Of a stretch of DNA of 64,000 nt, positions 1 to 64,000 are shown piece after piece. Each line of letters begins with the position of its first letter. Position 1 is the stretch's first letter. The position numbers and the translations under genes are program-made. Origin of the DNA: Comamonadaceae bacterium (GTDB lineage Bacteria > Pseudomonadota > Gammaproteobacteria > Burkholderiales > Burkholderiaceae_C); the NCBI GenBank assembly GCA_947450645.1, contig CANFWH010000002.1, forward strand, positions 1 through 64,000. The letters run 5' to 3'. The notes beneath the pieces were generated by a model. That model saw only the letters and a program-made list of their open reading frames with translations, was not told where the DNA came from and ran no database searches.

Positions 1-1008
1 CTCACCGTCAGCGGCGACGTGTATCGCCCTGCCGCCATCGAACAATTAAAAACCGTCACAGCACAAGCAGGCGCTGAATGGTTTCCATCCGACCCTTCGC
101 AAAAGCCCGTGGATATTGCCCTAGCGGCCATCGACTACGCTAAAAAGCATTATTTCGATGTGCTGCTCATCGACACCGCAGGCCGCACAGGTGTGGACGA
201 GCAGTTGATGAATGAGATTAGGGCGCTACACAAAGCAGCCAATCCTGTCGAAACACTCTTCGTCGTCGATGCCATGCAAGGTCAAGATGCCGCGAACGTG
301 GCAAAAGCCTTTGGCGATGCGCTACCACTCACTGGCATCATCCTCACCAAAACGGACGGCGACTCACGCGGCGGCGCAGCGCTGTCGGTGCGGCAGATTA
401 CGGGCGTGCCGATCAAGTTTGCGGGTGTCAGCGAAAAGATTGATGGCTTAGAAGTCTTCGATGCCGAGCGCTTTGCAGGACGCATCCTTGGCATGGGCGA
501 CATCGTCGCCTTGGTCGAACAAATCACCAGCGGCGTGGACGTGGCAGCAGCACAAAAAATGGCCGCCAAAATGAAAAGCGGCGCGGGCTTTGATCTAGAA
601 GATTTCTTAGGTCAAATCCAGCAAATGCGCTCCATGGGCGGCCTGCAAAGCATCATGGACAAGCTGCCCGGACAAATGGCGGCCAAGGCCAAAGGGCAAG
701 ATTTAGATAAAGCCGATCGCGACATCCTCAAAAAGCAAGGCATCATCCACAGCATGACGCTGCAAGAGCGCCGCAAACCCGAGATCATCAAAGCCACACG
801 CAAACGCCGCATCGCTGCGGGCGCGGGCGTTCAAGTGCAAGAAGTCAACCGCATGCTCAACGAGTTCGAACAAATGCAAACCATGATGAAAAAGATGAAG
901 GGCTCAGGCATGATGAAGATGATGCAGAAGATGGGCGGTATGGGGAAAGGCGGCATGCCCGCAGGTATGCCTGGCATGGGCGGAATGAAGTTTCCGGGGA
1001 TGCGGTAA
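1..1008 (+). CDS. ffh: Signal recognition particle protein Ffh (5' end cut by window edge)
   Basis: This is the GTPase subunit of the signal recognition particle, which binds 4.5S RNA and signal sequences and delivers nascent membrane proteins to FtsY. The reading frame is open from base 1, so the N-domain and first GTPase motif lie outside the window. Visible parts are the G-domain motifs DTAGR and TKTDGDSRGG, then the methionine-rich M domain, which ends in a run of Met, Gly and Lys (MMKKMKGSGMMKMMQKMGG) as in other Ffh proteins. The gene ends in TAA and converges with gloA. Identity is clear; only the truncation is artificial. Confidence 0.97.
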   Translation, partial: LTVSGDVYRPAAIEQLKTVTAQAGAEWFPSDPSQKPVDIALAAIDYAKKHYFDVLLIDTAGRTGVDEQLMNEIRALHKAANPVETLFVVDAMQGQDAANVAKAFGDALPLTGIILTKTDGDSRGGAALSVRQITGVPIKFAGVSEKIDGLEVFDAERFAGRILGMGDIVALVEQITSGVDVAAAQKMAAKMKSGAGFDLEDFLGQIQQMRSMGGLQSIMDKLPGQMAAKAKGQDLDKADRDILKKQGIIHSMTLQERRKPEIIKATRKRRIAAGAGVQVQEVNRMLNEFEQMQTMMKKMKGSGMMKMMQKMGGMGKGGMPAGMPGMGGMKFPGMR

Positions 1009-1047
1009 CTTGAGATCGCAATTTGCGACATCAAGCATTACTCACAT

Positions 1048-1431
1048 TTACTCCCGCTCAATCAATTCAATCTTGTAACCATCAGGATCAGCCACAAACG
1101 CGATCATGGTCGTGCCGCCTTTCACAGGCCCTGGCTCACGCGTGATCTGCCCGCCCGCAGCACGAATCGTCTCGCAAGCCTTATGGACATTGGGCACGCC
1201 CAGTGCGATGTGGCCGTAGGCCGTACCTAGCTCGTAGCTTTCTACGCCGTAGTTGTAGGTGAGTTCAATCTCCGCGTGATCTGGGTTTGTGCCGTAGCCC
1301 ACAAACGCCAGTGAATACTTTTGCTCGGGTCTATCGGTGGTGCGGATGAGCGTCATGCCGAGGCACTTTGTGTAGAAATCAATTGAGCGCTGGAGATTAC
1401 CAACGCGCAGCATGGTATGGAGTAATCGCAT
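1048..1431 (-). CDS. gloA: Lactoylglutathione lyase (glyoxalase I)
   Basis: It converts the methylglyoxal-glutathione hemithioacetal to S-lactoylglutathione, a cytoplasmic detoxification step. The 127-residue protein starts [20 protein letters not shown], the usual GloA N-terminus, and carries the VOC-fold motifs LGMTLIR, the metal-ligand region [16 protein letters not shown] and a C-terminal [12 protein letters not shown] placed the start at 1431 rather than at the longer reading (1479) because GAAAGGATTC lies just upstream and the family begins at this methionine. The upstream neighbour is a putative toxin gene that ends 28 bases away. Confidence 0.93.
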
Positions 1432-1459
1432 GGTGAATCCTTTCGTTTTTGTGAAATTT

Positions 1460-1771
1460 TTACTTCTTGCCGTATGCACCGTCGTGATCGAGATGCAGGC
1501 TTTGCAATCTTAGATACGCGCCCTGCCGCAGTGCAACCGCTCGGTAACTTTGGGATAGGCGAATCGTGTACTTGCCAGTCACACTTTTAATCGCTTCCCA
1601 TTTCAGCCCATGATCTTTGAAGACGTCATTCCAAGTCATACCGCTTAGCTTTTGAAGTGTCTTAAAAACCTTGCGAATATCGCTGGCATCCAGTGCAAAA
1701 AGATCGCTTTGAAAATGTGGGTCGTTCAAATCGAGCAACACGCTCGCCAAATTGCCACTAGGCATGGTCAC
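1460..1771 (-). CDS. Putative RelE/ParE-like toxin
   Basis: A small 103-residue protein with a short helical N-terminus ([15 protein letters not shown]) and a C-terminal strand-rich half ([17 protein letters not shown], then LHLDHDGAY). This layout resembles small RelE/ParE/HigB ribonuclease toxins that end in an S-x-H-x-D-H motif. It overlaps the upstream 88-residue gene by four bases (ATGA), the usual antitoxin-first operon arrangement. The function is inferred from size, fold pattern and gene pairing; catalytic residues cannot be assigned with certainty. Confidence 0.55.
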
Positions 1772-2034
1772 AGCGTAAGCCCAGCCTTCGCTGCCAGCTT
1801 ACCGAGGTCCGTGCGCTTGGGCGGATGCGCCTCCATCCATGCATCGGATGCCGCCAGCCTGTCTTTCATCGCCGCCGTGTGCAGCCATTGCTCGTTGGCG
1901 GGCACGATCATGGCGTGTTTGAGTAGCACATCGCCACTGGGCAAAGTTTCTACAAAAAAGTGTCGCCCTGCCAATGCCTTGCCCAGAGAGACTTGCCCAC
2001 TACGCCCTACGGTTTTGAGTTCCATGACAGCCAT
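1768..2034 (-). CDS. Putative antitoxin, AbrB/SpoVT-like
   Basis: An 88-residue protein whose first 40 residues (ELKTVGRSGQVSLGKALAG, then VETLPSGDVLLK) read like the swapped-hairpin DNA-binding fold of AbrB/MazE antitoxins. The C-terminal tail (WMEAHPPKRTDLGKLAAKAG) would be the toxin-binding part. The ribosome site GAAAGGATC sits about six bases before the ATG. A perfect 7+7 inverted repeat at 2061-2081 lies 27 bases upstream and is a candidate autoregulatory operator. It overlaps the putative toxin gene by four bases. An unrelated small regulator remains possible. Confidence 0.5.
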   Translation of the reverse strand: MAVMELKTVGRSGQVSLGKALAGRHFFVETLPSGDVLLKHAMIVPANEQWLHTAAMKDRLAASDAWMEAHPPKRTDLGKLAAKAGLTL

Positions 2035-2060
2035 TGCAAGATCCTTTCAAAATCATTAAT

Positions 2061-2081
2061 TCATGCTGCATGATAGCATGA
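2061..2081. promoter_or_regulatory. Inverted repeat, candidate toxin-antitoxin operator
   Basis: TCATGCT and AGCATGA are perfect reverse complements separated by seven bases. The site lies upstream of the antitoxin start and just beyond the 3' end of the thioesterase gene, where an autoregulatory operator of a toxin-antitoxin operon is expected. Confidence 0.5.
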
Positions 2082-2096
2082 TTAAACGAATGATCG

Positions 2097-2627
2097 CTAT
2101 TTCGGCATATCAAACAAGAAGCACGTGGTCGTGCCGTGGGCGTAGATTTTTCCGTCTGCATCCACGATGCGACCCTCTGCTGTCGCCATCTGACGCCCCG
2201 CGTGCACGACTTTGCCAATCGTGCGGTAGACCCCGCCCACCTTGGCTCCGCGCACAAGGTTGACGCTGTACTCGGCCGTTGTAAAACCACGCCCTGCAGG
2301 CACCATGGTGTGTACGGCGCAGCCCATCGCAGAATCTAACAGCGTGCCGTACCAGCCCCCATGCACCGTCCCCATGGGGTTTAAAAAATTGGCTTGAGGC
2401 GAGCCTTGAAAAATCACTTCGCCTAACTCTGCGGACACGAGCGAGTAATCCAATGTCTTGCCCACCGTGGCGTAAGGCAACTTGCCCGTCAAAATCATTT
2501 TAAAAATCTCAATGCCGCTGAGGCTTGCGATTTGCTCACGCGTCGCGACACCAGGGGCACCGCCGCCTGCCAGCATCTGCGCCTTGATAACTTCTGCTTC
2601 TGCGATCCATTCCTGTGTTGTTGCCAT
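2097..2627 (-). CDS. PaaI-family hotdog-fold thioesterase
   Basis: A 176-residue acyl-CoA thioesterase-like protein. The hotdog signature NPMGTVHGGWYGTLLDSAMG sits near residues 82-101 and matches the PaaI/4HBT helix in which the aspartate takes part in catalysis. The strands after it (GFTTAEYSVNLVRGAKVGGV, then ATAEGRIVDADGKIYAHGTT) complete the fold. The 80-residue N-terminal extension is longer than in minimal PaaI. AAAGGA precedes the ATG. It is divergent from a TetR regulator that may control it. The substrate cannot be read from the sequence. Confidence 0.85.
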   Translation of the reverse strand: MATTQEWIAEAEVIKAQMLAGGGAPGVATREQIASLSGIEIFKMILTGKLPYATVGKTLDYSLVSAELGEVIFQGSPQANFLNPMGTVHGGWYGTLLDSAMGCAVHTMVPAGRGFTTAEYSVNLVRGAKVGGVYRTIGKVVHAGRQMATAEGRIVDADGKIYAHGTTTCFLFDMPK

Positions 2628-2708
2628 GTGATTCCTTTACAAGTTAAATTTATTTTGCAGTTTATTGCATTCTTTTGAATTATGATCGTAATATAAAAGG
2701 AAATTCAC

Positions 2709-3308
2709 ATGCGATATGAAAAGGGACACAAAGACGCGACCAAGGAGCGCATCATCGATGTGGCGTCGCGCCGCTTTAAAGGCGAAGGCGTTGCTGCCGT
2801 GGGCTTGGCAGGGTTGATGCAAGACGCGGGGCTCACCAATGGTGCGTTTTATGCGCACTTTAAATCCAAGCAAGATTTAGTAGAGCATGTGCTAGCCGAT
2901 GCGCTGGATCGTCGCAACATTGCGGTGGCAAAAATTTTGAATGTCGGCGGCAACATCGAGGCCGTGATCCGCGGCTACTTAAGCCCGCGTCACTGTGCCA
3001 ACGCGGAGCAAGGCTGCGTGACAGCAGCCTTAATCTCCGAGGTCAGTCGCCACCCCAAATCCACACGTGCGATTCACACACAAAAGATTGAATCCTTTAT
3101 TAAGCTGATTGCGCCTCATATGCTGGGCAAAAGTGCGAGCGATAGACGCCTGGCCGCCTACAGCTTGTTTGGCATCTTGATTGGCAGCCTACAGCTGGCA
3201 AGGGTTGGCACAGACCCCGCGCTCTCGAAACAAATCTTAGAAGGCGGCATTTCGGCTGCGCTTCTCCTCACGCAGAAAACACCATCAAGGACAAAAAATG
3301 ACAGCTAA
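2709..3308 (+). CDS. TetR/AcrR-family transcriptional regulator
   Basis: A 199-residue repressor. Residues 1-55 form the TetR helix-turn-helix domain (ATKERIIDVASRRFKGEGVA, then LTNGAFYAHFKSKQDL), followed by a helical ligand domain. The C-terminal part resembles the regulators that carry a conserved CANAEQGC-like segment. AAAAGGAAATTCAC gives a good ribosome site. The gene overlaps the following MATE exporter by 11 bases and is divergent from the thioesterase, so it most likely regulates one or both. The inducer is unknown. Confidence 0.92.
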   Translation: MRYEKGHKDATKERIIDVASRRFKGEGVAAVGLAGLMQDAGLTNGAFYAHFKSKQDLVEHVLADALDRRNIAVAKILNVGGNIEAVIRGYLSPRHCANAEQGCVTAALISEVSRHPKSTRAIHTQKIESFIKLIAPHMLGKSASDRRLAAYSLFGILIGSLQLARVGTDPALSKQILEGGISAALLLTQKTPSRTKNDS

Positions 3309-4653
3309 AACAACCACCCAAGAAGCGGTTCTTGGCGGCAGCATCGCCCCCACCATTTTGAAACTAGCACTGCCAACCATGGTGGTGCTCATTGCTCAAA
3401 CTGCCGTCAGCGTTGCGGAAGCCGCGTATGTGGGGCGCTTGGGAACGGCTCCGCTAGCGGGCGTGGCGCTGGTGTTCCCGCTGTACATGCTCATGGTCAC
3501 CATGTCCAACGGCGGCATCGGTAGCGGCGTGGCCTCCGCTGTGGCAAGGGCGACAGGTGCAGGCAGAAGGGCTGACGCAAATGCCTTGCTGTGGCACGCT
3601 TTGATGGTGGCAGCGTTGCTAGGCTTGCTCTTCACGCTCGGGGCTTGGATTTTTGGTCGCCCGCTCTACCGTGCCATGGGCGGCGAAGGCGAGGCTTTAG
3701 AAGCTGCCGTCCTCTACTCCAACTGGCTTTTTGCTGGCGCGATTCCTGTGTGGATTGTCAATCTGCTTTCGGGTGCCATGCGCGGCTCGGGCAATGTCAA
3801 AGTGCCCGCCATGGTGACGCTGATTGGCGCGATGATTTTGATTCCCGCATCGCCTGCTTTAATTTTTGGTTTTGGCCCAATTCCAAAACTAGGCATTGCG
3901 GGTGCAGGTATCGCGTATGCCATTTATTACCTTGGCGCGTGCGCCCTCTTACTGCGCTACATGCGGACGGGGAAATCAGGCTTAACGCTGGCCAAAAAAT
4001 CACTCTCTAGCCATCACTTCAAAGACATTTTGAAAGTAGGCGTGCCCGCCGCTATCACCACGGCTTTTAGCAATTTAACCGTCATCATCGTCACGGCATC
4101 TGTTGGCTTCTTTGGCATCAATGCCATTGCTGGCTACGGCAACGCAGCAAGGCTCGACTACGTGCTGATCCCCATTTTGTTTGGCCTCGCCACCGCCGTG
4201 CTCACGATGGTGGGCATCAACATGGGCGCTGGCAACGCAGCGCGCGCCAAGCGTATCGGCTGGGTGGGCGGCTTGATTGGTGCCGTGCTCACGGGATTGA
4301 TTGGTTTGCTAGCAGCGATTTTTCCCGATAGCTGGTTGCATCTTTTTAGTCACGATGCTGATGTGCTTGCGCCTGCTTACATCTATTTGAAAACCGTTGC
4401 ACCCATTTATTTTGCGTATGGCCTCGGCTTTGTGCTGATGTTTGCCGTGCAAGGCACGGGGCATGGCCTGTGGGGCTTTATGGCATCTAGCTTGCGGATG
4501 CTAATTGCTGCTGGCGTGGGCTGGATCGCCGTTGCCAAGTACGGCGCAAATATGCAAACGCTATCAACGATCGTGGCGGCGTCTTATGTTGGATTTTGCT
4601 TAGTTACCGTACTATCTATGTACTCACCTCGAGTTTGGATCACTAAACGCTAA
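3298..4653 (+). CDS. MATE-family multidrug/sodium efflux transporter
   Basis: A 451-residue inner-membrane protein with about 12 hydrophobic segments arranged as two similar halves. The N-half carries the MATE pattern ILKLALPTMVVLIAQTAVSV, then ETAYVGRLGT-like AEAAYVGRLGTAPLAGVAL. The protein probably exports cationic drugs by sodium or proton antiport. It is translationally coupled to the TetR regulator (11-base overlap), which suggests substrate-induced expression. The substrate is unknown. Confidence 0.9.
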   Translation: MTAKTTTQEAVLGGSIAPTILKLALPTMVVLIAQTAVSVAEAAYVGRLGTAPLAGVALVFPLYMLMVTMSNGGIGSGVASAVARATGAGRRADANALLWHALMVAALLGLLFTLGAWIFGRPLYRAMGGEGEALEAAVLYSNWLFAGAIPVWIVNLLSGAMRGSGNVKVPAMVTLIGAMILIPASPALIFGFGPIPKLGIAGAGIAYAIYYLGACALLLRYMRTGKSGLTLAKKSLSSHHFKDILKVGVPAAITTAFSNLTVIIVTASVGFFGINAIAGYGNAARLDYVLIPILFGLATAVLTMVGINMGAGNAARAKRIGWVGGLIGAVLTGLIGLLAAIFPDSWLHLFSHDADVLAPAYIYLKTVAPIYFAYGLGFVLMFAVQGTGHGLWGFMASSLRMLIAAGVGWIAVAKYGANMQTLSTIVAASYVGFCLVTVLSMYSPRVWITKR

Positions 4654-4677
4654 AGAACTAGCTGTAGGGGATTGACA

Positions 4678-7068
4678 TTGACACGTGCCATTCAAAAAAT
4701 TGCAAGCCGCTACTCATCTGAACTGAGTTGCTTACCCAGCGGTATTCTGACGCAGTCTGTCATGAACATCGCCCTGCAAGCCTTATGGGATAAGGGCTAC
4801 AGCAGGGTAGAAGATCGTTTGCGGGTACTGCGTCAACTGGTTTTTCATCGTCTCTATACGCTCGATTGCGAACAAGCCGCGCCGCTAGAAGTCGTCATGC
4901 AAGGCATGACCGATCTTGCCGAAGTCTGTCTCAGCGTCGCCGCGCAAACTTCGCACACGGAACTGGTTGCTAAACATGGAGAGCCTACAGCCACACTTTG
5001 GACCGTGGGCATGGGCAAGCTGGGCGCACGCGAGCTCAATGTCTCCAGTGACATTGATCTGATTTACGTCTATGACAAAGATGGTGAAACAAAGGCTAGT
5101 CTGCCCACGCAAGAGCGCACCTCCAATCACGATTTTTTTGCCCAGCAAGTGCGGCGCATCCAAAGCTTGCTGGCTGATATCACCGAACACGGCTTTGTCT
5201 TTCGCGTTGATTTGGCGCTGCGCCCTTACGGTAGCGAAGGCGCATTGGCGGTGTCGCTCGCCACACTCGCCCAATACTTTCAGCGCTCGGGACGCGAGTG
5301 GGAGCGCTTTGCGTGGCTGAAATCTCGTGTCATTCAAACGCACGCCATACAAGAAGATGTGCTGCCGCTTCGATCTGTCGTGCGCTCGTTTGTGTTTAGG
5401 CGCTTCCTCGATTACAAAGTCTTCGCGGCGCTGCAAGGCTTGCACCAACTCATCCGCAAACAAGCCGATTCAAACTCTGGCGCGCGCGATGTCAAGCTGG
5501 GACGCGGCGGCATTCGCGAAATCGAATTTGCCGCGCAAGTGTTACAAATTGTGCGCGGCGGCAGGCAGCCTGAATTGCTTGCGAGGCCAACACTGACGGC
5601 GCTTCAGCGCTTGACCACGACTGGATTGATGGATCCACAAACAGCGACGAAGCTGCACGACGCCTACGTTTTTTTACGCAGGCTGGAACATCGCATTCAA
5701 TATATCGATGATGCGCAAACCCATATCCTGCCTGCCTTGCAGGACGACTTGCTCTGGATTGCCCAGAACATGGGCTTTGCAAGCGTATTGGTTTTTGAAA
5801 CCGCGCTTGCCGCGCACCGTGAAGCAGTTGCCACGATTTTTGAACAATGGCTCAAGCAAGGAGTCGGTCAAGGCACATCTGCCCTAGCATCCATCGTCAC
5901 ACCTGAGCTACTGCAACAAAAAGCCGCGTGGACCATCAACTATTTGCGCAAACACCCTGATGCAGCGGACGTGCTCAAGCGAGCCGACATCTTAACCACA
6001 CGCTTTAACGCAAACGCGTTTGAACAAAACGTGCGTCAGCAATACCTAGCTTTGCAAGCCACGGGACTATGCGACGAAGAGGCGCTGTTAGACCTGCTAC
6101 GCCGCGCGCACCACAACCAAGTGCTGCGTATTTTGGTGCGCGATATACAAGGTTTGCTGTCGGTGCGCGATGTGGCCGACGAACTCTCAAGCCTAGCCGA
6201 TAGCATCCTCGCGCTGTCGCTGCCATGGTGCTGGGATCTGCTGCAAGCCAAACTGCGCGGGGCTTTGCAGGGATCTGATGTAGAGAATCATTTTGCCGTC
6301 ATCGCCTACGGCAAGCTAGGCGGCAAGGAACTGGGCTATGGCAGCGACTTAGACGTGGTGTTTTTATACGACGATGCAACCGACTTGGCCACTGAGCGCT
6401 ACACAGCACTGGTGCGCAAATTGATTGCATGGCTCACCGCTAAAACCAGCGAAGGCGATTTGTACGAAATCGACACCGCGCTGCGCCCTAACGGCAACTC
6501 GGGGCTATTGGTCACATCGATTCAATCGTATGAAAAGTACCAACTCCAGCGCGGCAGCAATACTGCTTGGACGTGGGAGCTGCAAGCCATGACGCGCGCG
6601 CGCTGCGTGTTTGGCTCTGCGGCGTTGCGTGATCGCTTCGATGCCATTCGCGCCGAAGTGCTCAGCAGCCCGCGTGACACCAAGCAACTGAAGAGCGAAG
6701 TCGTCGCGATGCGGCAAAAGCTCTATGCCGCGTATCCCACACCAACAGAAAAATTCGACATCAAACATAGCGCAGGCGGCATGATGGACGCGGAGTTTGC
6801 CGTGCAATACCTTGTGCTCGCTCACGCTAAAGACTACCCCGCTTTGCTTGGCAACGTCGGCACGATTGAACTGCTGCGCATTGCACAGGTGCAGCAGCTA
6901 TTGCCAACGGATGTGGGCGCGCACGCAGCCGATGCGTATCAAGTCTTGCGCGACAAGCAGCACGCGGCAAGATTGCAAGAGCAAAAAGCCGTGTCGCCAG
7001 ATGGCGAACTCATGGCCGAGCAAGCTGCCATTCGCGTACTATGGCAAGCGACGTTTGATAACGGCTAA
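4678..7068 (+). CDS. glnE: Bifunctional glutamine synthetase adenylyltransferase/deadenylase
   Basis: GlnE adds or removes AMP on glutamine synthetase in response to nitrogen status through PII. Two nucleotidyltransferase modules are visible: GMGKLGARELNVSSDIDL near residue 112 (deadenylase half) and AYGKLGGKELGYGSDLDVVF in the second half (adenylase half), plus KLGRGGIREIEF and HSAGGMMDAEF. The protein is about 796 residues against 946 in E. coli, lacking mainly N-terminal sequence. No ATG start exists before the first module. TTG at 4678 is preferred because TAGGGG lies seven bases before it; TTG at 4672 is possible. The target glnA is at 51748-53163. The 3' end overlaps recQ by 30 bases. 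Confidence 0.94.
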   Translation: MTRAIQKIASRYSSELSCLPSGILTQSVMNIALQALWDKGYSRVEDRLRVLRQLVFHRLYTLDCEQAAPLEVVMQGMTDLAEVCLSVAAQTSHTELVAKHGEPTATLWTVGMGKLGARELNVSSDIDLIYVYDKDGETKASLPTQERTSNHDFFAQQVRRIQSLLADITEHGFVFRVDLALRPYGSEGALAVSLATLAQYFQRSGREWERFAWLKSRVIQTHAIQEDVLPLRSVVRSFVFRRFLDYKVFAALQGLHQLIRKQADSNSGARDVKLGRGGIREIEFAAQVLQIVRGGRQPELLARPTLTALQRLTTTGLMDPQTATKLHDAYVFLRRLEHRIQYIDDAQTHILPALQDDLLWIAQNMGFASVLVFETALAAHREAVATIFEQWLKQGVGQGTSALASIVTPELLQQKAAWTINYLRKHPDAADVLKRADILTTRFNANAFEQNVRQQYLALQATGLCDEEALLDLLRRAHHNQVLRILVRDIQGLLSVRDVADELSSLADSILALSLPWCWDLLQAKLRGALQGSDVENHFAVIAYGKLGGKELGYGSDLDVVFLYDDATDLATERYTALVRKLIAWLTAKTSEGDLYEIDTALRPNGNSGLLVTSIQSYEKYQLQRGSNTAWTWELQAMTRARCVFGSAALRDRFDAIRAEVLSSPRDTKQLKSEVVAMRQKLYAAYPTPTEKFDIKHSAGGMMDAEFAVQYLVLAHAKDYPALLGNVGTIELLRIAQVQQLLPTDVGAHAADAYQVLRDKQHAARLQEQKAVSPDGELMAEQAAIRVLWQATFDNG

Positions 7069-8928
7069 AACCTCTTCGCCGTAGGCCTCTAACTTTTTTG
7101 CACCAATCCCGCTAACGTTCGCCAGCTCATTTGTGCTCGTCGGATTTAAAAGCGCAATAGAACGCAGCGTGCTGTCGTGAAAAATCACAAACGCAGGTAG
7201 ATTGTGATGCGCGGCCACTTCGGCTCGCCAAGCCTTGAGTAAAACAAGGCGTGCTTGGGAAGCCACATCCAGTGGACTTTGCGAAGCATCGTCTTTCGCA
7301 AGCCTTGCTCCACTTGGCATCCGAGCACGCGTCTGTTTTAAAGACTGCCGCAGCAGCACAGGCACTTCACCCCTCAAAACCGCACGCGAACCTTCGGTGA
7401 GGTGTAGCGTGTTGAAGCTCTCGGCATCCACGCAGAGCGCGTCCGTTGCAATCAATTGCCGCAGCACGGCTCGCAGTTGTAGCTCAGAGTTGTCGGCACA
7501 AAGTCCAAACGTGCTGATGCGCTCATGCCCATACTGAGTCGTTCTATCCGTCGCTTTGCCGCGCACAATGTCCATCAAATGTCCTGCGCCAAAGTGCAAA
7601 CCGCTTTGCTGCTCCACGCGATAAATGGTGGATAAAAGTTTGCGTGCCACTTCTGTGCCATTCCAAATATCGGGCGGGTTAATGCAGTTGTCGCAAGCAC
7701 CGCAAGTGAGGCGAATCTGCCCGTCAGGTTTGTAGTCTTCATTGAAGTACGCCAAGAGCCGCACGCGGCGGCAATCAGTCGCCTCTGCTAGGCCGAGCAG
7801 TGCATCCAACTTGCCGCGCATCACGTGCTTAAATTCGTCGCTGCCCGTACTCTCGTCAATCATGCGGCGCTGGTTCACCACGTCTTGCAGGCCGTACGTC
7901 ATCCACGCATTCGCCACCTCGCCGTCACGCCCCGCACGCCCTGTTTCTTGGTAATAGCCTTCGATATTTTTAGGCATATCGAGGTGCGCCACAAAACGCA
8001 CATCGGGCTTGTCGATGCCCATGCCAAACGCAATGGTGGCGACCATGATCCAGCCTTCAGACCTCAAAAACTTATCTTGATTGGCAAGGCGTACGTCCGC
8101 TGGAAGCCCAGCGTGGTATGGCATGGCGCGGAATCCCTCTTTGTTCAGCCGTTCGGCCACCTCCTCCACACGCTTACGCGATTGGCAATACACGATGCCC
8201 GAATCATGGAATGATTCATTCCCTGAACCGCTCACGTGCTCGTCCGAGATAAAACGCAGCAACTGCGAGACAGCTTCTTGTTTTTCGACAATTTTGTAGT
8301 GAATGTTGGGTCTGTCAAAACTGCTGACAAACTGCGCCGCATTCTCTAGCTGCAAACCTTGCACGATGTCCGCGCGAGTGAGCGCGTCCGCCGTCGCGGT
8401 AAGCGCCATGCGCGGCACGCTGGCATATCGCTCGTGCAGGACAGACAGCAATTGATATTCAGGCCGAAAATCGTGCCCCCACTGGCTCACGCAGTGCGCT
8501 TCGTCAATCGCAAACAGACTCAAGTTTCCGCGAGCGTACAACGTATCCATCCGCATCAAAAACCTCGGGGAGGTCACGCGCTCGGGTGCCGCGTAGAGCA
8601 GCGTGATCTCACCCTTCAGCAAGCGCTGTTCGATTTCAGCCGCTTCTTCAAACGATTGACTAGAGTTTAAAAATTCGGCTGCTACGCCCGCCTCGTGCAG
8701 CGCGCCCACTTGGTCGTGCATGAGCGCAATCAGCGGCGAGACAACGACCGTGACGCCATGTCCCGCTTGGCTTCGCGCGATGGCGGGGATTTGAAAACAA
8801 AGTGATTTTCCGCCGCCCGTGGGCATCAAAACCAAAGCGTCACCGCCAGCAATCACATGGGACACTATCGCTTCTTGTGGTCCACGAAAAGCGTCGTAAC
8901 CAAAGACCTCGCGCAGGATGCGCTTCAT
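7039..8928 (-). CDS. recQ: ATP-dependent DNA helicase RecQ
   Basis: A 629-residue 3'-5' DNA helicase of recombination and replication-fork repair. It shows Walker A TGGGKS (residues 37-42), the DEAH box with CVSQWGHDFRPEY, helicase motif VI (QETGRAGRDG), and the RQC zinc-binding cysteines (CRRVRLL, then CGACDNC). The C-terminal HRDC domain (FVIFHDSTLRSIALLNPTST) is present. Length and order match E. coli RecQ (about 610). Its ATG overlaps the dsbB stop (ATGA), so the two are probably cotranscribed. Its 3' end overlaps glnE on the other strand. Confidence 0.96.
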   Translation of the reverse strand: MKRILREVFGYDAFRGPQEAIVSHVIAGGDALVLMPTGGGKSLCFQIPAIARSQAGHGVTVVVSPLIALMHDQVGALHEAGVAAEFLNSSQSFEEAAEIEQRLLKGEITLLYAAPERVTSPRFLMRMDTLYARGNLSLFAIDEAHCVSQWGHDFRPEYQLLSVLHERYASVPRMALTATADALTRADIVQGLQLENAAQFVSSFDRPNIHYKIVEKQEAVSQLLRFISDEHVSGSGNESFHDSGIVYCQSRKRVEEVAERLNKEGFRAMPYHAGLPADVRLANQDKFLRSEGWIMVATIAFGMGIDKPDVRFVAHLDMPKNIEGYYQETGRAGRDGEVANAWMTYGLQDVVNQRRMIDESTGSDEFKHVMRGKLDALLGLAEATDCRRVRLLAYFNEDYKPDGQIRLTCGACDNCINPPDIWNGTEVARKLLSTIYRVEQQSGLHFGAGHLMDIVRGKATDRTTQYGHERISTFGLCADNSELQLRAVLRQLIATDALCVDAESFNTLHLTEGSRAVLRGEVPVLLRQSLKQTRARMPSGARLAKDDASQSPLDVASQARLVLLKAWRAEVAAHHNLPAFVIFHDSTLRSIALLNPTSTNELANVSGIGAKKLEAYGEEVLAVIKRRLP

Positions 8929-9443
8929 GCTTTGGTCGTCTGCGCAGCCCGATAAATGCCGTAAACACTAAACGCCGCCAACGCCACAAAACAGACAAAC
9001 GACCAATTGGCAATCGAGCCGCCAAGGAACGTCCAGTCAACTTTGGTGCAGTCGCCACTACCTTTAAAAATCATCGGAATCGCGCGGCGCATCGGCTGGC
9101 TCTCGATGATGCCGTAGAAGTCGCGTCCGCAGGTAAACACTTCAGGTGGATACCACTGCAACCAACTTTGCCGTGCCGCGACAAACGCACCGAAGCCGGC
9201 AAACACTATGCTCAAAAAACCAAACGAAAAGAGTGCCCATCGCGATTTGAAAAGCGCAGCCACCGCCGCCATCACGCCCACGCCAATCAAGGCATAACGC
9301 TGCACAATGCACATCGGGCAAGGCTCTAGCCCCACCACATGCTGCAAGTAAAGACCGAAGCCCAGCATGGCAACGCAGGCGAGCGCAATGAGGGCAAAGA
9401 GACGTTGTGGTTTGGCGCGGAGTGTGTTTAGGAATGTTGACAT
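8925..9443 (-). CDS. dsbB: Disulfide bond formation protein DsbB
   Basis: A 172-residue inner-membrane quinone reductase that re-oxidises periplasmic DsbA. Four transmembrane helices are evident. The first periplasmic loop carries the redox pair CPMC (LEPCPMCIVQRYAL), and the second loop has two further cysteines (EVFTCGRDF and GSGDCTKVDW). No Shine-Dalgarno sequence is present. Instead TAAAAT lies exactly six bases before the ATG, so a leaderless mRNA is likely. The gene is upstream of and overlaps recQ. No DsbA is seen in the window. Confidence 0.95.
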   Translation of the reverse strand: MSTFLNTLRAKPQRLFALIALACVAMLGFGLYLQHVVGLEPCPMCIVQRYALIGVGVMAAVAALFKSRWALFSFGFLSIVFAGFGAFVAARQSWLQWYPPEVFTCGRDFYGIIESQPMRRAIPMIFKGSGDCTKVDWTFLGGSIANWSFVCFVALAAFSVYGIYRAAQTTKA

Positions 9444-9449
9444 TTTTTT

Positions 9450-9455
9450 ATTTTA
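9450..9455 (-). promoter_or_regulatory. -10 element for putative leaderless dsbB mRNA
   Basis: TAAAAT on the minus strand is followed by six A residues and then the dsbB ATG. TTTACG occurs 17 bases upstream as a possible -35. There is no Shine-Dalgarno sequence. Confidence 0.5.
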
Positions 9456-9486
9456 AATGCGTCAATCCCAACCGTAAATCAGCGCG

Positions 9487-10377
9487 TTATCTCAAAGGAT
9501 TTTCCAGCACACCAATTCCGTCAATTTCAATCCGCACCACATCACTGGCCTTCAAATATTTAGGTGGCTTAAAGCCAAGCCCTACACCGACGGGCGTGCC
9601 CGTGGCAATGAGATCACCTGGGTAGAGCGTAATGCCTTGACTGATGACGCTAATCAGTTTTGGGATGTTGAAAATAAGGCTTTTTGTGCCGACGTTTTGA
9701 CGCAGTTCGCCGTTGACCCACAGCTTCATTTGCGTGTCTTCGCCGTTGCACTCATCCGCGCCTAATCCACCGCTAACCGCAATCGGACCCATGGGACAAA
9801 ACGTATCAAAGCTTTTGCCAAGATGCCACTGCTTATGGCGCTGCTGCCAGTCGCGTGCCGTCACGTCGTTGACGATGGTGTAACCCCAGACGTGCTGCAT
9901 CGCATCCGCCTCGCTAATTCCCTTACCACCCTTGCCGATGATGACGGTAAGTTCAGCTTCGTAATCAATCGCCTCAGACACGCCATATGGGATTTTGATG
10001 GCTTCGTTATGTGCAATCACGCTCTCGGGCACTTTGGTAAAGATGATCGGATCTTTAGGAATTTCGTCACCCGCTTTGCCCGTGCTGGAATCAAAGCCGC
10101 TGGTACCAAATTCCATGGCGTGTTCAAAGTAGTTTTTACCCACGCAAAAGATGTTGCGGCGTGGATGCGGAACTGGCGCACGCAGCTTAACGCTTGAGAT
10201 TGCCACTGGTGCAGCCCTTGCTGGTAATGGCTTGCCAGCCTGCTCGCAATCGATGACGGCGAGTAATCCGCGCTCGGCTTGTTCGGGCGTGAAAGCATAT
10301 GCTTCAACAGATTGGCCATCATTTGAGACGAGGCCAACAAGGTTTTGATTTTGGTAGGTGTAGGCGGCGATTTTCAT
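9487..10377 (-). CDS. Fumarylacetoacetate hydrolase (FAH)-family protein
   Basis: A 296-residue cytoplasmic enzyme of the FAH superfamily, which includes hydrolases, decarboxylases and 5-carboxymethyl-2-hydroxymuconate isomerases acting on 2-keto acids. The C-terminal catalytic domain starts at IFCVGKNYFEHAMEFG. Metal ligands are visible in AIDYEAELTVIIGKGGKGI, followed by VWGYTIVNDVTARDWQ. It ends with the usual ATGTPVGVGLGFKPP. It is divergent from two Bug-type binding proteins, so it may degrade a carboxylate they import. TACACT lies seven bases before the ATG and there is no Shine-Dalgarno sequence. The exact substrate is not readable. Confidence 0.9.
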   Translation of the reverse strand: MKIAAYTYQNQNLVGLVSNDGQSVEAYAFTPEQAERGLLAVIDCEQAGKPLPARAAPVAISSVKLRAPVPHPRRNIFCVGKNYFEHAMEFGTSGFDSSTGKAGDEIPKDPIIFTKVPESVIAHNEAIKIPYGVSEAIDYEAELTVIIGKGGKGISEADAMQHVWGYTIVNDVTARDWQQRHKQWHLGKSFDTFCPMGPIAVSGGLGADECNGEDTQMKLWVNGELRQNVGTKSLIFNIPKLISVISQGITLYPGDLIATGTPVGVGLGFKPPKYLKASDVVRIEIDGIGVLENPLR

Positions 10378-10384
10378 AAAAGCT

Positions 10385-10390
10385 AGTGTA
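10385..10390 (-). promoter_or_regulatory. -10 element for putative leaderless FAH-family mRNA
   Basis: TACACT on the minus strand ends seven bases before the ATG at 10377, with no ribosome-binding sequence between. Confidence 0.4.
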
Positions 10391-10443
10391 TGACGTGCGA
10401 CACCGATAGAAGTCGCCCACGTCGCAGCTATGACAATGCAGCT

Positions 10444-11427
10444 ATGAAAACCGTTTTTAAACTTTTATCCATCATTAGCATTGCCTTCGCAAGCCTTATT
10501 CCATATGGCTTAGTGCAGGGACAAGAAGCATGGCCCAGCAAACCCATCATCATGGTCGTGCCCTTTCCGCCTGGCGGCGTAGCGGATACCGTAGGTCGTC
10601 CTGTGGCCGAGGCGCTGGGTCGTGCGCTCAATCAAAGCGTGATTGTGGAAAACAAAGCGGGGGCAGGTGGTGGCATTGGGATGGCATACGTGGCTAAGTC
10701 AAATGCCGATGGTTACACCGTGCTGATGTCGTTATCGAGTCTCTCCATCATCCCCGAAGCCGACAAGCTGTTTGGCCGTGCGCCCAGCTTTACGCTCGAC
10801 CAATTCAAACCGATTGCGCGCTTTACTGCCGACCCCACCGTGCTGGTGGTGCGCGCCGACGCACCTTGGAAAAACTTTGCAGAGTTCCTCACCGACATTC
10901 GCAAAAAACCTGCGGCGTACAGCTTTGGCTCGTCAGGCAATTACGGCACCATGCATGTGCCGATGGAGATGCTAAAAAATCAAGCGAAGTTCCACATGCT
11001 CCACGTGCCCTACACGGGCGCTGGGCCTGCGGTGGTGGCGCTTTTGGGTGGTCAGATTGATGCGCTCTCCACTGGGCCTGCGTCGGTGGTGCAGCAAATC
11101 AAAGCGGGCAAGCTACGCGCTCTGGCGCACTGGGGTGATGGACGACTGGCTGCGTTGCCCGATGTGCCTAGTCTCAAAGAACTCGGACAACCTGTCGAGT
11201 TTGCGCAGTGGGCGGGATTGTTTGTTCCAGCCAATACGCCGCCTGCCGTGATTGCCAAACTGCGCGAAGCCGCAAAAACAGCCGCGAACGACCCGCGTGT
11301 ACGCCAAGTCATTAGCGGCTCGGGCAGTCCCATTCAATATCTCGATGCGCCCGAATTTCAAAAATATTGGGATGCGGATGCGGCCAAGATGACGCAAGTG
11401 GTCAAGCTGATTGGAAAGGTGAATTGA
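10444..11427 (+). CDS. Bug/TctC-family tripartite tricarboxylate binding protein
   Basis: A 327-residue periplasmic solute-binding protein of the Bug family, expanded in Burkholderiales. A signal peptide (KLLSIISIAFASLIPYGLV, cleaved near GQEAWPSKP) precedes the hallmark WPSKPIIMVVPFPPGGVADT. GSSGNYGTMHVPMEMLK and VPYTGAGPAVVALLGGQID are further Bug signatures. The ATG at 10444 is chosen because the signal peptide starts there; a direct repeat GCAGCTATGA surrounds it and the ribosome site is poor. It is followed directly by a second Bug gene. No TctA/TctB membrane partner lies nearby, as is common for Bug orphans. Confidence 0.9.
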   Translation: MKTVFKLLSIISIAFASLIPYGLVQGQEAWPSKPIIMVVPFPPGGVADTVGRPVAEALGRALNQSVIVENKAGAGGGIGMAYVAKSNADGYTVLMSLSSLSIIPEADKLFGRAPSFTLDQFKPIARFTADPTVLVVRADAPWKNFAEFLTDIRKKPAAYSFGSSGNYGTMHVPMEMLKNQAKFHMLHVPYTGAGPAVVALLGGQIDALSTGPASVVQQIKAGKLRALAHWGDGRLAALPDVPSLKELGQPVEFAQWAGLFVPANTPPAVIAKLREAAKTAANDPRVRQVISGSGSPIQYLDAPEFQKYWDADAAKMTQVVKLIGKVN

Positions 11428-12398
11428 TGAAAACTACCCTTGTGAAAGCGTTATTTGGCTTGGTCTGCGGACTGATTTCGATTGCAAGCGCAGCGCAGAG
11501 CTATCCAACCAAACCCGTCAAACTAATCGTGCCGTTTGCCACGGGTGGGCCTGCCGATATTTACGGACGCTTCATAGCGCAAAAGCTGACCGAGGCCACG
11601 GGGCAAGCCTTTATCGTTGATAACCGACCTGGCGCTGGCTCTGTGATTGGCACGGACGCAGTGGCAAAAGCCTCGCCTGATGGCTACACGCTGCTCTTGA
11701 TGTCCAACGCACAAACAGTGAACGAGTCCTTAATCCCCAACAAACCCTACAACTTGCTGCGCGACTTTGTGCCTGTTGCGCCGATCAACTCCTCTGACCT
11801 CGTGCTGGTGGCGCATCCCACTTTGGCGGCGAACAATATCCGCGAACTCGTTACGCTTGCAAAATCAAAACCTGGCAAGCTGAACTACGCATCTTCTGGA
11901 CCTGGCACGCCGTATCACATGGCGGGCGAGCTGTTCAAAGCGATGAGCGACACCTTCATCGTCCATGTGCCGTATCGTGGATCAAGCGGCGCACGCACCG
12001 ACGTGATTGGCGGGCAAGTGGACATGATGTTTGATGCCGTGACCACCATGACGGAGCAAATCAAAGCAGGCAAAGTCAAAGCACTGGCGACAACGGGACG
12101 TACTCGCTCTGCTGTTTTGCCTGATGTCCCTACGGTTGCAGAGTCGGGTGTGACGGGGTATGAAGCCACCATTTGGCTCGGCATCATGGCGCCCAAAGCC
12201 ACGCCAGCAGCGGTTGTCAGCAAATTGAATGTTGAGATTAGCAAAATCACGTCCAGCTCAGACGTTCGCGCTGCGTGGGGCAAGCAAGGCGCAACACCGC
12301 TCATCATGACGCCAGAAGTCTTTGCTAAATATACGGCTGACGATGTCATCAAGTGGGCGCGTATTGTCAAAATTTCCGGCGCAAAAGCCGATAACTAA
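11427..12398 (+). CDS. Bug/TctC-family tripartite tricarboxylate binding protein (second copy)
   Basis: A 323-residue periplasmic binding protein with the signal peptide MKTTLVKALFGLVCGLISIA, then the Bug motif YPTKPVKLIVPFATGGPADI. LNYASSGPGTPYHMAGELFK and HVPYRGSSGARTDVIGGQVD match the family. Its ATG overlaps the previous stop by one base (TGATG), and GGAAAGGTG gives a ribosome site. The two Bug proteins are clearly divergent, not a recent duplication. The ligand is unknown; context suggests a carboxylate handled by the adjacent FAH-family enzyme. Confidence 0.9.
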   Translation: MKTTLVKALFGLVCGLISIASAAQSYPTKPVKLIVPFATGGPADIYGRFIAQKLTEATGQAFIVDNRPGAGSVIGTDAVAKASPDGYTLLLMSNAQTVNESLIPNKPYNLLRDFVPVAPINSSDLVLVAHPTLAANNIRELVTLAKSKPGKLNYASSGPGTPYHMAGELFKAMSDTFIVHVPYRGSSGARTDVIGGQVDMMFDAVTTMTEQIKAGKVKALATTGRTRSAVLPDVPTVAESGVTGYEATIWLGIMAPKATPAAVVSKLNVEISKITSSSDVRAAWGKQGATPLIMTPEVFAKYTADDVIKWARIVKISGAKADN

Positions 12399-12401
12399 AA
12401 T
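12396..12401 (+). promoter_or_regulatory. -10 element for putative leaderless mRNA (ModA-like gene)
   Basis: TAAAAT overlaps the stop codon of the preceding Bug gene and ends six bases before the ATG at 12408. No Shine-Dalgarno sequence is present. Confidence 0.4.
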
Positions 12402-12407
12402 CTAATC

Positions 12408-13106
12408 ATGACACCACATCTTCACATCATTAGCGCCGGCGCTGCCATGGGACTCACCCGTCAATTACTGGGCGACCAAGTCAGCATCAACGTGGGCCTC
12501 AACTTTGGCGCGGTACGCACCATGTACGACTACTTCGTCTCGGGTGTGCCTTGCGATTTGCTTTTACTGACTCGCGCTCAGATTGACGAATTAGATGCAG
12601 CAGGCTGCATTGTTCCTAATAGCATCCTAGATGTGGGTCACGTGAAGACGGGCGTTGCAGTTCGCGTAGGCAGCAAAGCGCATCCAGACATTCACGATGC
12701 GGCATCGCTCAAAGTCACACTGAGCAAGGCTTCCAGCCTCTATTGCCCCGACATGAAACAATCCACGGCGGGTTTGCATGTGCTCAACATGCTCAAGCAA
12801 CTTGGGATTTGGGAAGAGATGAGAGGACGCATTTCCGAACACCCCAACGGCGCAACCGCTATGCGCATGATGGACACCAGCAATGATGAAGAATCGATTG
12901 GCTGCACCCAAGTGACCGAAATTTTGTATACGCCCAGCGTGCGTTTGGTCGGACTCTTGCCCAAAGAATTTGAACTCTCTACCGTCTATACCATTGCCGT
13001 GCCCAAACGCAGCACCGAGCCAGAAGCCGCAATGGCCGCCATTGCCAAACTGTGCAGCGTCAGCAACCAAGGTGTGCGTACCGCAGCAGGATTTGATGCT
13101 GCTTAA
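12408..13106 (+). CDS. ModA-like substrate-binding domain protein without signal peptide
   Basis: A 232-residue protein with a type-2 periplasmic binding fold similar to molybdate-binding ModA relatives: [15 protein letters not shown] at the N-terminus, [17 protein letters not shown], and a C-terminal [19 protein letters not shown]. No signal peptide is visible, so it is either cytoplasmic or exported in another way. It lies after two Bug genes and overlaps lipB by 11 bases. Ligand and role are unknown; sensory or regulatory binding is as likely as transport. Confidence 0.7.
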
Positions 13107-13794
13107 AAACCTTGGCCTTGTTGATTACGCCGCCACCTATGCGGCGATGCAAGCGTTTACCGAGGAGCGATTAAACAAGTTACTGCCCGCCAAGCCAGAC
13201 GAATTATGGCTTTGCGAGCATCCATCCGTTTTTACGCAAGGACTAGCGGGCAAGCCCGATCATGTTTTGAATGCGGCAGACATCCCGATTATTCAAACCA
13301 ATCGTGGCGGTCAAGTCACCTACCACGGACCAGGACAAGTGGTGGCGTATCCGCTCATCGACCTCAAACGTGCGGGCTACTTTGTTAAAGAATATGTCTA
13401 CAAGTTAGAAGAAGCTGCGATCCGAACGCTGGCTCATTTTGGCATCACAGGCCACCGCGTGCGCGGCGCACCTGGCATCTACGTACGCAAAAACGAGCCG
13501 CAAAGCCATGCCAGTATTGGCTTGCCCGAGGGTAGTTCTGATGCGCAGCTCAATCATTTCTTCCAAGAGCATCAACTCGGAAAAATTGCGGCGCTAGGAA
13601 TTAAGGTCAGCCGCCACTTTACGTATCACGGCGTAGCGCTCAATGTTGACATGGATTTAGAGCCGTTTAGCCGTATCAATCCTTGCGGTTACTCAGGACT
13701 GCAAACGGTGGATATGGCGAGTCTTGGCGTGCAGACAAGCGCTCTTGAAGTCAGCGAGCTCTTTGCCAAGCAGCTGGGTAAGTGGCTTACCTAG
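13096..13794 (+). CDS. lipB: Octanoyl-[acyl-carrier-protein]:protein transferase LipB
   Basis: LipB moves octanoate from ACP to lipoyl domains, the first step of lipoate synthesis. The 232-residue protein has the signature [20 protein letters not shown] (from residue 70), the catalytic Lys163 region ([19 protein letters not shown]) and catalytic Cys197 (NPCGYSGL). The start at 13096 is preferred over an in-frame ATG at 12970: AGGA lies five bases before it, and the longer form would add residues out of keeping with the family. lipA is usually next to lipB in betaproteobacteria but is absent here. The 3' end overlaps the CHAT gene by eight bases. Confidence 0.94.
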
Positions 13795-16700
13795 CCCCAT
13801 CTCCCACCAACGCATAAGGCGCCCAGTAAGTCGGGTGCGCCGTGGCGGGATGACTCATCACCGTCAGCATCGCTTGGCGCAGTGATTCGGCCTTGGCTTC
13901 GTTGGGTTTGCTTTGATAATTTTTAAACGTCTCCGTGGTCAGTTGCATCGCAGACTCAGACTCCACGCTCCAATGCGTGACCAGCAAACTGCGGCTACCC
14001 GCATAAAAGAATCCACGTGCTAATCCTGATAGAGCCTCTTCCGCTTTGCCATCGGCTGCTGCGGTGTTGCAAGCTGACAGCACCACCCAGTCGGCATTCA
14101 GTTTGAGTGTGAGCACGTCTTCCAACGTTAAGAGCGGCGCAAGCACATTGGTGGCATCGTCCCTCGTCCCCGCCATAGCCAGTGCGGGCTGCGTGAGGTT
14201 TGGCAAGTCGCCAGCCATCAGTCCATGCGTGGCAAAGGCCACCACACGCTGCTTTTCTAAGTTGCCGTTTTTGTTTTGATCGAGCACGCTTTGGCGCGTC
14301 GCTTGGCTTCCCAAAATCAAGTCACGATTCACATTCGCGCCCAGCGTTTTAGCAATCGCGGTGAGCTCATCTCGCGTTTCGGGCAGGCTGGGGATATTGG
14401 CGTATTTGATGGCGGAGCGTGGGTCTTCTTTTTCTAAATCGACACTGGTGCTGCTGCGCGTGAAGTCCACTTTGCGCACCGTGCCTTGGCTTGCGATGGG
14501 CGAGCTTGCCAGCGCAATGTTAAACAGCGGATCGCCCCAAGCCAGCATGGGCTGTGCCGCTTCGTGATGCGGCAGCGCACGCATGGACAACCACGCTGCC
14601 ACACTGGGTACGTGCGTGATGGCGGCTTGTTTGATGAGCCACGGTGCATTTTGAAGTGCGATATTCTTTGAATCGGAACTCGTGGAAGCCTTGCTGGGTG
14701 TGGCTTGCGGGCTTGTTTGCGTCTCTAGCACGCCAAATGGAATTTGGCCTAGCGCTCCGCCCGCTGCGATGATGAGGCTGCTCTTACCTGCAAAGCCTGC
14801 GGCTACAGGGGCGAGAAGTTTTTGGTAAACCTCGCTAGCCGCAGCGTGGTCGAACGCAGGACGGCGATTGTCTGGAAGCCCCGCCACGTCTAGGCTGGCG
14901 CGTAGGCGTTTGATGAGGGCGGTGAGTTGGGCTTTGTCCATATTGACTTTTGCAAACTGCTGTTTGGCTTGACCACCCGCTCCTTGCGTGATAGCCCACA
15001 CATAGACGGCTTTATCGGTAGGTAGCAGTGTCAACAATGCTTCGTCTGACTTCAGCTTGCTAGCAATCTCTGTGATGGTAGGAGGGGTGGGATGTGTGAG
15101 TTTGCTGTACTCAGGAAATTGTTTGGTGATGGCAACTGCTAATTCAGCGCGGGATTTTTCTAACTCGGCAATGCGCGTTTTCATTTGTGCCATCACGCTC
15201 TCAAGCCGCTTGGCCTCAACTTCACCCGTGCGGTTAGAAATGAAGTTGTAGAGTGATGCCAGTTCATTCTTCGTATCTTGATCGTGCCGCACAAGATCGG
15301 CTAACGCAGGCGTACTGGCGCTGGCGCGAACGGCGGCATCGTTCATGGCGGACTGCACAGACGAGGTGCGCAGCGAATCAGCAATACCCAGCGCACGCCC
15401 CGAATACATTGGGTTTACGGACTTGCCCGCCAGCTCGATGTACTTCTCAAAAATCATACGCAGAGCGATAGGACGCTCCGCTTGGGATAACCACTCTGTG
15501 AGGGGGTTGTCCGCTCTCGTGAGTGCAACCACCGACTCGTCTAGCATGCCCAGAGTACGCGCCTCTTGCGAGCTATCCATCGCTGCAATGGTTAGAGCGC
15601 GCAGGCCGTTGAGTAATGTTGTTTGCGGATGCGTTGCTCCAAAATTTTGAGCTGATTGCTGATACGCTTTTTCAAGCAATGGCATCGCCGCTACTGCGCG
15701 TCCGTTCATTAAATAAGTCAAGCTGCGAGGGATGATGTTGAGGGCGACTTGCTTCAACGGCGCATCAGCATTTATCAAAGCGCTATCTTGTGCATCGAAA
15801 TCCTGAATTGCATTGCCCCATTTTTCGTTCGTTACTAGCGCGATTTGCACGTACTTATGTATGAGGATCCCTCCAATGTTTGCATCTCCAACGTTAAACG
15901 ATTTACTCAACTGTCCGCCAGAATCTTTTAACGATCCATAAAGTGAAGAATCTTTTTTAGCAATAGCTAGCTGGATTTTTGCTTCAAGCATCCACGCGTG
16001 CGCAACCCCAAGCGCCTGTCCGCTTGCGAGGATATCGGTTGCTTTTTTGATGGCATTCTCAGCATCAAAATAGTGCCCAGTTTTTATATAAATTTCCGCA
16101 AGCCGTGCATAAGTTTGAACTTGATATGTTCCTACGCCAAGCTGCGTAAGTAAATCGGTCATCCTTTTGTAGCGATCAGCGTCGTTTCGAGAGCTAATTG
16201 ATTGAAGGCAAAATTCTTCTGCTTTTTTATATTGAAACAATAAGGTTTGTTGAATGCAACGCGATCTCAAGTACTGAGCTTTTGAGTAAGGTGTCCAAAA
16301 AGCAGCGACACCTGCAAAGCCTGCTCTGGCTTGTTCATTTATGACGATGCTTTCTCCTTGCATCAATACTTTTTCAGCTTTATCAAATTCGCCTACCGAG
16401 AGGTACAAGATGGCTAAATCTGATATGTTTATCAGCTTCACATTAAACCGTTTTTCATTCGTAACATTTGATTCGCCCAAGGCAATCGCTTCTTCCAATT
16501 GAGTCCCAATTCCTTGCGACAACAAAGCAAAACGAACATTCTTTGAGACTTTAGATGTGGGAGAAGTGGTCTCCCAAAGTCTTGCGATTTCTTCGGCTCG
16601 CTTTAAGTCATTCAGTTTCATTGCTCCCAGCAACATCGCGCCGTAGTACATATCTGTCGTGGTATTGCTTGCGTTTGCAGGGGCAAGGCTATACGCTAAC

Positions 16701-16846
16701 TCGTGCAGTTTTACCTCGTCACTACTTTGTACAGCATCACGCAGCTCAAGCAACCCCAAAACTCTTGATTGTGTTTGACCCTGCGCCAAACCAATCTGCA
16801 TAAGGCTTAGCGCGAAGATGAATACAAGTGCGTACAATTTTTTCAT
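13787..16846 (-). CDS. Exported TPR and CHAT-domain protein (putative caspase-like protease)
   Basis: A 1019-residue protein with an N-terminal signal peptide ([19 protein letters not shown]), a long helical region of degenerate tetratricopeptide-like repeats to about residue 480, a coiled-coil stretch ([19 protein letters not shown]), and a C-terminal CHAT domain. The caspase-like dyad is visible as His874 ([12 protein letters not shown]) and Cys926 ([12 protein letters not shown]). CHAT proteins include separase relatives and cysteine proteases activated by partner proteins. Export would place this one in the periplasm or at the surface. The upstream neighbour is vapBC and no obvious substrate gene is adjacent. 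Target and role are unknown. Confidence 0.85.
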
Positions 16847-16919
16847 GGCGAGCTTTTAAAAAGATGCCGCGATTATTTCCTAGAACCTAGGGTTTGGACA
16901 TCCTATGTTTATAGGAGGC

Positions 16920-17357
16920 TTAATCCCACGGATTGAATAGCGCTACGCCTGCTTTTTCAAAATGTTTAGTGTTGCGGGTTACCAAAATGAGCTTATGGAT
17001 TTTGGCTGTTGCGGCGATGAGAAGGTCTAGATCGTCATCAATACGTTTACCGCTACGCACCAAATGAGCTTTTATGCTGGCGTGGGTTTGCCAAACTTCT
17101 TCTGTGGTTTGCAATACGTTGTTGCCAAATTCGGCACGCAATTGCTCAATCCATGCGCTTAGTTCGATTTTTCGTTTGCTAGATGCTAAGAGATGGACAC
17201 CGAAATTCAATTCGGCGAAAGTAACCATGCTTGCTGTGTATTGATGGCTATGCGCGACAAGCCAATTGACTACTTTTACTTCTGGTAATGGCTTAATGAT
17301 TTCCGATAGGACGCACGTATCTAGTAGATGCGTAATTTGCGAGTCCGCCGTACTCAT
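16920..17357 (-). CDS. vapC: PIN-domain ribonuclease toxin (VapC family)
   Basis: A 145-residue PIN-domain endoribonuclease. Acidic active-site positions are visible in LLDTCVLSEI (Asp13), SMVTFAELNFGVHLL and DDDLDLLIAATA, followed by LVTRNTKHF. VapC toxins cleave tRNA or rRNA when their antitoxin is lost. It overlaps the upstream antitoxin gene by four bases. The target RNA cannot be inferred. Confidence 0.88.
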   Translation of the reverse strand: MSTADSQITHLLDTCVLSEIIKPLPEVKVVNWLVAHSHQYTASMVTFAELNFGVHLLASSKRKIELSAWIEQLRAEFGNNVLQTTEEVWQTHASIKAHLVRSGKRIDDDLDLLIAATAKIHKLILVTRNTKHFEKAGVALFNPWD

Positions 17358-17635
17358 TCTTCAAAACTAAACGCTGGGCGACGATTAGGACTGCTGAGCT
17401 TGTACTCAAAGTCGCCAATTTTTGGTGCGGTTAGCAAAAACTCCCCGAAAGACATTTTGGGCTTGGCTTTGGCTAGCGGCTTCGCGCTAGGCACCGCAGG
17501 CAAAGCGACAAGCTTGAGAATAGGCTTACCGTGCTTAGTAATGATCTGTTCGCCGCGCTCAAGCGCTGCATCAACCATTTCACTAAAACGGCTTTTTGCG
17601 GTGTTGATTTGCCAGACGTGATTAATTGCAGTCAT
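17354..17635 (-). CDS. vapB: Phd/YefM-family antitoxin
   Basis: A 93-residue antitoxin with the Phd/YefM N-terminal DNA-binding region (WQINTAKSRFSEMVDAALER) followed by the characteristic EQIITKHGKPILKLV. The C-terminal half (MSFGEFLLTAP, FEYKLSSPNRRPAFSFEE) would bind and block the toxin. AGGAGATTCCAA precedes the ATG. It is the first gene of the pair and probably autorepresses from the AT-rich region upstream. Confidence 0.87.
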   Translation of the reverse strand: MTAINHVWQINTAKSRFSEMVDAALERGEQIITKHGKPILKLVALPAVPSAKPLAKAKPKMSFGEFLLTAPKIGDFEYKLSSPNRRPAFSFEE

Positions 17636-17696
17636 TTGGAATCTCCTTTCCTCAAACGATCTTGATTATCCCTTAGTTATAAAAATATTTCACGCC

Positions 17697-17702
17697 TACA
17701 CT
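17697..17702 (+). promoter_or_regulatory. -10-like element for methyltransferase gene
   Basis: TACACT ends five bases before the ATG at 17708 and no Shine-Dalgarno sequence is present, so a leaderless mRNA is possible. Confidence 0.3.
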
Positions 17703-17707
17703 TGGGC

Positions 17708-18934
17708 ATGACTACAACTCTCTCAAGCATCCACTGGATAGAAAAAGACAAAGACTGCTCGGCCATTTGGCGCTCGGAGCGCGGCGCGCCGCCCCCAAAG
17801 CGCGTGGTGATTGCCGACGACACGCTCTCGGCTGATTCCGCTTATCGCTTGGCTTGCGCGGGCACGGGGCTCTTGTGGCGCGGGGACTTTCAAAACGCCA
17901 AGCTCTTGCTGGCGGCGATGGCACGGCGCATCGACAAAACGCCTGATCGCAAAAAACGTAAAGCACCTAAAGAAGAAATCGTGGACGCGAACGAAGCTGC
18001 GGCCAAGGGCTTTCATCTGCACCGCCAAGCGCAAGCCCAGCGGGCGCGGGTTCTGAGCTGTGTGCTGATTCCATTTGATGCCGACTACGGCATCCCTCTG
18101 CGCCGTGCGCCTGATGCCAAATTGGCTTGCGCTGAAGCCTGGGGCGAACCCGAAGCGTCGGGCGCATTGAATGCCGCCGCATTGACTTCGGTTGCCACAC
18201 TGCGCGAACTGATGGGCGTAACCAGCTCGCACGAGTGGCGCAAAAAAGGCATCGAGATTGGGGCACTGGGCAAAGTGGGCAGCACCGCCAACAACCGCAT
18301 CCACCCGCACTACGGCGTGTTTTCGCCCGTGCGCGGCGAGTACATCACCTTGGTGAATCGCGCTGAGTTTCCGCCCACGTTTTTTGAGCGCGTCAAGTTT
18401 GTCGCGTTCGACATCGGCACAGGCACGGGTGTGCTCGCTGCCGTACTGGCACGGCGCGAAGTCACGCATGTGGTGGCAACCGACAGTGACCCGCGCGCCA
18501 TTGCCTGCGCCCGCGAGAACTTGACCAAACTGGGCGTGATCGAGCACGTCAAGCTGGTGCAAACCGATCTCTTCCCTGAAGGCAAAGCTTCGCTCATCGT
18601 GTGCAATCCGCCGTGGTTGCCAGCGCGTCCTAGCTCGCCCATTGAACGCGCGGTGTACGACGAAGGCGGCAAGATGCTGGCAGGATTTATCGCAGGACTC
18701 GCCGCGCATCTTGCACCGAACGGCGAAGGCTGGCTACTCTTGTCTGACATTGCCGAGCACCTCGGGCTGCGCAAGCGCGACGAGTTGCTTGCCATGTTCA
18801 CCGCGGGCGGACTCAAAGTTTTGAATCGGACAGATGTACGGCCCGAACACCCGAAAGCAGAAGATTCGTCTGATCCGCTCTATGCCGCACGTAGCAAAGA
18901 AGTCACGTCACTGTGGCGATTGGTGGCCGCTTAA
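17708..18934 (+). CDS. Class I SAM-dependent methyltransferase (NPPW type)
   Basis: A 408-residue protein. The C-terminal half is a Rossmann methyltransferase: SAM loop FDIGTGTGVLAAVLA, acidic residue VVATDSDPRAIACA and the catalytic motif NPPW (LIVCNPPWLPARPSS). NPPW/NPPY enzymes methylate planar amines such as glutamine in release factors or N6 of adenine in nucleic acids. The N-terminal half (residues 1-200) has no recognised domain and contains a basic segment (RRIDKTPDRKKRKAPKEE). The ATG at 17708 is used; a TTG six bases earlier is possible. The substrate is unknown. Confidence 0.85.
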   Translation: MTTTLSSIHWIEKDKDCSAIWRSERGAPPPKRVVIADDTLSADSAYRLACAGTGLLWRGDFQNAKLLLAAMARRIDKTPDRKKRKAPKEEIVDANEAAAKGFHLHRQAQAQRARVLSCVLIPFDADYGIPLRRAPDAKLACAEAWGEPEASGALNAAALTSVATLRELMGVTSSHEWRKKGIEIGALGKVGSTANNRIHPHYGVFSPVRGEYITLVNRAEFPPTFFERVKFVAFDIGTGTGVLAAVLARREVTHVVATDSDPRAIACARENLTKLGVIEHVKLVQTDLFPEGKASLIVCNPPWLPARPSSPIERAVYDEGGKMLAGFIAGLAAHLAPNGEGWLLLSDIAEHLGLRKRDELLAMFTAGGLKVLNRTDVRPEHPKAEDSSDPLYAARSKEVTSLWRLVAA

Positions 18935-18946
18935 AGTTAAAGGCTC

Positions 18947-19891
18947 TTAGTGTGAGTGCACGTGATGATGATGGGCATGCGAAGCATCATCATTTGCACG
19001 AATTTGATGCTCATGTCCACCACAATCCACGGCTTCTATTTGAATCGTGCAGTGGTCAATGTTGAAGTCATGCGCCAAGACATGCGCGACTTCCATTTGA
19101 ATTTTTTGGCTGCTACTCACACTCTGATCAGCTACCACGAGATGCACGGTGCTGGCAACAAGACCTGAAGCAATCGTCCACACATGAAGGTCGTGCAAAT
19201 CGGTGACGCCCGCGATATGGCGAATCACGTGCTCGGCCTTCGCCATATCAAAGCCTCTGGGCGTGGACTCCAGCAAAACCGCAATCGCTTCGGAAAAAAT
19301 GCTCCACGAACTCCACAGCACTAGGGCCGCAAACAAAATGGACACTATCGGATCGGCGATGTAAGCGCCTGTGAGCGCAATCACAATGCCTGCAATCACC
19401 ACACCTAGCGACGCGGCTGCATCGCCAAGCATATGCAAATAAGCGCTCTTGATATTGAGATCACCTTTGGCGGCGTTTGACAACCACCACGCAATCGCAG
19501 AGTTCAAAACAATAGCGGCAAGTGCCATCCATATCATGGCCTCGCTTTGCACGCTTTGTGGCGAATCCATACGCAGCAAGGCTTGCCAAAAGATGATGCC
19601 TGCCATCACAACCAAGCCGACGGCATTGACCAGCGCCGCCAAAATACCCACGCGGTGATACCCAAAGGTACGTTTGCTATCCGCGCGTTTGTGCGCCATC
19701 CACAGCGCAAACGCCGACAGTGCCAGCGCCATCGCATCGGCAAAGTTGTGGCCTGCGTCCGCCATGAGCGCCAAGCTATTCGAGCGGAAACCCACGAGCG
19801 CTTCAATCAAACAAAACGAAAACGTAATGGCAGTCGCCGCCCACATTTGGCGGCTAGAAATGCTCTGACTATGTGTATGAAATCCTGACAT
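18947..19891 (-). CDS. Cation diffusion facilitator metal efflux protein
   Basis: A 314-residue inner-membrane exporter of zinc, cobalt or related metals (CzcD/ZitB type). Six transmembrane helices are present, with metal-site motifs ALMADAGHNFADAMALAL (helix II) and MLGDAAASLGVV (helix V). A cytoplasmic domain follows (GVTDLHDLHVWTIASG). The C-terminus is histidine-rich (SHAHHHHVHSH) and the N-terminus has HTH, both likely metal-binding. AAAGGCC precedes the ATG. It probably works by proton antiport. Confidence 0.93.
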   Translation of the reverse strand: MSGFHTHSQSISSRQMWAATAITFSFCLIEALVGFRSNSLALMADAGHNFADAMALALSAFALWMAHKRADSKRTFGYHRVGILAALVNAVGLVVMAGIIFWQALLRMDSPQSVQSEAMIWMALAAIVLNSAIAWWLSNAAKGDLNIKSAYLHMLGDAAASLGVVIAGIVIALTGAYIADPIVSILFAALVLWSSWSIFSEAIAVLLESTPRGFDMAKAEHVIRHIAGVTDLHDLHVWTIASGLVASTVHLVVADQSVSSSQKIQMEVAHVLAHDFNIDHCTIQIEAVDCGGHEHQIRANDDASHAHHHHVHSH

Positions 19892-19902
19892 TTAGATGGC
19901 CT

Positions 19903-21045
19903 TTAAGAATGAACGGCAAGCATTGTCGCTTTGCTTTGCGACAGCGCCCAATCGATATGTTCGATCACTAGCTCGCTGCTGCGCAAGCGTCTTTCGCTAA
20001 GCGACACAAGAATGGCACTCGTGCAAGCCACGTCCGCTGTGGCCTCCCGAGCATTTTTGAGTTGGTTTCCCAGCGCGACTGCAATGTTCCGTTGCCAGCG
20101 CTCATAGCCAATTCTGCGTATCGCACTACCCTCGGTACGCTTTAAAAACTCCTCTTCGCTCCAAGCAAAAAGAGTGAGTAACGTGCTGCCCACCATGCCG
20201 TCCCGCACATCAAAATCAGGAATCACCGCTCGCGCCGCGTATTTGTTCCACGGACACACGGTTTGGCAATCGTCGCAACCGTAAATGCGGTTGCCCATGG
20301 CAGCGCGAAATTCAATCGGAATTGCGCCTTTGTGCTCAATCGTCAAATACGAAATGCAGCGCCGCGCATCGACTTCATACGGCGCCACGATGGCGGCTGT
20401 TGGGCACACGTCGATACACGCGCTGCACGAGCCGCAGTGAGACTCTTGGATAGGCGTTTGCGGCAACGGTGCATTGACAAAAATCTCGCCCAAAAAAAAC
20501 ATCGAACCCGCCTCGCGATTTAAAAGTAGTGTGTGTTTGCCGCGCCAACCGAGGCCTGATTTAGCGGCCAGCGCTACTTCTTGCACTGGCGCAGAGTCAA
20601 CAAACACGCGGCTCTCAAGAGATTTTGATGCATCGAATGCGGCCAACTCAATCGCAATTTTTTCACTCAAAGTTTGCAACCGCGTCCGCATCACCTTGTG
20701 ATAGTCGCGGCCTCTGGCATAAACCGAAATAATGGCTTCGCTTGGATTTTTTAATCGCCGATCTTCCGCTTCGCGCCACTCTGCTGGCGTGCTTTCGGGC
20801 AAATAGTCCATGCGTACGGTGATCACGCTCACCGTGCCTGCGACCAGCTCCGCAGGCCGCGTCCGCTTGGTGCCATGCGCCGCCATGTAGTGCATATCGC
20901 CGTGGTAACCCTTATCCAACCATGCTTGCAAGCCTGTCTCGGCTTCGCTTAAATCGACGCTCGCCAAATCGGCCACAGCAATTTGCGAGAATCCAAGTTC
21001 TCGTCCCCATTGCTGTATTTTTTTAAAGAGCGCATGACTGTCCAT
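19903..21045 (-). CDS. queG: Epoxyqueuosine reductase QueG
   Basis: QueG reduces epoxyqueuosine to queuosine in tRNA, the last step of the pathway, using cobalamin and two 4Fe-4S clusters. The 380-residue protein has both clusters' cysteines: CGSCSACIDVCPTAAI and CDDCQTVCPWNKYA, with the C-terminal HEAT-like tail. Its start codon lies inside the divergent tsaE gene (12-base 5' overlap), and GAAAAT lies six bases before the ATG. The queG-tsaE-amiC neighbourhood is typical of Burkholderiales. Confidence 0.95.
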   Translation of the reverse strand: MDSHALFKKIQQWGRELGFSQIAVADLASVDLSEAETGLQAWLDKGYHGDMHYMAAHGTKRTRPAELVAGTVSVITVRMDYLPESTPAEWREAEDRRLKNPSEAIISVYARGRDYHKVMRTRLQTLSEKIAIELAAFDASKSLESRVFVDSAPVQEVALAAKSGLGWRGKHTLLLNREAGSMFFLGEIFVNAPLPQTPIQESHCGSCSACIDVCPTAAIVAPYEVDARRCISYLTIEHKGAIPIEFRAAMGNRIYGCDDCQTVCPWNKYAARAVIPDFDVRDGMVGSTLLTLFAWSEEEFLKRTEGSAIRRIGYERWQRNIAVALGNQLKNAREATADVACTSAILVSLSERRLRSSELVIEHIDWALSQSKATMLAVHS

Positions 21046-21489
21046 TCACCTATTTTCTGGCATAACGAATCCGATACAGAGGCGTTCGCCAAAGTGTTTG
21101 TGCAGCAGCACGATCTTTGCAATGCCATCATCGAGTTGCGTGGTGATTTGGGAGCAGGCAAAACCACGCTGGCACGTCATCTGTTGCAAGCGCTGGGAGT
21201 GGACGGACGCATCAAAAGCCCAACCTATGCGATTGTGGAAACATACTTGGGAAACCAAGCAGGATATAGCCTAGCGAACAGTTCTTTGGCGATTTCGCAT
21301 TTCGATTTTTATCGATTCAACGACCCCGAAGAGTGGGAAGAAGCGGGCTTTAGAGACATCTTTGCCGCACCAGGTTTGAAGCTTGTGGAGTGGGCAGACA
21401 AGGCGCACCCATTGCTACCGCAATCGGATTTTGTGATTGTGATTGAGATGCTGGTGGACGGATCGAGACGAGTGAGCGTGACCACATGA
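21034..21489 (+). CDS. tsaE: tRNA threonylcarbamoyladenosine biosynthesis ATPase TsaE
   Basis: TsaE is the ATPase that works with TsaB and TsaD to place t6A at position 37 of ANN-decoding tRNAs. The 151-residue protein has Walker A GDLGAGKTT (residues 37-45), then KSPTYAIVETY, HFDFYRF and LVEWADKAHPLLP, all family signatures. The start at 21034 fits the family N-terminus; AAAGAG lies close upstream. The gene starts inside queG on the opposite strand and overlaps amiC by four bases. Confidence 0.94.
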   Translation: MTVHSPIFWHNESDTEAFAKVFVQQHDLCNAIIELRGDLGAGKTTLARHLLQALGVDGRIKSPTYAIVETYLGNQAGYSLANSSLAISHFDFYRFNDPEEWEEAGFRDIFAAPGLKLVEWADKAHPLLPQSDFVIVIEMLVDGSRRVSVTT

Positions 21490-22787
21490 ATCGTCGGCAA
21501 GCCATATGGGTCGTGCCTTACACGGCACTCTTGCTCGGCGCATCAGAGCTGGCAAGGGCTGCGGGCATTGTGTCCGTGCGTGTGTGGCCAGCGGCAGACT
21601 ACACGCGCGTGACGATTGAATCCGATGTGCCGCTCACCACCAAACAAGTGTTTGTCACCGATCCACCGCGTTTGGCGCTAGACGTGATTGGTATTGATTT
21701 AAATCCAGAACTGAAAGAGTTGGTCGCCAAGGTGAAGAGCGATGATCCGTTTATTGCGGGCGTGCGCGTGGGGCAAAACGCGCCAAATGTGGTGCGCCTC
21801 GTGTTCGACTTAAAGCAAGCCGCCAAGCCCCAAGTGTTTACGCTTGCACCCGTGGCGGCGTATCAACACAGGCTCGTCGTTGATCTCTACCCTGCGGTGG
21901 CGATTGATCCACTCGATGCGCTCATTGCGGGCATGAAAAAATCGCTCCCATCCGCCGCCGATCCACTGGGTGATTTGATTGCTGAAAAAACGAAAAAACC
22001 TTCGCAAGCCACAGCCAGCATGCCTTCCACGAGTGCCGCTTCATCACCTACAGCGCCCATCACAAACCGCCTCATCATCATCGCCATTGATGCGGGGCAC
22101 GGCGGCGAAGACCCTGGCGCGATTGGCCCTGCGGGTACGCGCGAAAAAGATGTGGTGCTGCAAATGGCGCAGCAATTGCAAAACAAAATTAACAACCAAC
22201 AAGTCGCGGGGAACACGATGCGCGCCTTTCTCACGCGCGATGGCGACTATTTTGTGCCGCTTTATCAGCGCGTGCAAAAGGCGCAGCGTGTCAAAGCCGA
22301 CTTGTTTATCAGTATCCACGCCGATGCGTTTATCACCCCCACGGCACGTGGCGCGAGCGTGTTTTGCTTAAGCGAAAAAGGCGCGTCCAGCACAGCGGCC
22401 AAGTGGATGGCCGACAAAGAAAACAAGGCTGATTCGGTGGGTGGGCTCAACATCAAAGTAAAAGACGTGGAAGCCCGCCGCGCGCTGTTAGATATGAGCA
22501 CGACCGCACAAATTAAAGACAGCCTGAATTTGGGCGGGAACATGATTAGCGAAATTGGTGGCATGGCCGCGCTACACAAAGGCGCAGTTGAGCAAGCCAG
22601 TTTTGCGGTTTTAAAAGCGCCCGATATTCCCAGCATTCTGATTGAAACCGCGTTTATCAGTCACCCCGAAGAAGAGCAAAAACTACGCGACCCCGACTAC
22701 CAAGACAAGCTCACCAGCGCCGTGGTTCGTGGCCTCTCGAGCTATTTTGCCAAACACCCGCCACTGGCTAGAAGCCGCACGACCTAG
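21486..22787 (+). CDS. amiC: N-acetylmuramoyl-L-alanine amidase (AmiC type)
   Basis: A 433-residue periplasmic amidase that splits septal peptidoglycan during daughter-cell separation. It has an N-terminal signal with paired arginines (MNRRQAIWVV, possibly Tat), an AMIN domain (VSVRVWPAADYTRVTIESDV), a low-complexity linker, and the Amidase_3 zinc domain (AIDAGHGGEDPGAIGPAGT, later SIHADAF and a C-terminal ILIETAFISHPEEE). The catalytic zinc histidines and glutamates are in these motifs. It is cotranscribed with tsaE; mutL, often next, is not here. Confidence 0.93.
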   Translation: MNRRQAIWVVPYTALLLGASELARAAGIVSVRVWPAADYTRVTIESDVPLTTKQVFVTDPPRLALDVIGIDLNPELKELVAKVKSDDPFIAGVRVGQNAPNVVRLVFDLKQAAKPQVFTLAPVAAYQHRLVVDLYPAVAIDPLDALIAGMKKSLPSAADPLGDLIAEKTKKPSQATASMPSTSAASSPTAPITNRLIIIAIDAGHGGEDPGAIGPAGTREKDVVLQMAQQLQNKINNQQVAGNTMRAFLTRDGDYFVPLYQRVQKAQRVKADLFISIHADAFITPTARGASVFCLSEKGASSTAAKWMADKENKADSVGGLNIKVKDVEARRALLDMSTTAQIKDSLNLGGNMISEIGGMAALHKGAVEQASFAVLKAPDIPSILIETAFISHPEEEQKLRDPDYQDKLTSAVVRGLSSYFAKHPPLARSRTT

Positions 22788-22802
22788 CTCAAATGGCGTG
22801 AT

Positions 22803-23912
22803 TTAGCGCCTAAATTTGCCGTCGCGTCCAATGATGGACAAATCCGCAAAATCAAGCCCTGTATGGTCTTGCGGGCTATAGCCCACCACCAATCCACCAA
22901 GATCAAACTTATTCATACCGTTCAGTGCCGCAATCAAACGCTCACTGGTTGGATTTTTCCCAGCGCGACGCAACCCCTCAACCAACACCTTTGCACCCGC
23001 AAACCCTTCCAGCATGGCGGGCGATAAGTTTTGCTTGGCGGTTTTAGCCAATCCTTGCGCCTCCCGCACCATCGCAAAAGTCAGCGCACGCTCAGCAGGA
23101 AACACTTGTGTCACGATCACCCCCTCCGCCAAGGGGCCGAGCGATTTGATAAAACCTTCAGATGCATTATTGGAAAGCGTGACCACAGCCGCGTTTGAAC
23201 CCGCCGCACGCAAGGCTTTCACACCGTCACTCACCGCTGTACCAGAAGCCGCCCACAGCACGGTCTGAGGATTCGCTTTGATTAATGCAGGCACGATGGA
23301 GGCAAAATCAGGTTTGCTGCGATCCGCCTTAATCACGATAACAGGCGTTATTTTGTTTTTGGCAAACGCCGCTTCAGCGCCCGCCAAAGCATCGGCGCCA
23401 AACGAATCGTCCACATGCACGAGCGCAATGCGTTCCGTCTGGACCGTGTGCAAATGGTCAATCACTTTTTCAACTTCGCGCTGATAGCTAGAGCGGACGT
23501 TAAAAATATAACGATTCACGGGTTTATGCAAAATCATTGCACCTGAGGATGGTGCAATCAAAGGCACGCCGTATTTGGCCAATAGCGGCATGATGGCTTC
23601 GGTATGCGGTGTCCCTCGATTCAAAAAAAGTGCAATGACTTTTTTATCCTCAATCAAGATGCGGGCGTTTTCCGCAGCCTTCTTCACATCAAATTGATCG
23701 TCCAATGTGATGAGCTCAATCCTCTCACCAAGCACGCCGCCCTTGGCATTAACCGAATCAATGTAGAGTTTGGCACCGCTAACGGCTTCATTCACTGTGC
23801 CCGCAACGGGTCCCGTCACGCCCACCGTTTGTCCAATTTTGATTTGCGCTAGGCTGCTCCAAGCAAGCAAACTCATCAACAAACCAAAAGCTATTTTGAA
23901 TAACACGTTCAT
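22803..23912 (-). CDS. ABC transporter substrate-binding protein, Leu/Ile/Val (LivJ-like) type
   Basis: A 369-residue periplasmic binding protein (Peripla_BP_6). The signal peptide is MNVLFKIAFGLLMSLLAW, then IKIGQTVGVTGPVAGTV. LYIDSVNAKGGVLGERIELI and ALVHVDDSFGADALAGAEAA are standard LivJ-like motifs. The start at 23912 is chosen for its ribosome site (AAGGATATC) and signal peptide; a longer reading to 24050 would run into uvrA upstream DNA. No permease or ATPase genes are adjacent, so it is an orphan receptor. The ligand is unknown. Confidence 0.9.
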   Translation of the reverse strand: MNVLFKIAFGLLMSLLAWSSLAQIKIGQTVGVTGPVAGTVNEAVSGAKLYIDSVNAKGGVLGERIELITLDDQFDVKKAAENARILIEDKKVIALFLNRGTPHTEAIMPLLAKYGVPLIAPSSGAMILHKPVNRYIFNVRSSYQREVEKVIDHLHTVQTERIALVHVDDSFGADALAGAEAAFAKNKITPVIVIKADRSKPDFASIVPALIKANPQTVLWAASGTAVSDGVKALRAAGSNAAVVTLSNNASEGFIKSLGPLAEGVIVTQVFPAERALTFAMVREAQGLAKTAKQNLSPAMLEGFAGAKVLVEGLRRAGKNPTSERLIAALNGMNKFDLGGLVVGYSPQDHTGLDFADLSIIGRDGKFRR

Positions 23913-23962
23913 GTGGATATCCTTTCGACAAGATCGCTCACTATAAAGTTTTATGGCCATTG

Positions 23963-23976
23963 TTACCCTGAGGTAA
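23963..23976. promoter_or_regulatory. Short inverted repeat between binding-protein gene and uvrA
   Basis: TTACC-CTGA-GGTAA forms a short palindrome in the divergent intergenic region. It could be an operator; no LexA-type SOS box was seen here. Confidence 0.25.
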
Positions 23977-24014
23977 ATACTTAGAATGTTCGGCTCTACT
24001 TTAAAAGACTCTCT

Positions 24015-27000
24015 ATGACGCATATCAAGATTCGCGGCGCACGTCAGCACAATCTCAAAAACCTAGATCTTGATATTAAAACGGGCGAGCTGACGGTGGT
24101 CACGGGCGTCAGCGGTTCTGGCAAATCGTCGCTGGTGTTTGACACGCTGTTTGCCGAAGGTCAGCGCCGCTATGTCGAAACCTTTAGCGCCTATGCGCGG
24201 CAGTTTTTGGATCGCATGGACAAGCCTGCCGTGGACAAAATTGAAGGCGTGCCGCCCGCCATCGCCATCGACCAAAGCAACCCCGTGCGCAGCTCGCGCT
24301 CCACCGTGGGAACGATGACGGAGCTGAATGACCATCTGAAACTGCTCTTTGCTAGATCCGCTCAGTTGTTTGATAAACAAACAGGACTCGCAGTCAGGCA
24401 CGACGACACTGAATCCATCTACGCAGAAATGTGCGAACGAGCAAAAAGCAACGACCCAAGGTTGCAAGTCACCTTCCCCGTTACCCTCCCCGCCAACACC
24501 ACGCCCGAAGAACTCCAGCAGTGGCTATCTGCCAGCGGATTTACGCGCATTCACACATTCGAAGAAAAGCTCTATGTCGTCGCCGACCGATTCCGCGTAA
24601 GCAGAGTCGAAAAAGCACGTGCCATTGAAGCCATCGAGACCGCGCTCAAGCACGGTAGTGGCAAGCTCACCGTCTTTGCGGATACGGATACTGACTCACA
24701 ACATTGGCGCTTTTCCACAGGCCTGCATTGCCCTGAAAGCGGCATCCAGTATGGCTTGCCAACACCTTCGCTGTTTTCGTTTAACTCGGCGCTTGGTGCG
24801 TGCGAGACCTGCCGCGGCTTTGGTCGCGTCATTGGTGTGGATTACGGGCTCGTCATCCCCAACGACAAACTCACGCTGCGCATGGGCGCGATCAAAGTCA
24901 TGCAAACGCCTGCGTGGAAGGAAGCGCAAGATGACCTGATGCGCCATGCGGAGACGGCGGGCATTCCGCGCGATACGCCTTGGAACAAGCTCACACACGA
25001 CCAGCAACAGTGGGTGATTAACGGCTCGCCCAATTGGAATGGCAAGTGGAATCAGCATTGGTTTGGTATCAAGCGTTTCTTTGAATACTTGGAGAGCAAA
25101 GCCTACAAAATGCACATCCGCGTGCTGTTGTCCAAATACCGCAGCTACACGACTTGCCCTACCTGCGATGGCGCGCGGCTCAAGCTGGAATCCTTGCTGT
25201 GGCGCGTCGGCACAAAAGAACAAGCAGATGCCGTGCTGCAGGCCACATCCCGCTTTGCCCCCAAGGGCATTGGCTTTGCAAGCCATACCCTGCATGGCCT
25301 AGCGGGCTTGTGCTTGCATGATGTGATGAAATTGCCAATTGAGAAGCTCAGGGTGTTTTTTAAATCGCTTGCAACCCCTTTGGCCACTCACGTGGACATT
25401 TCCCCTACTTCGCAGGGGCAATCAAATTCAGCGCAAGCCAAAGCCCAACGCCTCATCCTCGACGAAATCAACACCCGCCTGCAATACCTGTGCGACGTCG
25501 GTATTGGCTATCTCACCTTAGATAGGCAAAGCCGCACCTTATCGGGCGGTGAGGTGCAGCGTATTAACCTCACCACGGCACTGGGCACATCGCTTGTCAA
25601 CACGCTCTTTGTGTTGGATGAGCCCAGCATTGGCCTGCATCCGCGCGACATGGATCGCATCACCCGCGCCATGCTGCGCCTGCGCGATGCGGGCAACACG
25701 CTCGTGGTCGTAGAGCACGACCCTGCCGTGATGCTGGCGGCAGATCGCGTGATCGACATGGGGCCAGGCCCTGGAACAGCTGGCGGACAAATGGTGTTTG
25801 ATGGAACACCTGAATTGCTACGAAGCGCCGACACGCTCACGGGCGCGTACCTTGCGGGCCGCAAAACAATCGGACTGGGCTTCAAGAAGCTAGTGACGGA
25901 GTCCACACCGCGACTAATATTGGAAGGCGCTCGCGAGCACAACCTCAAGAACATCAACGTCGATATCCCACTCAAATGCTTGGTCACGATTACAGGCGTT
26001 TCTGGCTCGGGCAAATCGACGCTGGTGCAAGACATCCTAGCGCCCGCACTACTGCGCCACTTTGGCAAAGCGACCGACACGCCTGGTCTGCACGAGCGTT
26101 TGATGGGCGCTGATCATTTAGAAGAAGTCGTCTTTGTCGATCAATCCCCGATTGGCAAAACGGCACGCTCCAACCCCGCCAGCTATGTGGGCGCGTGGGA
26201 CGCGATCCGCGAGCTGTTCGCACAAGTGCCACTCGCTAAACAGCGTGGCTACACGGCGTCTAAGTTTTCGTTCAACGGCGGCGATGGGCGCTGCCCGCTT
26301 TGCGGCGGCTCGGGCTTTGAGCATGTTGAAATGCAATTTTTATCGGACGTGTATTTGCGCTGCCAAGACTGCCAAGGCGCACGCTATAGGCCTGAGATTT
26401 TGGAGATCAAGTGGAACGGTTTAAACGTAGCCGATGTGCTGGAGCTTACTGTCCATGAGGCTTGCCAGCGATTCGAAGGTCAACGCGAAGTGCTGCGAGT
26501 CTTGCAGCCCATCGTCGATGTGGGACTCGATTACGTCAAGCTCGGGCAACCTGTGCCCACGCTCTCGGGCGGCGAAGCGCAGCGCTTGAAACTGGCTGGC
26601 TTCCTTGCTGAGACACAGCAAAAGAAATCTGCCAGCAAGCAAGCATTGGCCACCAAAGGCAAGCTCTTTATGTTTGACGAGCCCACCACGGGCTTGCACT
26701 TTGACGACATCGCCAAGCTGATGCGGGCGCTGCGCAAGTTATTGGACGCAGGACATTCACTCATCATCATCGAGCACAACTTAGATGTGATTCGCGCCTC
26801 CGATTGGCTCATCGACCTAGGTCCCGAAGGCGGCGATGCAGGCGGTGAGATTGTGGCAGTTGGCACGCCAGATGATTTAAAACAGCACGCTACAAGCCAT
26901 ACAGGACGTGCTTTGCGCGAGTATGAGGGGGCTGTGGGTGTGAGTGAGAGGGCACTAACCCCTTTGTCAGCTCGCGCTGACATTTCCCCTACTGCGCAGG

Positions 27001-29693
27001 GGCAAACGAATACCACTAACTCGGATCCAGTTCTCCCCTATGCAATAGGGGGGATGTCACGAAGTGACAGGGGGGTTCTTCCAAACGCAATCCAAATCAA
27101 AGGCGCAAGAGAAAACAATCTCAAAAACTTAAGCGTCAACATTCCCCACGGGCAGTTCAACGTCATCACAGGCGTCAGCGGTTCGGGCAAATCAACGCTG
27201 GCGTTTGACATCTTGTTTAACGAAGGTCAACGTCGTTATTTGGAATCGCTCAACGCCTACGCACGCTCCATCGTGCAGCCCGCAGGTCGCCCCGAAGTCG
27301 ATGCGGTGTATGGCATTCCACCGACCGTCGCAATTGAGCAGCGCCTCTCCCGCGGTGGTCGCAAAAGCACCGTAGGCACGGCCACCGAGGTGTGGCACTT
27401 TCTGCGCCTGCTCTACGTCAAGCTGGGCGTGCAGCACTGCATCCATGACGGAACGCCCGTTGCGCCGCAAACACCAGACAGCATTGCGGCTCACATCTTG
27501 CGAGATTTCAAAGGTCAGCACATCGGCTTACTGGCGCCGCTGGTCATCAACCGCAAGGGCGTGTACACCGAGCTTGCCGATTGGGCTAGGCCGCGTGGTT
27601 ACACGCATCTCAGAATCGATGGTGCGTTCGTGCCCACGGCCAATTTCCCGCGCATCGACCGCTTTAAAGAGCACACGGTGGAGCTACCTGTTGCGGATAT
27701 CCATGTCAGCGCTGCCAATGAGAAAACCCTGCGAGCCGCACTGACTGTGGCTTTGGAGCATGGTAAGGGCGTCGTGCATGTGCTCACCCCGCTTATTGCC
27801 CCTGACTTTGTAGGGAAAATTTCAGTCTTCTCCACGCTCCGCGCCTGCCCCGTTTGCAGCACCTCCTACAACGAGCTCGACCCGCGCCTCTTTAGCTACA
27901 ACAGCAAGCACGGTTGGTGCAAAGACTGCGTCGGCACGGGCGTGGCACTCTCCAAAGAGCAGCGCAAGTTACTGGATGACTCCGTCCGTGATGACGACAA
28001 CAAAGGCCGCGAACAAAGCTTTGAAGAAGCCGCTGTTGAGGACGTGAGCGACCAAGCGTGCCCCACTTGCTCGGGCACAAGGCTTAATTTGCTGGCGCGC
28101 GCTGTGCGCTTCGCGGGCACGCCCATCACCGAGGTGGCAGCACTTTCCATTGCCGATGTTCGCGCTTGGATTCAAACTTTAAAACTCAGTGGTCGCGATG
28201 CCGATATTGCCCGTGATTTGATTCCCGAGATTGAAGGCCGTCTTGCCTTCTTAGAACAAGTGGGCCTCAGCTACCTCACCTTAGATCGTGGCGCGCCTAC
28301 GCTATCGGGCGGCGAAGCCCAGCGGATAAGACTTGCAGCGCAGCTAGGCAGCAATCTGCAAGGCGTGTGCTATGTGCTGGACGAGCCCACCATTGGCCTG
28401 CACGCACGCGATAACGCTATTCTTTTATCGGCGCTCAAAGACCTCAGCAGCAAAGGCAACACGCTCGTCGTCGTCGAGCACGACGCGGACACCATCCGCG
28501 CCGCCGATCACATCATCGACATTGGCCCTTCTGCGGGCAAACGCGGCGGGCGCTTGGTGGCGGAAGGCTCGGTCGCAGACGTGCAAGCGGTTGCCGAGTC
28601 GCAGACGGGGCAGTATTTGGGCACGGCGCTCAAGCATCCGTTTCAAGCTCGGCGAGCGGTACAGACAACCCCTTTGTCGCTTCGCGACATTTCCCCTACT
28701 TCGCAGGGGCAAACAAATTCGATTCACATCCGCAACGCCAAACTCCACAACCTACAAAACGTCAGCGTTGATATTCCACTAGGCAAACTCGTCGCCATCA
28801 CAGGCGTCTCGGGTTCCGGCAAATCGACATTGGCACGCGAGGTGTTATTCCCGCAAGTCAAAGGCAATTTAGCGGCCAGCGGTCTTGAGCGCATCTTGGA
28901 AGTGGATCAAACCCCGATTGGCAAGACGCCACGCTCCTGTCCTGCTACCTACGTCGGATTTTGGGATTTGATTCGTAAACTGTTTGCCGACACGCTAGAG
29001 GCCAAAGCGCGTGGATACCTTGCTGCCAGATTCAGCTTCAACACAGGGCCAGGGCGCTGCGATGGCTGCGAAGGCCAAGGCATGAAAACCATCGCCATGA
29101 GCTTTCTGCCCGATGTGAAAGTGCTGTGCGAAGTGTGCCGTGGCGCACGCTTCAATCCCGAAACACTGGCGGTGCATTGGAAGGGCAAATCGATTGGCGA
29201 CGTGCTGCAAATGGAAGTGGACGAAGCGGTCGAATTCTTCGCCGCCATGCCATCCGTGGCGCATCCGCTGCAGCTCCTCAAAGACGTGGGCCTTGGCTAC
29301 CTCACGCTGGGTCAGCCATCCCCAACGCTCTCGGGCGGTGAAGCGCAGCGCTTGAAGCTAGTGACCGAGCTATCGAAAGTACGCGACGACGTGGCCAAGC
29401 GCGGACAAAAAACACCGCTCACACTCTACGTGCTAGACGAACCCACGGTGGGTCTGCACATGGCCGATGTAGAGAAGCTCATCCGCGTACTGCACAGGTT
29501 AGTCAACGCAGGCCACAGCGTCATCGTAATTGAGCACGACCTAGACGTGATTGCCGAAGCCGATTGGGTGATCGACATGGGCCCCGAAGGCGGCAAAGAC
29601 GGCGGACGAGTGGTTTGCGCAGGTACGCCCGAGGCCGTGGTGAAGAGTGGCTCGCATACGGGGCGGGCGCTCAGAGCTTTACTGAATCGCTAA
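24015..29693 (+). CDS. uvrA: Tandem-fused (double-length) UvrA excinuclease subunit
   Basis: UvrA recognises DNA damage in nucleotide excision repair. This 1892-residue protein contains two complete UvrA units in one chain: residues 1 to about 975 and about 1028 to 1892. Each half has two ABC ATPase modules (Walker [11 protein letters not shown] at 31-40 and three further GVSGSGKST copies; signatures [16 protein letters not shown] three times) and zinc-finger cysteines (CPTCDGARL and CPLCGGSGF in half one; CPTCSGTRL and CDGCEGQG in half two). Tandem UvrAs are a known class that usually coexists with a normal UvrA elsewhere. Four in-frame copies of a palindromic repeat lie in loops and linkers. 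The 3' end overlaps an amidohydrolase gene by 15 bases. Confidence 0.93.
25374..25429 (+). repeat. In-frame palindromic repeat copy 1 (inside uvrA)
   Basis: A 56-base element beginning ACCCCTTTG and containing two hairpins. Stem 1 is TGGCCAC/GTGGACA with one mismatch; stem 2 is CCCCT-ACTTCGC-AGGGG. It encodes residues about 454-472 ([19 protein letters not shown]), inserted in a loop before the LSGGEVQR signature of the first ATPase module. Confidence 0.85.
26958..27013 (+). repeat. In-frame palindromic repeat copy 2 (inside uvrA)
   Basis: A 56-base element with the same layout as copy 1. Stem 1 is TGTCAGC-TCGC-GCTGACA (perfect) and stem 2 is CCCCT-ACTGCGC-AGGGG. It encodes about residues 982-999 ([18 protein letters not shown]) in the linker joining the two UvrA halves. 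Confidence 0.85.
27030..27080 (-). repeat. Inverted, diverged repeat copy (inside uvrA)
   Basis: Read on the minus strand this segment has the same order as the other copies: an ACCCC-type start, stem TGTCAC-TTC-GTGACA, then CCCCT...AGGGG. It lies back to back with copy 2 in the linker and is still translated in-frame ([19 protein letters not shown]). It is a diverged family member in the opposite orientation. Confidence 0.7.
28668..28720 (+). repeat. In-frame palindromic repeat copy 3 (inside uvrA)
   Basis: A 53-base element, three bases shorter than copies 1 and 2, so the frame is kept. Stem 1 is TGTCGC-TTC-GCGACA (perfect) and stem 2 is CCCCT-ACTTCGC-AGGGG. It encodes about residues 1552-1569 ([18 protein letters not shown]) between the two ATPase modules of the second half. 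Confidence 0.85.
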
Positions 29694-30881
29694 CCACTTC
29701 TCCGTCAACTTCACCCAATAACTCACGCCCAGCGGAATGACTTCATCGTTGAAGTCATAGCTCGGGTTGTGCAGCATGCATGGGCCTGCGCCGTGACCCA
29801 TCGCGCGGTGGTCGCCTTCGCCGTTAGCGATGAACACATACGCGCCGGGCTTGGCCTGCAGCATGTAGGAGAAGTCCTCTGCGCCCATGGTGGGTTCTTG
29901 CGGCAGCACCGCCTCTGCGCCCACCATTTCTTCCATGACAGCACGGCAAAAATCGGCCTCGGGCTGCGAGTTGATCGTGGGCGGATAGTTACGCTCAAAC
30001 TCAAATTCGCACGTGGCGCCGTATGCCGCGGCAGTGTTGCTTGCGACTTCGCGCATGCGGCGCTCGATCATGTCCAGCACTTCCATCGTGAAGGTGCGCA
30101 CCGTGCCTTGTAGCTCGCAGCCATCGGGGATGACGTTGGTGGCGCTGCCTGCGTGAATCATGGTGACGCTAATCACGCCTGGATCAATCGGTTTTTTGTT
30201 GCGCGAAATAATGGTTTGAAATGCTGTCACCATCGCTGCCGCCGCAGGTATGGGGTCGATGCTCTCGTAGGGCAAGGCAGCGTGTGAGCCTTTACCTTTC
30301 ACGGTGATTTTGAATTCGCTGGATGACGCCATCACGGGGCCTGGGCTCACCGCAAACGTGCCTACCTTGCCGCCTGGCCAGTTGTGCATACCAAAGACGG
30401 CTTCCACAGGAAACTTGTTAAAGAGTCCGTCTTTAATCATTTCGCGTGCGCCGCCGCCGCCTTCTTCTGCGGGCTGAAAGATGACGTATACCGTGCCGTC
30501 AAAGTCGCGCGTCTTAGCCAAATGCTGCGCTGCACCGAGCAGCATGGCGGTGTGGCCATCGTGCCCACACGCATGCATCTTGCCGGCGTTTTTGGATGCG
30601 TGCGCAAATTGGTTGAACTCTTGCATGGGTAGCGCGTCCATATCGGCGCGTAAGCCAATGGCTTTGCCACTCTTATTGGTTTTGCCCTCGATGATGCCGA
30701 CCACGCCTGTGGTGCCCATGCCTCGGTGAACTTGGATGCCCCACTCGGTCAACTTGGCAGCGACCACATCGGCGGTGCGATTTTCTTGAAAGCAAAGTTC
30801 GGGGTTGGCGTGAATATCTCGGCGGATGGCAGCGATCTCGGCAGCGCCTCCAGAAGAAATAAGCGATGTAAAAGTTTTCAT
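29679..30881 (-). CDS. M20-family amidohydrolase (hippurate hydrolase-like)
   Basis: A 400-residue metal-dependent amidohydrolase of the M20D group, which removes acyl groups from N-acyl amino acids or acts on peptides. The metal-site motifs are HACGHDGHTAMLLGAA and FQPAEEGGGGAREMI, then MHNWPGGKVG and a C-terminal MGAEDFSYML. The N-terminus has AIRRDIHANPELCFQE, a family hallmark. It converges with uvrA (15-base overlap). The substrate is not known. Confidence 0.92.
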   Translation of the reverse strand: MKTFTSLISSGGAAEIAAIRRDIHANPELCFQENRTADVVAAKLTEWGIQVHRGMGTTGVVGIIEGKTNKSGKAIGLRADMDALPMQEFNQFAHASKNAGKMHACGHDGHTAMLLGAAQHLAKTRDFDGTVYVIFQPAEEGGGGAREMIKDGLFNKFPVEAVFGMHNWPGGKVGTFAVSPGPVMASSSEFKITVKGKGSHAALPYESIDPIPAAAAMVTAFQTIISRNKKPIDPGVISVTMIHAGSATNVIPDGCELQGTVRTFTMEVLDMIERRMREVASNTAAAYGATCEFEFERNYPPTINSQPEADFCRAVMEEMVGAEAVLPQEPTMGAEDFSYMLQAKPGAYVFIANGEGDHRAMGHGAGPCMLHNPSYDFNDEVIPLGVSYWVKLTEKWLAIQ

Positions 30882-30907
30882 ATCAGTATGATTTCATGCA
30901 AGTGTTT

Positions 30908-31483
30908 CTAACGCGAGTAACGTATCAACCGAGCAGGATAAATATCTCTCCTAGCAATAGTGCCTTGCGTCCAACCGCCGCCAAAAGTCTGTCGAAAATT
31001 TATCCCCCACAAAGGAGAGGTTGGATTGTTGGGAACGACCGTTCCCGAGATCATGAGAACGGGAGGAGTTGATGGGAAGATTCGCAAATTGATAGCGGGA
31101 CTGACACAGCTGGACTCCAACAAACTGCCAAGTTGATACATATCAGGAATACGCCAAGGCGTTTGGGGGCTTGCAGTTGTTCTAGGCATATTAGCTGCAA
31201 CATCAACTAGCGCATCGTATGTCATTTGTGATGGAGAGCCTTCACAAGTGACTCCGTTCCAATTCATCCCCACTAAACAACGCTGCCAAATATACCCAGT
31301 CACGGTGTCTTTCACTTCGCCGCCTTGCGTGCCAGCGACCACTTCGTAGCGGTTATCTGGTCGCGTCAGCGGTTCGTGACATTGTTGTTGCGCTTGTATC
31401 AACGTACTGGCTTGCATCAAAACGACAAAAAACAAAGTGTGCAAAACTAAAGAAGATTTAAATTTTCCGAACAGTTGATTCAT
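30908..31483 (-). CDS. Exported DUF1566 (Lcl C-terminal-type) protein
   Basis: A 191-residue protein with a signal peptide (SLVLHTLFFVVLMQASTLIQA) and a DUF1566-like domain: DTVTGYIWQRCLVGMNWNG, a spaced cysteine (TCEG), WRIPDMYQLGSLLE and a final YPARLIRY. Such domains occur in secreted or surface proteins of many proteobacteria; the function is unknown. AAGG lies upstream of the ATG. It faces an AT-rich intergenic region. Confidence 0.75.
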   Translation of the reverse strand: MNQLFGKFKSSLVLHTLFFVVLMQASTLIQAQQQCHEPLTRPDNRYEVVAGTQGGEVKDTVTGYIWQRCLVGMNWNGVTCEGSPSQMTYDALVDVAANMPRTTASPQTPWRIPDMYQLGSLLESSCVSPAINLRIFPSTPPVLMISGTVVPNNPTSPLWGINFRQTFGGGWTQGTIARRDIYPARLIRYSR

Positions 31484-31755
31484 ATGCAGACCTTAACAAA
31501 ATGTTGAAACACAAGAATTTACATTTCTATCGTTGTCAAATTAAAGTAAAAATATCTAAAAAATGTCCTAACAACATTGTGACCGATTTTGCGTTGTAAC
31601 TAAAGTAAGTTCTTCGTGCATTGATTTTTTGAAAGATTGCGCCGTAACGCCTGCCGAACCTACGCCTACAAATGCAGTGGAGGGATTGAAAAGCGAGGAC
31701 GACAAAACACGCCCAAAGGCGCTGCGGCTAAATAACCAAGGTCTAAAATCGGCGA
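31484..31755. other. 272-base intergenic region
   Basis: The longest gene-free stretch of the window. Its left half (about 31490-31640) is markedly AT-rich and probably holds the promoter of the leftward DUF1566 gene. The right half leads into the ABC transporter operon. A short open frame at 31629-31811 has no ribosome site and overlaps the ATPase gene, so I do not regard it as a gene. No RNA structure was recognised. Confidence 0.5.
31744..31749 (+). promoter_or_regulatory. -10 element for putative leaderless ABC ATPase mRNA
   Basis: TAAAAT ends six bases before the ATG at 31756, with no Shine-Dalgarno sequence. No clear -35 is seen. Confidence 0.4.
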
Positions 31756-32688
31756 ATGACTACTCCTGCACTTTCCTTCCAATCCGTTTCAAAATCCTAT
31801 GGCAACAATAACGCCCTCGATGGTGTCAACTTCGACATTGCTGAAGGCGAATTTTTTGGTTTGCTTGGCCCCAACGGCGCGGGCAAGACAACGCTGATTT
31901 CGGTACTAGCGGGTCTTGTGAAAGCCACGTCTGGTAAGGTCTTGGTGCATGGTCACGATGTTCGCACCGACTTCGCCACCGCCCGCCGCATGATTGGTGT
32001 CGTGCCGCAAGAGCTGGTGTTCGATCCCTTTTTTACGGTGCGCGAAGCTTTGATGATTCAGTCTGGCTACTTCGGCATTAAAAAGAATGATGCGTGGGTC
32101 GATGAGCTACTTGAGAATCTCGGCCTCACCGACAAAGCCAACGCCAACATGCGCCAACTCTCAGGCGGCATGAAGCGCCGCGTGTTAGTGGGGCAAGCCC
32201 TTGTCCACAAGCCGCCCGTCATCGTGCTGGACGAGCCTACGGCGGGCGTGGACGTCGAGCTGCGCCAAACGTTGTGGGCGTTTATTAGCAAGCTCAATAA
32301 GCAAGGCCACACCGTCTTACTCACCACGCATTATTTGGAAGAAGCCGAGGCACTGTGTGGCCGCATTGCCATGCTGCAACAGGGCCGCGTAGTGGCACTC
32401 AACAGCACCAGCGAATTACTCAAAGCTGCGGCATCTAACGTACTGCGATTCAAGCTGGAAGCCACGCTGGACAAGCCTTTGCCAGCATCCATTGCCGCCA
32501 AAGCTCGCGTCACAGGGCGCATCGTGCAGCTGCCTGCCAACACAGCAGCGGAAGTTGAAACCTATCTCGCCGCTGTGCGCGAAGCGGGCTTGGTGGCCGA
32601 AGACGTTGAAGTGCGCAAAGCCGATTTAGAAGATGTCTTTTTAGATGTGATGAACAAAGACCGAGCACAAAATAAGGACGTAGCATGA
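31756..32688 (+). CDS. ABC transporter ATP-binding protein (YadG/NodI type)
   Basis: A 310-residue ABC ATPase with Walker A GPNGAGKTT, signature LSGGMKRRVLVGQALVHKPP, Walker B VIVLDEPTAGVD and the switch histidine (LLTTHYLEEAE). A C-terminal extension of about 80 residues follows, as in exporter ATPases of this group. It overlaps the permease gene by four bases. In many betaproteobacteria this pair and a BolA gene sit next to the mla lipid-transport genes, with murA after them. Here neither mla nor murA is adjacent. The substrate is unknown. Confidence 0.92.
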   Translation: MTTPALSFQSVSKSYGNNNALDGVNFDIAEGEFFGLLGPNGAGKTTLISVLAGLVKATSGKVLVHGHDVRTDFATARRMIGVVPQELVFDPFFTVREALMIQSGYFGIKKNDAWVDELLENLGLTDKANANMRQLSGGMKRRVLVGQALVHKPPVIVLDEPTAGVDVELRQTLWAFISKLNKQGHTVLLTTHYLEEAEALCGRIAMLQQGRVVALNSTSELLKAAASNVLRFKLEATLDKPLPASIAAKARVTGRIVQLPANTAAEVETYLAAVREAGLVAEDVEVRKADLEDVFLDVMNKDRAQNKDVA

Positions 32689-33464
32689 ACACCACCATGA
32701 CCCACACAAGGAACGGCTGGCAAAGCCTGTTCTACAAAGAGATTTGGCGCTTTTGGAAAGTCTTTGGTCAAACCGTGACTGCGCCCGTGCTGACCTCGGT
32801 TATGTACTTGCTCATCTTTAATCATGTGTTGGCCGATCACGTCAAGGTCTACGACACGGTCAGCTACACCGCGTTTTTAGTTCCTGGCTTAGTCATGATG
32901 AGCGTGCTGCAAAACGCGTTTGCCAATAGCTCGTCGTCCATGGTGCAAAGCAAGATGATGGGCAACTTGGTCTTCTTGCTGGTCACGCCACTAGACCACT
33001 GGGATTGGTTCTTCGCCTACGTGGGCGCTGCCGTTGTGCGTGGCCTGTGCGTGGGCTTTGGCGTTTTCATCGTGACAATTTGGTTTGCTGAATTGCACTT
33101 TGCCGCGCCGCTGTGGATTGCCCTATTCGCCTTAATGGGCGCGGCTTTGCTCGGATGCCTTGGTCTGATTGCGGGACTGTGGGCCGACAAGTTTGACCAA
33201 ATGTCAGTGTTTCAAAACTTCCTCATCATGCCGCTGACATTTTTATCGGGCGTGTTTTATTCCATCCACAGCCTACCCACGTTTTGGCAAAACCTCTCGC
33301 GCTTCAATCCGTTTTTTTACATGATTGACGGCTTTAGATATGGCTTCTTTGGCAAGAGCGATGTCGAGCCTTGGCTGAGCTTTGGCATCGTGTTTACCAC
33401 ACTCGCCATCGTGAGCACCATCGCTGTTCACCTCCTTCGCATCGGCTACAAAATCAGATCATGA
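32685..33464 (+). CDS. ABC transporter permease (YadH/ABC-2 type)
   Basis: A 259-residue membrane protein with six hydrophobic segments and the ABC-2 permease pattern (NGWQSLFYKEIWRFWKVFGQ at the N-terminus; MPLTFLSGVFYSIHSLPTFW near residue 185; FNPFFYMIDGFRYGFFGKSD). It should pair with the upstream ATPase as a half-size exporter. It overlaps both neighbours by four bases, so the three genes form one operon. Confidence 0.92.
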   Translation: MNTTMTHTRNGWQSLFYKEIWRFWKVFGQTVTAPVLTSVMYLLIFNHVLADHVKVYDTVSYTAFLVPGLVMMSVLQNAFANSSSSMVQSKMMGNLVFLLVTPLDHWDWFFAYVGAAVVRGLCVGFGVFIVTIWFAELHFAAPLWIALFALMGAALLGCLGLIAGLWADKFDQMSVFQNFLIMPLTFLSGVFYSIHSLPTFWQNLSRFNPFFYMIDGFRYGFFGKSDVEPWLSFGIVFTTLAIVSTIAVHLLRIGYKIRS

Positions 33465-33694
33465 ACGCACAAGAAATCGAACAACTCATTGCCGCTAGCC
33501 TAGCCTGCGAGCAGCTTGAAGTCACTGGCGACGGCAGACACTGGAATGCCGTTATCGTTTCGGAAGCCTTTACTGGCAAGCGTTTGATCCAGCGCCATCA
33601 AATGGTTTATGCCACACTGGGCGGACGCATGGCGACAGATGAAATCCATGCGCTGTCGATGAAGACCCTCACACCGCAGGAGGCGCAGGCGTAG
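33461..33694 (+). CDS. BolA-family protein (IbaG-like)
   Basis: A 77-residue BolA-fold protein: NAQEIEQLIAASLACEQLEV, then GDGRHWNAVIVSEAF and LIQRHQMVYATLGGRM, which fits IbaG/BolA. These proteins bind 2Fe-2S clusters together with monothiol glutaredoxins. The start at 33461 overlaps the permease stop by four bases. The 3' end overlaps the convergent CBS-domain gene by 26 bases. Confidence 0.88.
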   Translation: MNAQEIEQLIAASLACEQLEVTGDGRHWNAVIVSEAFTGKRLIQRHQMVYATLGGRMATDEIHALSMKTLTPQEAQA

Positions 33695-34955
33695 CTTTAA
33701 CCATCTCCACGCGCCGCCCCACCATTTGCGTGACCTCTAATTGCCAGCCTTCAATCTGTACGCGCGTACCCACCACGGGCAGATCGCCAAGCTCGCTCAT
33801 CACGAGACCACCCAGCGTGTTGTAGCGCTCATCGTCTTCATCTGGCAGAACGTCGATCTCTAATTTATTTTTAAGCTCTTGAATCGAGAGCTGGCCGTCT
33901 AACAGCCACGAGCCATCCAACTGTTTGCTACTTGACGCCGCACCTTGCGCGGGCGTGTGCAGCTCGCCCGTAATGGCTTGCAGCAAATCTTGCGGCGTAA
34001 TGAGTCCTTGCACCTCGCCGTATTCATCGACCACCAAAACCATGCGCTCAGCTTTTTTCTTAAATTGATTGAGCAAGAGCATCGCGTTCAGCGTCTCGGG
34101 CACAAAGCTCACGGGATGAATAAGGTCATGCCAATCGCTCTCTCCCGCTTGCTGGCGCAGTAAAAGTTGGCTCACGCTGACGATGCCCATCGTACGCGAC
34201 CAATCGCCATCGCAGACGGGATACCACGAGTGCCCTGCCTCGGCGGCCATATGTAGTGAGGCTTCCAGAGGCATGTCCTTCGCAAGCCAAGCCACATCTG
34301 CCCTAGGGAGCATCAATGATGCGAGAGGCCGTCCATCAAGGTCGAATACGTTTTGCACGAGGCTGTGCTCTTGCTCGTCTATCACGCCTGCATCCAAGCC
34401 TTCATCCAAGTTGGCGTTGATTTCTTCGTGCGTGACGGCGCGTGTGTTTTTGGTATTCACACCAAGCAGTGCAAGCACAGTCGCCGTGGTTTTGGTGAGC
34501 AACCACACAAACGGAAATGCGAGGCGAGCGACCCACTGCATGGGCCGCGCCACCACACGCGCTACGGCTTCTGGATAAAGCTGCCCAATGCGCTTAGGCA
34601 CCAGCTCGCCAAAAATAATCGTGAGCAAAGTAATCACGGTCACCACTACGCCCGTGGCCGCGTAGCCCGCCGCCTGCTCACGCACATGCAGCGTTTGCAA
34701 CCACACGGAGAGCGATTCGCTAAACGCGGCTTCGCCCACAATGCCATTCAAAACACCAATCGAGGTGATACCGACTTGCACACTTGATAAAAATCGCGTT
34801 GGCTGCGCGAGCAAGGCTAGCGCGGCCTGCGAGCCTTTGTCGCCGCCTTCGGCACCGAGGTTAAGCAGCGCTTTGCGGCTGGCGGTCAGCGCCATCTCGG
34901 ACATGGCGAACGCCGCGTTCAAAATAATCAGAAAGAAAATTAACAGAAAATCCAT
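33669..34955 (-). CDS. CNNM/CBS-domain membrane protein (HlyC/CorC family)
   Basis: A 428-residue protein with an N-terminal CNNM membrane domain (MDFLLIFFLIILNAAFAMSE and three more hydrophobic segments), a pair of CBS domains (DLDGRPLASLMLPRADVAWL; VVDEYGEVQGLITPQDLLQA), and a C-terminal CorC/HlyC domain (LGDLPVVGTRVQIEGWQLEV). Such proteins are linked to magnesium or cobalt homeostasis; the name hemolysin is historical. I used ATG at 34955, which has TAAAGT seven bases upstream; a GTG at 34964 with AGG nine bases upstream is an alternative. It is divergent from apaH with two bases between starts. Confidence 0.88.
   Translation of the reverse strand: MDFLLIFFLIILNAAFAMSEMALTASRKALLNLGAEGGDKGSQAALALLAQPTRFLSSVQVGITSIGVLNGIVGEAAFSESLSVWLQTLHVREQAAGYAATGVVVTVITLLTIIFGELVPKRIGQLYPEAVARVVARPMQWVARLAFPFVWLLTKTTATVLALLGVNTKNTRAVTHEEINANLDEGLDAGVIDEQEHSLVQNVFDLDGRPLASLMLPRADVAWLAKDMPLEASLHMAAEAGHSWYPVCDGDWSRTMGIVSVSQLLLRQQAGESDWHDLIHPVSFVPETLNAMLLLNQFKKKAERMVLVVDEYGEVQGLITPQDLLQAITGELHTPAQGAASSSKQLDGSWLLDGQLSIQELKNKLEIDVLPDEDDERYNTLGGLVMSELGDLPVVGTRVQIEGWQLEVTQMVGRRVEMVKATPAPPAV
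34946..34951 (+). promoter_or_regulatory. -10-like element for apaH, inside the divergent CBS gene
   Basis: GAAAAT ends six bases before the apaH ATG at 34958 and lies within the first codons of the divergent CBS-domain gene. The match is weak; the spacing is the argument. Confidence 0.25.
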
Positions 34956-34957
34956 AC

Positions 34958-35815
34958 ATGGCACTTTACCTGATTGGCGACATCCAAGGCTGCAACGACG
35001 CGTTCAATCGCTTGCTCAGCAAAATCGACTTCTCACCCAGTCGCGACACGCTCTACGTTTTAGGCGACATGGTCAATCGCGGCGAGGACTCCGCTGGCGT
35101 GATCGAGACGCTGATGCGGTTTGGCCATTCGGCCAAGTGCGTGCTGGGCAATCACGATTTGCACTTGCTTGCCGTGGCGCATGGCATACGCCCTGCACAT
35201 CAATCAGATACACTGCAGGCCATACTGGATGGGGCTTCCACGAGTGCCGTTTTAGATTGGTTGCGGTATCAAAAGTTGGCGATTGATCTGGCGCACAACA
35301 AAAAAAGATGGTTGCTTGTCCATGCGGGCGTGCTGCCGCAGTGGTCGGCGGATCAAACATTAGAGCTTGCTGGGGAAGTGGAAGCCGCTCTGCAAAGCCA
35401 CGACTATGTGGACTTTTTGCGCCAGATGTATGGCAATACGCCATACATCTGGCGAGATGATTTGCAAGGCGCTGACAGGTTGCGCATCGTTGTAAATGCA
35501 CTCACGCGCTTGCGTTTTTGCAACGAGAACGGCGTGATGGAGTTCGCAACCAAAGAAGGCGCAGGCTCAGCACCCGAAGGAAACATGGCGTGGTTTGATG
35601 TTCCGAATCGAATGACCGCTTTTGAGGACGTGTCTATCGCGTTTGGGCATTGGTCAACGTTGGGGCTTTTTTATCGTCCCTCGCTGCAAGCCCCGTCCGT
35701 ATTGGGTTTGGACACGGGCTGCGTTTGGGGTGGGGAGTTGACGAGTTACTGTCTCAACTCCGCCAAACTCGCCGCAATCTCTGCGCCAATGAGCACCAAG
35801 AGCCACGCCACATAA
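34958..35815 (+). CDS. apaH: Symmetrical bis(5'-nucleosyl)-tetraphosphatase ApaH
   Basis: ApaH hydrolyses Ap4A to two ADP and also removes Np4 caps from RNA. The 285-residue protein has all metallophosphatase motifs: LIGDIQGCNDAF, LGDMVNRGEDS, LGNHDLHLLAV and LVHAGVLPQW. The conserved GLDTGCVWGGEL is near the C-terminus. There is no Shine-Dalgarno sequence. Its 3' end overlaps the convergent YihY gene by 70 bases, the longest convergent overlap of the window. Confidence 0.95.
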   Translation: MALYLIGDIQGCNDAFNRLLSKIDFSPSRDTLYVLGDMVNRGEDSAGVIETLMRFGHSAKCVLGNHDLHLLAVAHGIRPAHQSDTLQAILDGASTSAVLDWLRYQKLAIDLAHNKKRWLLVHAGVLPQWSADQTLELAGEVEAALQSHDYVDFLRQMYGNTPYIWRDDLQGADRLRIVVNALTRLRFCNENGVMEFATKEGAGSAPEGNMAWFDVPNRMTAFEDVSIAFGHWSTLGLFYRPSLQAPSVLGLDTGCVWGGELTSYCLNSAKLAAISAPMSTKSHAT

Positions 35816-36591
35816 ATCCATATGAGCAGCAATGGCACAGTGGCGAATGCGCCGTAGATCATGCTGTAGGCTGGCATTTTTAGCAAATAAATCGCGAGCA
35901 ACTTCTTCGCGACTTCTAGGGCTGTTGCCGCGCAAAGACCACCCAGCAAGGCGTGGCGCGGCATGACCCTTGCGTTGGGCACATAACGATAGAGCACGGT
36001 AAGGCCTGCCCAGACCAGCACGAACTCTAACCCGTTGTAGAACATTCGCACCGAATCCACACCCACCAGCGACTCAGACCACATGGCAACAGTTGTGGTG
36101 AGCCACAGACTAGCAGCAAGCAGCATTGGGCCAAAAGCGAGCAGCGCGGAATAAACGAGCAGCCGCTTCCAAACTGATCGCCGTGCTTTCACGCGCCAAA
36201 TGTTATTAAACGTGTGGTCGATGGTGAAGACCAGTGCCAGCGTCGAGCCAACCAGCACCACAAAGCCCGCAAGCCCCAGTCTGTGTGCCTTAGCGGTGAA
36301 TTGCACAATTGAGCCCATCACCTGCTTGGCGATAGCGTCTGGAACGAGGCTGTCAATCAACCATTTTTGCAGCACCTTTTGCAAGTCGGAAAATAAGGGA
36401 TGGGTAGAAAAAATAGCCAGCGCCACAGTCAGCAAAGGCACGATGGCCATGATGGTAGTGAACGTCAGGCTGCTGGCAATGAGGCTTAAGCGGTCACGAG
36501 TGAAGCGCTCCCACAACGAGCGGCCTACGCGTCTCCACTCAAGACTGGGCAAGGATGACAGATAAGAAATGAAATCAGATGCATTAGACAT
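35746..36591 (-). CDS. YihY/UPF0761-family inner membrane protein
   Basis: A 281-residue membrane protein with six hydrophobic segments. Family marks are ERFTRDRLSLIASSLTFTTI near residue 28 and LVLVIDHTFN-like LVFTIDHTFNNIWRVKARRS near residue 123. YihY proteins are conserved but their function is uncertain (the former RNase BN name is obsolete). Its -10-like hexamer CATGAT at 36598-36603 lies six bases before the ATG and overlaps that of the divergent DUF2069 gene. The 3' part overlaps apaH by 70 bases. Confidence 0.9.
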   Translation of the reverse strand: MSNASDFISYLSSLPSLEWRRVGRSLWERFTRDRLSLIASSLTFTTIMAIVPLLTVALAIFSTHPLFSDLQKVLQKWLIDSLVPDAIAKQVMGSIVQFTAKAHRLGLAGFVVLVGSTLALVFTIDHTFNNIWRVKARRSVWKRLLVYSALLAFGPMLLAASLWLTTTVAMWSESLVGVDSVRMFYNGLEFVLVWAGLTVLYRYVPNARVMPRHALLGGLCAATALEVAKKLLAIYLLKMPAYSMIYGAFATVPLLLIWIYVAWLLVLIGAEIAASLAELRQ

Positions 36592-36596
36592 ACGGC

Positions 36597-36603
36597 TATC
36601 ATG
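36597..36603. promoter_or_regulatory. Shared -10 region of divergent YihY and DUF2069 genes
   Basis: On the plus strand TATCAT (36597-36602) ends six bases before the ATG at 36609. On the minus strand CATGAT (36603-36598) ends six bases before the ATG at 36591. Neither gene has a Shine-Dalgarno sequence. The two start codons are only 17 bases apart. Confidence 0.4.
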
Positions 36604-36608
36604 CCACG

Positions 36609-36938
36609 ATGAAAAAAATCCCCTTCTTCTTATTGCTCTTACTTACCCTGCTCTGTTTGCTTTGGGAGGTGTGGCTTGCACCCTTGCGCGGTGCGGGCAT
36701 GACCTCCATCTTGGTGCTCAAAATCGTGCCGCTAGCCCTTGCTGTGCGTGGCTTTGCGCAGGACCGTTTGTATACCTACAAGTGGATGAGCCTTGCCGTG
36801 TGGTTGTACTTTACCGAGGGTGTGGTTCGCGGTTGGGGTGATAAGGGGATCAGTAGCCCGTTGGCGTGGACTGAAGCGGCGCTATCAGTGCTGCTGTTTG
36901 TGGCTGTCGTGGTTCGGATCAGGCAAATTCGGCAATGA
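36609..36938 (+). CDS. DUF2069 family membrane protein
   Basis: A 109-residue protein with about four hydrophobic helices (IPFFLLLLLTLLCLLWEVWL; ILVLKIVPLALAVRG; WMSLAVWLYFTEGVVRGW; a C-terminal helix). This matches the DUF2069 family of small proteobacterial inner-membrane proteins of unknown function. It overlaps the next gene, an HMW1C-like transferase, by four bases, so they are probably cotranscribed. Confidence 0.82.
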   Translation: MKKIPFFLLLLLTLLCLLWEVWLAPLRGAGMTSILVLKIVPLALAVRGFAQDRLYTYKWMSLAVWLYFTEGVVRGWGDKGISSPLAWTEAALSVLLFVAVVVRIRQIRQ

Positions 36939-38803
36939 CAAAAGACGGGCGCACCAGTTCACCCAGCCTTGAACACTTTGAACTGCTGGTTCAAAGTCAA
37001 GACTACGAAGGTTCGCTGAGTGCGTTACTGAGCATTTTGTCTTTTGTCCGAGACCGCGAAGGCGTGATAGATGAGTTGGCAAGCGATGCATCCGATGCCC
37101 TCTTTATCGCAACACGCTTATGCAATGCTATTTCGCAACTTTTTGTTGATCGGCAGTTTTCGTTTAGCCTAGAAACATTTTTTAGCTTGATGCATTTACA
37201 GCGCTGGTATGGCTTGGTGCTTGGCTGTACGCGCACGCGTCATGCCGATGCGTCGATTCACGCGCTGTGCCAGCCCACGCCCATTGATGCGATGTGGCAC
37301 ATGCGCGAGGCTGAGTTGCAAAAATGTTTGTTCTTATGCACCGTCGAGTCTGAGCTTGCACTTGATTTTGAAGTGGCTTGGTCGGCTCACCCTAACTTGA
37401 TGGCAAGCCTCTTTTTATCGTGGCTATCCACCAGCATGATGGCCTCTCCCGCAGCTAGTCGTAAGCGTGAATTTTTATTGGCTTGGTGGCCTGCACGCTT
37501 AGCCGAAGCGACCCAATTGCACCTCGCCTATGCAGCCCTGCCGCCAGCCTACATGCTATGCAGCTATGGTTTGTTGCCCCAGCGTCATCGCATCAAACCG
37601 CAAATCAATCGCATTATTCGCGCCGTTTTATTGCAAAAAAATTTAGGTGATGTTGTTCTATCACCCCCACCCACCAACAGTGGGAGCAAGCCTGTTTTGC
37701 TGGTCATTACCGAGTGGTTTGCACCCAACTTTTCCGTCTATCGTACGCACGCAAAGACGATTGAAGCTGCCAAGCCGTTCTTTCACATTGTGGGTCTAGG
37801 TCCTAGGGGTTTAGTCACGCTAGAAGCGCAAAGCATTTTTGATGAGTACCACGACATACCAATTGATGATGTCATTGGAACGGTTGCTCACGTACGGGAA
37901 CTCGCGCACCGCATCGCACCAGACATCGTCTACTACCCTGGTGTTGGCATGTTTCCACACACCGTTTTTCTCTCCAACATTCGGCTAGCGCCCATTCAAA
38001 TCGTTTCTAACGGACACGGCGCTTCAACCTATTCACCATGTATAGATTATTTTTTGGCTGATGAAAGCTATATCAGTGGGCAAGCAGCTTTTAGCGAGGC
38101 CCTATTGCCCATACCATCGAACGCGATGGTACAAATTGCAAATGCCGATTTGCCTGCGTATTTTTTAACCTCCAAGCGCCTTATCAAACAGCGCCCCGAT
38201 ACTGTACATATCGCTGTGGCAGCGGCGTTACTCAAAATCAATCCCGCGTTATTGACGACGCTGCAAAGCATTGCAGATGCCGCGCAATTGCCTGTGCAAT
38301 TTCATTTTTTGGTGGCAGGAGCAAAGGGGCTGGCGCTTTATCGCTTGCAACAAGAAATAGACGCCGTGCTAGGTTCGCAAGCGACCGTTTACGCCGAGCA
38401 AGCCTATGCCGATTATTTGACAATTATTGCCACGTGCGATTGTTTCTTGAATCCATTCCCTTATGGCAACACCAATGGCATTGCGGACATGGCCGTACTG
38501 GGAATGCCCGGCATTTGCATGGCAGGGCCTGAATTGGCGGAACATATCGATGTGGGTATGTTCCGCCGCATTGGCATGCCTGAGTGGTGCGTCGCTTGGT
38601 CAGAGCAAGACTACATTGCCGCCGCACTGCGCATGATTGATGGACACGATGAACGCAACGCTATTGCTGAACAACTAATACAAACTCAATGCTATCGCAA
38701 GCTCTATGACAGCGAAACATCGCACGTCGTCGGCGAACGCTTGCTCGCGCTGCATGTCCAGAGACAAAGCGATAATCAAAAACTCAACGACCACACATCA
38801 TGA
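36935..38803 (+). CDS. HMW1C-like cytoplasmic protein N-glycosyltransferase (GT41 type)
   Basis: A 622-residue protein, the same size as HMW1C of Haemophilus and Actinobacillus. The N-terminal half is helical. The C-terminal GT-B part carries [19 protein letters not shown] near residue 255, [17 protein letters not shown], and [20 protein letters not shown] near residues 502-521, followed by [11 protein letters not shown] and [14 protein letters not shown]. These match the UDP-hexose-binding region of HMW1C enzymes, which attach glucose or galactose to asparagine in NxS/T sites of adhesins in the cytoplasm. No HMW1A/HMW1B adhesin genes lie nearby, so the acceptor is unknown. It overlaps DUF2069 and thyA by four bases each. 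Confidence 0.75.
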
Positions 38804-39636
38804 CTGACTCTTCTCATTATTCTGGACAGTACGAAGACTTTATGCGTCACGTGCATAACACGGGCGTGGCTAAAACCGACCGCACCGGCACGGGCACGAA
38901 AAGCGTCTTTGGCTATCAAATGCGTTTTGATTTGGCGCAAGGCTTTCCGCTGGTCACCACCAAAAAAGTTCACCTTAAATCCATCGTATACGAGCTCTTG
39001 TGGTTCCTCAAAGGATCGAGCGACAACAATTGGCTCAAGGAGCGTGGCGTTTCGATTTGGAACGAATGGGCAAAACCCGATGGCGACCTTGGCCCTGTGT
39101 ACGGCGTGCAGTGGCGCTCTTGGCCCACGCCTGACGGTGGGCATATCGACCAGATCACGGATGTCATCAACACACTGAAAACCAATCCCGATTCGCGCCG
39201 CATGATTGTGAGCGCTTGGAACGTGGCCGATCTCTCCAAAATGGCGCTGATGCCTTGCCATGCATTCTTCCAGTTTTATGTTGCACCGCCCACCGAGGCA
39301 AGCGGACGCGGCAAGCTGTCGTGCCAACTCTATCAACGTAGCGCGGACATCTTTTTAGGCGTGCCATTCAACATTGCTAGCTATGCGCTGCTCACGCACA
39401 TGGTGGCGCAACAATGCGATCTAAACGTGGGCGACTTTGTGTGGACGGGCGGCGATTGTCACATTTATAGCAATCACCACAAGCAAGTGGAATTACAACT
39501 GTCACGCACGCCATTTGCTTATCCAAAACTCAATATCAAACGCCAACCAGCGTCCATTTTTGATTACGAATTTGAAGACTTTGAATTTCTAAATTACGAG
39601 TGCCATTCTGCTATTAAAGCGCCTGTAGCGGTGTAA
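38800..39636 (+). CDS. thyA: Thymidylate synthase
   Basis: ThyA methylates dUMP to dTMP with methylene-tetrahydrofolate. The 278-residue protein has catalytic Cys153 ([10 protein letters not shown]), [20 protein letters not shown], the phosphate-binding arginine pair region ([13 protein letters not shown]), and [20 protein letters not shown]. It overlaps the upstream glycosyltransferase by four bases. folA, its usual partner, lies 6.2 kb downstream with an iron-uptake cassette between them. Confidence 0.97.
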
Positions 39637-39654
39637 ATCAAATCACCGAAACTT

Positions 39655-39673
39655 AATGAGAATAGTTCTCATT
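39655..39673. promoter_or_regulatory. Fur box upstream of the TonB-dependent receptor
   Basis: AATGAGAA-TAG-TTCTCATT is a perfect 8+8 palindrome that matches the Fur consensus. It overlaps where the -35 should be for the TATAAT at 39679, so iron-bound Fur would block transcription of the whole cassette. Confidence 0.85.
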
Positions 39674-39678
39674 TATGA

Positions 39679-39684
39679 TATAAT
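39679..39684 (+). promoter_or_regulatory. -10 element for putative leaderless receptor mRNA
   Basis: Consensus TATAAT ends six bases before the ATG at 39691. No Shine-Dalgarno sequence lies between, and no later in-frame start fits before the signal peptide. Confidence 0.6.
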
Positions 39685-39690
39685 GATCGC

Positions 39691-41934
39691 ATGCTCAAAC
39701 ATGCAGCTCGTATCCCTTTCGCCCTTGCCCCTATTGCCTTGTGCCTAGCTCAAACAGCTTGGGCGCAAACAGCGCCTTCTGCCATCACGACGCCTGCGAC
39801 ACTACGCGAAGTGCAAGTCAATGCCACAACCGAAAGTGATAGCTTTGGCGCGAATGCTTTGTCAAATTCGCGTTTGCCTGCCGATCTAAAAGACCTCCCA
39901 CAATCCGCCGTCATCGTCAACCAAGCGCTGATGAAGTCGCAAGGCGCGACCTCGATGTCGTCCGCCCTACGCAACGTGCCTGGCCTCACCATTGGTGCAG
40001 CAGAAGGCGGGCAAATTGGTACCAACATCAACCTCAATGGTTTTTCTGCCCGTACCGATGTTTATTTGGACGGTGCGCGGGATCGTGGTCAGTACTATCG
40101 CGACACCTTTGCACTCGATAGCATTGAAGTATTGATGGGACCCTCGTCCATGCTTTTTGGTCGTGGCTCAACGGGCGGCACGATTAATCAAGTCACCAAA
40201 AAACCAAGTTTAAAAAAAGCTACCGAAGTGCAAGTGACTGCGACGAGCACGGGCATGGTGCGTACGCTGCTCGATCACAACACGCCTCTATCGGATACGT
40301 CAGCTTTTCGTGTGGCTCTGATGGAACAAAAAGGTAATGCATCGGATCGCGATCAAAGCGCTGCGCAAGACTTTGGCATTGCACCCTCCCTCAAACTGGG
40401 TATCGGTACGCCCACACAAATCACGTTTTCTGGTCTGTTGCAACACAATCATGACATGGTCGACTATGGTCTACCCAACTTAAACGGTGCGCCTGCCGCT
40501 GTTAGCCGTACGGCCGCTTATGGCAATAGCGATGACCGCACCATCTCTAATGTTGCTTCGCTGAGCGCCCTCGTTGAACACAAGCTCACCCCTCTAACCT
40601 CTGTACGAAACCAAACACAATTCAATCGCGTCGTAACTGATGCAAGAGAGACCGCGCCACAAGGCCTTGGCACACTTACAGGCGTAGGAGGAGCATTTGT
40701 GCCTTTGAGTACGGGTACAGCCGCAAGCCCTATAGCCGCGTCCTCTAATCTGCCGCTTTCGCAGCTTTATGTGCGCCAACAAAGTCATGATCGAGTCATT
40801 CAAGATCAGTCACTCTACAACCTCACCGAATTCAATACACAATTCCAAACGGGCGCCGTCAAGCATGCACTGCTGACAGGGTTTGACTTTGGATCGGAAA
40901 TCTATAACAACCAAAACTATTACAGAAACGGCAGCTGCAACGGTGTGGCTTTAAATGCCGTCGGCGCAACCACTGGATACTCAGGCTGTGTCGCCTTACT
41001 CAATCCAACCAACGCGCCAAACACCGCTCCCAGCACAGCAGGTAATTTGGCAACAGGTCAGGCGTTATCGGCTGGATTGTTTGCCAATGACACCCTAGAC
41101 CTCACACCCAAAGTCAAGCTGGTCATGGGACTGCGGCAAGATTACTATAGCGCGAACATTGGTAACTCGATACCAACTACCACACTACTAAGCTCGACCA
41201 GTCAGACCGTGAACTTCACCAGTGTGCGTGCTGGCGGCATTTATCAACCCACGACGGCGCAGTCGTATTACCTGTCGTACAGCACCTCGTTTAACCCGTC
41301 ACTCGAGCAGCTGGTGTCCACCACGGGCGGCACGCAGCCTCTGCCACCCACAGAAAACCGTGGCATCGAGACGGGCGGCAAATGGGATTTAAAAAATGGC
41401 GATTTGTCACTGACGGCGGCGGCGTTCCAAATTACGCAGTACAACGCCAGAGCGCAAGACTCTATCAATAGCGCCCTCTATACCGCAACAGGCACGGTGC
41501 AAGTGAAAGGTATGCGCATGGGTATCGCTGGCAAGCTGAACAATAAATGGCAAGTTTTTGGCGGTTATACGCGTTTAAACACTAGCATCATCAATGCCAT
41601 TGCGCCAGCTACACAGGGTAATATGCCCGCCAATACGCCAAGAGATTCGCTCAGCCTTTGGAGCACCTATAGCCTGACCAAACAATGGGAAGTGGGAGGC
41701 GGCGCAAGCTACATGTCTAGTCGGTATATGAGCAACACAGATTTGACGCAAGTTCCGTCTTACGTGCGCTGGGATGCCGTGGTGGCTTATCACCAACCCA
41801 AATATGATGTGCGCCTCAATCTCTTTAATTTAACCAACACGTATTACTGCGACGCCTTAATTCCGTCCGATGGTGGCCGCGCTGTACCAGGCCTTGGCAG
41901 GTCAGCTGCCGTGACCGTGGCGTATCGGTTTTAA
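39691..41934 (+). CDS. TonB-dependent siderophore receptor (Fiu-like)
   Basis: A 747-residue outer-membrane receptor. The signal peptide is HAARIPFALAPIALCLAQTA. The plug domain follows (LKDLPQSAVIVNQALMKSQG; GFSARTDVYLDGARDRGQYY; LFGRGSTGGTINQVTKKP), then a 22-strand barrel ending in an aromatic residue (AAVTVAYRF). The plug resembles catecholate receptors such as Fiu. It heads a Fur-controlled cluster with piuC, FTR1 and tonB-exbB-exbD, so uptake of ferric siderophore is very likely. Confidence 0.93.
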   Translation: MLKHAARIPFALAPIALCLAQTAWAQTAPSAITTPATLREVQVNATTESDSFGANALSNSRLPADLKDLPQSAVIVNQALMKSQGATSMSSALRNVPGLTIGAAEGGQIGTNINLNGFSARTDVYLDGARDRGQYYRDTFALDSIEVLMGPSSMLFGRGSTGGTINQVTKKPSLKKATEVQVTATSTGMVRTLLDHNTPLSDTSAFRVALMEQKGNASDRDQSAAQDFGIAPSLKLGIGTPTQITFSGLLQHNHDMVDYGLPNLNGAPAAVSRTAAYGNSDDRTISNVASLSALVEHKLTPLTSVRNQTQFNRVVTDARETAPQGLGTLTGVGGAFVPLSTGTAASPIAASSNLPLSQLYVRQQSHDRVIQDQSLYNLTEFNTQFQTGAVKHALLTGFDFGSEIYNNQNYYRNGSCNGVALNAVGATTGYSGCVALLNPTNAPNTAPSTAGNLATGQALSAGLFANDTLDLTPKVKLVMGLRQDYYSANIGNSIPTTTLLSSTSQTVNFTSVRAGGIYQPTTAQSYYLSYSTSFNPSLEQLVSTTGGTQPLPPTENRGIETGGKWDLKNGDLSLTAAAFQITQYNARAQDSINSALYTATGTVQVKGMRMGIAGKLNNKWQVFGGYTRLNTSIINAIAPATQGNMPANTPRDSLSLWSTYSLTKQWEVGGGASYMSSRYMSNTDLTQVPSYVRWDAVVAYHQPKYDVRLNLFNLTNTYYCDALIPSDGGRAVPGLGRSAAVTVAYRF

Positions 41935-41952
41935 GCCAAAGGAGTTCGCCGC

Positions 41953-42639
41953 ATGATCGTCTGCATTCCCAAAGTTTTATCAGCCGAGCAAGTTACCACT
42001 ATCCGCCAACACTTGTCTGCGACGGATGCACCATGGGTTGATGGCCGCGTATCAGCAGGATTTCAAGGCGCCGGGGTTAAATCGAATCAGCAAATCGATG
42101 AAGCGTCTAGCGCGGCGCACGAATGCCAGCAAATCGTCGCGGCAGCACTTGAACGCAACCCTTTGTTTATTAGCGCTGCACTGCCCAATCGGCTCTACCC
42201 GCCGATGTTCAATCGCTATAGCGAAGGCATGGGCTTTGGCCTGCACGTCGATGGTGGTGTGCGATTACACCCACACACGGGCGAAAAATTTCGCACCGAT
42301 TTATCAGCAACTTTGTTTTTAGCTGAGCCAAGCAGCTACGACGGCGGCGAGTTGCAGATGGAAGACAGTTATGGCATGCACAGTGCCAAATTAGCCGCTG
42401 GCGATATGGTGCTCTACCCAGCGACCAGCCTGCATCAGGTCACGTCGGTCACGCGCGGCACGCGCCTAGCTTGCTTTATGTGGGTGCAAAGTTTGGTCAA
42501 ATCGGACGCCAATCGCACCACACTCTTTGACTTAGACAACGCAATTCAAAAACTCAATCAAACCAACGCTGACGCCGCAGCACGGCGCAGCTTAACGGGC
42601 ATTTATCACAATTTGCTGCGTCAATGGAGCGACGTATGA
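41953..42639 (+). CDS. piuC: Fe(II)/2-oxoglutarate-dependent PKHD-type hydroxylase (PiuC)
   Basis: A 228-residue dioxygenase commonly linked to Fiu/PiuA-type receptors. Iron ligands are in GFGLHVDGGV (His98 and Asp100) and SLHQVTSVTRGTRLACFMW (His161, with the arginine for 2-oxoglutarate). The N-terminus (MIVCIPKVLSAEQVTTIRQ) is standard. AAAGGAG gives a strong ribosome site. It overlaps the next gene by four bases. The substrate in the cell is unknown. Confidence 0.93.
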   Translation: MIVCIPKVLSAEQVTTIRQHLSATDAPWVDGRVSAGFQGAGVKSNQQIDEASSAAHECQQIVAAALERNPLFISAALPNRLYPPMFNRYSEGMGFGLHVDGGVRLHPHTGEKFRTDLSATLFLAEPSSYDGGELQMEDSYGMHSAKLAAGDMVLYPATSLHQVTSVTRGTRLACFMWVQSLVKSDANRTTLFDLDNAIQKLNQTNADAAARRSLTGIYHNLLRQWSDV

Positions 42640-43253
42640 ACTACAACCAAGTTTTATATTGGATACGCAAAAGCCATGGCTGGATTGGACTGTGGGGCGC
42701 TATCTTTGGCTTGCTCTTTGGTACCAGTGGCATTTGGCTCAACCACCGAGCCACGTTGAAGCTGCCACTTGCGCAAGAGAGGACGAATGCGCAGCTCGAG
42801 CTGCCTGATCCCGCGCCCATCAATGCCAAAGAAATGAGTGCATGGCTGCAGCAGACGCTAGCGCTACCCTCCCCAGTAAACTCGGTTCGTGTCGAGCCCT
42901 CCAAGCCTCTGCCATGGGGCGAGCGCGCCATCCAGCCTGAACGATGGATCTTTAACTTTGGTGGTCCAGATAGGCTCATTCAGGCTGATTACTGGCGCGG
43001 CAATCGTTCAGTAGGGATCACCACAACGGCCAATGGTTTTATCGCCACGCTCACCAATATGCACAAGGGCACGGGTATGTCCATCCCTTGGGTTTTGCTC
43101 ATCGATAGCTGGGCAGGTAGTTTGCTTTTTCTCTCTGTCACTGGCGTTCTCTTATGGTTGCAAACCAATAAACGTCGCTGGGTCGGTCTGGGCATTTTTT
43201 CAGCAGCCACTTTGTCAATTACAGGATTGACGCTTTCAAGCATTCTTAACTAG
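42636..43253 (+). CDS. PepSY-associated TM-helix domain protein
   Basis: A 205-residue membrane protein of the short PepSY-TM family found in siderophore-receptor operons. It has an N-terminal helix (GWIGLWGAIFGLLFGTSGIW), a periplasmic region and two C-terminal helices (VLLIDSWAGSLLFLSVTGVL; FSAATLSITGLTLSSI). Related proteins are proposed to reduce ferric siderophores. The start at 42636 overlaps the piuC stop by four bases. The function is inferred mainly from context. Confidence 0.78.
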   Translation: MNYNQVLYWIRKSHGWIGLWGAIFGLLFGTSGIWLNHRATLKLPLAQERTNAQLELPDPAPINAKEMSAWLQQTLALPSPVNSVRVEPSKPLPWGERAIQPERWIFNFGGPDRLIQADYWRGNRSVGITTTANGFIATLTNMHKGTGMSIPWVLLIDSWAGSLLFLSVTGVLLWLQTNKRRWVGLGIFSAATLSITGLTLSSILN

Positions 43254-43263
43254 GAGTCCCCTC

Positions 43264-44034
43264 ATGTTCCAAACACTACTGATCTCTTTCCGCGAAGGCT
43301 TAGAAGGCTTTTTGATTGTGGCCATCGCCACCTTGTACCTGCGCCGCACAGGCCGTGAGCATTTGCTCTCCGCCGTTCGCAGTGGTCTGGCTTTATCAGT
43401 CACGCTTTGTTTGATTCTGGGCTACATCCTCTCGCGTATTGGCGAGATGTCGCCAATCGCCGCAGGTGTGATGGCCTTACTGGCGGCTGCGGCTGTGGCT
43501 TGGTGCGTCTTGCACATGATGCACGCGGGCAAAACGATGGGGCGAGAAATTGCAGCCAAATTGGAAGAGGCATCGATTCTCGATGGCTCTAAAGCGTGGC
43601 TGGCCGTGTTTGGATTTACCTTTTTTATGGTCGGACGCGAAGGCGTAGAGACAGCCACCATGATTGCATCGCTGGCTGCCAGTGACGAAATTAGCTACAT
43701 GGCATGGGGCGGCGTTGTCGGTCTTAGCCTAGCCGCCCTCGTTGCTTGGGCTTGGGTTCGTTTTGGTAAGGCCATTGATCTGGGACGATTTTTCCGCGTC
43801 ACTTCTTGGTTCCTCGCTATTTTTGCACTGCAACTTATCGTCTATGGTTTGCACGAATTTGCTGAAGCAAATGTCCTTCCGTACATTGATAATGCATGGT
43901 GGCATGCAAACACAGAGGCCTATGCTGAAGGCTTTTATGCGCAAATGTTTTCGCTTGCCTTGGTTGTTGTTCCGACTGTTTGGCTAGGCGCTCTGCAATG
44001 GCGAGATCACAAAGCAGCTCAACAGCTTTCATGA
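43264..44034 (+). CDS. FTR1-family iron permease
   Basis: A 256-residue, seven-helix inner-membrane permease. Both REGxE iron motifs are present: FREGLEGFLIVAIATLYLRR (residues 9-28) and VGREGVETATMIASL near residue 121. It probably moves ferric or ferrous iron to the cytoplasm. No EfeO/EfeB or P19 partner lies beside it, unlike classic FTR1 systems. AGGAG precedes the ATG. It overlaps tonB by four bases. Confidence 0.93.
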   Translation: MFQTLLISFREGLEGFLIVAIATLYLRRTGREHLLSAVRSGLALSVTLCLILGYILSRIGEMSPIAAGVMALLAAAAVAWCVLHMMHAGKTMGREIAAKLEEASILDGSKAWLAVFGFTFFMVGREGVETATMIASLAASDEISYMAWGGVVGLSLAALVAWAWVRFGKAIDLGRFFRVTSWFLAIFALQLIVYGLHEFAEANVLPYIDNAWWHANTEAYAEGFYAQMFSLALVVVPTVWLGALQWRDHKAAQQLS

Positions 44035-44687
44035 AATTACCCTACAGCCGTAATACCATCATTGTTGCAGCGATATTGCTGCTACATCTTGGATTGATTG
44101 CTGCCCTACAAAGCGGCTTGCTCATGCGCAAGGCCGACATCATCATTCCTGCCGAAGTACTGATGACTCTCCCCGAGCCTATAGCCACTCAAAAAAAACT
44201 GGCTATCGCTCCTGCACCAACACCACCCCAGCCCGCGCCTAAGCTACGTGCCGCAGCTGACATCACGCCGCCCGCGCCAAAAGCGCCCACTGGTACAGTT
44301 GCCCCACCTGTACCTGCGCCAGCACCTGCAGCACCCGTGGTCTCCACTACCGCCGCTGTTGCGCCGCCTGCCCCCATTTTTGCTGCGCCAATCGCTCAAG
44401 CGACTGTGCAATTGCCATCTAGCGATGCGGATTATCTGCAAAACCCAAAGCCAGCCTATCCCGCCATGAGCAAACGCCTGCATGAGCAAGGACGAACCAC
44501 CATCAAAGTGTTGATTGGCATTGATGGGTTGCCCAAACAAGCAGACATTGCCAAATCCAGCGGCTTTGACAGGCTCGATCTGGCAGCACAGAGCACCGTC
44601 ATGCGCTGGCGATTTATCCCTGGTAAACGAGGTGGCGTGCCAGAGGCCATGTGGTTTAACGTTCCCTTCAATTGGGTGCTTGACTAA
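44031..44687 (+). CDS. tonB: TonB energy-transducing protein
   Basis: A 218-residue protein with one N-terminal membrane anchor (IIVAAILLLHLGLIAALQSG), a long proline/alanine-rich spacer (PPQPAPKLRAAADITPPAPK and more) and a C-terminal TonB domain (YPAMSKRLHEQGRTTIKVLI; STVMRWRFIPGKRGG). It spans the periplasm and transmits proton-motive force from ExbB/ExbD to the receptor. The start at 44031 is inside the FTR1 stop (ATGA). Confidence 0.93.
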   Translation: MKLPYSRNTIIVAAILLLHLGLIAALQSGLLMRKADIIIPAEVLMTLPEPIATQKKLAIAPAPTPPQPAPKLRAAADITPPAPKAPTGTVAPPVPAPAPAAPVVSTTAAVAPPAPIFAAPIAQATVQLPSSDADYLQNPKPAYPAMSKRLHEQGRTTIKVLIGIDGLPKQADIAKSSGFDRLDLAAQSTVMRWRFIPGKRGGVPEAMWFNVPFNWVLD

Positions 44688-44726
44688 CTATTTTTTTAAT
44701 CATTTTTTAAAGCGGAGTCAATTTTT

Positions 44727-45413
44727 ATGAACACCCAATTTGGCCTTGCCAACGTTTGGAATCAAGGTGATGTTGTCACCAAAACAGTCGCACTCTTGTT
44801 GCTCGTCATGTCGCTGGCGTCTTGGATGGTCATTGTGATCAAAGCGTTGGACGTGATGAAGTACAAGCGCATTGCAAAAGCAGCAGAAGATTTTTGGCAT
44901 AGCGAAGACTTAGCGGCTGGCCTCACAAAATTGGGCAGCGACCCTAGCAATCCATTCAGGCAACTGGCCTTAGCGGGCCGTGAGGCGACGCTGCATCACC
45001 GCAATACCAAGGCGCACTTACATGACACCTTGGATGTCAGCGACTGGGTGACACGCACACTACGCAATGCCATTGACGAATTCACCTCCAAGCTGCAATC
45101 AGGCATGGCCATCTTGGCATCTGTCGGTTCGACTGCACCGTTCGTTGGTTTGTTTGGCACGGTCTGGGGCATCTACCACGCGCTACTCTCCATTGGCGCG
45201 GCAGGGCAAGCCACGATTGACAAGGTGGCAGGGCCTATTGGCGAGTCGCTCATCATGACGGCCCTGGGATTGGCTGTCGCTATTCCTGCGGTACTGGGCT
45301 ACAACGCTTTGGTGCGAGGCAACAAAGGTGTGCTGCAAAAACTTAATCGCTTTGCGCATGATCTGCACTCGTACTTTGTGACGGGCACGCGCATCGCCCA
45401 AGCCACAGACTAA
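44727..45413 (+). CDS. exbB: MotA/TolQ/ExbB proton channel family protein (ExbB)
   Basis: A 228-residue inner-membrane protein with three transmembrane helices. It shows VALLLLVMSLASWMVIVIKA at the N-terminus, and the family motif SVGSTAPFVGLFGTVWGIYH followed by PIGESLIMTALGLAVAIPAV. It forms the proton channel with ExbD and powers TonB. GCGGAG lies upstream of the ATG. TolQ is a relative, but the tonB context supports ExbB. Confidence 0.93.
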   Translation: MNTQFGLANVWNQGDVVTKTVALLLLVMSLASWMVIVIKALDVMKYKRIAKAAEDFWHSEDLAAGLTKLGSDPSNPFRQLALAGREATLHHRNTKAHLHDTLDVSDWVTRTLRNAIDEFTSKLQSGMAILASVGSTAPFVGLFGTVWGIYHALLSIGAAGQATIDKVAGPIGESLIMTALGLAVAIPAVLGYNALVRGNKGVLQKLNRFAHDLHSYFVTGTRIAQATD

Positions 45414-45441
45414 ATCAAACCAAAATAAACCGAGAACCACC

Positions 45442-45849
45442 ATGGCATTTGGCACACAAGACGACAGCGACGACGTGATGAACGAAATCAACATGACACC
45501 CATGGTGGACATCATGCTCGTGCTCTTGATTATTTTTATCATTACCATCCCCGTGATGAAACATACGGTGAACGTTGATTTGCCCCGTGCAACTAACGAA
45601 GCACAAAACATCAAGCCCGAAACCCTCCGATTGACCGTAGATGCGCAAGGTGCTTACTTTTTAAATGAAGCTTCTGTCACGGATGCCGATCTGCCGATGC
45701 TGCTCAAAATGGCATCTGTGCAAAACCCGCAACCTGAATTACACATTCGGGGCGACAAAAGCGTTCGCTATGAACGCGTGGCGCAAGCGATGGCCGCAGC
45801 GCAGCAAGCAGGTCTGCACAAAATCGGCTTTATTACCGAGCCCCGATAA
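45442..45849 (+). CDS. exbD: Biopolymer transport protein ExbD
   Basis: A 135-residue protein with the ExbD/TolR N-terminal pattern EINMTPMVDIMLVLLIIFII, in which the membrane aspartate carries protons, followed by a periplasmic domain (LPRATNEAQNIKPETLRLTV; RYERVAQAMAAAQQAGL). It is the last gene of the iron cassette and ends eight bases before folA. Confidence 0.94.
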   Translation: MAFGTQDDSDDVMNEINMTPMVDIMLVLLIIFIITIPVMKHTVNVDLPRATNEAQNIKPETLRLTVDAQGAYFLNEASVTDADLPMLLKMASVQNPQPELHIRGDKSVRYERVAQAMAAAQQAGLHKIGFITEPR

Positions 45850-45850
45850 T
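45845..45850 (+). promoter_or_regulatory. -10-like element for folA
   Basis: GATAAT overlaps the exbD stop and ends seven bases before the folA ATG. No Shine-Dalgarno sequence is present, so folA may have its own leaderless mRNA besides read-through from exbD. Confidence 0.3.
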
Positions 45851-45857
45851 TGGGTGC

Positions 45858-46355
45858 ATGAATATCAACTTGATTTGGGCCGAGGCTCGCAACCGTGTCA
45901 TTGGCATGAATGGCGTCATGCCGTGGCATTTGCCTGAAGATTTGGCGCACTTAAAACGCACGACTGTGGGTAGCACCGTCATCATGGGACGCAAGACTTG
46001 GGACTCGATCCCGCCCCGCTTTCGCCCATTACCAAATCGAACCAACATTGTCATTTCTCGCCAGATTGATTTCCTGGCAGGCCAAGTGGGGATTGGCTTG
46101 CAGGCTGTCGAATCGCTAGAGGCCGCGCTGGATATGGCTTCCCAGAAATCGGATGTTTGGGTTATTGGCGGCGCCCAAATCTATGCGCAAGCGCTGCCAC
46201 TGGCAAACAAAATCATCATCACCAAAATTGATGCTGAGTTTGCAGGCGACGCCTTTGCGCCAGCGCTAGACGCCACTTGGGTTGAAACAAAACAAGAAGC
46301 CCATACAGCCGCAAACGGGCTACGATACGCCTTCATTACTTACGTTAGGAATTAA
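45858..46355 (+). CDS. folA: Dihydrofolate reductase
   Basis: FolA reduces dihydrofolate to tetrahydrofolate, which recycles the folate used by ThyA. The 165-residue protein starts MNINLIWAEARNRVIGMNG and has MPWHLPEDLAHLKRTTVGS with the catalytic aspartate (Asp28), VIMGRKTWDSIP and VWVIGGAQIYAQALP. In many betaproteobacteria it directly follows thyA. Here the iron cassette separates them. Confidence 0.96.
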   Translation: MNINLIWAEARNRVIGMNGVMPWHLPEDLAHLKRTTVGSTVIMGRKTWDSIPPRFRPLPNRTNIVISRQIDFLAGQVGIGLQAVESLEAALDMASQKSDVWVIGGAQIYAQALPLANKIIITKIDAEFAGDAFAPALDATWVETKQEAHTAANGLRYAFITYVRN

Positions 46356-46357
46356 AC

Positions 46358-46957
46358 ATGTCATCAGACGGATTTCACGTTCACGGCCCGCACGATCACG
46401 CCATTGAGCACGCCACCGAAGGCCACGGCGATCATGATGCACAAGGTGATGATGGCTTTTCGACCAATCGCATTGCGATGTTCACCGCGATTTTGGCGAC
46501 GGTGGGCGCCATCTTTTCTTATATGGGCGGTGCCACGCAAGCGAACGCGGGACTCTACAAAAATAATGCGGCGCTAGAAAAAGCGCAAGCCTCTAATCAA
46601 TGGAATTACTTTCAGGCCAAAAGCACCAAGCAGTCGCTCGCAGAACTTGCACGCGACCTTGCACCAACGGATAAGCACCTCAAGTACGACGACAAAATTG
46701 CCCGCTACGAGACCGAGAAAAAAGAGATTCAAAAAGACGCTGAAAAGCACGAAACCATCTCTAAAGACTGGGACAAGCAATCGGATGAGCAAATGCACCA
46801 ACACCACCGCTGGGCGCAAGCCACCACGGTGTTGCAAGTGGCGATTGCCCTTGCCGCCATTGCCCTACTCACGCGCCGCAAGTGGCTAGAGCGCACCATG
46901 TACGGCGTGGCATTTGCTGGCGTCGTGATTGGCGCATTGGCAGCAGCGCATATTTAA
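46358..46957 (+). CDS. DUF4337 family membrane protein
   Basis: A 199-residue protein. The N-terminus is rich in His and Asp (HVHGPHDHAIEHATEGHGDH), followed by a membrane helix (NRIAMFTAILATVGAIFSYM), a charged coiled-coil middle (KIARYETEKKEIQKDAEKHE), and two C-terminal helices. This is the DUF4337 layout; the function is unknown. The gene is tightly packed between folA and xth, and AGGA lies upstream. Confidence 0.85.
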   Translation: MSSDGFHVHGPHDHAIEHATEGHGDHDAQGDDGFSTNRIAMFTAILATVGAIFSYMGGATQANAGLYKNNAALEKAQASNQWNYFQAKSTKQSLAELARDLAPTDKHLKYDDKIARYETEKKEIQKDAEKHETISKDWDKQSDEQMHQHHRWAQATTVLQVAIALAAIALLTRRKWLERTMYGVAFAGVVIGALAAAHI

Positions 46958-46960
46958 ACC

Positions 46961-47758
46961 ATGCAATTTGCTACGTGGAACGTCAACTCGCTAACGGTGC
47001 GTTTGCCGCAAGTCATTGAGTGGTTGGCGGCTAATCCTGTGGATGTACTGGGCTTGCAAGAGCTCAAGATGACGGACGATAAGTTCCCCGTGCAAGCCTT
47101 ACTGGACGTGGGCTACAAGGCATCTTTCTTTGGACAAAAAACGTATAACGGTGTCGCGCTACTCACCAAAAGCGGTGCGCAAAACGTGGTGAAAAATATC
47201 CCTAGTTTTACCGACGAGCAGTCACGCGTGATTGCCGCGACTGTGCCATCCTTGCTAGGTGATGTTCGTGTGATTAACGGCTACTTCGTCAACGGCAACG
47301 CGCCAGACACAGACAAATTTGAATACAAAATGAGCTGGCTGCGCGCCATGCGTGATTACCTCCGCGCCGAGCTAGAAGCCAATCCACGTGTGGTGGTGAT
47401 GGGCGACTTCAATATCACGTTTGACGATGCGGATAGCCACGATCCTGAAGGTTTGCGTGAGACCATTCATCACACCACTGAAGAGCGCGATCACTTGAAA
47501 GCCTTACTGGCTCTGGGTTTCCATGATGCGCACCGTTTGATGCATCCTGAACTCGCTGTAGAGAAAAAAGACAAATTCTTTAGCTGGTGGGACTATCGCG
47601 ACTTTGGCTTCAAGCGTAATCGCGGGCTACGTATCGACTATGTGCTGGCAAGCGATGCACTAAAAAATCACGTGGTGTCATGCAACATTGACAAAGCGCC
47701 GCGCAAGAACGAGCGCCCTAGCGACCATACGCCTGTGGTGATGGAGCTCCATCTGTGA
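46961..47758 (+). CDS. xthA: Exodeoxyribonuclease III (AP endonuclease)
   Basis: A 265-residue base-excision-repair nuclease that nicks 5' of abasic sites and removes 3' blocks. The catalytic motifs of the exonuclease-endonuclease-phosphatase fold are visible: ATWNVNSLTVRLPQVIEWL, LGLQELKM (catalytic glutamate), VVVMGDFNIT (Asp and Asn) and RPSDHTPVVMEL (catalytic His). Length matches E. coli XthA (268). It overlaps the following gene by four bases (GTGA). Confidence 0.94.
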   Translation: MQFATWNVNSLTVRLPQVIEWLAANPVDVLGLQELKMTDDKFPVQALLDVGYKASFFGQKTYNGVALLTKSGAQNVVKNIPSFTDEQSRVIAATVPSLLGDVRVINGYFVNGNAPDTDKFEYKMSWLRAMRDYLRAELEANPRVVVMGDFNITFDDADSHDPEGLRETIHHTTEERDHLKALLALGFHDAHRLMHPELAVEKKDKFFSWWDYRDFGFKRNRGLRIDYVLASDALKNHVVSCNIDKAPRKNERPSDHTPVVMELHL

Positions 47759-48930
47759 GCGAGGCCGCGCGCGCGTATGCGGACGCGGGTGCGGCTCACA
47801 TTGCCGCAGGTGACTACCCAGCTGCACAAGAATCATATGAACAAGCTCTGCTACTGAGTGCTGACGCGCCTATCTTGCATTACGGATATGGATTAGCGCT
47901 TCAAAAATCGGGCCAGTACGAAGCGGCCATTGCAGCTTACGACAAGGTCATTGTGCTCCATCCCACCATGGCCTATGCACATCTTGCCAAGGCGCACTGT
48001 GCTTTGATTTTGGGTGATTTCGCGCACGGCTGGCCCGCATACGAGTGGCGCATTCAATTTGATGAAGTGCCACCCAATCCTTATTACAAATTCTCACCGC
48101 CAACGTGGACTCCAGAGACGATAAAAGGTAAAAAAATTCTTCTTTGGTCTGAGCAAGGCTTTGGCGACATGCTGCAATTTTGCCGCTATGTACCCCTCAT
48201 TGCCCAAAGCGCAGCGAAGATTCATTGGGTTGTCCATCCCTTACTACGTCGGCTTTTTGAACAATCCTTTTCGCTACCCAACGTCATCATCACCTCTACA
48301 ACCCACCCCGTGCCAGAACACGATGCGCACTGCTCGGTGATGTCACTACCGTTAATCTGCGGTACGGATACGATAGACAAAATCCCGTCTGAGCCTTACC
48401 TTGTGGCTGATCCAGTAAGTGTAGAAATGTGGCGAAAGAAAATAGCCGTCCTGCCAGACTGCCGCCTGCGCGTGGGCTTGGTATGGTCAGGCAGCCGCCC
48501 ACAAAACAACCTTGAAGCAAGCCATATTAATCAACAGCGCTTGATAGACCCTCATGCGTTAGCAAGGCTTAGCGGCATCCCAGGCGTGCAATTTTTTAGC
48601 CTTCAAAAAGACGAATATCCTGAGCAGGCCATCACGCCTAGCTTTGAGCTTTGGAATTGGACCCGTGACTTGCACGATTGGGCTGATACCGCCGCGTTGA
48701 TTGCCAATTTGGATTTGATCATTAGCGTAGACACGGGTGTCGTCCATCTAGCGGGAGCGCTAGGCAAACCCGTTTGGATTCTTTCAAGGTATGAGGGTTG
48801 CTGGCGCTGGCTAGAGAACCGCGAGGACAGCCCTTGGTATCCAAGCACACGTCTCTTTCGCCAACGCGAAACGGGCGATTGGAACGAGGTGCTTGACCGC
48901 GTCCGTGCTGCCTTGGAGGAATTACTCTAG
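47755..48930 (+). CDS. TPR-containing glycosyltransferase-like protein
   Basis: A 391-residue protein starting with GTG. Residues 1-90 hold two or three TPR units (AHIAAGDYPAAQESYEQALL; ALQKSGQYEAAIAAYDKVIV). The C-terminal part has the pattern of GT9-like transferases: LRVGLVWSGSRPQNN, LIANLDLIISVDTGVVHLAG and ALGKPVWILSRYEGCWRWL. Such proteins occur widely in betaproteobacteria, where acceptor and donor are mostly unknown. The 3' end overlaps ntrC by nine bases on the opposite strand. Confidence 0.83.
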   Translation: MSEAARAYADAGAAHIAAGDYPAAQESYEQALLLSADAPILHYGYGLALQKSGQYEAAIAAYDKVIVLHPTMAYAHLAKAHCALILGDFAHGWPAYEWRIQFDEVPPNPYYKFSPPTWTPETIKGKKILLWSEQGFGDMLQFCRYVPLIAQSAAKIHWVVHPLLRRLFEQSFSLPNVIITSTTHPVPEHDAHCSVMSLPLICGTDTIDKIPSEPYLVADPVSVEMWRKKIAVLPDCRLRVGLVWSGSRPQNNLEASHINQQRLIDPHALARLSGIPGVQFFSLQKDEYPEQAITPSFELWNWTRDLHDWADTAALIANLDLIISVDTGVVHLAGALGKPVWILSRYEGCWRWLENREDSPWYPSTRLFRQRETGDWNEVLDRVRAALEELL

Positions 48931-50415
48931 TCCCAGCTCTTGGACTTTACGCGTCATGGTGTTGCGCCCCATGCCCAGCTGCGCGGCGGCCTCCACCTTG
49001 CGGCCACCTGTGTGCAAGAGCGCCGCCTGAATCATGGCCGTTTCAAAACGCTTGCACAGGACATCCCAAATACCCTCTGTATTAGCTTCCATCATTTTGA
49101 GCGTTAGCGACTGCACGGATTCTTCCCAAGTGGAATGAGCGGATTCTCTGGGGGCCTTATGGCGATTGACCTGTGAGCTATTGCCTTCGGAAGAGTCCTC
49201 TAGATATGGCCTAGCGGGCATATGACTTTCTTGAGTGCCGTGCGCTGCTGCTTGCGCTAATACTTCGGGCGGCAAATCTTTGGTTTCAATCATTTGCCCA
49301 GGCGCCATCACAGTAAGCCAATGGCAAATGTTTTCTAGCTGACGCACGTTGCCTGGGAAGGAAAAGCTAGAGAGCGTCTCTAATGCTGAATCACTAATCC
49401 GTTTAGCATCCACGCCCAATTGTTGACTACTGACCTGCAAAAAATGCTGGGTCAACATGGGGATGTCTAACGTACGCTCGCGCAGCGGCGGCAGACGCAG
49501 GCGAATCACATTTAAGCGGTGAAACAAATCTTCGCGAAATGCGCCGTGCTTGACGCGGCGCTCCAAATCTTGATGCGTTGCCGCAATCACGCGGACATTG
49601 GCTTTAATGGCGCTGGTACCACCCACGCGGTAGAACTGACCGTCTGACAGCACACGCAGCAGACGCGTTTGCAGCTCAAGCGGCATGTCGCCAATCTCAT
49701 CTAAAAACAGCGTGCCGCCTTCGGCTTGCTCGAAACGCCCGCGCCGCGTGGCCTGCGCGCCCGTGAATGAGCCTTTTTCGTGGCCAAAGAGTTCGCTCTC
49801 AAGCAAATCTTTAGGAATGGCCGCCGCATTGATGGCAACGAATGCACCGTTCGCACGTGGCGAATGTTTGTGCAGCGCGTGCGCCACCAGCTCTTTGCCC
49901 GTGCCCGACTCACCCGTAATCAAAACATTCACATTGCTTTGCGAGAGTCGACCAATGGCGCGAAAAACATCTTGCATGGCGGGTGCTTGCCCCATCATTT
50001 CGGGCGTAGAGGGCACATTGGCTGTAACTTCTAGCTCGCGCTCACTTTCGTTCACGGCTCGCTGGATCAACTCGACGGCACGCGTCACATCAAAGGGCTT
50101 GGGTAGGTACTCGAACGCGCCCCCTTGAAAACTAGAGACAGCGCTATCAAGATCTGAGAACGCCGTCATGATGATGACGGGCAAATAGGGATATTGGACT
50201 TTGACTTTGGCCAGTAAATCTAGCCCAGAGCCGCCTGGCATACGGATGTCACTAACCAGCACGGAGGGGTGACGCGTGGGCTCGACATCTCGCAACGCCT
50301 CAATCACTTCTTTAGGATGTACAAAGCTGCGTGTGGGTAGTTTCTCACGTGCGAGAGCCTTCTCCAGCACGAAGCGAATCGACGCGTCATCATCTAGTAT
50401 CCAAATCTCTTTCAT
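48922..50415 (-). CDS. ntrC: Nitrogen regulation response regulator NtrC
   Basis: A 497-residue sigma-54 activator. The receiver domain has the phosphorylated Asp56 (VLVSDIRMPGGSG). The AAA+ domain has Walker A GESGTGKE and the sigma-54 loop written GSFTGA (HEKGSFTGAQATRRGRFEQ) where most members have GAFTGA, then GGTLFLDEIGDMP. The C-terminal Fis-type helix-turn-helix is VEAAAQLGMGRNTMTRKVQE. It should activate glnA and urtA under nitrogen limitation. It follows ntrB by 22 bases. Confidence 0.95.
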   Translation of the reverse strand: MKEIWILDDDASIRFVLEKALAREKLPTRSFVHPKEVIEALRDVEPTRHPSVLVSDIRMPGGSGLDLLAKVKVQYPYLPVIIMTAFSDLDSAVSSFQGGAFEYLPKPFDVTRAVELIQRAVNESERELEVTANVPSTPEMMGQAPAMQDVFRAIGRLSQSNVNVLITGESGTGKELVAHALHKHSPRANGAFVAINAAAIPKDLLESELFGHEKGSFTGAQATRRGRFEQAEGGTLFLDEIGDMPLELQTRLLRVLSDGQFYRVGGTSAIKANVRVIAATHQDLERRVKHGAFREDLFHRLNVIRLRLPPLRERTLDIPMLTQHFLQVSSQQLGVDAKRISDSALETLSSFSFPGNVRQLENICHWLTVMAPGQMIETKDLPPEVLAQAAAHGTQESHMPARPYLEDSSEGNSSQVNRHKAPRESAHSTWEESVQSLTLKMMEANTEGIWDVLCKRFETAMIQAALLHTGGRKVEAAAQLGMGRNTMTRKVQELGLE

Positions 50416-50437
50416 AGCCTTGTCCCCTACTTCCTCT

Positions 50438-51313
50438 TTATGTCGTGAGCGGAATCAACATTTTGAAATCCGTTCGTCCAGGCAGGCTTTCGCACTCAAT
50501 CGCACCTGCATGTTGCTGTACAAAATTTTGCGCCAGCGACAAACCAAGACCCGATCCACCAGCACGACCTGTGACCAATGGATAAAAAATACGATCCCGA
50601 ATTTCGGGCGGCACGCCTGGCCCATTGTCTATCACATGCAACTCTAGTGCCAACTTATGCCTGGCCTTTCCCAGCAAGGCTTGGCGGGCAATACGGGTTT
50701 TAAATGTCAAGATGGCAGAGCCATCCGCAATTCTTTCTTCTAGTGCCTGCGCTGCGTTATGCGCGATGTTGAGTAGTGCTTGAATCAATTGCTCGCGATC
50801 ACCCTCAAATTCTGGGATGGATGCGTCGTAGTCACGCACAACGGTCAGGCCATGAGGAAACTCGACCAAAATGAGTTGGCGTACGCGTTCGCAAATTTCG
50901 TGTGCATTCACTGTGACCCGCACATGAGGCTGACGGTGCGGCGCCAAGAGCCTATCCACAAGGCTTTGCAGCCGATCGGCCTCATGAATGATGACCTGCG
51001 TGTACTCGATCAGCGATTTATCCGACAAATCCATTTGCAAGAGCTGCGCCGCGCCACGAATACCGCCCAGTGGATTTTTAATTTCATGCGCGAGATTACG
51101 AAGTAGCTCTTTATTCACTTCGTTTTGATCGGCCATTTGACCGTCTGTGGGCCGAATATCGACCAACACCCAATTGCTTTGAATTTCGTCACGAGGCACG
51201 CCCAGCAAAGCTTCGAGAGCACGATTGGCAAAAGCAATGCGCCCGTTTTCCTCCAGCACGGCAATCGGCAACGGCTGCGTATCGAGCAGCGAGAGGTTAT
51301 CGTTTGAGTTCAC
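50438..51313 (-). CDS. ntrB: Nitrogen regulation sensor histidine kinase NtrB with shortened PAS domain
   Basis: NtrB phosphorylates NtrC when nitrogen is scarce and is switched to a phosphatase by PII. The 291-residue protein has phospho-acceptor His76 in LLRNLAHEIKNPLGGIRGAA and ATPase boxes HNAAQALEERI, VIDNGPGVPPEIRDRIFYPL and GGSGLGLSLAQNFVQQHAG. It is about 58 residues shorter than E. coli NtrB (349). The loss falls in the N-terminal PAS domain, which ends soon after ANRALEALLGVPRDE. It overlaps the upstream small gene by 17 bases. Confidence 0.94.
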   Translation of the reverse strand: MNSNDNLSLLDTQPLPIAVLEENGRIAFANRALEALLGVPRDEIQSNWVLVDIRPTDGQMADQNEVNKELLRNLAHEIKNPLGGIRGAAQLLQMDLSDKSLIEYTQVIIHEADRLQSLVDRLLAPHRQPHVRVTVNAHEICERVRQLILVEFPHGLTVVRDYDASIPEFEGDREQLIQALLNIAHNAAQALEERIADGSAILTFKTRIARQALLGKARHKLALELHVIDNGPGVPPEIRDRIFYPLVTGRAGGSGLGLSLAQNFVQQHAGAIECESLPGRTDFKMLIPLTT

Positions 51314-51734
51314 GCTTGAGGCTCATGATGTCGGCGTCTAACCGCGCCAGTTGTTGTTTGAGTGCTAATTTGCGCTCTAGATCTTGGCTGCTGGATAGCT
51401 GCTCGTATTGCTTACCAAGATCTATGCGCTGCGCTTCGGATTTTTTTAACTCCGAAGCAATCACCGCTTTGGCATCGCTATCACGCTGCTGTTGCGCTAT
51501 GGATAAAGTACGCGGCGTCTGCGTGACGGCTACGGCGCGTTTGTTACTGGGAATCGTGACGCTTGCGCCGCCCGCAACTCGTTTGCAATCTGCGCGTTTG
51601 GCGCTACTGGCATCGTTGGTGTATTCATTGCCACAGCGATACACAGCATCCTGCGCTAGGCCAGAACCAGCATGGCTTAGCGCAAGGGTAGTGAGAATGA
51701 AAAAGGCAACCGAAGTTGCCCTTTTTTGGATCAT
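51297..51734 (-). CDS. Small exported DUF4124-like protein between glnA and ntrB
   Basis: A 145-residue protein with a signal peptide (ATSVAFFILTTLALSHAGSG) and a short DUF4124-like region (AVYRCGNEYTNDASSAKRAD), then a charged coiled coil (AQRIDLGKQYEQLSSSQDLE; LALKQQLARLDADIMSLKRE). The ATG at 51734 is the only sensible start before the signal peptide. The codons of the signal peptide contain the likely glnA terminator hairpin (51705-51720). The function is unknown; it overlaps ntrB by 17 bases. Confidence 0.75.
   Translation of the reverse strand: MIQKRATSVAFFILTTLALSHAGSGLAQDAVYRCGNEYTNDASSAKRADCKRVAGGASVTIPSNKRAVAVTQTPRTLSIAQQQRDSDAKAVIASELKKSEAQRIDLGKQYEQLSSSQDLERKLALKQQLARLDADIMSLKRELKR
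51696..51728 (-). terminator. Intrinsic terminator after glnA, inside the next coding region
   Basis: On the minus strand GGCAAC-TTCG-GTTGCC forms a six-pair stem with a stable TTCG loop, preceded by AAAAAAG and followed by TTTTTC. It begins about 28 bases after the glnA stop. The sequence is nearly symmetrical, so it could also stop transcription from the other side. It lies within codons 3-12 of the downstream exported protein. Confidence 0.75.
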
Positions 51735-51747
51735 GCGATCAACCCGT

Positions 51748-53163
51748 TTACAGTGAGTAGTACATCTCAAACTCAACAGGATGTGGTGCCATGCGCATGC
51801 GCGTGACTTCACCCATTTTGAGTTCAATGTAAGCATCTAACATGCTGTCGGTAAACACGCCGCCTTTGGTCAAGAAAGCACGGTCTGCATTCAAGCAGTC
51901 CAGAGCTTGGTCAAGACTATGGCAAACGGTTGGCACCAATGCATCTTCCTCTGGTGGGAGGTGATACAAATCTTTGGTAGCCGCTTCGCCTGGATGGATT
52001 TTGTTCTCGATGCCATCAAGGCCTGCCATCATCAAGGCTGCAAAGCACAGGTATGGATTTGCCAATGGATCTGGGAACCGCGCTTCGATGCGGCGACCTT
52101 TAGGGTTAGCCACAAACGGAATACGAATCGACGCAGAGCGGTTACGTGCAGAGTAAGCCAACTTCACTGGCGCTTCAAAGCCAGGAACCAAACGCTTATA
52201 GCTATTGGTACCAGGGTTGGTAATCGCGTTCAGGGCGCGAGCGTGCTTGATGATGCCGCCGATGTAGTACAGCGCGGTTTCAGACAAACCTGCATAGCCG
52301 TCGCCAGCGAACAAGTTCTTGCCGTCTTTCCAGATCGACTGATGAACGTGCATACCAGAGCCGTTGTCGCCTTGGATTGGTTTTGGCATGAAAGTCGCGG
52401 TCTTGCCGTAGCTGTGCGCCACGTTTTGCACTACGTACTTGAGCAAGATGGTCCAGTCAGCGCGCTGCACGAGTGTAGAGAAGCGTGTACCGATTTCATT
52501 TTGACCCGCGCCAGCCACTTCGTGGTGGAACACTTCAACCGGCACGCCGAGTGACTCGAGCACCAAAGAGATTTCAGCGCGCAAATCTTGCGTGCTATCC
52601 ACTGGAGGCACGGGGAAGTAACCGCCCTTGACAGTTGGGCGGTGGCCTTTGTTGCCGCCGTCCATTTCTTTGCCGCTGTTCCATGGCGCTTCGTAATCGT
52701 CGATCTTGACGAAGCAGCCACTCATATCGGTATTCCAACGGACGTCGTCGAACAAAAAGAACTCTGGCTCTGGACCAAAGTAAGCTGTATCGCCAATGCC
52801 TGTGGATTTGAGATAAGCCTCCGCGCGTAATGCAATTGCGCGTGGATCGCGGTCATAAGCCTTCATGTCGCTTGGCTCATACACCGTGCAAGACATGAAC
52901 AATGTTGGCTCGTCATAGAAAGGGTCAATATTGGCGGTGTTGGCGTCAGGCATGAGCAGCATGTCGGAGGCTTCAATGCCCTTCCAGCCCGCGATGGACG
53001 AGCCATCAAAAGCATGACCCGATGTGAATTTATCTTCGTCAAAATGCGATACAGGCACGGTCACGTGCTGCTCTTTGCCACGGGTATCGGTAAAACGGAA
53101 ATCAACGAACTTAACGTCGTTGTCTTTCACCATCTTCATTACGTCTGCGACTGTCTTAGTCAT
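51748..53163 (-). CDS. glnA: Glutamine synthetase, type I
   Basis: GlnA makes glutamine from glutamate, ammonia and ATP as a cytoplasmic dodecamer. The 471-residue protein has [20 protein letters not shown], the metal-site motif [11 protein letters not shown], the ATP-site [20 protein letters not shown] and the adenylylation loop [11 protein letters not shown] with the tyrosine modified by GlnE (at 4678-7068). GGAG precedes the ATG. A sigma-54 promoter lies at 53208-53223 and an intrinsic terminator just after the gene. Confidence 0.98.
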
Positions 53164-53207
53164 GTGCTTACTCCAAGTTAAAAATAAAAAGTTGACCCGT
53201 GATCATG

Positions 53208-53223
53208 TGCAAATTTTGTGCCC
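53208..53223 (-). promoter_or_regulatory. Sigma-54 promoter of glnA
   Basis: On the minus strand GGGCAC-AAAAT-TTGCA matches TGGCAC-N5-TTGC with one change and has exactly ten bases between GG and GC. The predicted transcript starts about 33 bases before the ATG. A TGGTGCA half-site typical of NtrC lies upstream near 53308-53314. Confidence 0.75.
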
Positions 53224-53338
53224 AGTTCAGTCGATGCCACTCGCCACACAAAAGACTAATTTTAATAAGCTTTAAAACTGCTTTTTTAGGGGGGTTATAG
53301 TTTATTTGCACCAATAGGAGGCGGAATCTAGCTTTTAT

Positions 53339-54136
53339 TCACCGTTTTAGCTCATCCAGCAAGGTGCTGCCAAGCGTTTTTAAGCCTTCCAGCATCGCAG
53401 GATACGCCTTAGCAACTTGCTCTGGCACCCCCTTCACCCCTAGCTCGATATGCCGCCCATAGTTGGGGTGATCGACACTGGGCAAGCTAAACACCTTAAT
53501 GCCTGCAAATTGCGCTTCTAGCTGCTCCATCAGCGGCGTGAGCGTGGCTTCCATCGATCCTTGCACGATGACCGATTGCTCAGCATACGCCGTCTTATTG
53601 AAATACTCCGAGTAGTGTGTGTCGAGCACCCACTCCATCATCGGCCATGCCATCACGGGAAAGCCTGGAACAAAATGCACCCGACCCACCGAGAATCCCG
53701 CAATCTTGTTATATGGATTCGGAATCAACTCAGCGCCCGTAGGAAACACCGCCATATTCAGGCGATGTTTGTTGTCATCTCGCTCGGGCTCGTAAGGCTG
53801 GCCGCCTTCACGAGCCACGTCCATCATACGTTCGCGGATCAGCTCTGCACCGCGCGGATGAAGCGCCAGGTCAACGCCCAGCGCCTTGGCCGCGCATTGT
53901 CTTGTGTGATCGTCTGGCGTTGCACCAATGCCACCCGTGGAAAACACCACATCACCCGACTCAAAAGCGGCTTTGAGCACGGCAGTGATGCGCACAGGAT
54001 CATCACCCACGTAATTGGCATAATTCAGCTCTAAGCCACGGCTAGCAAGAATTTCGATGACTTTACTCATATGTTTGTCGGTGCGTTTCCCTGACAAAAT
54101 TTCGTCGCCAATGATGATCAGACCAAATTTAAGCAT
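53339..54136 (-). CDS. CinA-like molybdopterin-binding domain protein
   Basis: A 265-residue protein with the CinA/MoaB-type domain: KFGLIIIGDEILSGKRTDKH at the N-terminus, VVFSTGGIGATPDDHTRQ and a C-terminal RHIELGVKG. It lacks the separate CinA deamidase domain, so only the N-terminal module is present. The function of stand-alone versions is unclear. The start at 54136 is supported by GAGGAAA and by family length; it overlaps the EI24 gene by eight bases. Confidence 0.87.
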   Translation of the reverse strand: MLKFGLIIIGDEILSGKRTDKHMSKVIEILASRGLELNYANYVGDDPVRITAVLKAAFESGDVVFSTGGIGATPDDHTRQCAAKALGVDLALHPRGAELIRERMMDVAREGGQPYEPERDDNKHRLNMAVFPTGAELIPNPYNKIAGFSVGRVHFVPGFPVMAWPMMEWVLDTHYSEYFNKTAYAEQSVIVQGSMEATLTPLMEQLEAQFAGIKVFSLPSVDHPNYGRHIELGVKGVPEQVAKAYPAMLEGLKTLGSTLLDELKR

Positions 54137-54968
54137 GTAGCATTTCCTCTGTTTTAATTTCAGGAATTTCCGACGTGCGATACTGCTCCAGCGCCGCCAA
54201 GCAGTAATGAATAAACCATAGCGACGAAAACGCAAATACGAGCGTGTAGAGCCACAGCATGATAGGCAAAAGAATCACAGCAAACACCGCAGCCATTGCA
54301 CCCAGCGCCCAAATCAAAGACGGCATTGCACCCAGATAACCCGTCACAACGCCCATAAACAATAGGCTCGCGCGATGCTTCTTCATAATTGCTTTGCGCT
54401 CATCCACACTTGCATGGCTAGAAAGCGCATCAAAGCTCATGACACGGTACGTGAGCCAGCCCCAAATCAGTGGCGGCAAAATCAGGATGAGCGGCGGAAT
54501 CAACCACAGTGGCATCGATACCATCAGCAGCACGCCTGCCAGAAAAACTGAACCCAATGACCACGCCATGCTGCGCACAAAGGTCAGCGCCGTACTATCG
54601 GCTTTGGCAAGAACAGGAAAGCGCCGCCGCGACACAAGGCGAATCAGCGCAGGCGTCATCAGCCAAGCCACAATGAGCATCACCAGCAAAATGAGTACAG
54701 GCGTTGCCAACGCAATCACAATGATGGGCGCAACCGCAGTCCGGAAGCCTTGCAAGCCAAAGCGAGTAAACCAATCGAGGATGGTGCTAAAAAACCCTGA
54801 CCCTTCCAGTCCAAGGCGTACGCCCTCGACAGCGCTGCTCCAAAAAAAATAACCAAGCGCACTGCCCACCATCGTGAGCAACAGCAAAGGCAATAGCGAC
54901 AGGACCATCACGCGCAGATGCAGGCAGTAAAAGGCCGCGCGCCAAAATGAATCAAGTAAAAGCTTCAT
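54129..54968 (-). CDS. EI24/CysZ-like membrane protein
   Basis: A 279-residue inner-membrane protein with about six hydrophobic segments and the EI24/CysZ N-terminal pattern (FWRAAFYCLHLRVMVLSLLP) and middle region (LAKADSTALTFVRSMAWSLG). Some relatives transport sulfate; this one's role is unknown. GGAG lies ten bases before the ATG. It overlaps the CinA-like gene by eight bases, so the two are probably cotranscribed. Confidence 0.82.
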   Translation of the reverse strand: MKLLLDSFWRAAFYCLHLRVMVLSLLPLLLLTMVGSALGYFFWSSAVEGVRLGLEGSGFFSTILDWFTRFGLQGFRTAVAPIIVIALATPVLILLVMLIVAWLMTPALIRLVSRRRFPVLAKADSTALTFVRSMAWSLGSVFLAGVLLMVSMPLWLIPPLILILPPLIWGWLTYRVMSFDALSSHASVDERKAIMKKHRASLLFMGVVTGYLGAMPSLIWALGAMAAVFAVILLPIMLWLYTLVFAFSSLWFIHYCLAALEQYRTSEIPEIKTEEMLHA

Positions 54969-54983
54969 GGCAATGTCTCCGTG

Positions 54984-55907
54984 TCAGTTATCAAGCACCA
55001 TATGCAAATCGGCTTGCCGCTCACGCGCCGTCAGCCACGTGCCCAGCACGCCACTAATCGCAATGATGACGATGCCAAGCAGCGTCCAGCCATCTAAACG
55101 ATGCGCAAACACCAGCCATCCACCAAATACCGCAAACGGAATTTGCACGTACAAATAAGGCGTGAGCACCGCCACAGGTGCGTGCGCATAGCCTTTGATG
55201 AGCAGACTATGTCCCATCGTGGCAGAGACCGCAATGAGTAAGAGCAACGCCGCGACTATCCACGCGCTCACGCCCAATTGAACGGATGCAACAGACCAGC
55301 CTGCAACCGCATCTTGCCAAACAAAAGGAAGCGCGGAGCTAGCCATAGCAAAGCCAATCCAGCCCGTATAAGCGTGTGTGGTCGCGGCATCGTCCAGTTG
55401 CGCAAGTTTGTATGTCAGCATTTGAAAGCCTGCGCTGGTCAACACCAGCACCAAAGGCAACACCGCACCCCAAGTGAATCCATCGTGCCCAGGGCGAATC
55501 ACCACCATCGCACCCACAAAGCCCATGCAGACCAAGAGCCAGCGCAGGCGAGAGACCTGTTCGTTCATGGCCAGCGCAGCCACTACGGTCATGAGCAAAG
55601 GCGTCAGCATCATGATGGCCGTGAAATCACCCACAGGAATGAGCTTCAAACTAAAAAACGCCAAGATACTAGACAAACTGAGCAATACACCGCGATACAT
55701 CTGCAAGCGCAGATGCTGGGAAGCCAAGCACCACGTGCCCGTGCGGTGTGCCAGCCAAGCCGATGTAGTGAGCACTTGAAAGCCAAAGCGAAACCACATC
55801 ACCACCGCAAAGGGAACAGCAACGCTCACATATTTAGTCGTGGTGTCTAGGGTCGCGAACGCCGCTGCCGCGCAAACCACAAAGACAATACCGTAGAGTT
55901 GATTCAC
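54984..55907 (-). CDS. DMT-family (EamA) transporter
   Basis: A 307-residue membrane protein with ten hydrophobic helices in two EamA repeats (GIVFVVCAAAAFATLDTTTK; later VSATMGHSLLIKGYAHAPVA and LTPYLYVQIPFAVFGGWLVF). Such exporters move metabolites or amino acids. I chose the GTG at 55907, which overlaps the upstream stop (GTGA). A longer reading from 55952 would lie wholly within the neighbouring gene. The substrate is unknown. Confidence 0.88.
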   Translation of the reverse strand: MNQLYGIVFVVCAAAAFATLDTTTKYVSVAVPFAVVMWFRFGFQVLTTSAWLAHRTGTWCLASQHLRLQMYRGVLLSLSSILAFFSLKLIPVGDFTAIMMLTPLLMTVVAALAMNEQVSRLRWLLVCMGFVGAMVVIRPGHDGFTWGAVLPLVLVLTSAGFQMLTYKLAQLDDAATTHAYTGWIGFAMASSALPFVWQDAVAGWSVASVQLGVSAWIVAALLLLIAVSATMGHSLLIKGYAHAPVAVLTPYLYVQIPFAVFGGWLVFAHRLDGWTLLGIVIIAISGVLGTWLTARERQADLHMVLDN

Positions 55908-56833
55908 AGAGCGCCCTTCAACCGCACAAGGCCTTGCCACTGCTGCGCCCAAAAGCCACCCAGGTAACCTCGTGCGTAACCTGATCCATCGTGCTCGTCC
56001 ACGCCTGTGGGGTCATAGCGATCCTCAAAATTTGCCGTGCCAAACAGCGTATCCCACCACGGCAAAAGCACGCCAAAATTGTGGCCAAATCCATGCGTCA
56101 CGCTGTGGTGCAAGCGATGAAAACGTGGACTCACCCAGAGCCGCTCGCCCACGCGGCCAAACGAGAGTTTGAGGTTGGCATGCTGCAAGCTTTCAGATAA
56201 CTGCGACAGCACCACAATGATGATGAACTGACTTGGACTCACACCAATCAAAAACGCAAGGCTCACCATAATGACGTCACGCAGCATATCGTCCAGTAAG
56301 TGATTGCGGTTATCGCTCCAGCAAGTCATTTGTTGCTGCGCATGGTGCAGGCTATGCAGCGCCCACCAAGGCCGCCAAGCGTGTTGAGCACGATGAATCC
56401 AGTAATCGCAAAAATCAAAAACAATCAAATAGAGCACGAGGCTAGCGAGGGCACCATCCGTCACGCCTGGCCAAATTTGATCGAGCTGAAACGTGCCAAG
56501 GCTTATAAAACCTAGGCTGCCAGAACGCAACGCTCCAAAAGCCTCATCCAGCAAGGGTTCCAGCATTAAGAACATGGTTAAACGAAAAATGCCTAGCCTG
56601 TGCACAAAGGTGTAAATCATGTCCACGCGAATGGTGGCTCTATCCACTACCGCCTCGACAGGCCTTGCGCGCTGTAAGGGAACAAGTACCAAGGCGATGA
56701 TGGCAATTTGCACGCAGCCCCACAAAAACCAAGCTACTGCGCTGTAACCATCTTCCGCATAGTTACCCATGTCCAACCACAACATCACAGGCTGAAAAAC
56801 TGTTTCAAAGAGCCGCTGCTGTACGTCAATCAT
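55904..56833 (-). CDS. Sterol desaturase/fatty acid hydroxylase-family protein
   Basis: A 309-residue membrane di-iron enzyme. The histidine boxes are HRAQHAWRPWWALHSLHHAQ and FHRLHHSVTHGFGHNFG, with hydrophobic segments before and between them. The family oxidises lipids or carotenoids; bacterial members have mostly unassigned substrates. It overlaps the downstream EamA gene by four bases and follows the beta-propeller gene, so the three may form one transcript. Confidence 0.88.
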   Translation of the reverse strand: MIDVQQRLFETVFQPVMLWLDMGNYAEDGYSAVAWFLWGCVQIAIIALVLVPLQRARPVEAVVDRATIRVDMIYTFVHRLGIFRLTMFLMLEPLLDEAFGALRSGSLGFISLGTFQLDQIWPGVTDGALASLVLYLIVFDFCDYWIHRAQHAWRPWWALHSLHHAQQQMTCWSDNRNHLLDDMLRDVIMVSLAFLIGVSPSQFIIIVVLSQLSESLQHANLKLSFGRVGERLWVSPRFHRLHHSVTHGFGHNFGVLLPWWDTLFGTANFEDRYDPTGVDEHDGSGYARGYLGGFWAQQWQGLVRLKGAL

Positions 56834-56851
56834 GGCTATGCAATTTCCCGT

Positions 56852-57883
56852 TTAGTCACGCGCCACGTGGTCTAGCGTCCACACGCCATGCGGAGAAGTG
56901 CCCACAGGAATTTGACGTTCAATTTTTCCGCTCGCCAAATCAATCACGGTCAGCTTCTTAGCCCAGCGTGATGTGACTAAAAGTCTACCCCCCATAACTT
57001 CCATACAGTCTGGACCACTATCGCCTGGATACGTTGCGACAACTTTGAGTGTGTTCAGATCGATCTTGCTAATCGTATTGGCTACTCGATTACTCAAGTA
57101 AACATGTCGGCCATCCCCCGCAGAACGGAAGGCATGCGCTCCCTTACCCGTTTTAATGCGCCCCATAATTTTTGGCATTGCACTAGACACATCAATAATT
57201 TGTACGGCATCCTCACCCGTCAAACCAACCAGCAAAGTTTTGCCGTCATTGATACCAAAAATATCGGCAGGTAGCTTTCCTGTTTTGAGTCGCCAAACGA
57301 TTGTTTGCGTCGCAAGATCAATCGCCACCAATTCGTTGCTGTCTTGCATCGTGGCGTAGAGCATCGTGCTCTTGCTATTGATCCATAAATGACTGGGCGT
57401 TTTGCCTGTGGGTATACGTTTTTTTAGCACAGGCGTGTTATCTTTCCACTCGTACAAATCAACATGATTCAAGCGATTGCCTGCAGTCGCAAACCATTTC
57501 ATATCGGGGGAAAATTTGAGTTGATATGGATCCCGAATACCTCGCACGGTGCGCTGCACCTCGGCCGTCTTTGGATCTAAAAATAGCAAAGAATCTGAAA
57601 CCGAATTGGCCACGATGATCGACTTTTCGTCTGGGCTTAAATACAAATGATGCGGCTCTTTGCCCGTATCAATTTTCTTAATAACCTGCCAAGTTTTGGG
57701 ATCAATAACACTAATGTCGGCATCCAAAGAATTGAGCACAAAAATCGGAGCCCCCACAACCGAAGCTATAGAAGCTACTGGCGGTGCTTTGCCAGCAGAA
57801 ACTTGTCCTATGGCGGCAAAGCCATAACCAGCAAGGCTTAGCGTCAATAAAAATCGGGGGAAAGAGTGGTGCAAAAAAATCAC
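56852..57883 (-). CDS. Exported YVTN-type beta-propeller protein
   Basis: A 343-residue protein starting with GTG. A signal-like segment (FLLTLSLAGYGFAAIGQVSA) is followed by about seven 40-residue propeller repeats such as KIDTGKEPHHLYLSPDEKSI, TVRGIRDPYQLKFSPDMKW and ATYPGDSGPDCMEVMGG, with TSPHGVWTLD at the end. These periplasmic propellers often bind partners or cofactors; the function is unknown. The gene precedes the desaturase gene. Confidence 0.85.
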   Translation of the reverse strand: MIFLHHSFPRFLLTLSLAGYGFAAIGQVSAGKAPPVASIASVVGAPIFVLNSLDADISVIDPKTWQVIKKIDTGKEPHHLYLSPDEKSIIVANSVSDSLLFLDPKTAEVQRTVRGIRDPYQLKFSPDMKWFATAGNRLNHVDLYEWKDNTPVLKKRIPTGKTPSHLWINSKSTMLYATMQDSNELVAIDLATQTIVWRLKTGKLPADIFGINDGKTLLVGLTGEDAVQIIDVSSAMPKIMGRIKTGKGAHAFRSAGDGRHVYLSNRVANTISKIDLNTLKVVATYPGDSGPDCMEVMGGRLLVTSRWAKKLTVIDLASGKIERQIPVGTSPHGVWTLDHVARD

Positions 57884-57945
57884 TGTACAAAAGGCGAAGG
57901 CAAGTCGCTGAATAGCTAAAACAATGAGTTTAAGCCACTAGCTGC

Positions 57946-58614
57946 TTAGGCCGTCTTGAGCATCCCTTTGCTCTCAATAAACGACACAACTACTTGTAAG
58001 CCCGCTTGCGTTTTTAAGTTCGTCATGACAAACGGTTTGAGTCCAGCAGGCGTCGTGCGCATCCGTTCTGTATCACTCTTCATGATGTCCAGATTCGCTC
58101 CTACGTGCGGCGCGAGATCGGTTTTATTGATGATGAAGAGATCGCTCTTGGTAATGCCAGGCCCACCTTTGCGCGGGATTTTTTCACCCGCTGCGACATC
58201 GATCACATAAATGGTGAGATCGGACAGTTCGGGACTAAACGTTGCTGCAAGATTGTCACCACCACTCTCCACAAATACGATATCGGCGTTGGGGAACTCC
58301 ACCAACATGCGGTCAATGGCTTCCAAGTTGATCGAGCAATCCTCGCGAATCGCCGTGTGCGGGCAGCCGCCTGTCTCCACGCCCATGATGCGCTCGGCGG
58401 GCAAGGCGCCACTGACGGTGAGTAAGCGCTGGTCTTCCTTGGTATAGATATCGTTGGTGATGGCAACCAAGTCGTATTGATCACGCATAGCCTTGCAGAG
58501 CATCTCCAGCAAGGTCGTTTTGCCCGAACCCACAGGGCCGCCAATGCCGACGCGCAGAGGGGGCAATGATTTAGTGCGATTCGCAATGTGATGGAGTTTG
58601 GATGCGTTTGTCAT
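57946..58614 (-). CDS. ureG: Urease accessory GTPase UreG
   Basis: UreG is a GTPase that supplies energy for nickel insertion into urease. The 222-residue protein has Walker [14 protein letters not shown], the SIMIBI motif [10 protein letters not shown], the nickel-binding CPH ([11 protein letters not shown]), [18 protein letters not shown] and the [11 protein letters not shown] specificity motif. The ATG at 58614 is used; an upstream TTG is possible. It follows ureF by eight bases. Confidence 0.97.
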
Positions 58615-58622
58615 GATCAAAA

Positions 58623-59351
58623 TTATGAGCGAAAGAGTCTTGAGTATTGCGTTTCGTGCTGCGCACTAAGAATAGCCAACATCGGGGAATAGGCCTGCAG
58701 GCCATACTGGGTAAGGCTTGCAGCAGTGCCATTATGCTCAATCATGGCAAGCGTGAGCGCATGCTGCGCCGCCTCTGGAATCTCTTTAACGAGCGCGGAC
58801 AGGATGCGTTGCCCTGCACTTTGACCCAGTGGCACAGACTTAATAGCGGCCTGCACCATGTTCTCCGCCCAGCCAAAAGCGTAGGTCGTGACGCAGTCCA
58901 GTAGCATAGCGTCCAAGGGGCTTGCCGCTAATGCAAAAGCGAGCGGATAGGTCGGCTGCAAGCCTGCTAGCCAATTGATTTTTTTCATATCGCTGCTTGG
59001 ATGATTGCGTAGCCACTCCAGCATCGAACGCCCCATTTGCTCGGTTTGCGCACGGAGTTCGCTGGTCTCGCGGGTCTGCAAAATCCATGCGTTCAACCGT
59101 TCAATTTGCTCAGTGTCGTTTGCTCGCCAAGCGCTAATCGCTTTAGCAATCACCGCCAAATCTGAGCGTGCCAAGGTCAAGTGCAATTGATCGACTAGCC
59201 AATCTTTGACCGTGTCCTCGGTACTCGCCAAAGCCTTATCCACAGCGGCTTCTAGGCCTTCGGAGTAGGCAAAGCCACCCACGGGTAGCGCAGGCGAGGC
59301 CAGCCACATGAGCTGCATCAAACCCGAGCTAGTGAGCGTGGTCATGCCCAT
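58623..59351 (-). CDS. ureF: Urease accessory protein UreF
   Basis: UreF acts as a GTPase-modulating scaffold in urease activation, with UreD and UreG. The 242-residue protein has the UreF pattern [20 protein letters not shown] near the N-terminus, then [13 protein letters not shown] and [19 protein letters not shown]. The first methionines (59351 or 59345) overlap ureE; which one is used is not clear as neither has a strong ribosome site. Confidence 0.94.
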
Positions 59352-59826
59352 GATGTGCGTGTTCGTGACCACCAGAACTGTATGCGCCGCTCTCAGGTTC
59401 AAAGGGTTCATCAACCGCGTTCACGCTGAGATGCATGGCACGCAGCATCTCAGCGAGCACATGATCGGGTTCAATTTTGAGGTGCTCGGGTTTGAGCTCA
59501 ATGGGCACATGACGATTGCCTAGGTGATAAGCCGCGCGAATCAAATCGTAGGGCGTGCCGTGCTCAGAGCAATACTTGATTTTGAGTACCGATTGCGGAG
59601 CGGCCACCACCCGAGTCATAGAGCCATCCGCGCCCACCAGCAAATCCCCGCCGCGAATCACCGTGCCGCGTGGCAAAAACACACCAAGCGTGCGACCCAT
59701 TGAATCCGTCGTTTCAAAACGACTTTTTTGACGCACATCCCAATCGAGTACCACCTCGCCAGCCCTTGCTAGCATTGCCTTAGCGAGGCCTCCGCCTTGC
59801 GGTAGGCATTTTGAAATTTGAATCAT
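59329..59826 (-). CDS. ureE: Urease accessory nickel-binding protein UreE
   Basis: A 165-residue metallochaperone that brings nickel to urease. The N-terminal domain shows [19 protein letters not shown], and the metal-binding domain contains the conserved [11 protein letters not shown]. The C-terminus is histidine-rich ([13 protein letters not shown]), which binds extra nickel. It lies ten bases after ureC and overlaps ureF by 23 bases. Confidence 0.96.
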
Positions 59827-59835
59827 GAGGGCAGT

Positions 59836-61554
59836 CTAAAACAAGAAATATCTCTGCGCCATCGGCAGCACCGTCGCCGCTTCGCAAGTCAGCAGTTGTC
59901 CATCAGCACGCACCGAATACGTCTGCGCGTCGATTTCCATTTTGGGTAAATAGCTGTTGTGAATCATGTGCTGCTTGCGAATACCGCGAATGTTTTTGAC
60001 AGCTGAGAGCGTTTTCGCCAAACCAAATTTTTCCTTGATGCCTGCGCCAAGTCCAGCTTGCGAGACAAAGGTGAGCGAGCCGCGTGCCAGCGCTCCGCCG
60101 TACGCCCCAAACATCGGGCGATAGTGGACAGGCTGCGGCGTAGGAATGGATGCGCTAGGGTCACCCATCGCTGCCATCGCAATAAAACCGCCCTTCAAAA
60201 TCAAGGATGGCTTCACGCCAAAAAACGCGGGCTTCCAAACGACCAAGTCAGCAAACTTGCCTACCTCAATGCTTCCCACTTCGTGACTAATGCCATGGGC
60301 AATAGCAGGGTTAATGGTGTATTTGGCGATGTAGCGTTTAACGCGGAAGTTGTCGTTGCGCTGCGAATCCTCTGGCAGTGGACCTCTTTGCTGCTTCATT
60401 TTGCTAGCCGTTTGCCAAGTGCGAATCACGACCTCGCCCACGCGCCCCATGGCTTGGCTATCGCTAGACATCATGCTGATCGCGCCAAGATCGTGCAGCA
60501 CGTCTTCAGCAGCTATGGTCTCTTTGCGGATGCGACTTTCGGCAAACGCCAAGTCTTCGGCAATGCCCGCATCCAAGTGATGGCACACCATCAGCATATC
60601 CACGTGCTCATCCAGCGTATTCACGGTGTAGGGCATGGTCGGGTTGGTAGAGCTAGGCAAAAAATTGGCTTCGCCCACGACGCGAAGAATGTCGGGGGCA
60701 TGGCCACCTCCTGCGCCTTCGGTGTGGAAAGCACACAGCGATCTGCCCTTGGTTGCGGCGATGGTGTTTTCGACAAAACCCGACTCGTTCAGCGTATCCG
60801 AATGAATCGCCACTTGTGTATCCGTCTCGTCCGCCACATCCAAACAATTGCTAATCGCGGCTGGTGTGGTGCCCCAGTCTTCGTGCAATTTGAGGCCAAT
60901 CACACCTGCGTTAATTTGTTCATGTAGCGCGGAAGGCAAGCTGGCATTGCCTTTGCCGAGGTAACCAATGTTCATCGGGAAGGCATCCGCTGCTTGCAAC
61001 ATGCGCTCAATGTTCCAAGGGCCTGGGGTGCAAGTGGTGGCGAATGTGCCCGTCGCAGGGCCTGTGCCTCCGCCCAGCATGGTCGTCACGCCGCTAGCCA
61101 GTGCTGCTTCAATTTGCTGCGGACAAATAAAGTGAATGTGCGAGTCGATGCCGCCAGCCGTGACGATATTGCCCTCGCAGCTAATCACTTCAGTGCCAGG
61201 GCCAATGATGATGTCCACACCGGGCTGCACATCAGGGTTGCCCGCTTTGCCAATCGCCACGATGCGTCCACCTTTGAGCCCAATGTCGGCTTTCACAATG
61301 CCCCAGTGGTCAAGAATCAGCGCATTGGTCATCACGCAATCGGCTGCGCCTTCCGATCTCATTTTTTGCGATTGCGCCATGCCATCACGAATGGTTTTTC
61401 CGCCACCAAACTTCACCTCTTCGCCGTAGCTTCCAGCTCGCAGCGTGTAGTCGGCTTCGACCTCAACGATGAGTTCTGTGTCCGCAAGACGCACGCGATC
61501 ACCGACAGTGGGACCAAAAATTTCAGCGTAAGCGCGTTTGCCAATCGTTGCCAT
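59836..61554 (-). CDS. ureC: Urease subunit alpha
   Basis: The catalytic subunit, which hydrolyses urea to ammonia and carbamate with two nickel ions. The 572-residue protein has the metal ligands in [11 protein letters not shown], the carbamylated lysine in [13 protein letters not shown], further histidines in [11 protein letters not shown] and [14 protein letters not shown], and the flap motif [13 protein letters not shown] with the catalytic His. The ATG at 61554 overlaps the ureB stop by one base. Length matches other alpha subunits (about 567-572). Confidence 0.98.
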
Positions 61555-61859
61555 CAAACTGCTCCTTGTGTTTTGCCTTGGAAGCCATACACCATACGGC
61601 TTCCCGCATAGTCCACCAGCTCCACCGTGCGCTGTTGACCTGGCTCGAAACGTACCGCCAAACCCGATGCGATATTGAGTCGCATGCCACGCGCTAAAGC
61701 GCGGTCAAAGCCCAGCGCATCGTTGACTTCGGCAAAGTGATAGTGCGAACCGACTTGGATCGGGCGGTCAGCCGTGTTCTTCACCACTACCATTTGCGTG
61801 CGACGACCTGCGTTTAAAGCATGCTCGCCGTCATCTACAAAAAATTCACCAGGCGTCAT
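61554..61859 (-). CDS. ureB: Urease subunit beta
   Basis: The 101-residue beta subunit of the three-part bacterial urease. Signature motifs are [37 protein letters not shown] and [20 protein letters not shown]. The gene lies between ureJ and ureC, with a one-base overlap with ureC (TGATG). Confidence 0.97.
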
Positions 61860-61872
61860 GTCTGTACCGCTT

Positions 61873-62496
61873 TCAAATAGCTTGCAACAACAAGCTGCCG
61901 CCTAAAAGCGCAACGGCAATCCCAACCCCGCGACTGATGCGGCGACTCTGTTGCAACAACCGTCCAACAAGGATTCCAGCCATGTGCAAGAACATCGTAC
62001 ATAACAACATTCCCGCAAGAATTGCATATTGCGCAGCGCCATGCAGCGTGCCAAACTCGATGCCGTGCGTAATGCCGTGAAAAAAGGCAAAGCCTCCCAC
62101 AAAGCCTACGCCCATCGAAGCAGGCAGTTGCACACGCCCGGCAACCAGTAGGCCTAGTGCTACAACAGATACCGCGACTAGCCATTCAGCAGCACTCATA
62201 GACACGCCTGCCATACCCGCGCTTGCCCCCACCAGCAGCATCAACGCAAACGCCAGCGGCGCAAGCCATACGCGCCTTGCCGTTTGTGCACTCCACACAC
62301 CAACGGACAACATCACAAGCAAGTGATCAAGCCCCGTCAATGGATGGACAAATCCCTGCATAAATGCAGCCGCTAAACCACCATCAACCGAGCCAATAAG
62401 ATGCCAGCCTTCACGCGCCATCACTACGTTTGGCATCACGCAAAGCAACAAGGCAAAACCCGCCACTATTTTTCCAAACGAATGAGGTCGCATCAT
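61873..62496 (-). CDS. ureJ: HupE/UreJ-family nickel transporter-like protein
   Basis: A 207-residue membrane protein with a signal peptide ([18 protein letters not shown]) and about six helices. It carries the HupE/UreJ motif [20 protein letters not shown], whose His and Asp bind nickel, and [12 protein letters not shown]. UreJ proteins are thought to supply nickel to urease. Its position between ureA and ureB is seen in several betaproteobacterial urease clusters. Confidence 0.92.
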
Positions 62497-62510
62497 TATT
62501 CCTTCATCAA

Positions 62511-62813
62511 TTAAATAATAGGTTGGTGCACAGTCACCAGTTTGGTGCCGTCAGGAAAAGTGGCTTCGATTTGTATATCGGGAATCATTTCTGCGATGCC
62601 ATCCATCACGTCATGCCGCGTTAAAACAGTGCGTCCTTCGCTCATTAACTGTGCGACGGTTTTGCCATCGCGCGCACCCTCCATCACCGCTGCACTAATT
62701 AAAGCAATAGCCTCGGGATAGTTGAGCTTAAGGCCGCGTGCCTTGCGACGCTCCGCTAGCAGGGCGGCCGTGAAGATAAGCAGCTTGTCTTTTTCGCGTG
62801 GGGTGAGTTCCAT
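62511..62813 (-). CDS. ureA: Urease subunit gamma
   Basis: The 100-residue gamma subunit: [20 protein letters not shown], then [35 protein letters not shown] and [14 protein letters not shown]. The ATG at 62813 is chosen on family length; a longer reading to 62831 is possible. TAAACT lies seven bases before the ATG and there is no clear ribosome site. It is the first gene of the urease operon. ureD, normally adjacent, is not found in the window. Confidence 0.97.
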
Positions 62814-62820
62814 ATGACGT

Positions 62821-62826
62821 AGTTTA
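62821..62826 (-). promoter_or_regulatory. -10-like element for the urease operon
   Basis: TAAACT on the minus strand ends seven bases before the ureA ATG, in line with the leaderless pattern seen elsewhere. Confidence 0.35.
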
Positions 62827-62843
62827 TGCAATTCACATGCCAG

Positions 62844-62857
62844 AAGGGTAAACCCTT
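62844..62857. promoter_or_regulatory. Inverted repeat between ureA and urtA
   Basis: AAGGGT-AA-ACCCTT is a perfect six-base inverted repeat midway between the divergent ureA and urtA genes. It may be an operator; the binding protein is unknown. Confidence 0.35.
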
Positions 62858-62864
62858 AATTAAG

Positions 62865-62880
62865 TGGCATAGGAGTTGCT
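62865..62880 (+). promoter_or_regulatory. Sigma-54 promoter of urtA
   Basis: TGGCAT-AGGAG-TTGCT matches the sigma-54 consensus with one change and has exactly ten bases between GG and GC. The predicted start is about 46 bases before the urtA ATG. This fits NtrC-controlled urea uptake. Confidence 0.7.
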
Positions 62881-62937
62881 TTGAAGAAATTGCCCTCTTT
62901 TTGGGGTATCTCATTTTCTTAACTTAAAGGAAACATC

Positions 62938-64000
62938 ATGATGAAGCGTCGTTTTACTCTAAAGGCTCTTGCTGTTGCTTCTGCATTAGCAAGCCTGGCG
63001 GCTCTGCCGTCGTATGCGCAGTCCAAGGACACCATCAAGGTTGGCGTGTTGCACAGCCTGTCTGGCACGATGGCCATTTCTGAGACTGTGCTTAAAGACA
63101 CTGTTTTAATGGCCATTGATGAGATCAATGCCAAGGGTGGACTGCTTGGCAAGAAATTAGAACCTGTGGTCGTTGACCCAGCTTCTAACTGGCCATTGTT
63201 TGCTGAAAAAACCAAGCAACTGATTACACAAGACAAAGTCTCGGTCATCTTTGGTTGCTGGACTTCGGTGTCACGCAAATCAGTCTTGCCAGTCGTCGAA
63301 GAATTGAACGGCCTCTTGTTTTACCCTGTTCAATACGAAGGTGAAGAACTGTCTAAAAACGTGTTCTACACTGGCGCAGCACCCAACCAGCAAGCCATTC
63401 CAGCGGTTGACTACTTAATGAGCAAAGACGGCGGCGGCGCAAAGCGCTGGGTGCTCCTCGGTACAGACTATGTGTACCCACGTACAACTAACAAAATTTT
63501 GCGCGCTTATCTGCATACCAAAGGCGTGAAAGATACGGACATTAGCGAAGTCTATACACCGTTTGGTCACTCTGACTATCAGACCATTGTTGCTGACATT
63601 AAAAAGTTCTCTGCTGGTGGCAAAACGGCTGTGGTCTCCACCATCAACGGTGACTCCAATGTTCCTTTCTATAAAGAACTGGGCAACGCTGGTTTGAAAG
63701 CTAAAGACGTGCCCGTGGTGGCGTTCTCAGTGGGTGAAGAAGAACTACGCGGCGTGGACACCAAACCACTCGTTGGTCACCTAGCCGCATGGAACTACTT
63801 CATGTCGATTAAGAACCCAACGAATGATGCCTTCATCAAAAAATGGTCAGCTTATGCCAAAGCTAAAGGCATTGCGGGACACAAAGACAAGCCTTTGACC
63901 AACGACCCAATGGAAGCGACTTACATCGGCATCAATATGTGGGCACAAGCGGTGAAGAAGGCCGGTAGCACCGACACCGATAAAGTGATTGCGGCAATGG
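62938..64000 (+). CDS. urtA: Urea ABC transporter substrate-binding protein UrtA (3' end cut by window edge)
   Basis: A periplasmic urea receptor for the UrtBCDE transporter. The reading frame is open to the window end (354 codons seen). It has a signal peptide (RRFTLKALAVASALASLAAL), then IKVGVLHSLSGTMAISETVL, a UrtA hallmark, GCWTSVSRKSVLPVVEE, LFYPVQYEGEELSKNVFYTG and GTDYVYPRTTNKIL. AAAGGAAACATC precedes tandem ATGs at 62938 and 62941. It is divergent from the urease operon and has a sigma-54 promoter. Confidence 0.97.
   Translation, partial: MMKRRFTLKALAVASALASLAALPSYAQSKDTIKVGVLHSLSGTMAISETVLKDTVLMAIDEINAKGGLLGKKLEPVVVDPASNWPLFAEKTKQLITQDKVSVIFGCWTSVSRKSVLPVVEELNGLLFYPVQYEGEELSKNVFYTGAAPNQQAIPAVDYLMSKDGGGAKRWVLLGTDYVYPRTTNKILRAYLHTKGVKDTDISEVYTPFGHSDYQTIVADIKKFSAGGKTAVVSTINGDSNVPFYKELGNAGLKAKDVPVVAFSVGEEELRGVDTKPLVGHLAAWNYFMSIKNPTNDAFIKKWSAYAKAKGIAGHKDKPLTNDPMEATYIGINMWAQAVKKAGSTDTDKVIAAM

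Follow-up and report, generated by a model that had tools for sequence, protein, structure and literature searches.

A divergent HMW1C-like glycosyltransferase between DUF2069 and thyA in a Comamonadaceae bacterium, with a putatively rebuilt acceptor site

Introduction

Which protein, and which site on it, would be modified by an HMW1C-like glycosyltransferase encoded between a DUF2069 gene and thyA? This is the question raised by the gene P0001 of a freshwater Comamonadaceae bacterium, found in a window of 64,000 nucleotides of contig CANFWH010000002.1 (assembly GCA_947450645.1). HMW1C-like genes have been described in two categories, one linked to two-partner secretion (TPS) genes and one isolated, and both the targets of the isolated enzymes and the choice of sites within the family were listed as open (PMC3983070). 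In one such case, ngt lies in the rimO operon while the adhesins are encoded elsewhere (PMC5303269). The initial annotation described P0001 as an orphan of an enzyme type normally found beside adhesin and TPS genes, yet this applies to only one of the two categories, and isolated genes are known (PMC3983070, PMC5303269). Since the isolated category has already been described, an orphan HMW1C-like gene is no news in itself. No paper on HMW1C in Comamonadaceae was found in the open-licence literature.

Family assignment of P0001

The reading frame of P0001 (36935..38803, + strand) starts with ATG and runs uninterrupted over 622 codons, exactly where it had been placed by the initial annotation, and all three motifs quoted there are present. 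The 622-aa product was characterised by ORF, profile, PDB and tree analysis and is named here an HMW1C-like glycosyltransferase of a divergent clade. Two Pfam domains score above their cut-offs, namely HMW1C_N (PF18071) at residues 10-141 (36962..37357, + strand; 35.5 bits, cut-off 27) and HMw1_D2 (PF18254) at residues 148-230 (37376..37624, + strand; 47.7 bits, cut-off 26.2), while Glyco_transf_41 stays below its own (20.6 bits, cut-off 25). Searching the PDB with P0001 retrieved AaNGT (8p0o, 1.7e-113, and 8p0q, 1.8e-113; residues 6-605) and ApNGT (3q3e, 1.2e-100; residues 8-593), and the homology to AaNGT is full-length at 34% identity. The kinship with HMW1C-type enzymes proposed earlier is thus upheld by both the domains and the PDB match. 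The NCBIfam NGT model NF049992 matches residues 10-605 with 451.9 bits, below its equivalog cut-off of 1000; however, this cut-off alone is not decisive, because a canonical copy in the same genome, which carries the Arg/Asp dyad discussed below, also fails it (737.5 bits), and one alignment row, L047, passes (1057.5 bits). A structure predicted from four sequences (P0001 and L038-L040) was too poor (pLDDT 43.3, pTM 0.30) to reveal a GT-B fold with AAD domain or any residues standing in for the replaced ones.

Judged by sequence and domains, P0001 is placed in the HMW1C-like subfamily of GT41. The O-GlcNAc transferase- and SPINDLY-type members of GT41 match only the C-terminal nucleotide part, and weakly (SPINDLY 0.003, 5a01 0.22); unlike these, P0001 has no TPR match and carries, ahead of the glycosyltransferase part, N-terminal domains of the all-alpha HMW1C type instead. 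The characterised enzymes AaNGT (8p0o/8p0p/8p0q) and ApNGT (3q3e) match over the full length, and residues for the pyrophosphate, the ribose and the catalytic loop are kept, whereas P0001 differs from AaNGT at R177, H214, D215, H276, T437, Q468, H494 and S495. If reading of the sequon is taken as the test, P0001 falls outside NGT in the strict sense.

Acceptor- and donor-site residues

The roles of these residues are described from AaNGT complexes in PMC10507012. The +2 Thr of the sequon is bound by R177 and D215, and the Ala mutant of either is inactive. H214 binds the +3 Thr, with an 11-fold drop in activity for H214A, while contacts to the sugar come from H276 and S277. The pyrophosphate is held by K440 and the 519-521 loop, the ribose by D524, and the uracil by H494, S495 and Y500. 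AaNGT numbering was checked on the chain, and the P0001 residues were taken from alignments; all coordinates that follow are on the + strand.

On the acceptor side, Ser167 (37433..37435) replaces the +2 reader Arg177, and Pro203-Pro204 (37541..37546) replace the sequon readers His214-Asp215. On the donor side, Phe266 (37730..37732) stands in place of the sugar contact His276 and Glu488-Gln489 (38396..38401) in place of the uracil contacts His494-Ser495; T437, a phosphate contact, has become A431, and Q468 has become G462. Gly360-His361 (38012..38017), equivalent to Gly369-His370, are kept within a loop that is otherwise changed (L368N, P371G, T373S), as are Lys434 (38234..38236), equivalent to the pyrophosphate-binding Lys440, and Thr513-Asn514-Gly515 with Asp518 (38471..38488), equivalent to T519, N520, G521 and D524. 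The initial annotation had made its assignment depend on the UDP-hexose-binding residues, and these are retained in part: H276, T437, H494 and S495 are changed, while R280, G369, H370, K440, Y500, T519, N520, G521 and D524 are kept, as is S277. Its further claim, that asparagine is glycosylated as by related enzymes, is not supported for the usual mode of recognition: P0001 has other residues in place of R177 and D215, where a change to Ala inactivates AaNGT, and in place of H214 and the sugar contact H276.

The replacements are largely shared with four paralogous proteins of the genus, referred to as C40-type after the contig of the copy in the P0001 genome. In these, R177 is replaced by T or N, D215 by Q, H276 by F and S277 by A, while H214, Q468 and H494 are kept. 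Thus, none of the five clade members has R177, D215 or H276, and all five keep K440, N520, G521, D524, R280, Y500, G369 and H370. R177, H214, D215 and H276 are kept together in 22/22 canonical-type rows of the alignment and in all three plasmid-borne Burkholderiales rows that were read (of 97 records found). Six distant superfamily rows (L022, L023, L024, L065, L066, L070), left out of the canonical count, lack D215 throughout and R177 in five cases, which shows that members of the wider superfamily do not always carry the dyad; H214 is kept in one of them. Yet all six have H276, and loss of this residue is therefore peculiar to the P0001/C40 clade among the 33 rows, the position being Phe in its five members and His in the other 28. 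A separate observation concerns the NGT homologue L069 (G1394:C1:511636-513444), which keeps R177, H214, D215 and H276 and has K440Q, N520S and D524E, a mirror image of P0001, and which possibly has an altered nucleotide site or is non-catalytic.

L069 is counted among the 22 canonical-type rows, but was left out of the set used to define invariant columns because its own nucleotide site is altered. In the remaining 21 rows, 84 columns are invariant, and the largest departure of a single canonical row from the columns invariant in the others is six (L051). Of these 84, 53 are kept by all five clade members. At another 21, every member differs from the canonical residue, and at 12 of the 21 all members share one substitute. 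The replaced columns include 177, 215 and 219 on the acceptor side, 276 and 278, and 345, 368, 371 and 373 near G369/H370. From the alignment, this looks like one shared rebuilding, in which P0001 and its paralogues have retained the nucleotide site while their acceptor and sugar site has been remade. P0001 agrees with the canonical rows at 58 of the 84 columns, its paralogues at 58-59, and P0001 is thus no more degraded at these positions than they are.

Copies, phylogeny and distribution

The P0001 genome encodes three full-length NGT-type genes, P0001 itself, the C40 copy (52% identical) and the canonical C24 copy (38%), in addition to four weaker matches. Across the five genomes of the genus, the C24 type is present in 5/5, each with the full dyad, the C40 type in 4/5 and P0001 in 1/5; the C40 type was not found in G003, a genome that is 78% complete. 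A tree of 33 rows unites P0001 with the four C40-type proteins (support 100/100) and places P0001 as their sister, on a long end branch (0.89) and with a warning of long rows from the tree program. A recent duplication of the 52% identical paralogue was considered as the origin of P0001 and rejected (p-AU 0.0035, with the long P0001 branch to be kept in mind). As the test rejects pairing P0001 with the C40 protein from the same genome, P0001 is not a fresh copy; it is an old paralogue that other genomes have lost, or else it came from a relative outside the sample.

Pairwise dN/dS values are rough because dS is near saturation (1.15-3.2), and range from 0.02 to 0.05 for the canonical copies of the genus (9/10 pairs computable), from 0.06 to 0.12 for the C40 type (6 pairs) and from 0.17 to 0.23 for P0001 against the C40 type (4 pairs). 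Constraint is clearly stronger on the canonical copies.

Beyond the genus, matches were found in 8/299 genomes at the family level (1e-50), the four outside the genus having 27-35% identity, in 9/399 at the order level (1e-80), in 6/369 at the class level and in 7/398 at the phylum level (both 1e-60), each set being a sample of a larger group. The rows read from outside the genus are of canonical or distant type by residue. Scanning named genomes with P0001 alone as query found no relative, and a scan of genome contigs of 84,980 species with two short peptide patterns from the alignment, which can miss diverged members, returned only three genus mates. None of 97 plasmid records reached 60% identity, and a search of viral contigs for further homologues gave none. 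So far, in what was searched, the clade of P0001 and C40-type proteins is confined to one genus, and no description of a clade of NGT-type enzymes without the dyad was found in the open-licence literature, which for AaNGT and ApNGT was covered from 2023 on. As for the plasmid homologues themselves, 11 of the 15 listed (97 records in all) are annotated as 'peptide transporter' or 'cobalt ABC transporter permease', apparently misnamed, and 4 are unannotated.

The other two types have surroundings of their own. The C40-type gene (L008:3517-6373 in the P0001 genome; L030, L031 and L032) follows a TctC-family (Bug-type) receptor gene after ~20-30 nt in 4/4 genomes, and this arrangement suggests an operon; the TctC protein, as a candidate acceptor, has two N-X-S/T sites in each of the four. 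By eye, the canonical loci (L009, L033-L036) are flanked on one side by genes for sugar nucleotides and surface glycans and on the other by an iron-type dehydrogenase gene. In G000 (the P0001 genome), G001 and G003, a glycosyltransferase-like gene stands next to the canonical copy, with Pfam matches that are weak and below the cut-off in the one tested.

The DUF2069/thyA locus

Upstream of P0001 lies an ORF at 36609..36938 (+ strand), for which the earlier name DUF2069 is retained, and downstream lies thyA at 38800..39636 (+ strand), recognised by eye. Both neighbours had been named correctly in position, and each overlaps P0001 by 4 nt, with ATGA at both junctions. Because ORF calling in the four other genus genomes shows the upstream gene followed directly by thyA after 2-3 nt, with no gene between them, P0001 is regarded as an addition at this point in its species. 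Compared with G003, thyA is 94% and the upstream gene 76% identical, both flanks thus being native to the genus; given this and the overlaps at both junctions, an assembly join is unlikely. Promoter and terminator searches around P0001 gave chance-level hits only. Further downstream, the interval 39691-45857 of the window holds, by eye, TonB-receptor, iron-permease-like and TonB/ExbB/ExbD genes between thyA and folA, which adjoin in G003 and G004 and are separated by other or fewer genes in G001 and G002. The surroundings of thyA look like an insertion spot. The gene at 47755, mentioned earlier as a further TPR glycosyltransferase, does combine TPR repeats with a GT9-like C-terminal part (Glyco_transf_9, 28.8 bits, cut-off 22), but belongs to a different family from P0001.

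No tpsA or tpsB adjoins P0001, as it would in the TPS-linked category; in this genome, contigs C17 and C60 carry the TPS matches, and ShlB is matched on C1. In this respect, P0001 resembles the isolated genes of A. pleuropneumoniae, H. ducreyi and K. kingae, which have no adjoining adhesin or transporter gene (PMC3983070, PMC5303269). The isolated genes described there sit near rimO or carbohydrate genes, whereas P0001 lies between DUF2069 and thyA, and unlike them it shares its genome with a canonical copy elsewhere. With the TPS-linked genes (HMW1C, EtpC, RscC and those of Burkholderiales plasmids), P0001 has in common the protein family and a genome that also encodes TpsA and TpsB. Yet the plasmid genes of Paraburkholderia and Caballeronia adjoin an ESPR or FHA-type exoprotein gene and keep the dyad, and neither applies to P0001.

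Candidate acceptors in the genome

A distant adhesin had been proposed as one possible acceptor, and the genome search did find TPS exoproteins very rich in N-X-S/T. TPS-domain matches number two in the P0001 genome, six in G002 and one in G003, with none in G001 and G004, while TpsB (ShlB) is found in 5/5 genus genomes; in G004, a start with ESPR-like sequence was seen by eye at a contig edge beside tpsB. The open frame on C17 (3050 aa) reaches the contig end and that on C60 (704 aa) is also cut, and the start of the C17 protein matches both ESPR and TPS. A 3044-aa fragment of it contains 227 N-X-S/T, and compared with 300 dipeptide-preserving shuffles, N-X-T (132 observed, 58 expected) and N-X-S (95 and 53) are in excess. 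Of the other motifs, N-X-X-T is below expectation (38 and 55) and T-X-N is also raised (85 and 57), so part of the excess may reflect strand periodicity. N-X-T was in excess in 5/5 fragments tested, drawn from nine TPS matches (z 4.2 to 11.5; N-X-S z 1.3 to 6.7), whereas ordinary window ORFs of 150 aa or more (54 in number) hold 65 N-X-S/T in 20,039 aa, not above composition. These findings make an N-X-S/T system with adhesin-type acceptors likely in the P0001 genome, and the canonical C24 enzyme would be its obvious catalyst. YadA-type adhesins or anchors gave no match at E 0.001 in 5/5 genus genomes, and no tandem repeats were found in the large exoprotein gene. On another contig (L013:5350-16924, G000:C44), one weak GT41 match of the genome is covered by a 735-aa ORF that starts with TPR, and nearby lies an Asn/Thr-rich fragment of 1434 aa, truncated where the contig stops and by eye like the C60 exoprotein.

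Possible functions of P0001

We give an even chance to the reading in which P0001 is a UDP-hexose transferase of the HMW1C-like branch with a changed acceptor. The sequence shows the homology, the residue replacements, the clade, the co-occurring canonical copy and the sequon-rich exoproteins; activity, donor, acceptor and location are our inference. P0001 would be a soluble GT-B enzyme of the HMW1C-like branch of GT41, presumably cytoplasmic, that still binds a UDP-sugar through the conserved Lys, Asp and Thr-Asn-Gly residues. Should it be active, it may transfer a hexose by an inverting route with the donor phosphate as base, as proposed for AaNGT. In this sister clade, the acceptor and sugar site would have been rebuilt. 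Having lost the donor-contacting His and the Arg/Asp pair that reads the +2 Ser/Thr, P0001 is probably not what glucosylates N-X-S/T in this cell, and the canonical copy would do so. Its own acceptor would be different, most likely another site or motif on exported proteins. Against a changed acceptor stand the changes of H494, S495 and T437 in P0001 (H494 being kept in the C40 type), its occurrence in one of five genus genomes, and a dyad that is not universal.

P0001 might instead be a non-catalytic relative that binds or chaperones exoproteins, or a decaying copy. Whether HMW1C acts as a chaperone was raised as an open question in PMC3983070, P0001 has its own changes at invariant or contact columns (H214P, Q468G, H494E), and its presence in a single genus genome would fit; however, the 622 codons are uninterrupted and overlap each neighbour by 4 nt, the nucleotide residues are kept, and P0001 retains no fewer canonical columns than its constrained paralogues do, which makes this unlikely. 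It is rather improbable that P0001, and perhaps likewise the C40 paralogue, is an extender adding a hexose to glucose placed on Asn by the canonical enzyme, which would require recognition of the sugar and not of the sequon, as its substrate would be the glucose already on Asn. HMW1C forms O-glycosidic hexose-hexose bonds as well as N-linked ones (PMC3983070), and in A. pleuropneumoniae a separate GT4 extender follows ngt (PMC5303269, PMC12159676). While a canonical copy accompanies the C40-type gene in all four genomes that have one, such co-occurrence within one genus is weak since the canonical copy is in 5/5; moreover, the donor-contacting H276 is also lost, and a glycosyltransferase-like gene, though with a weak Pfam match below the cut-off, already lies beside the canonical copy in G000, G001 and G003. 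Finally, P0001 could still be an N-X-S/T Asn glycosyltransferase in which the +2 pocket is rebuilt with other residues and the choice of site or sugar shifted, as full-length homology at 34% identity to AaNGT, the kept nucleotide loop and G369/H370, and the sequon-rich TPS exoproteins of the genome would allow. We consider this quite improbable, given that the dyad, essential in AaNGT according to the Ala mutants in PMC10507012, and H276 are replaced in 5/5 members.

As we tentatively suggest, the clade as a whole may derive from a sequon-reading Asn glucosyltransferase that was rebuilt. Its members would then be cytoplasmic enzymes glycosylating proteins by a new acceptor rule, be it another residue or another motif, alongside the canonical enzyme of the same cell. 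A natural clade in which the donor site is kept and both essential sequon readers are replaced offers a ready-made test of the rule by which sites are chosen. It also calls for caution, in that overall similarity is insufficient for naming such genes N-glucosyltransferases. If active, P0001 could provide a single-protein glycosylation tool with a different site preference.
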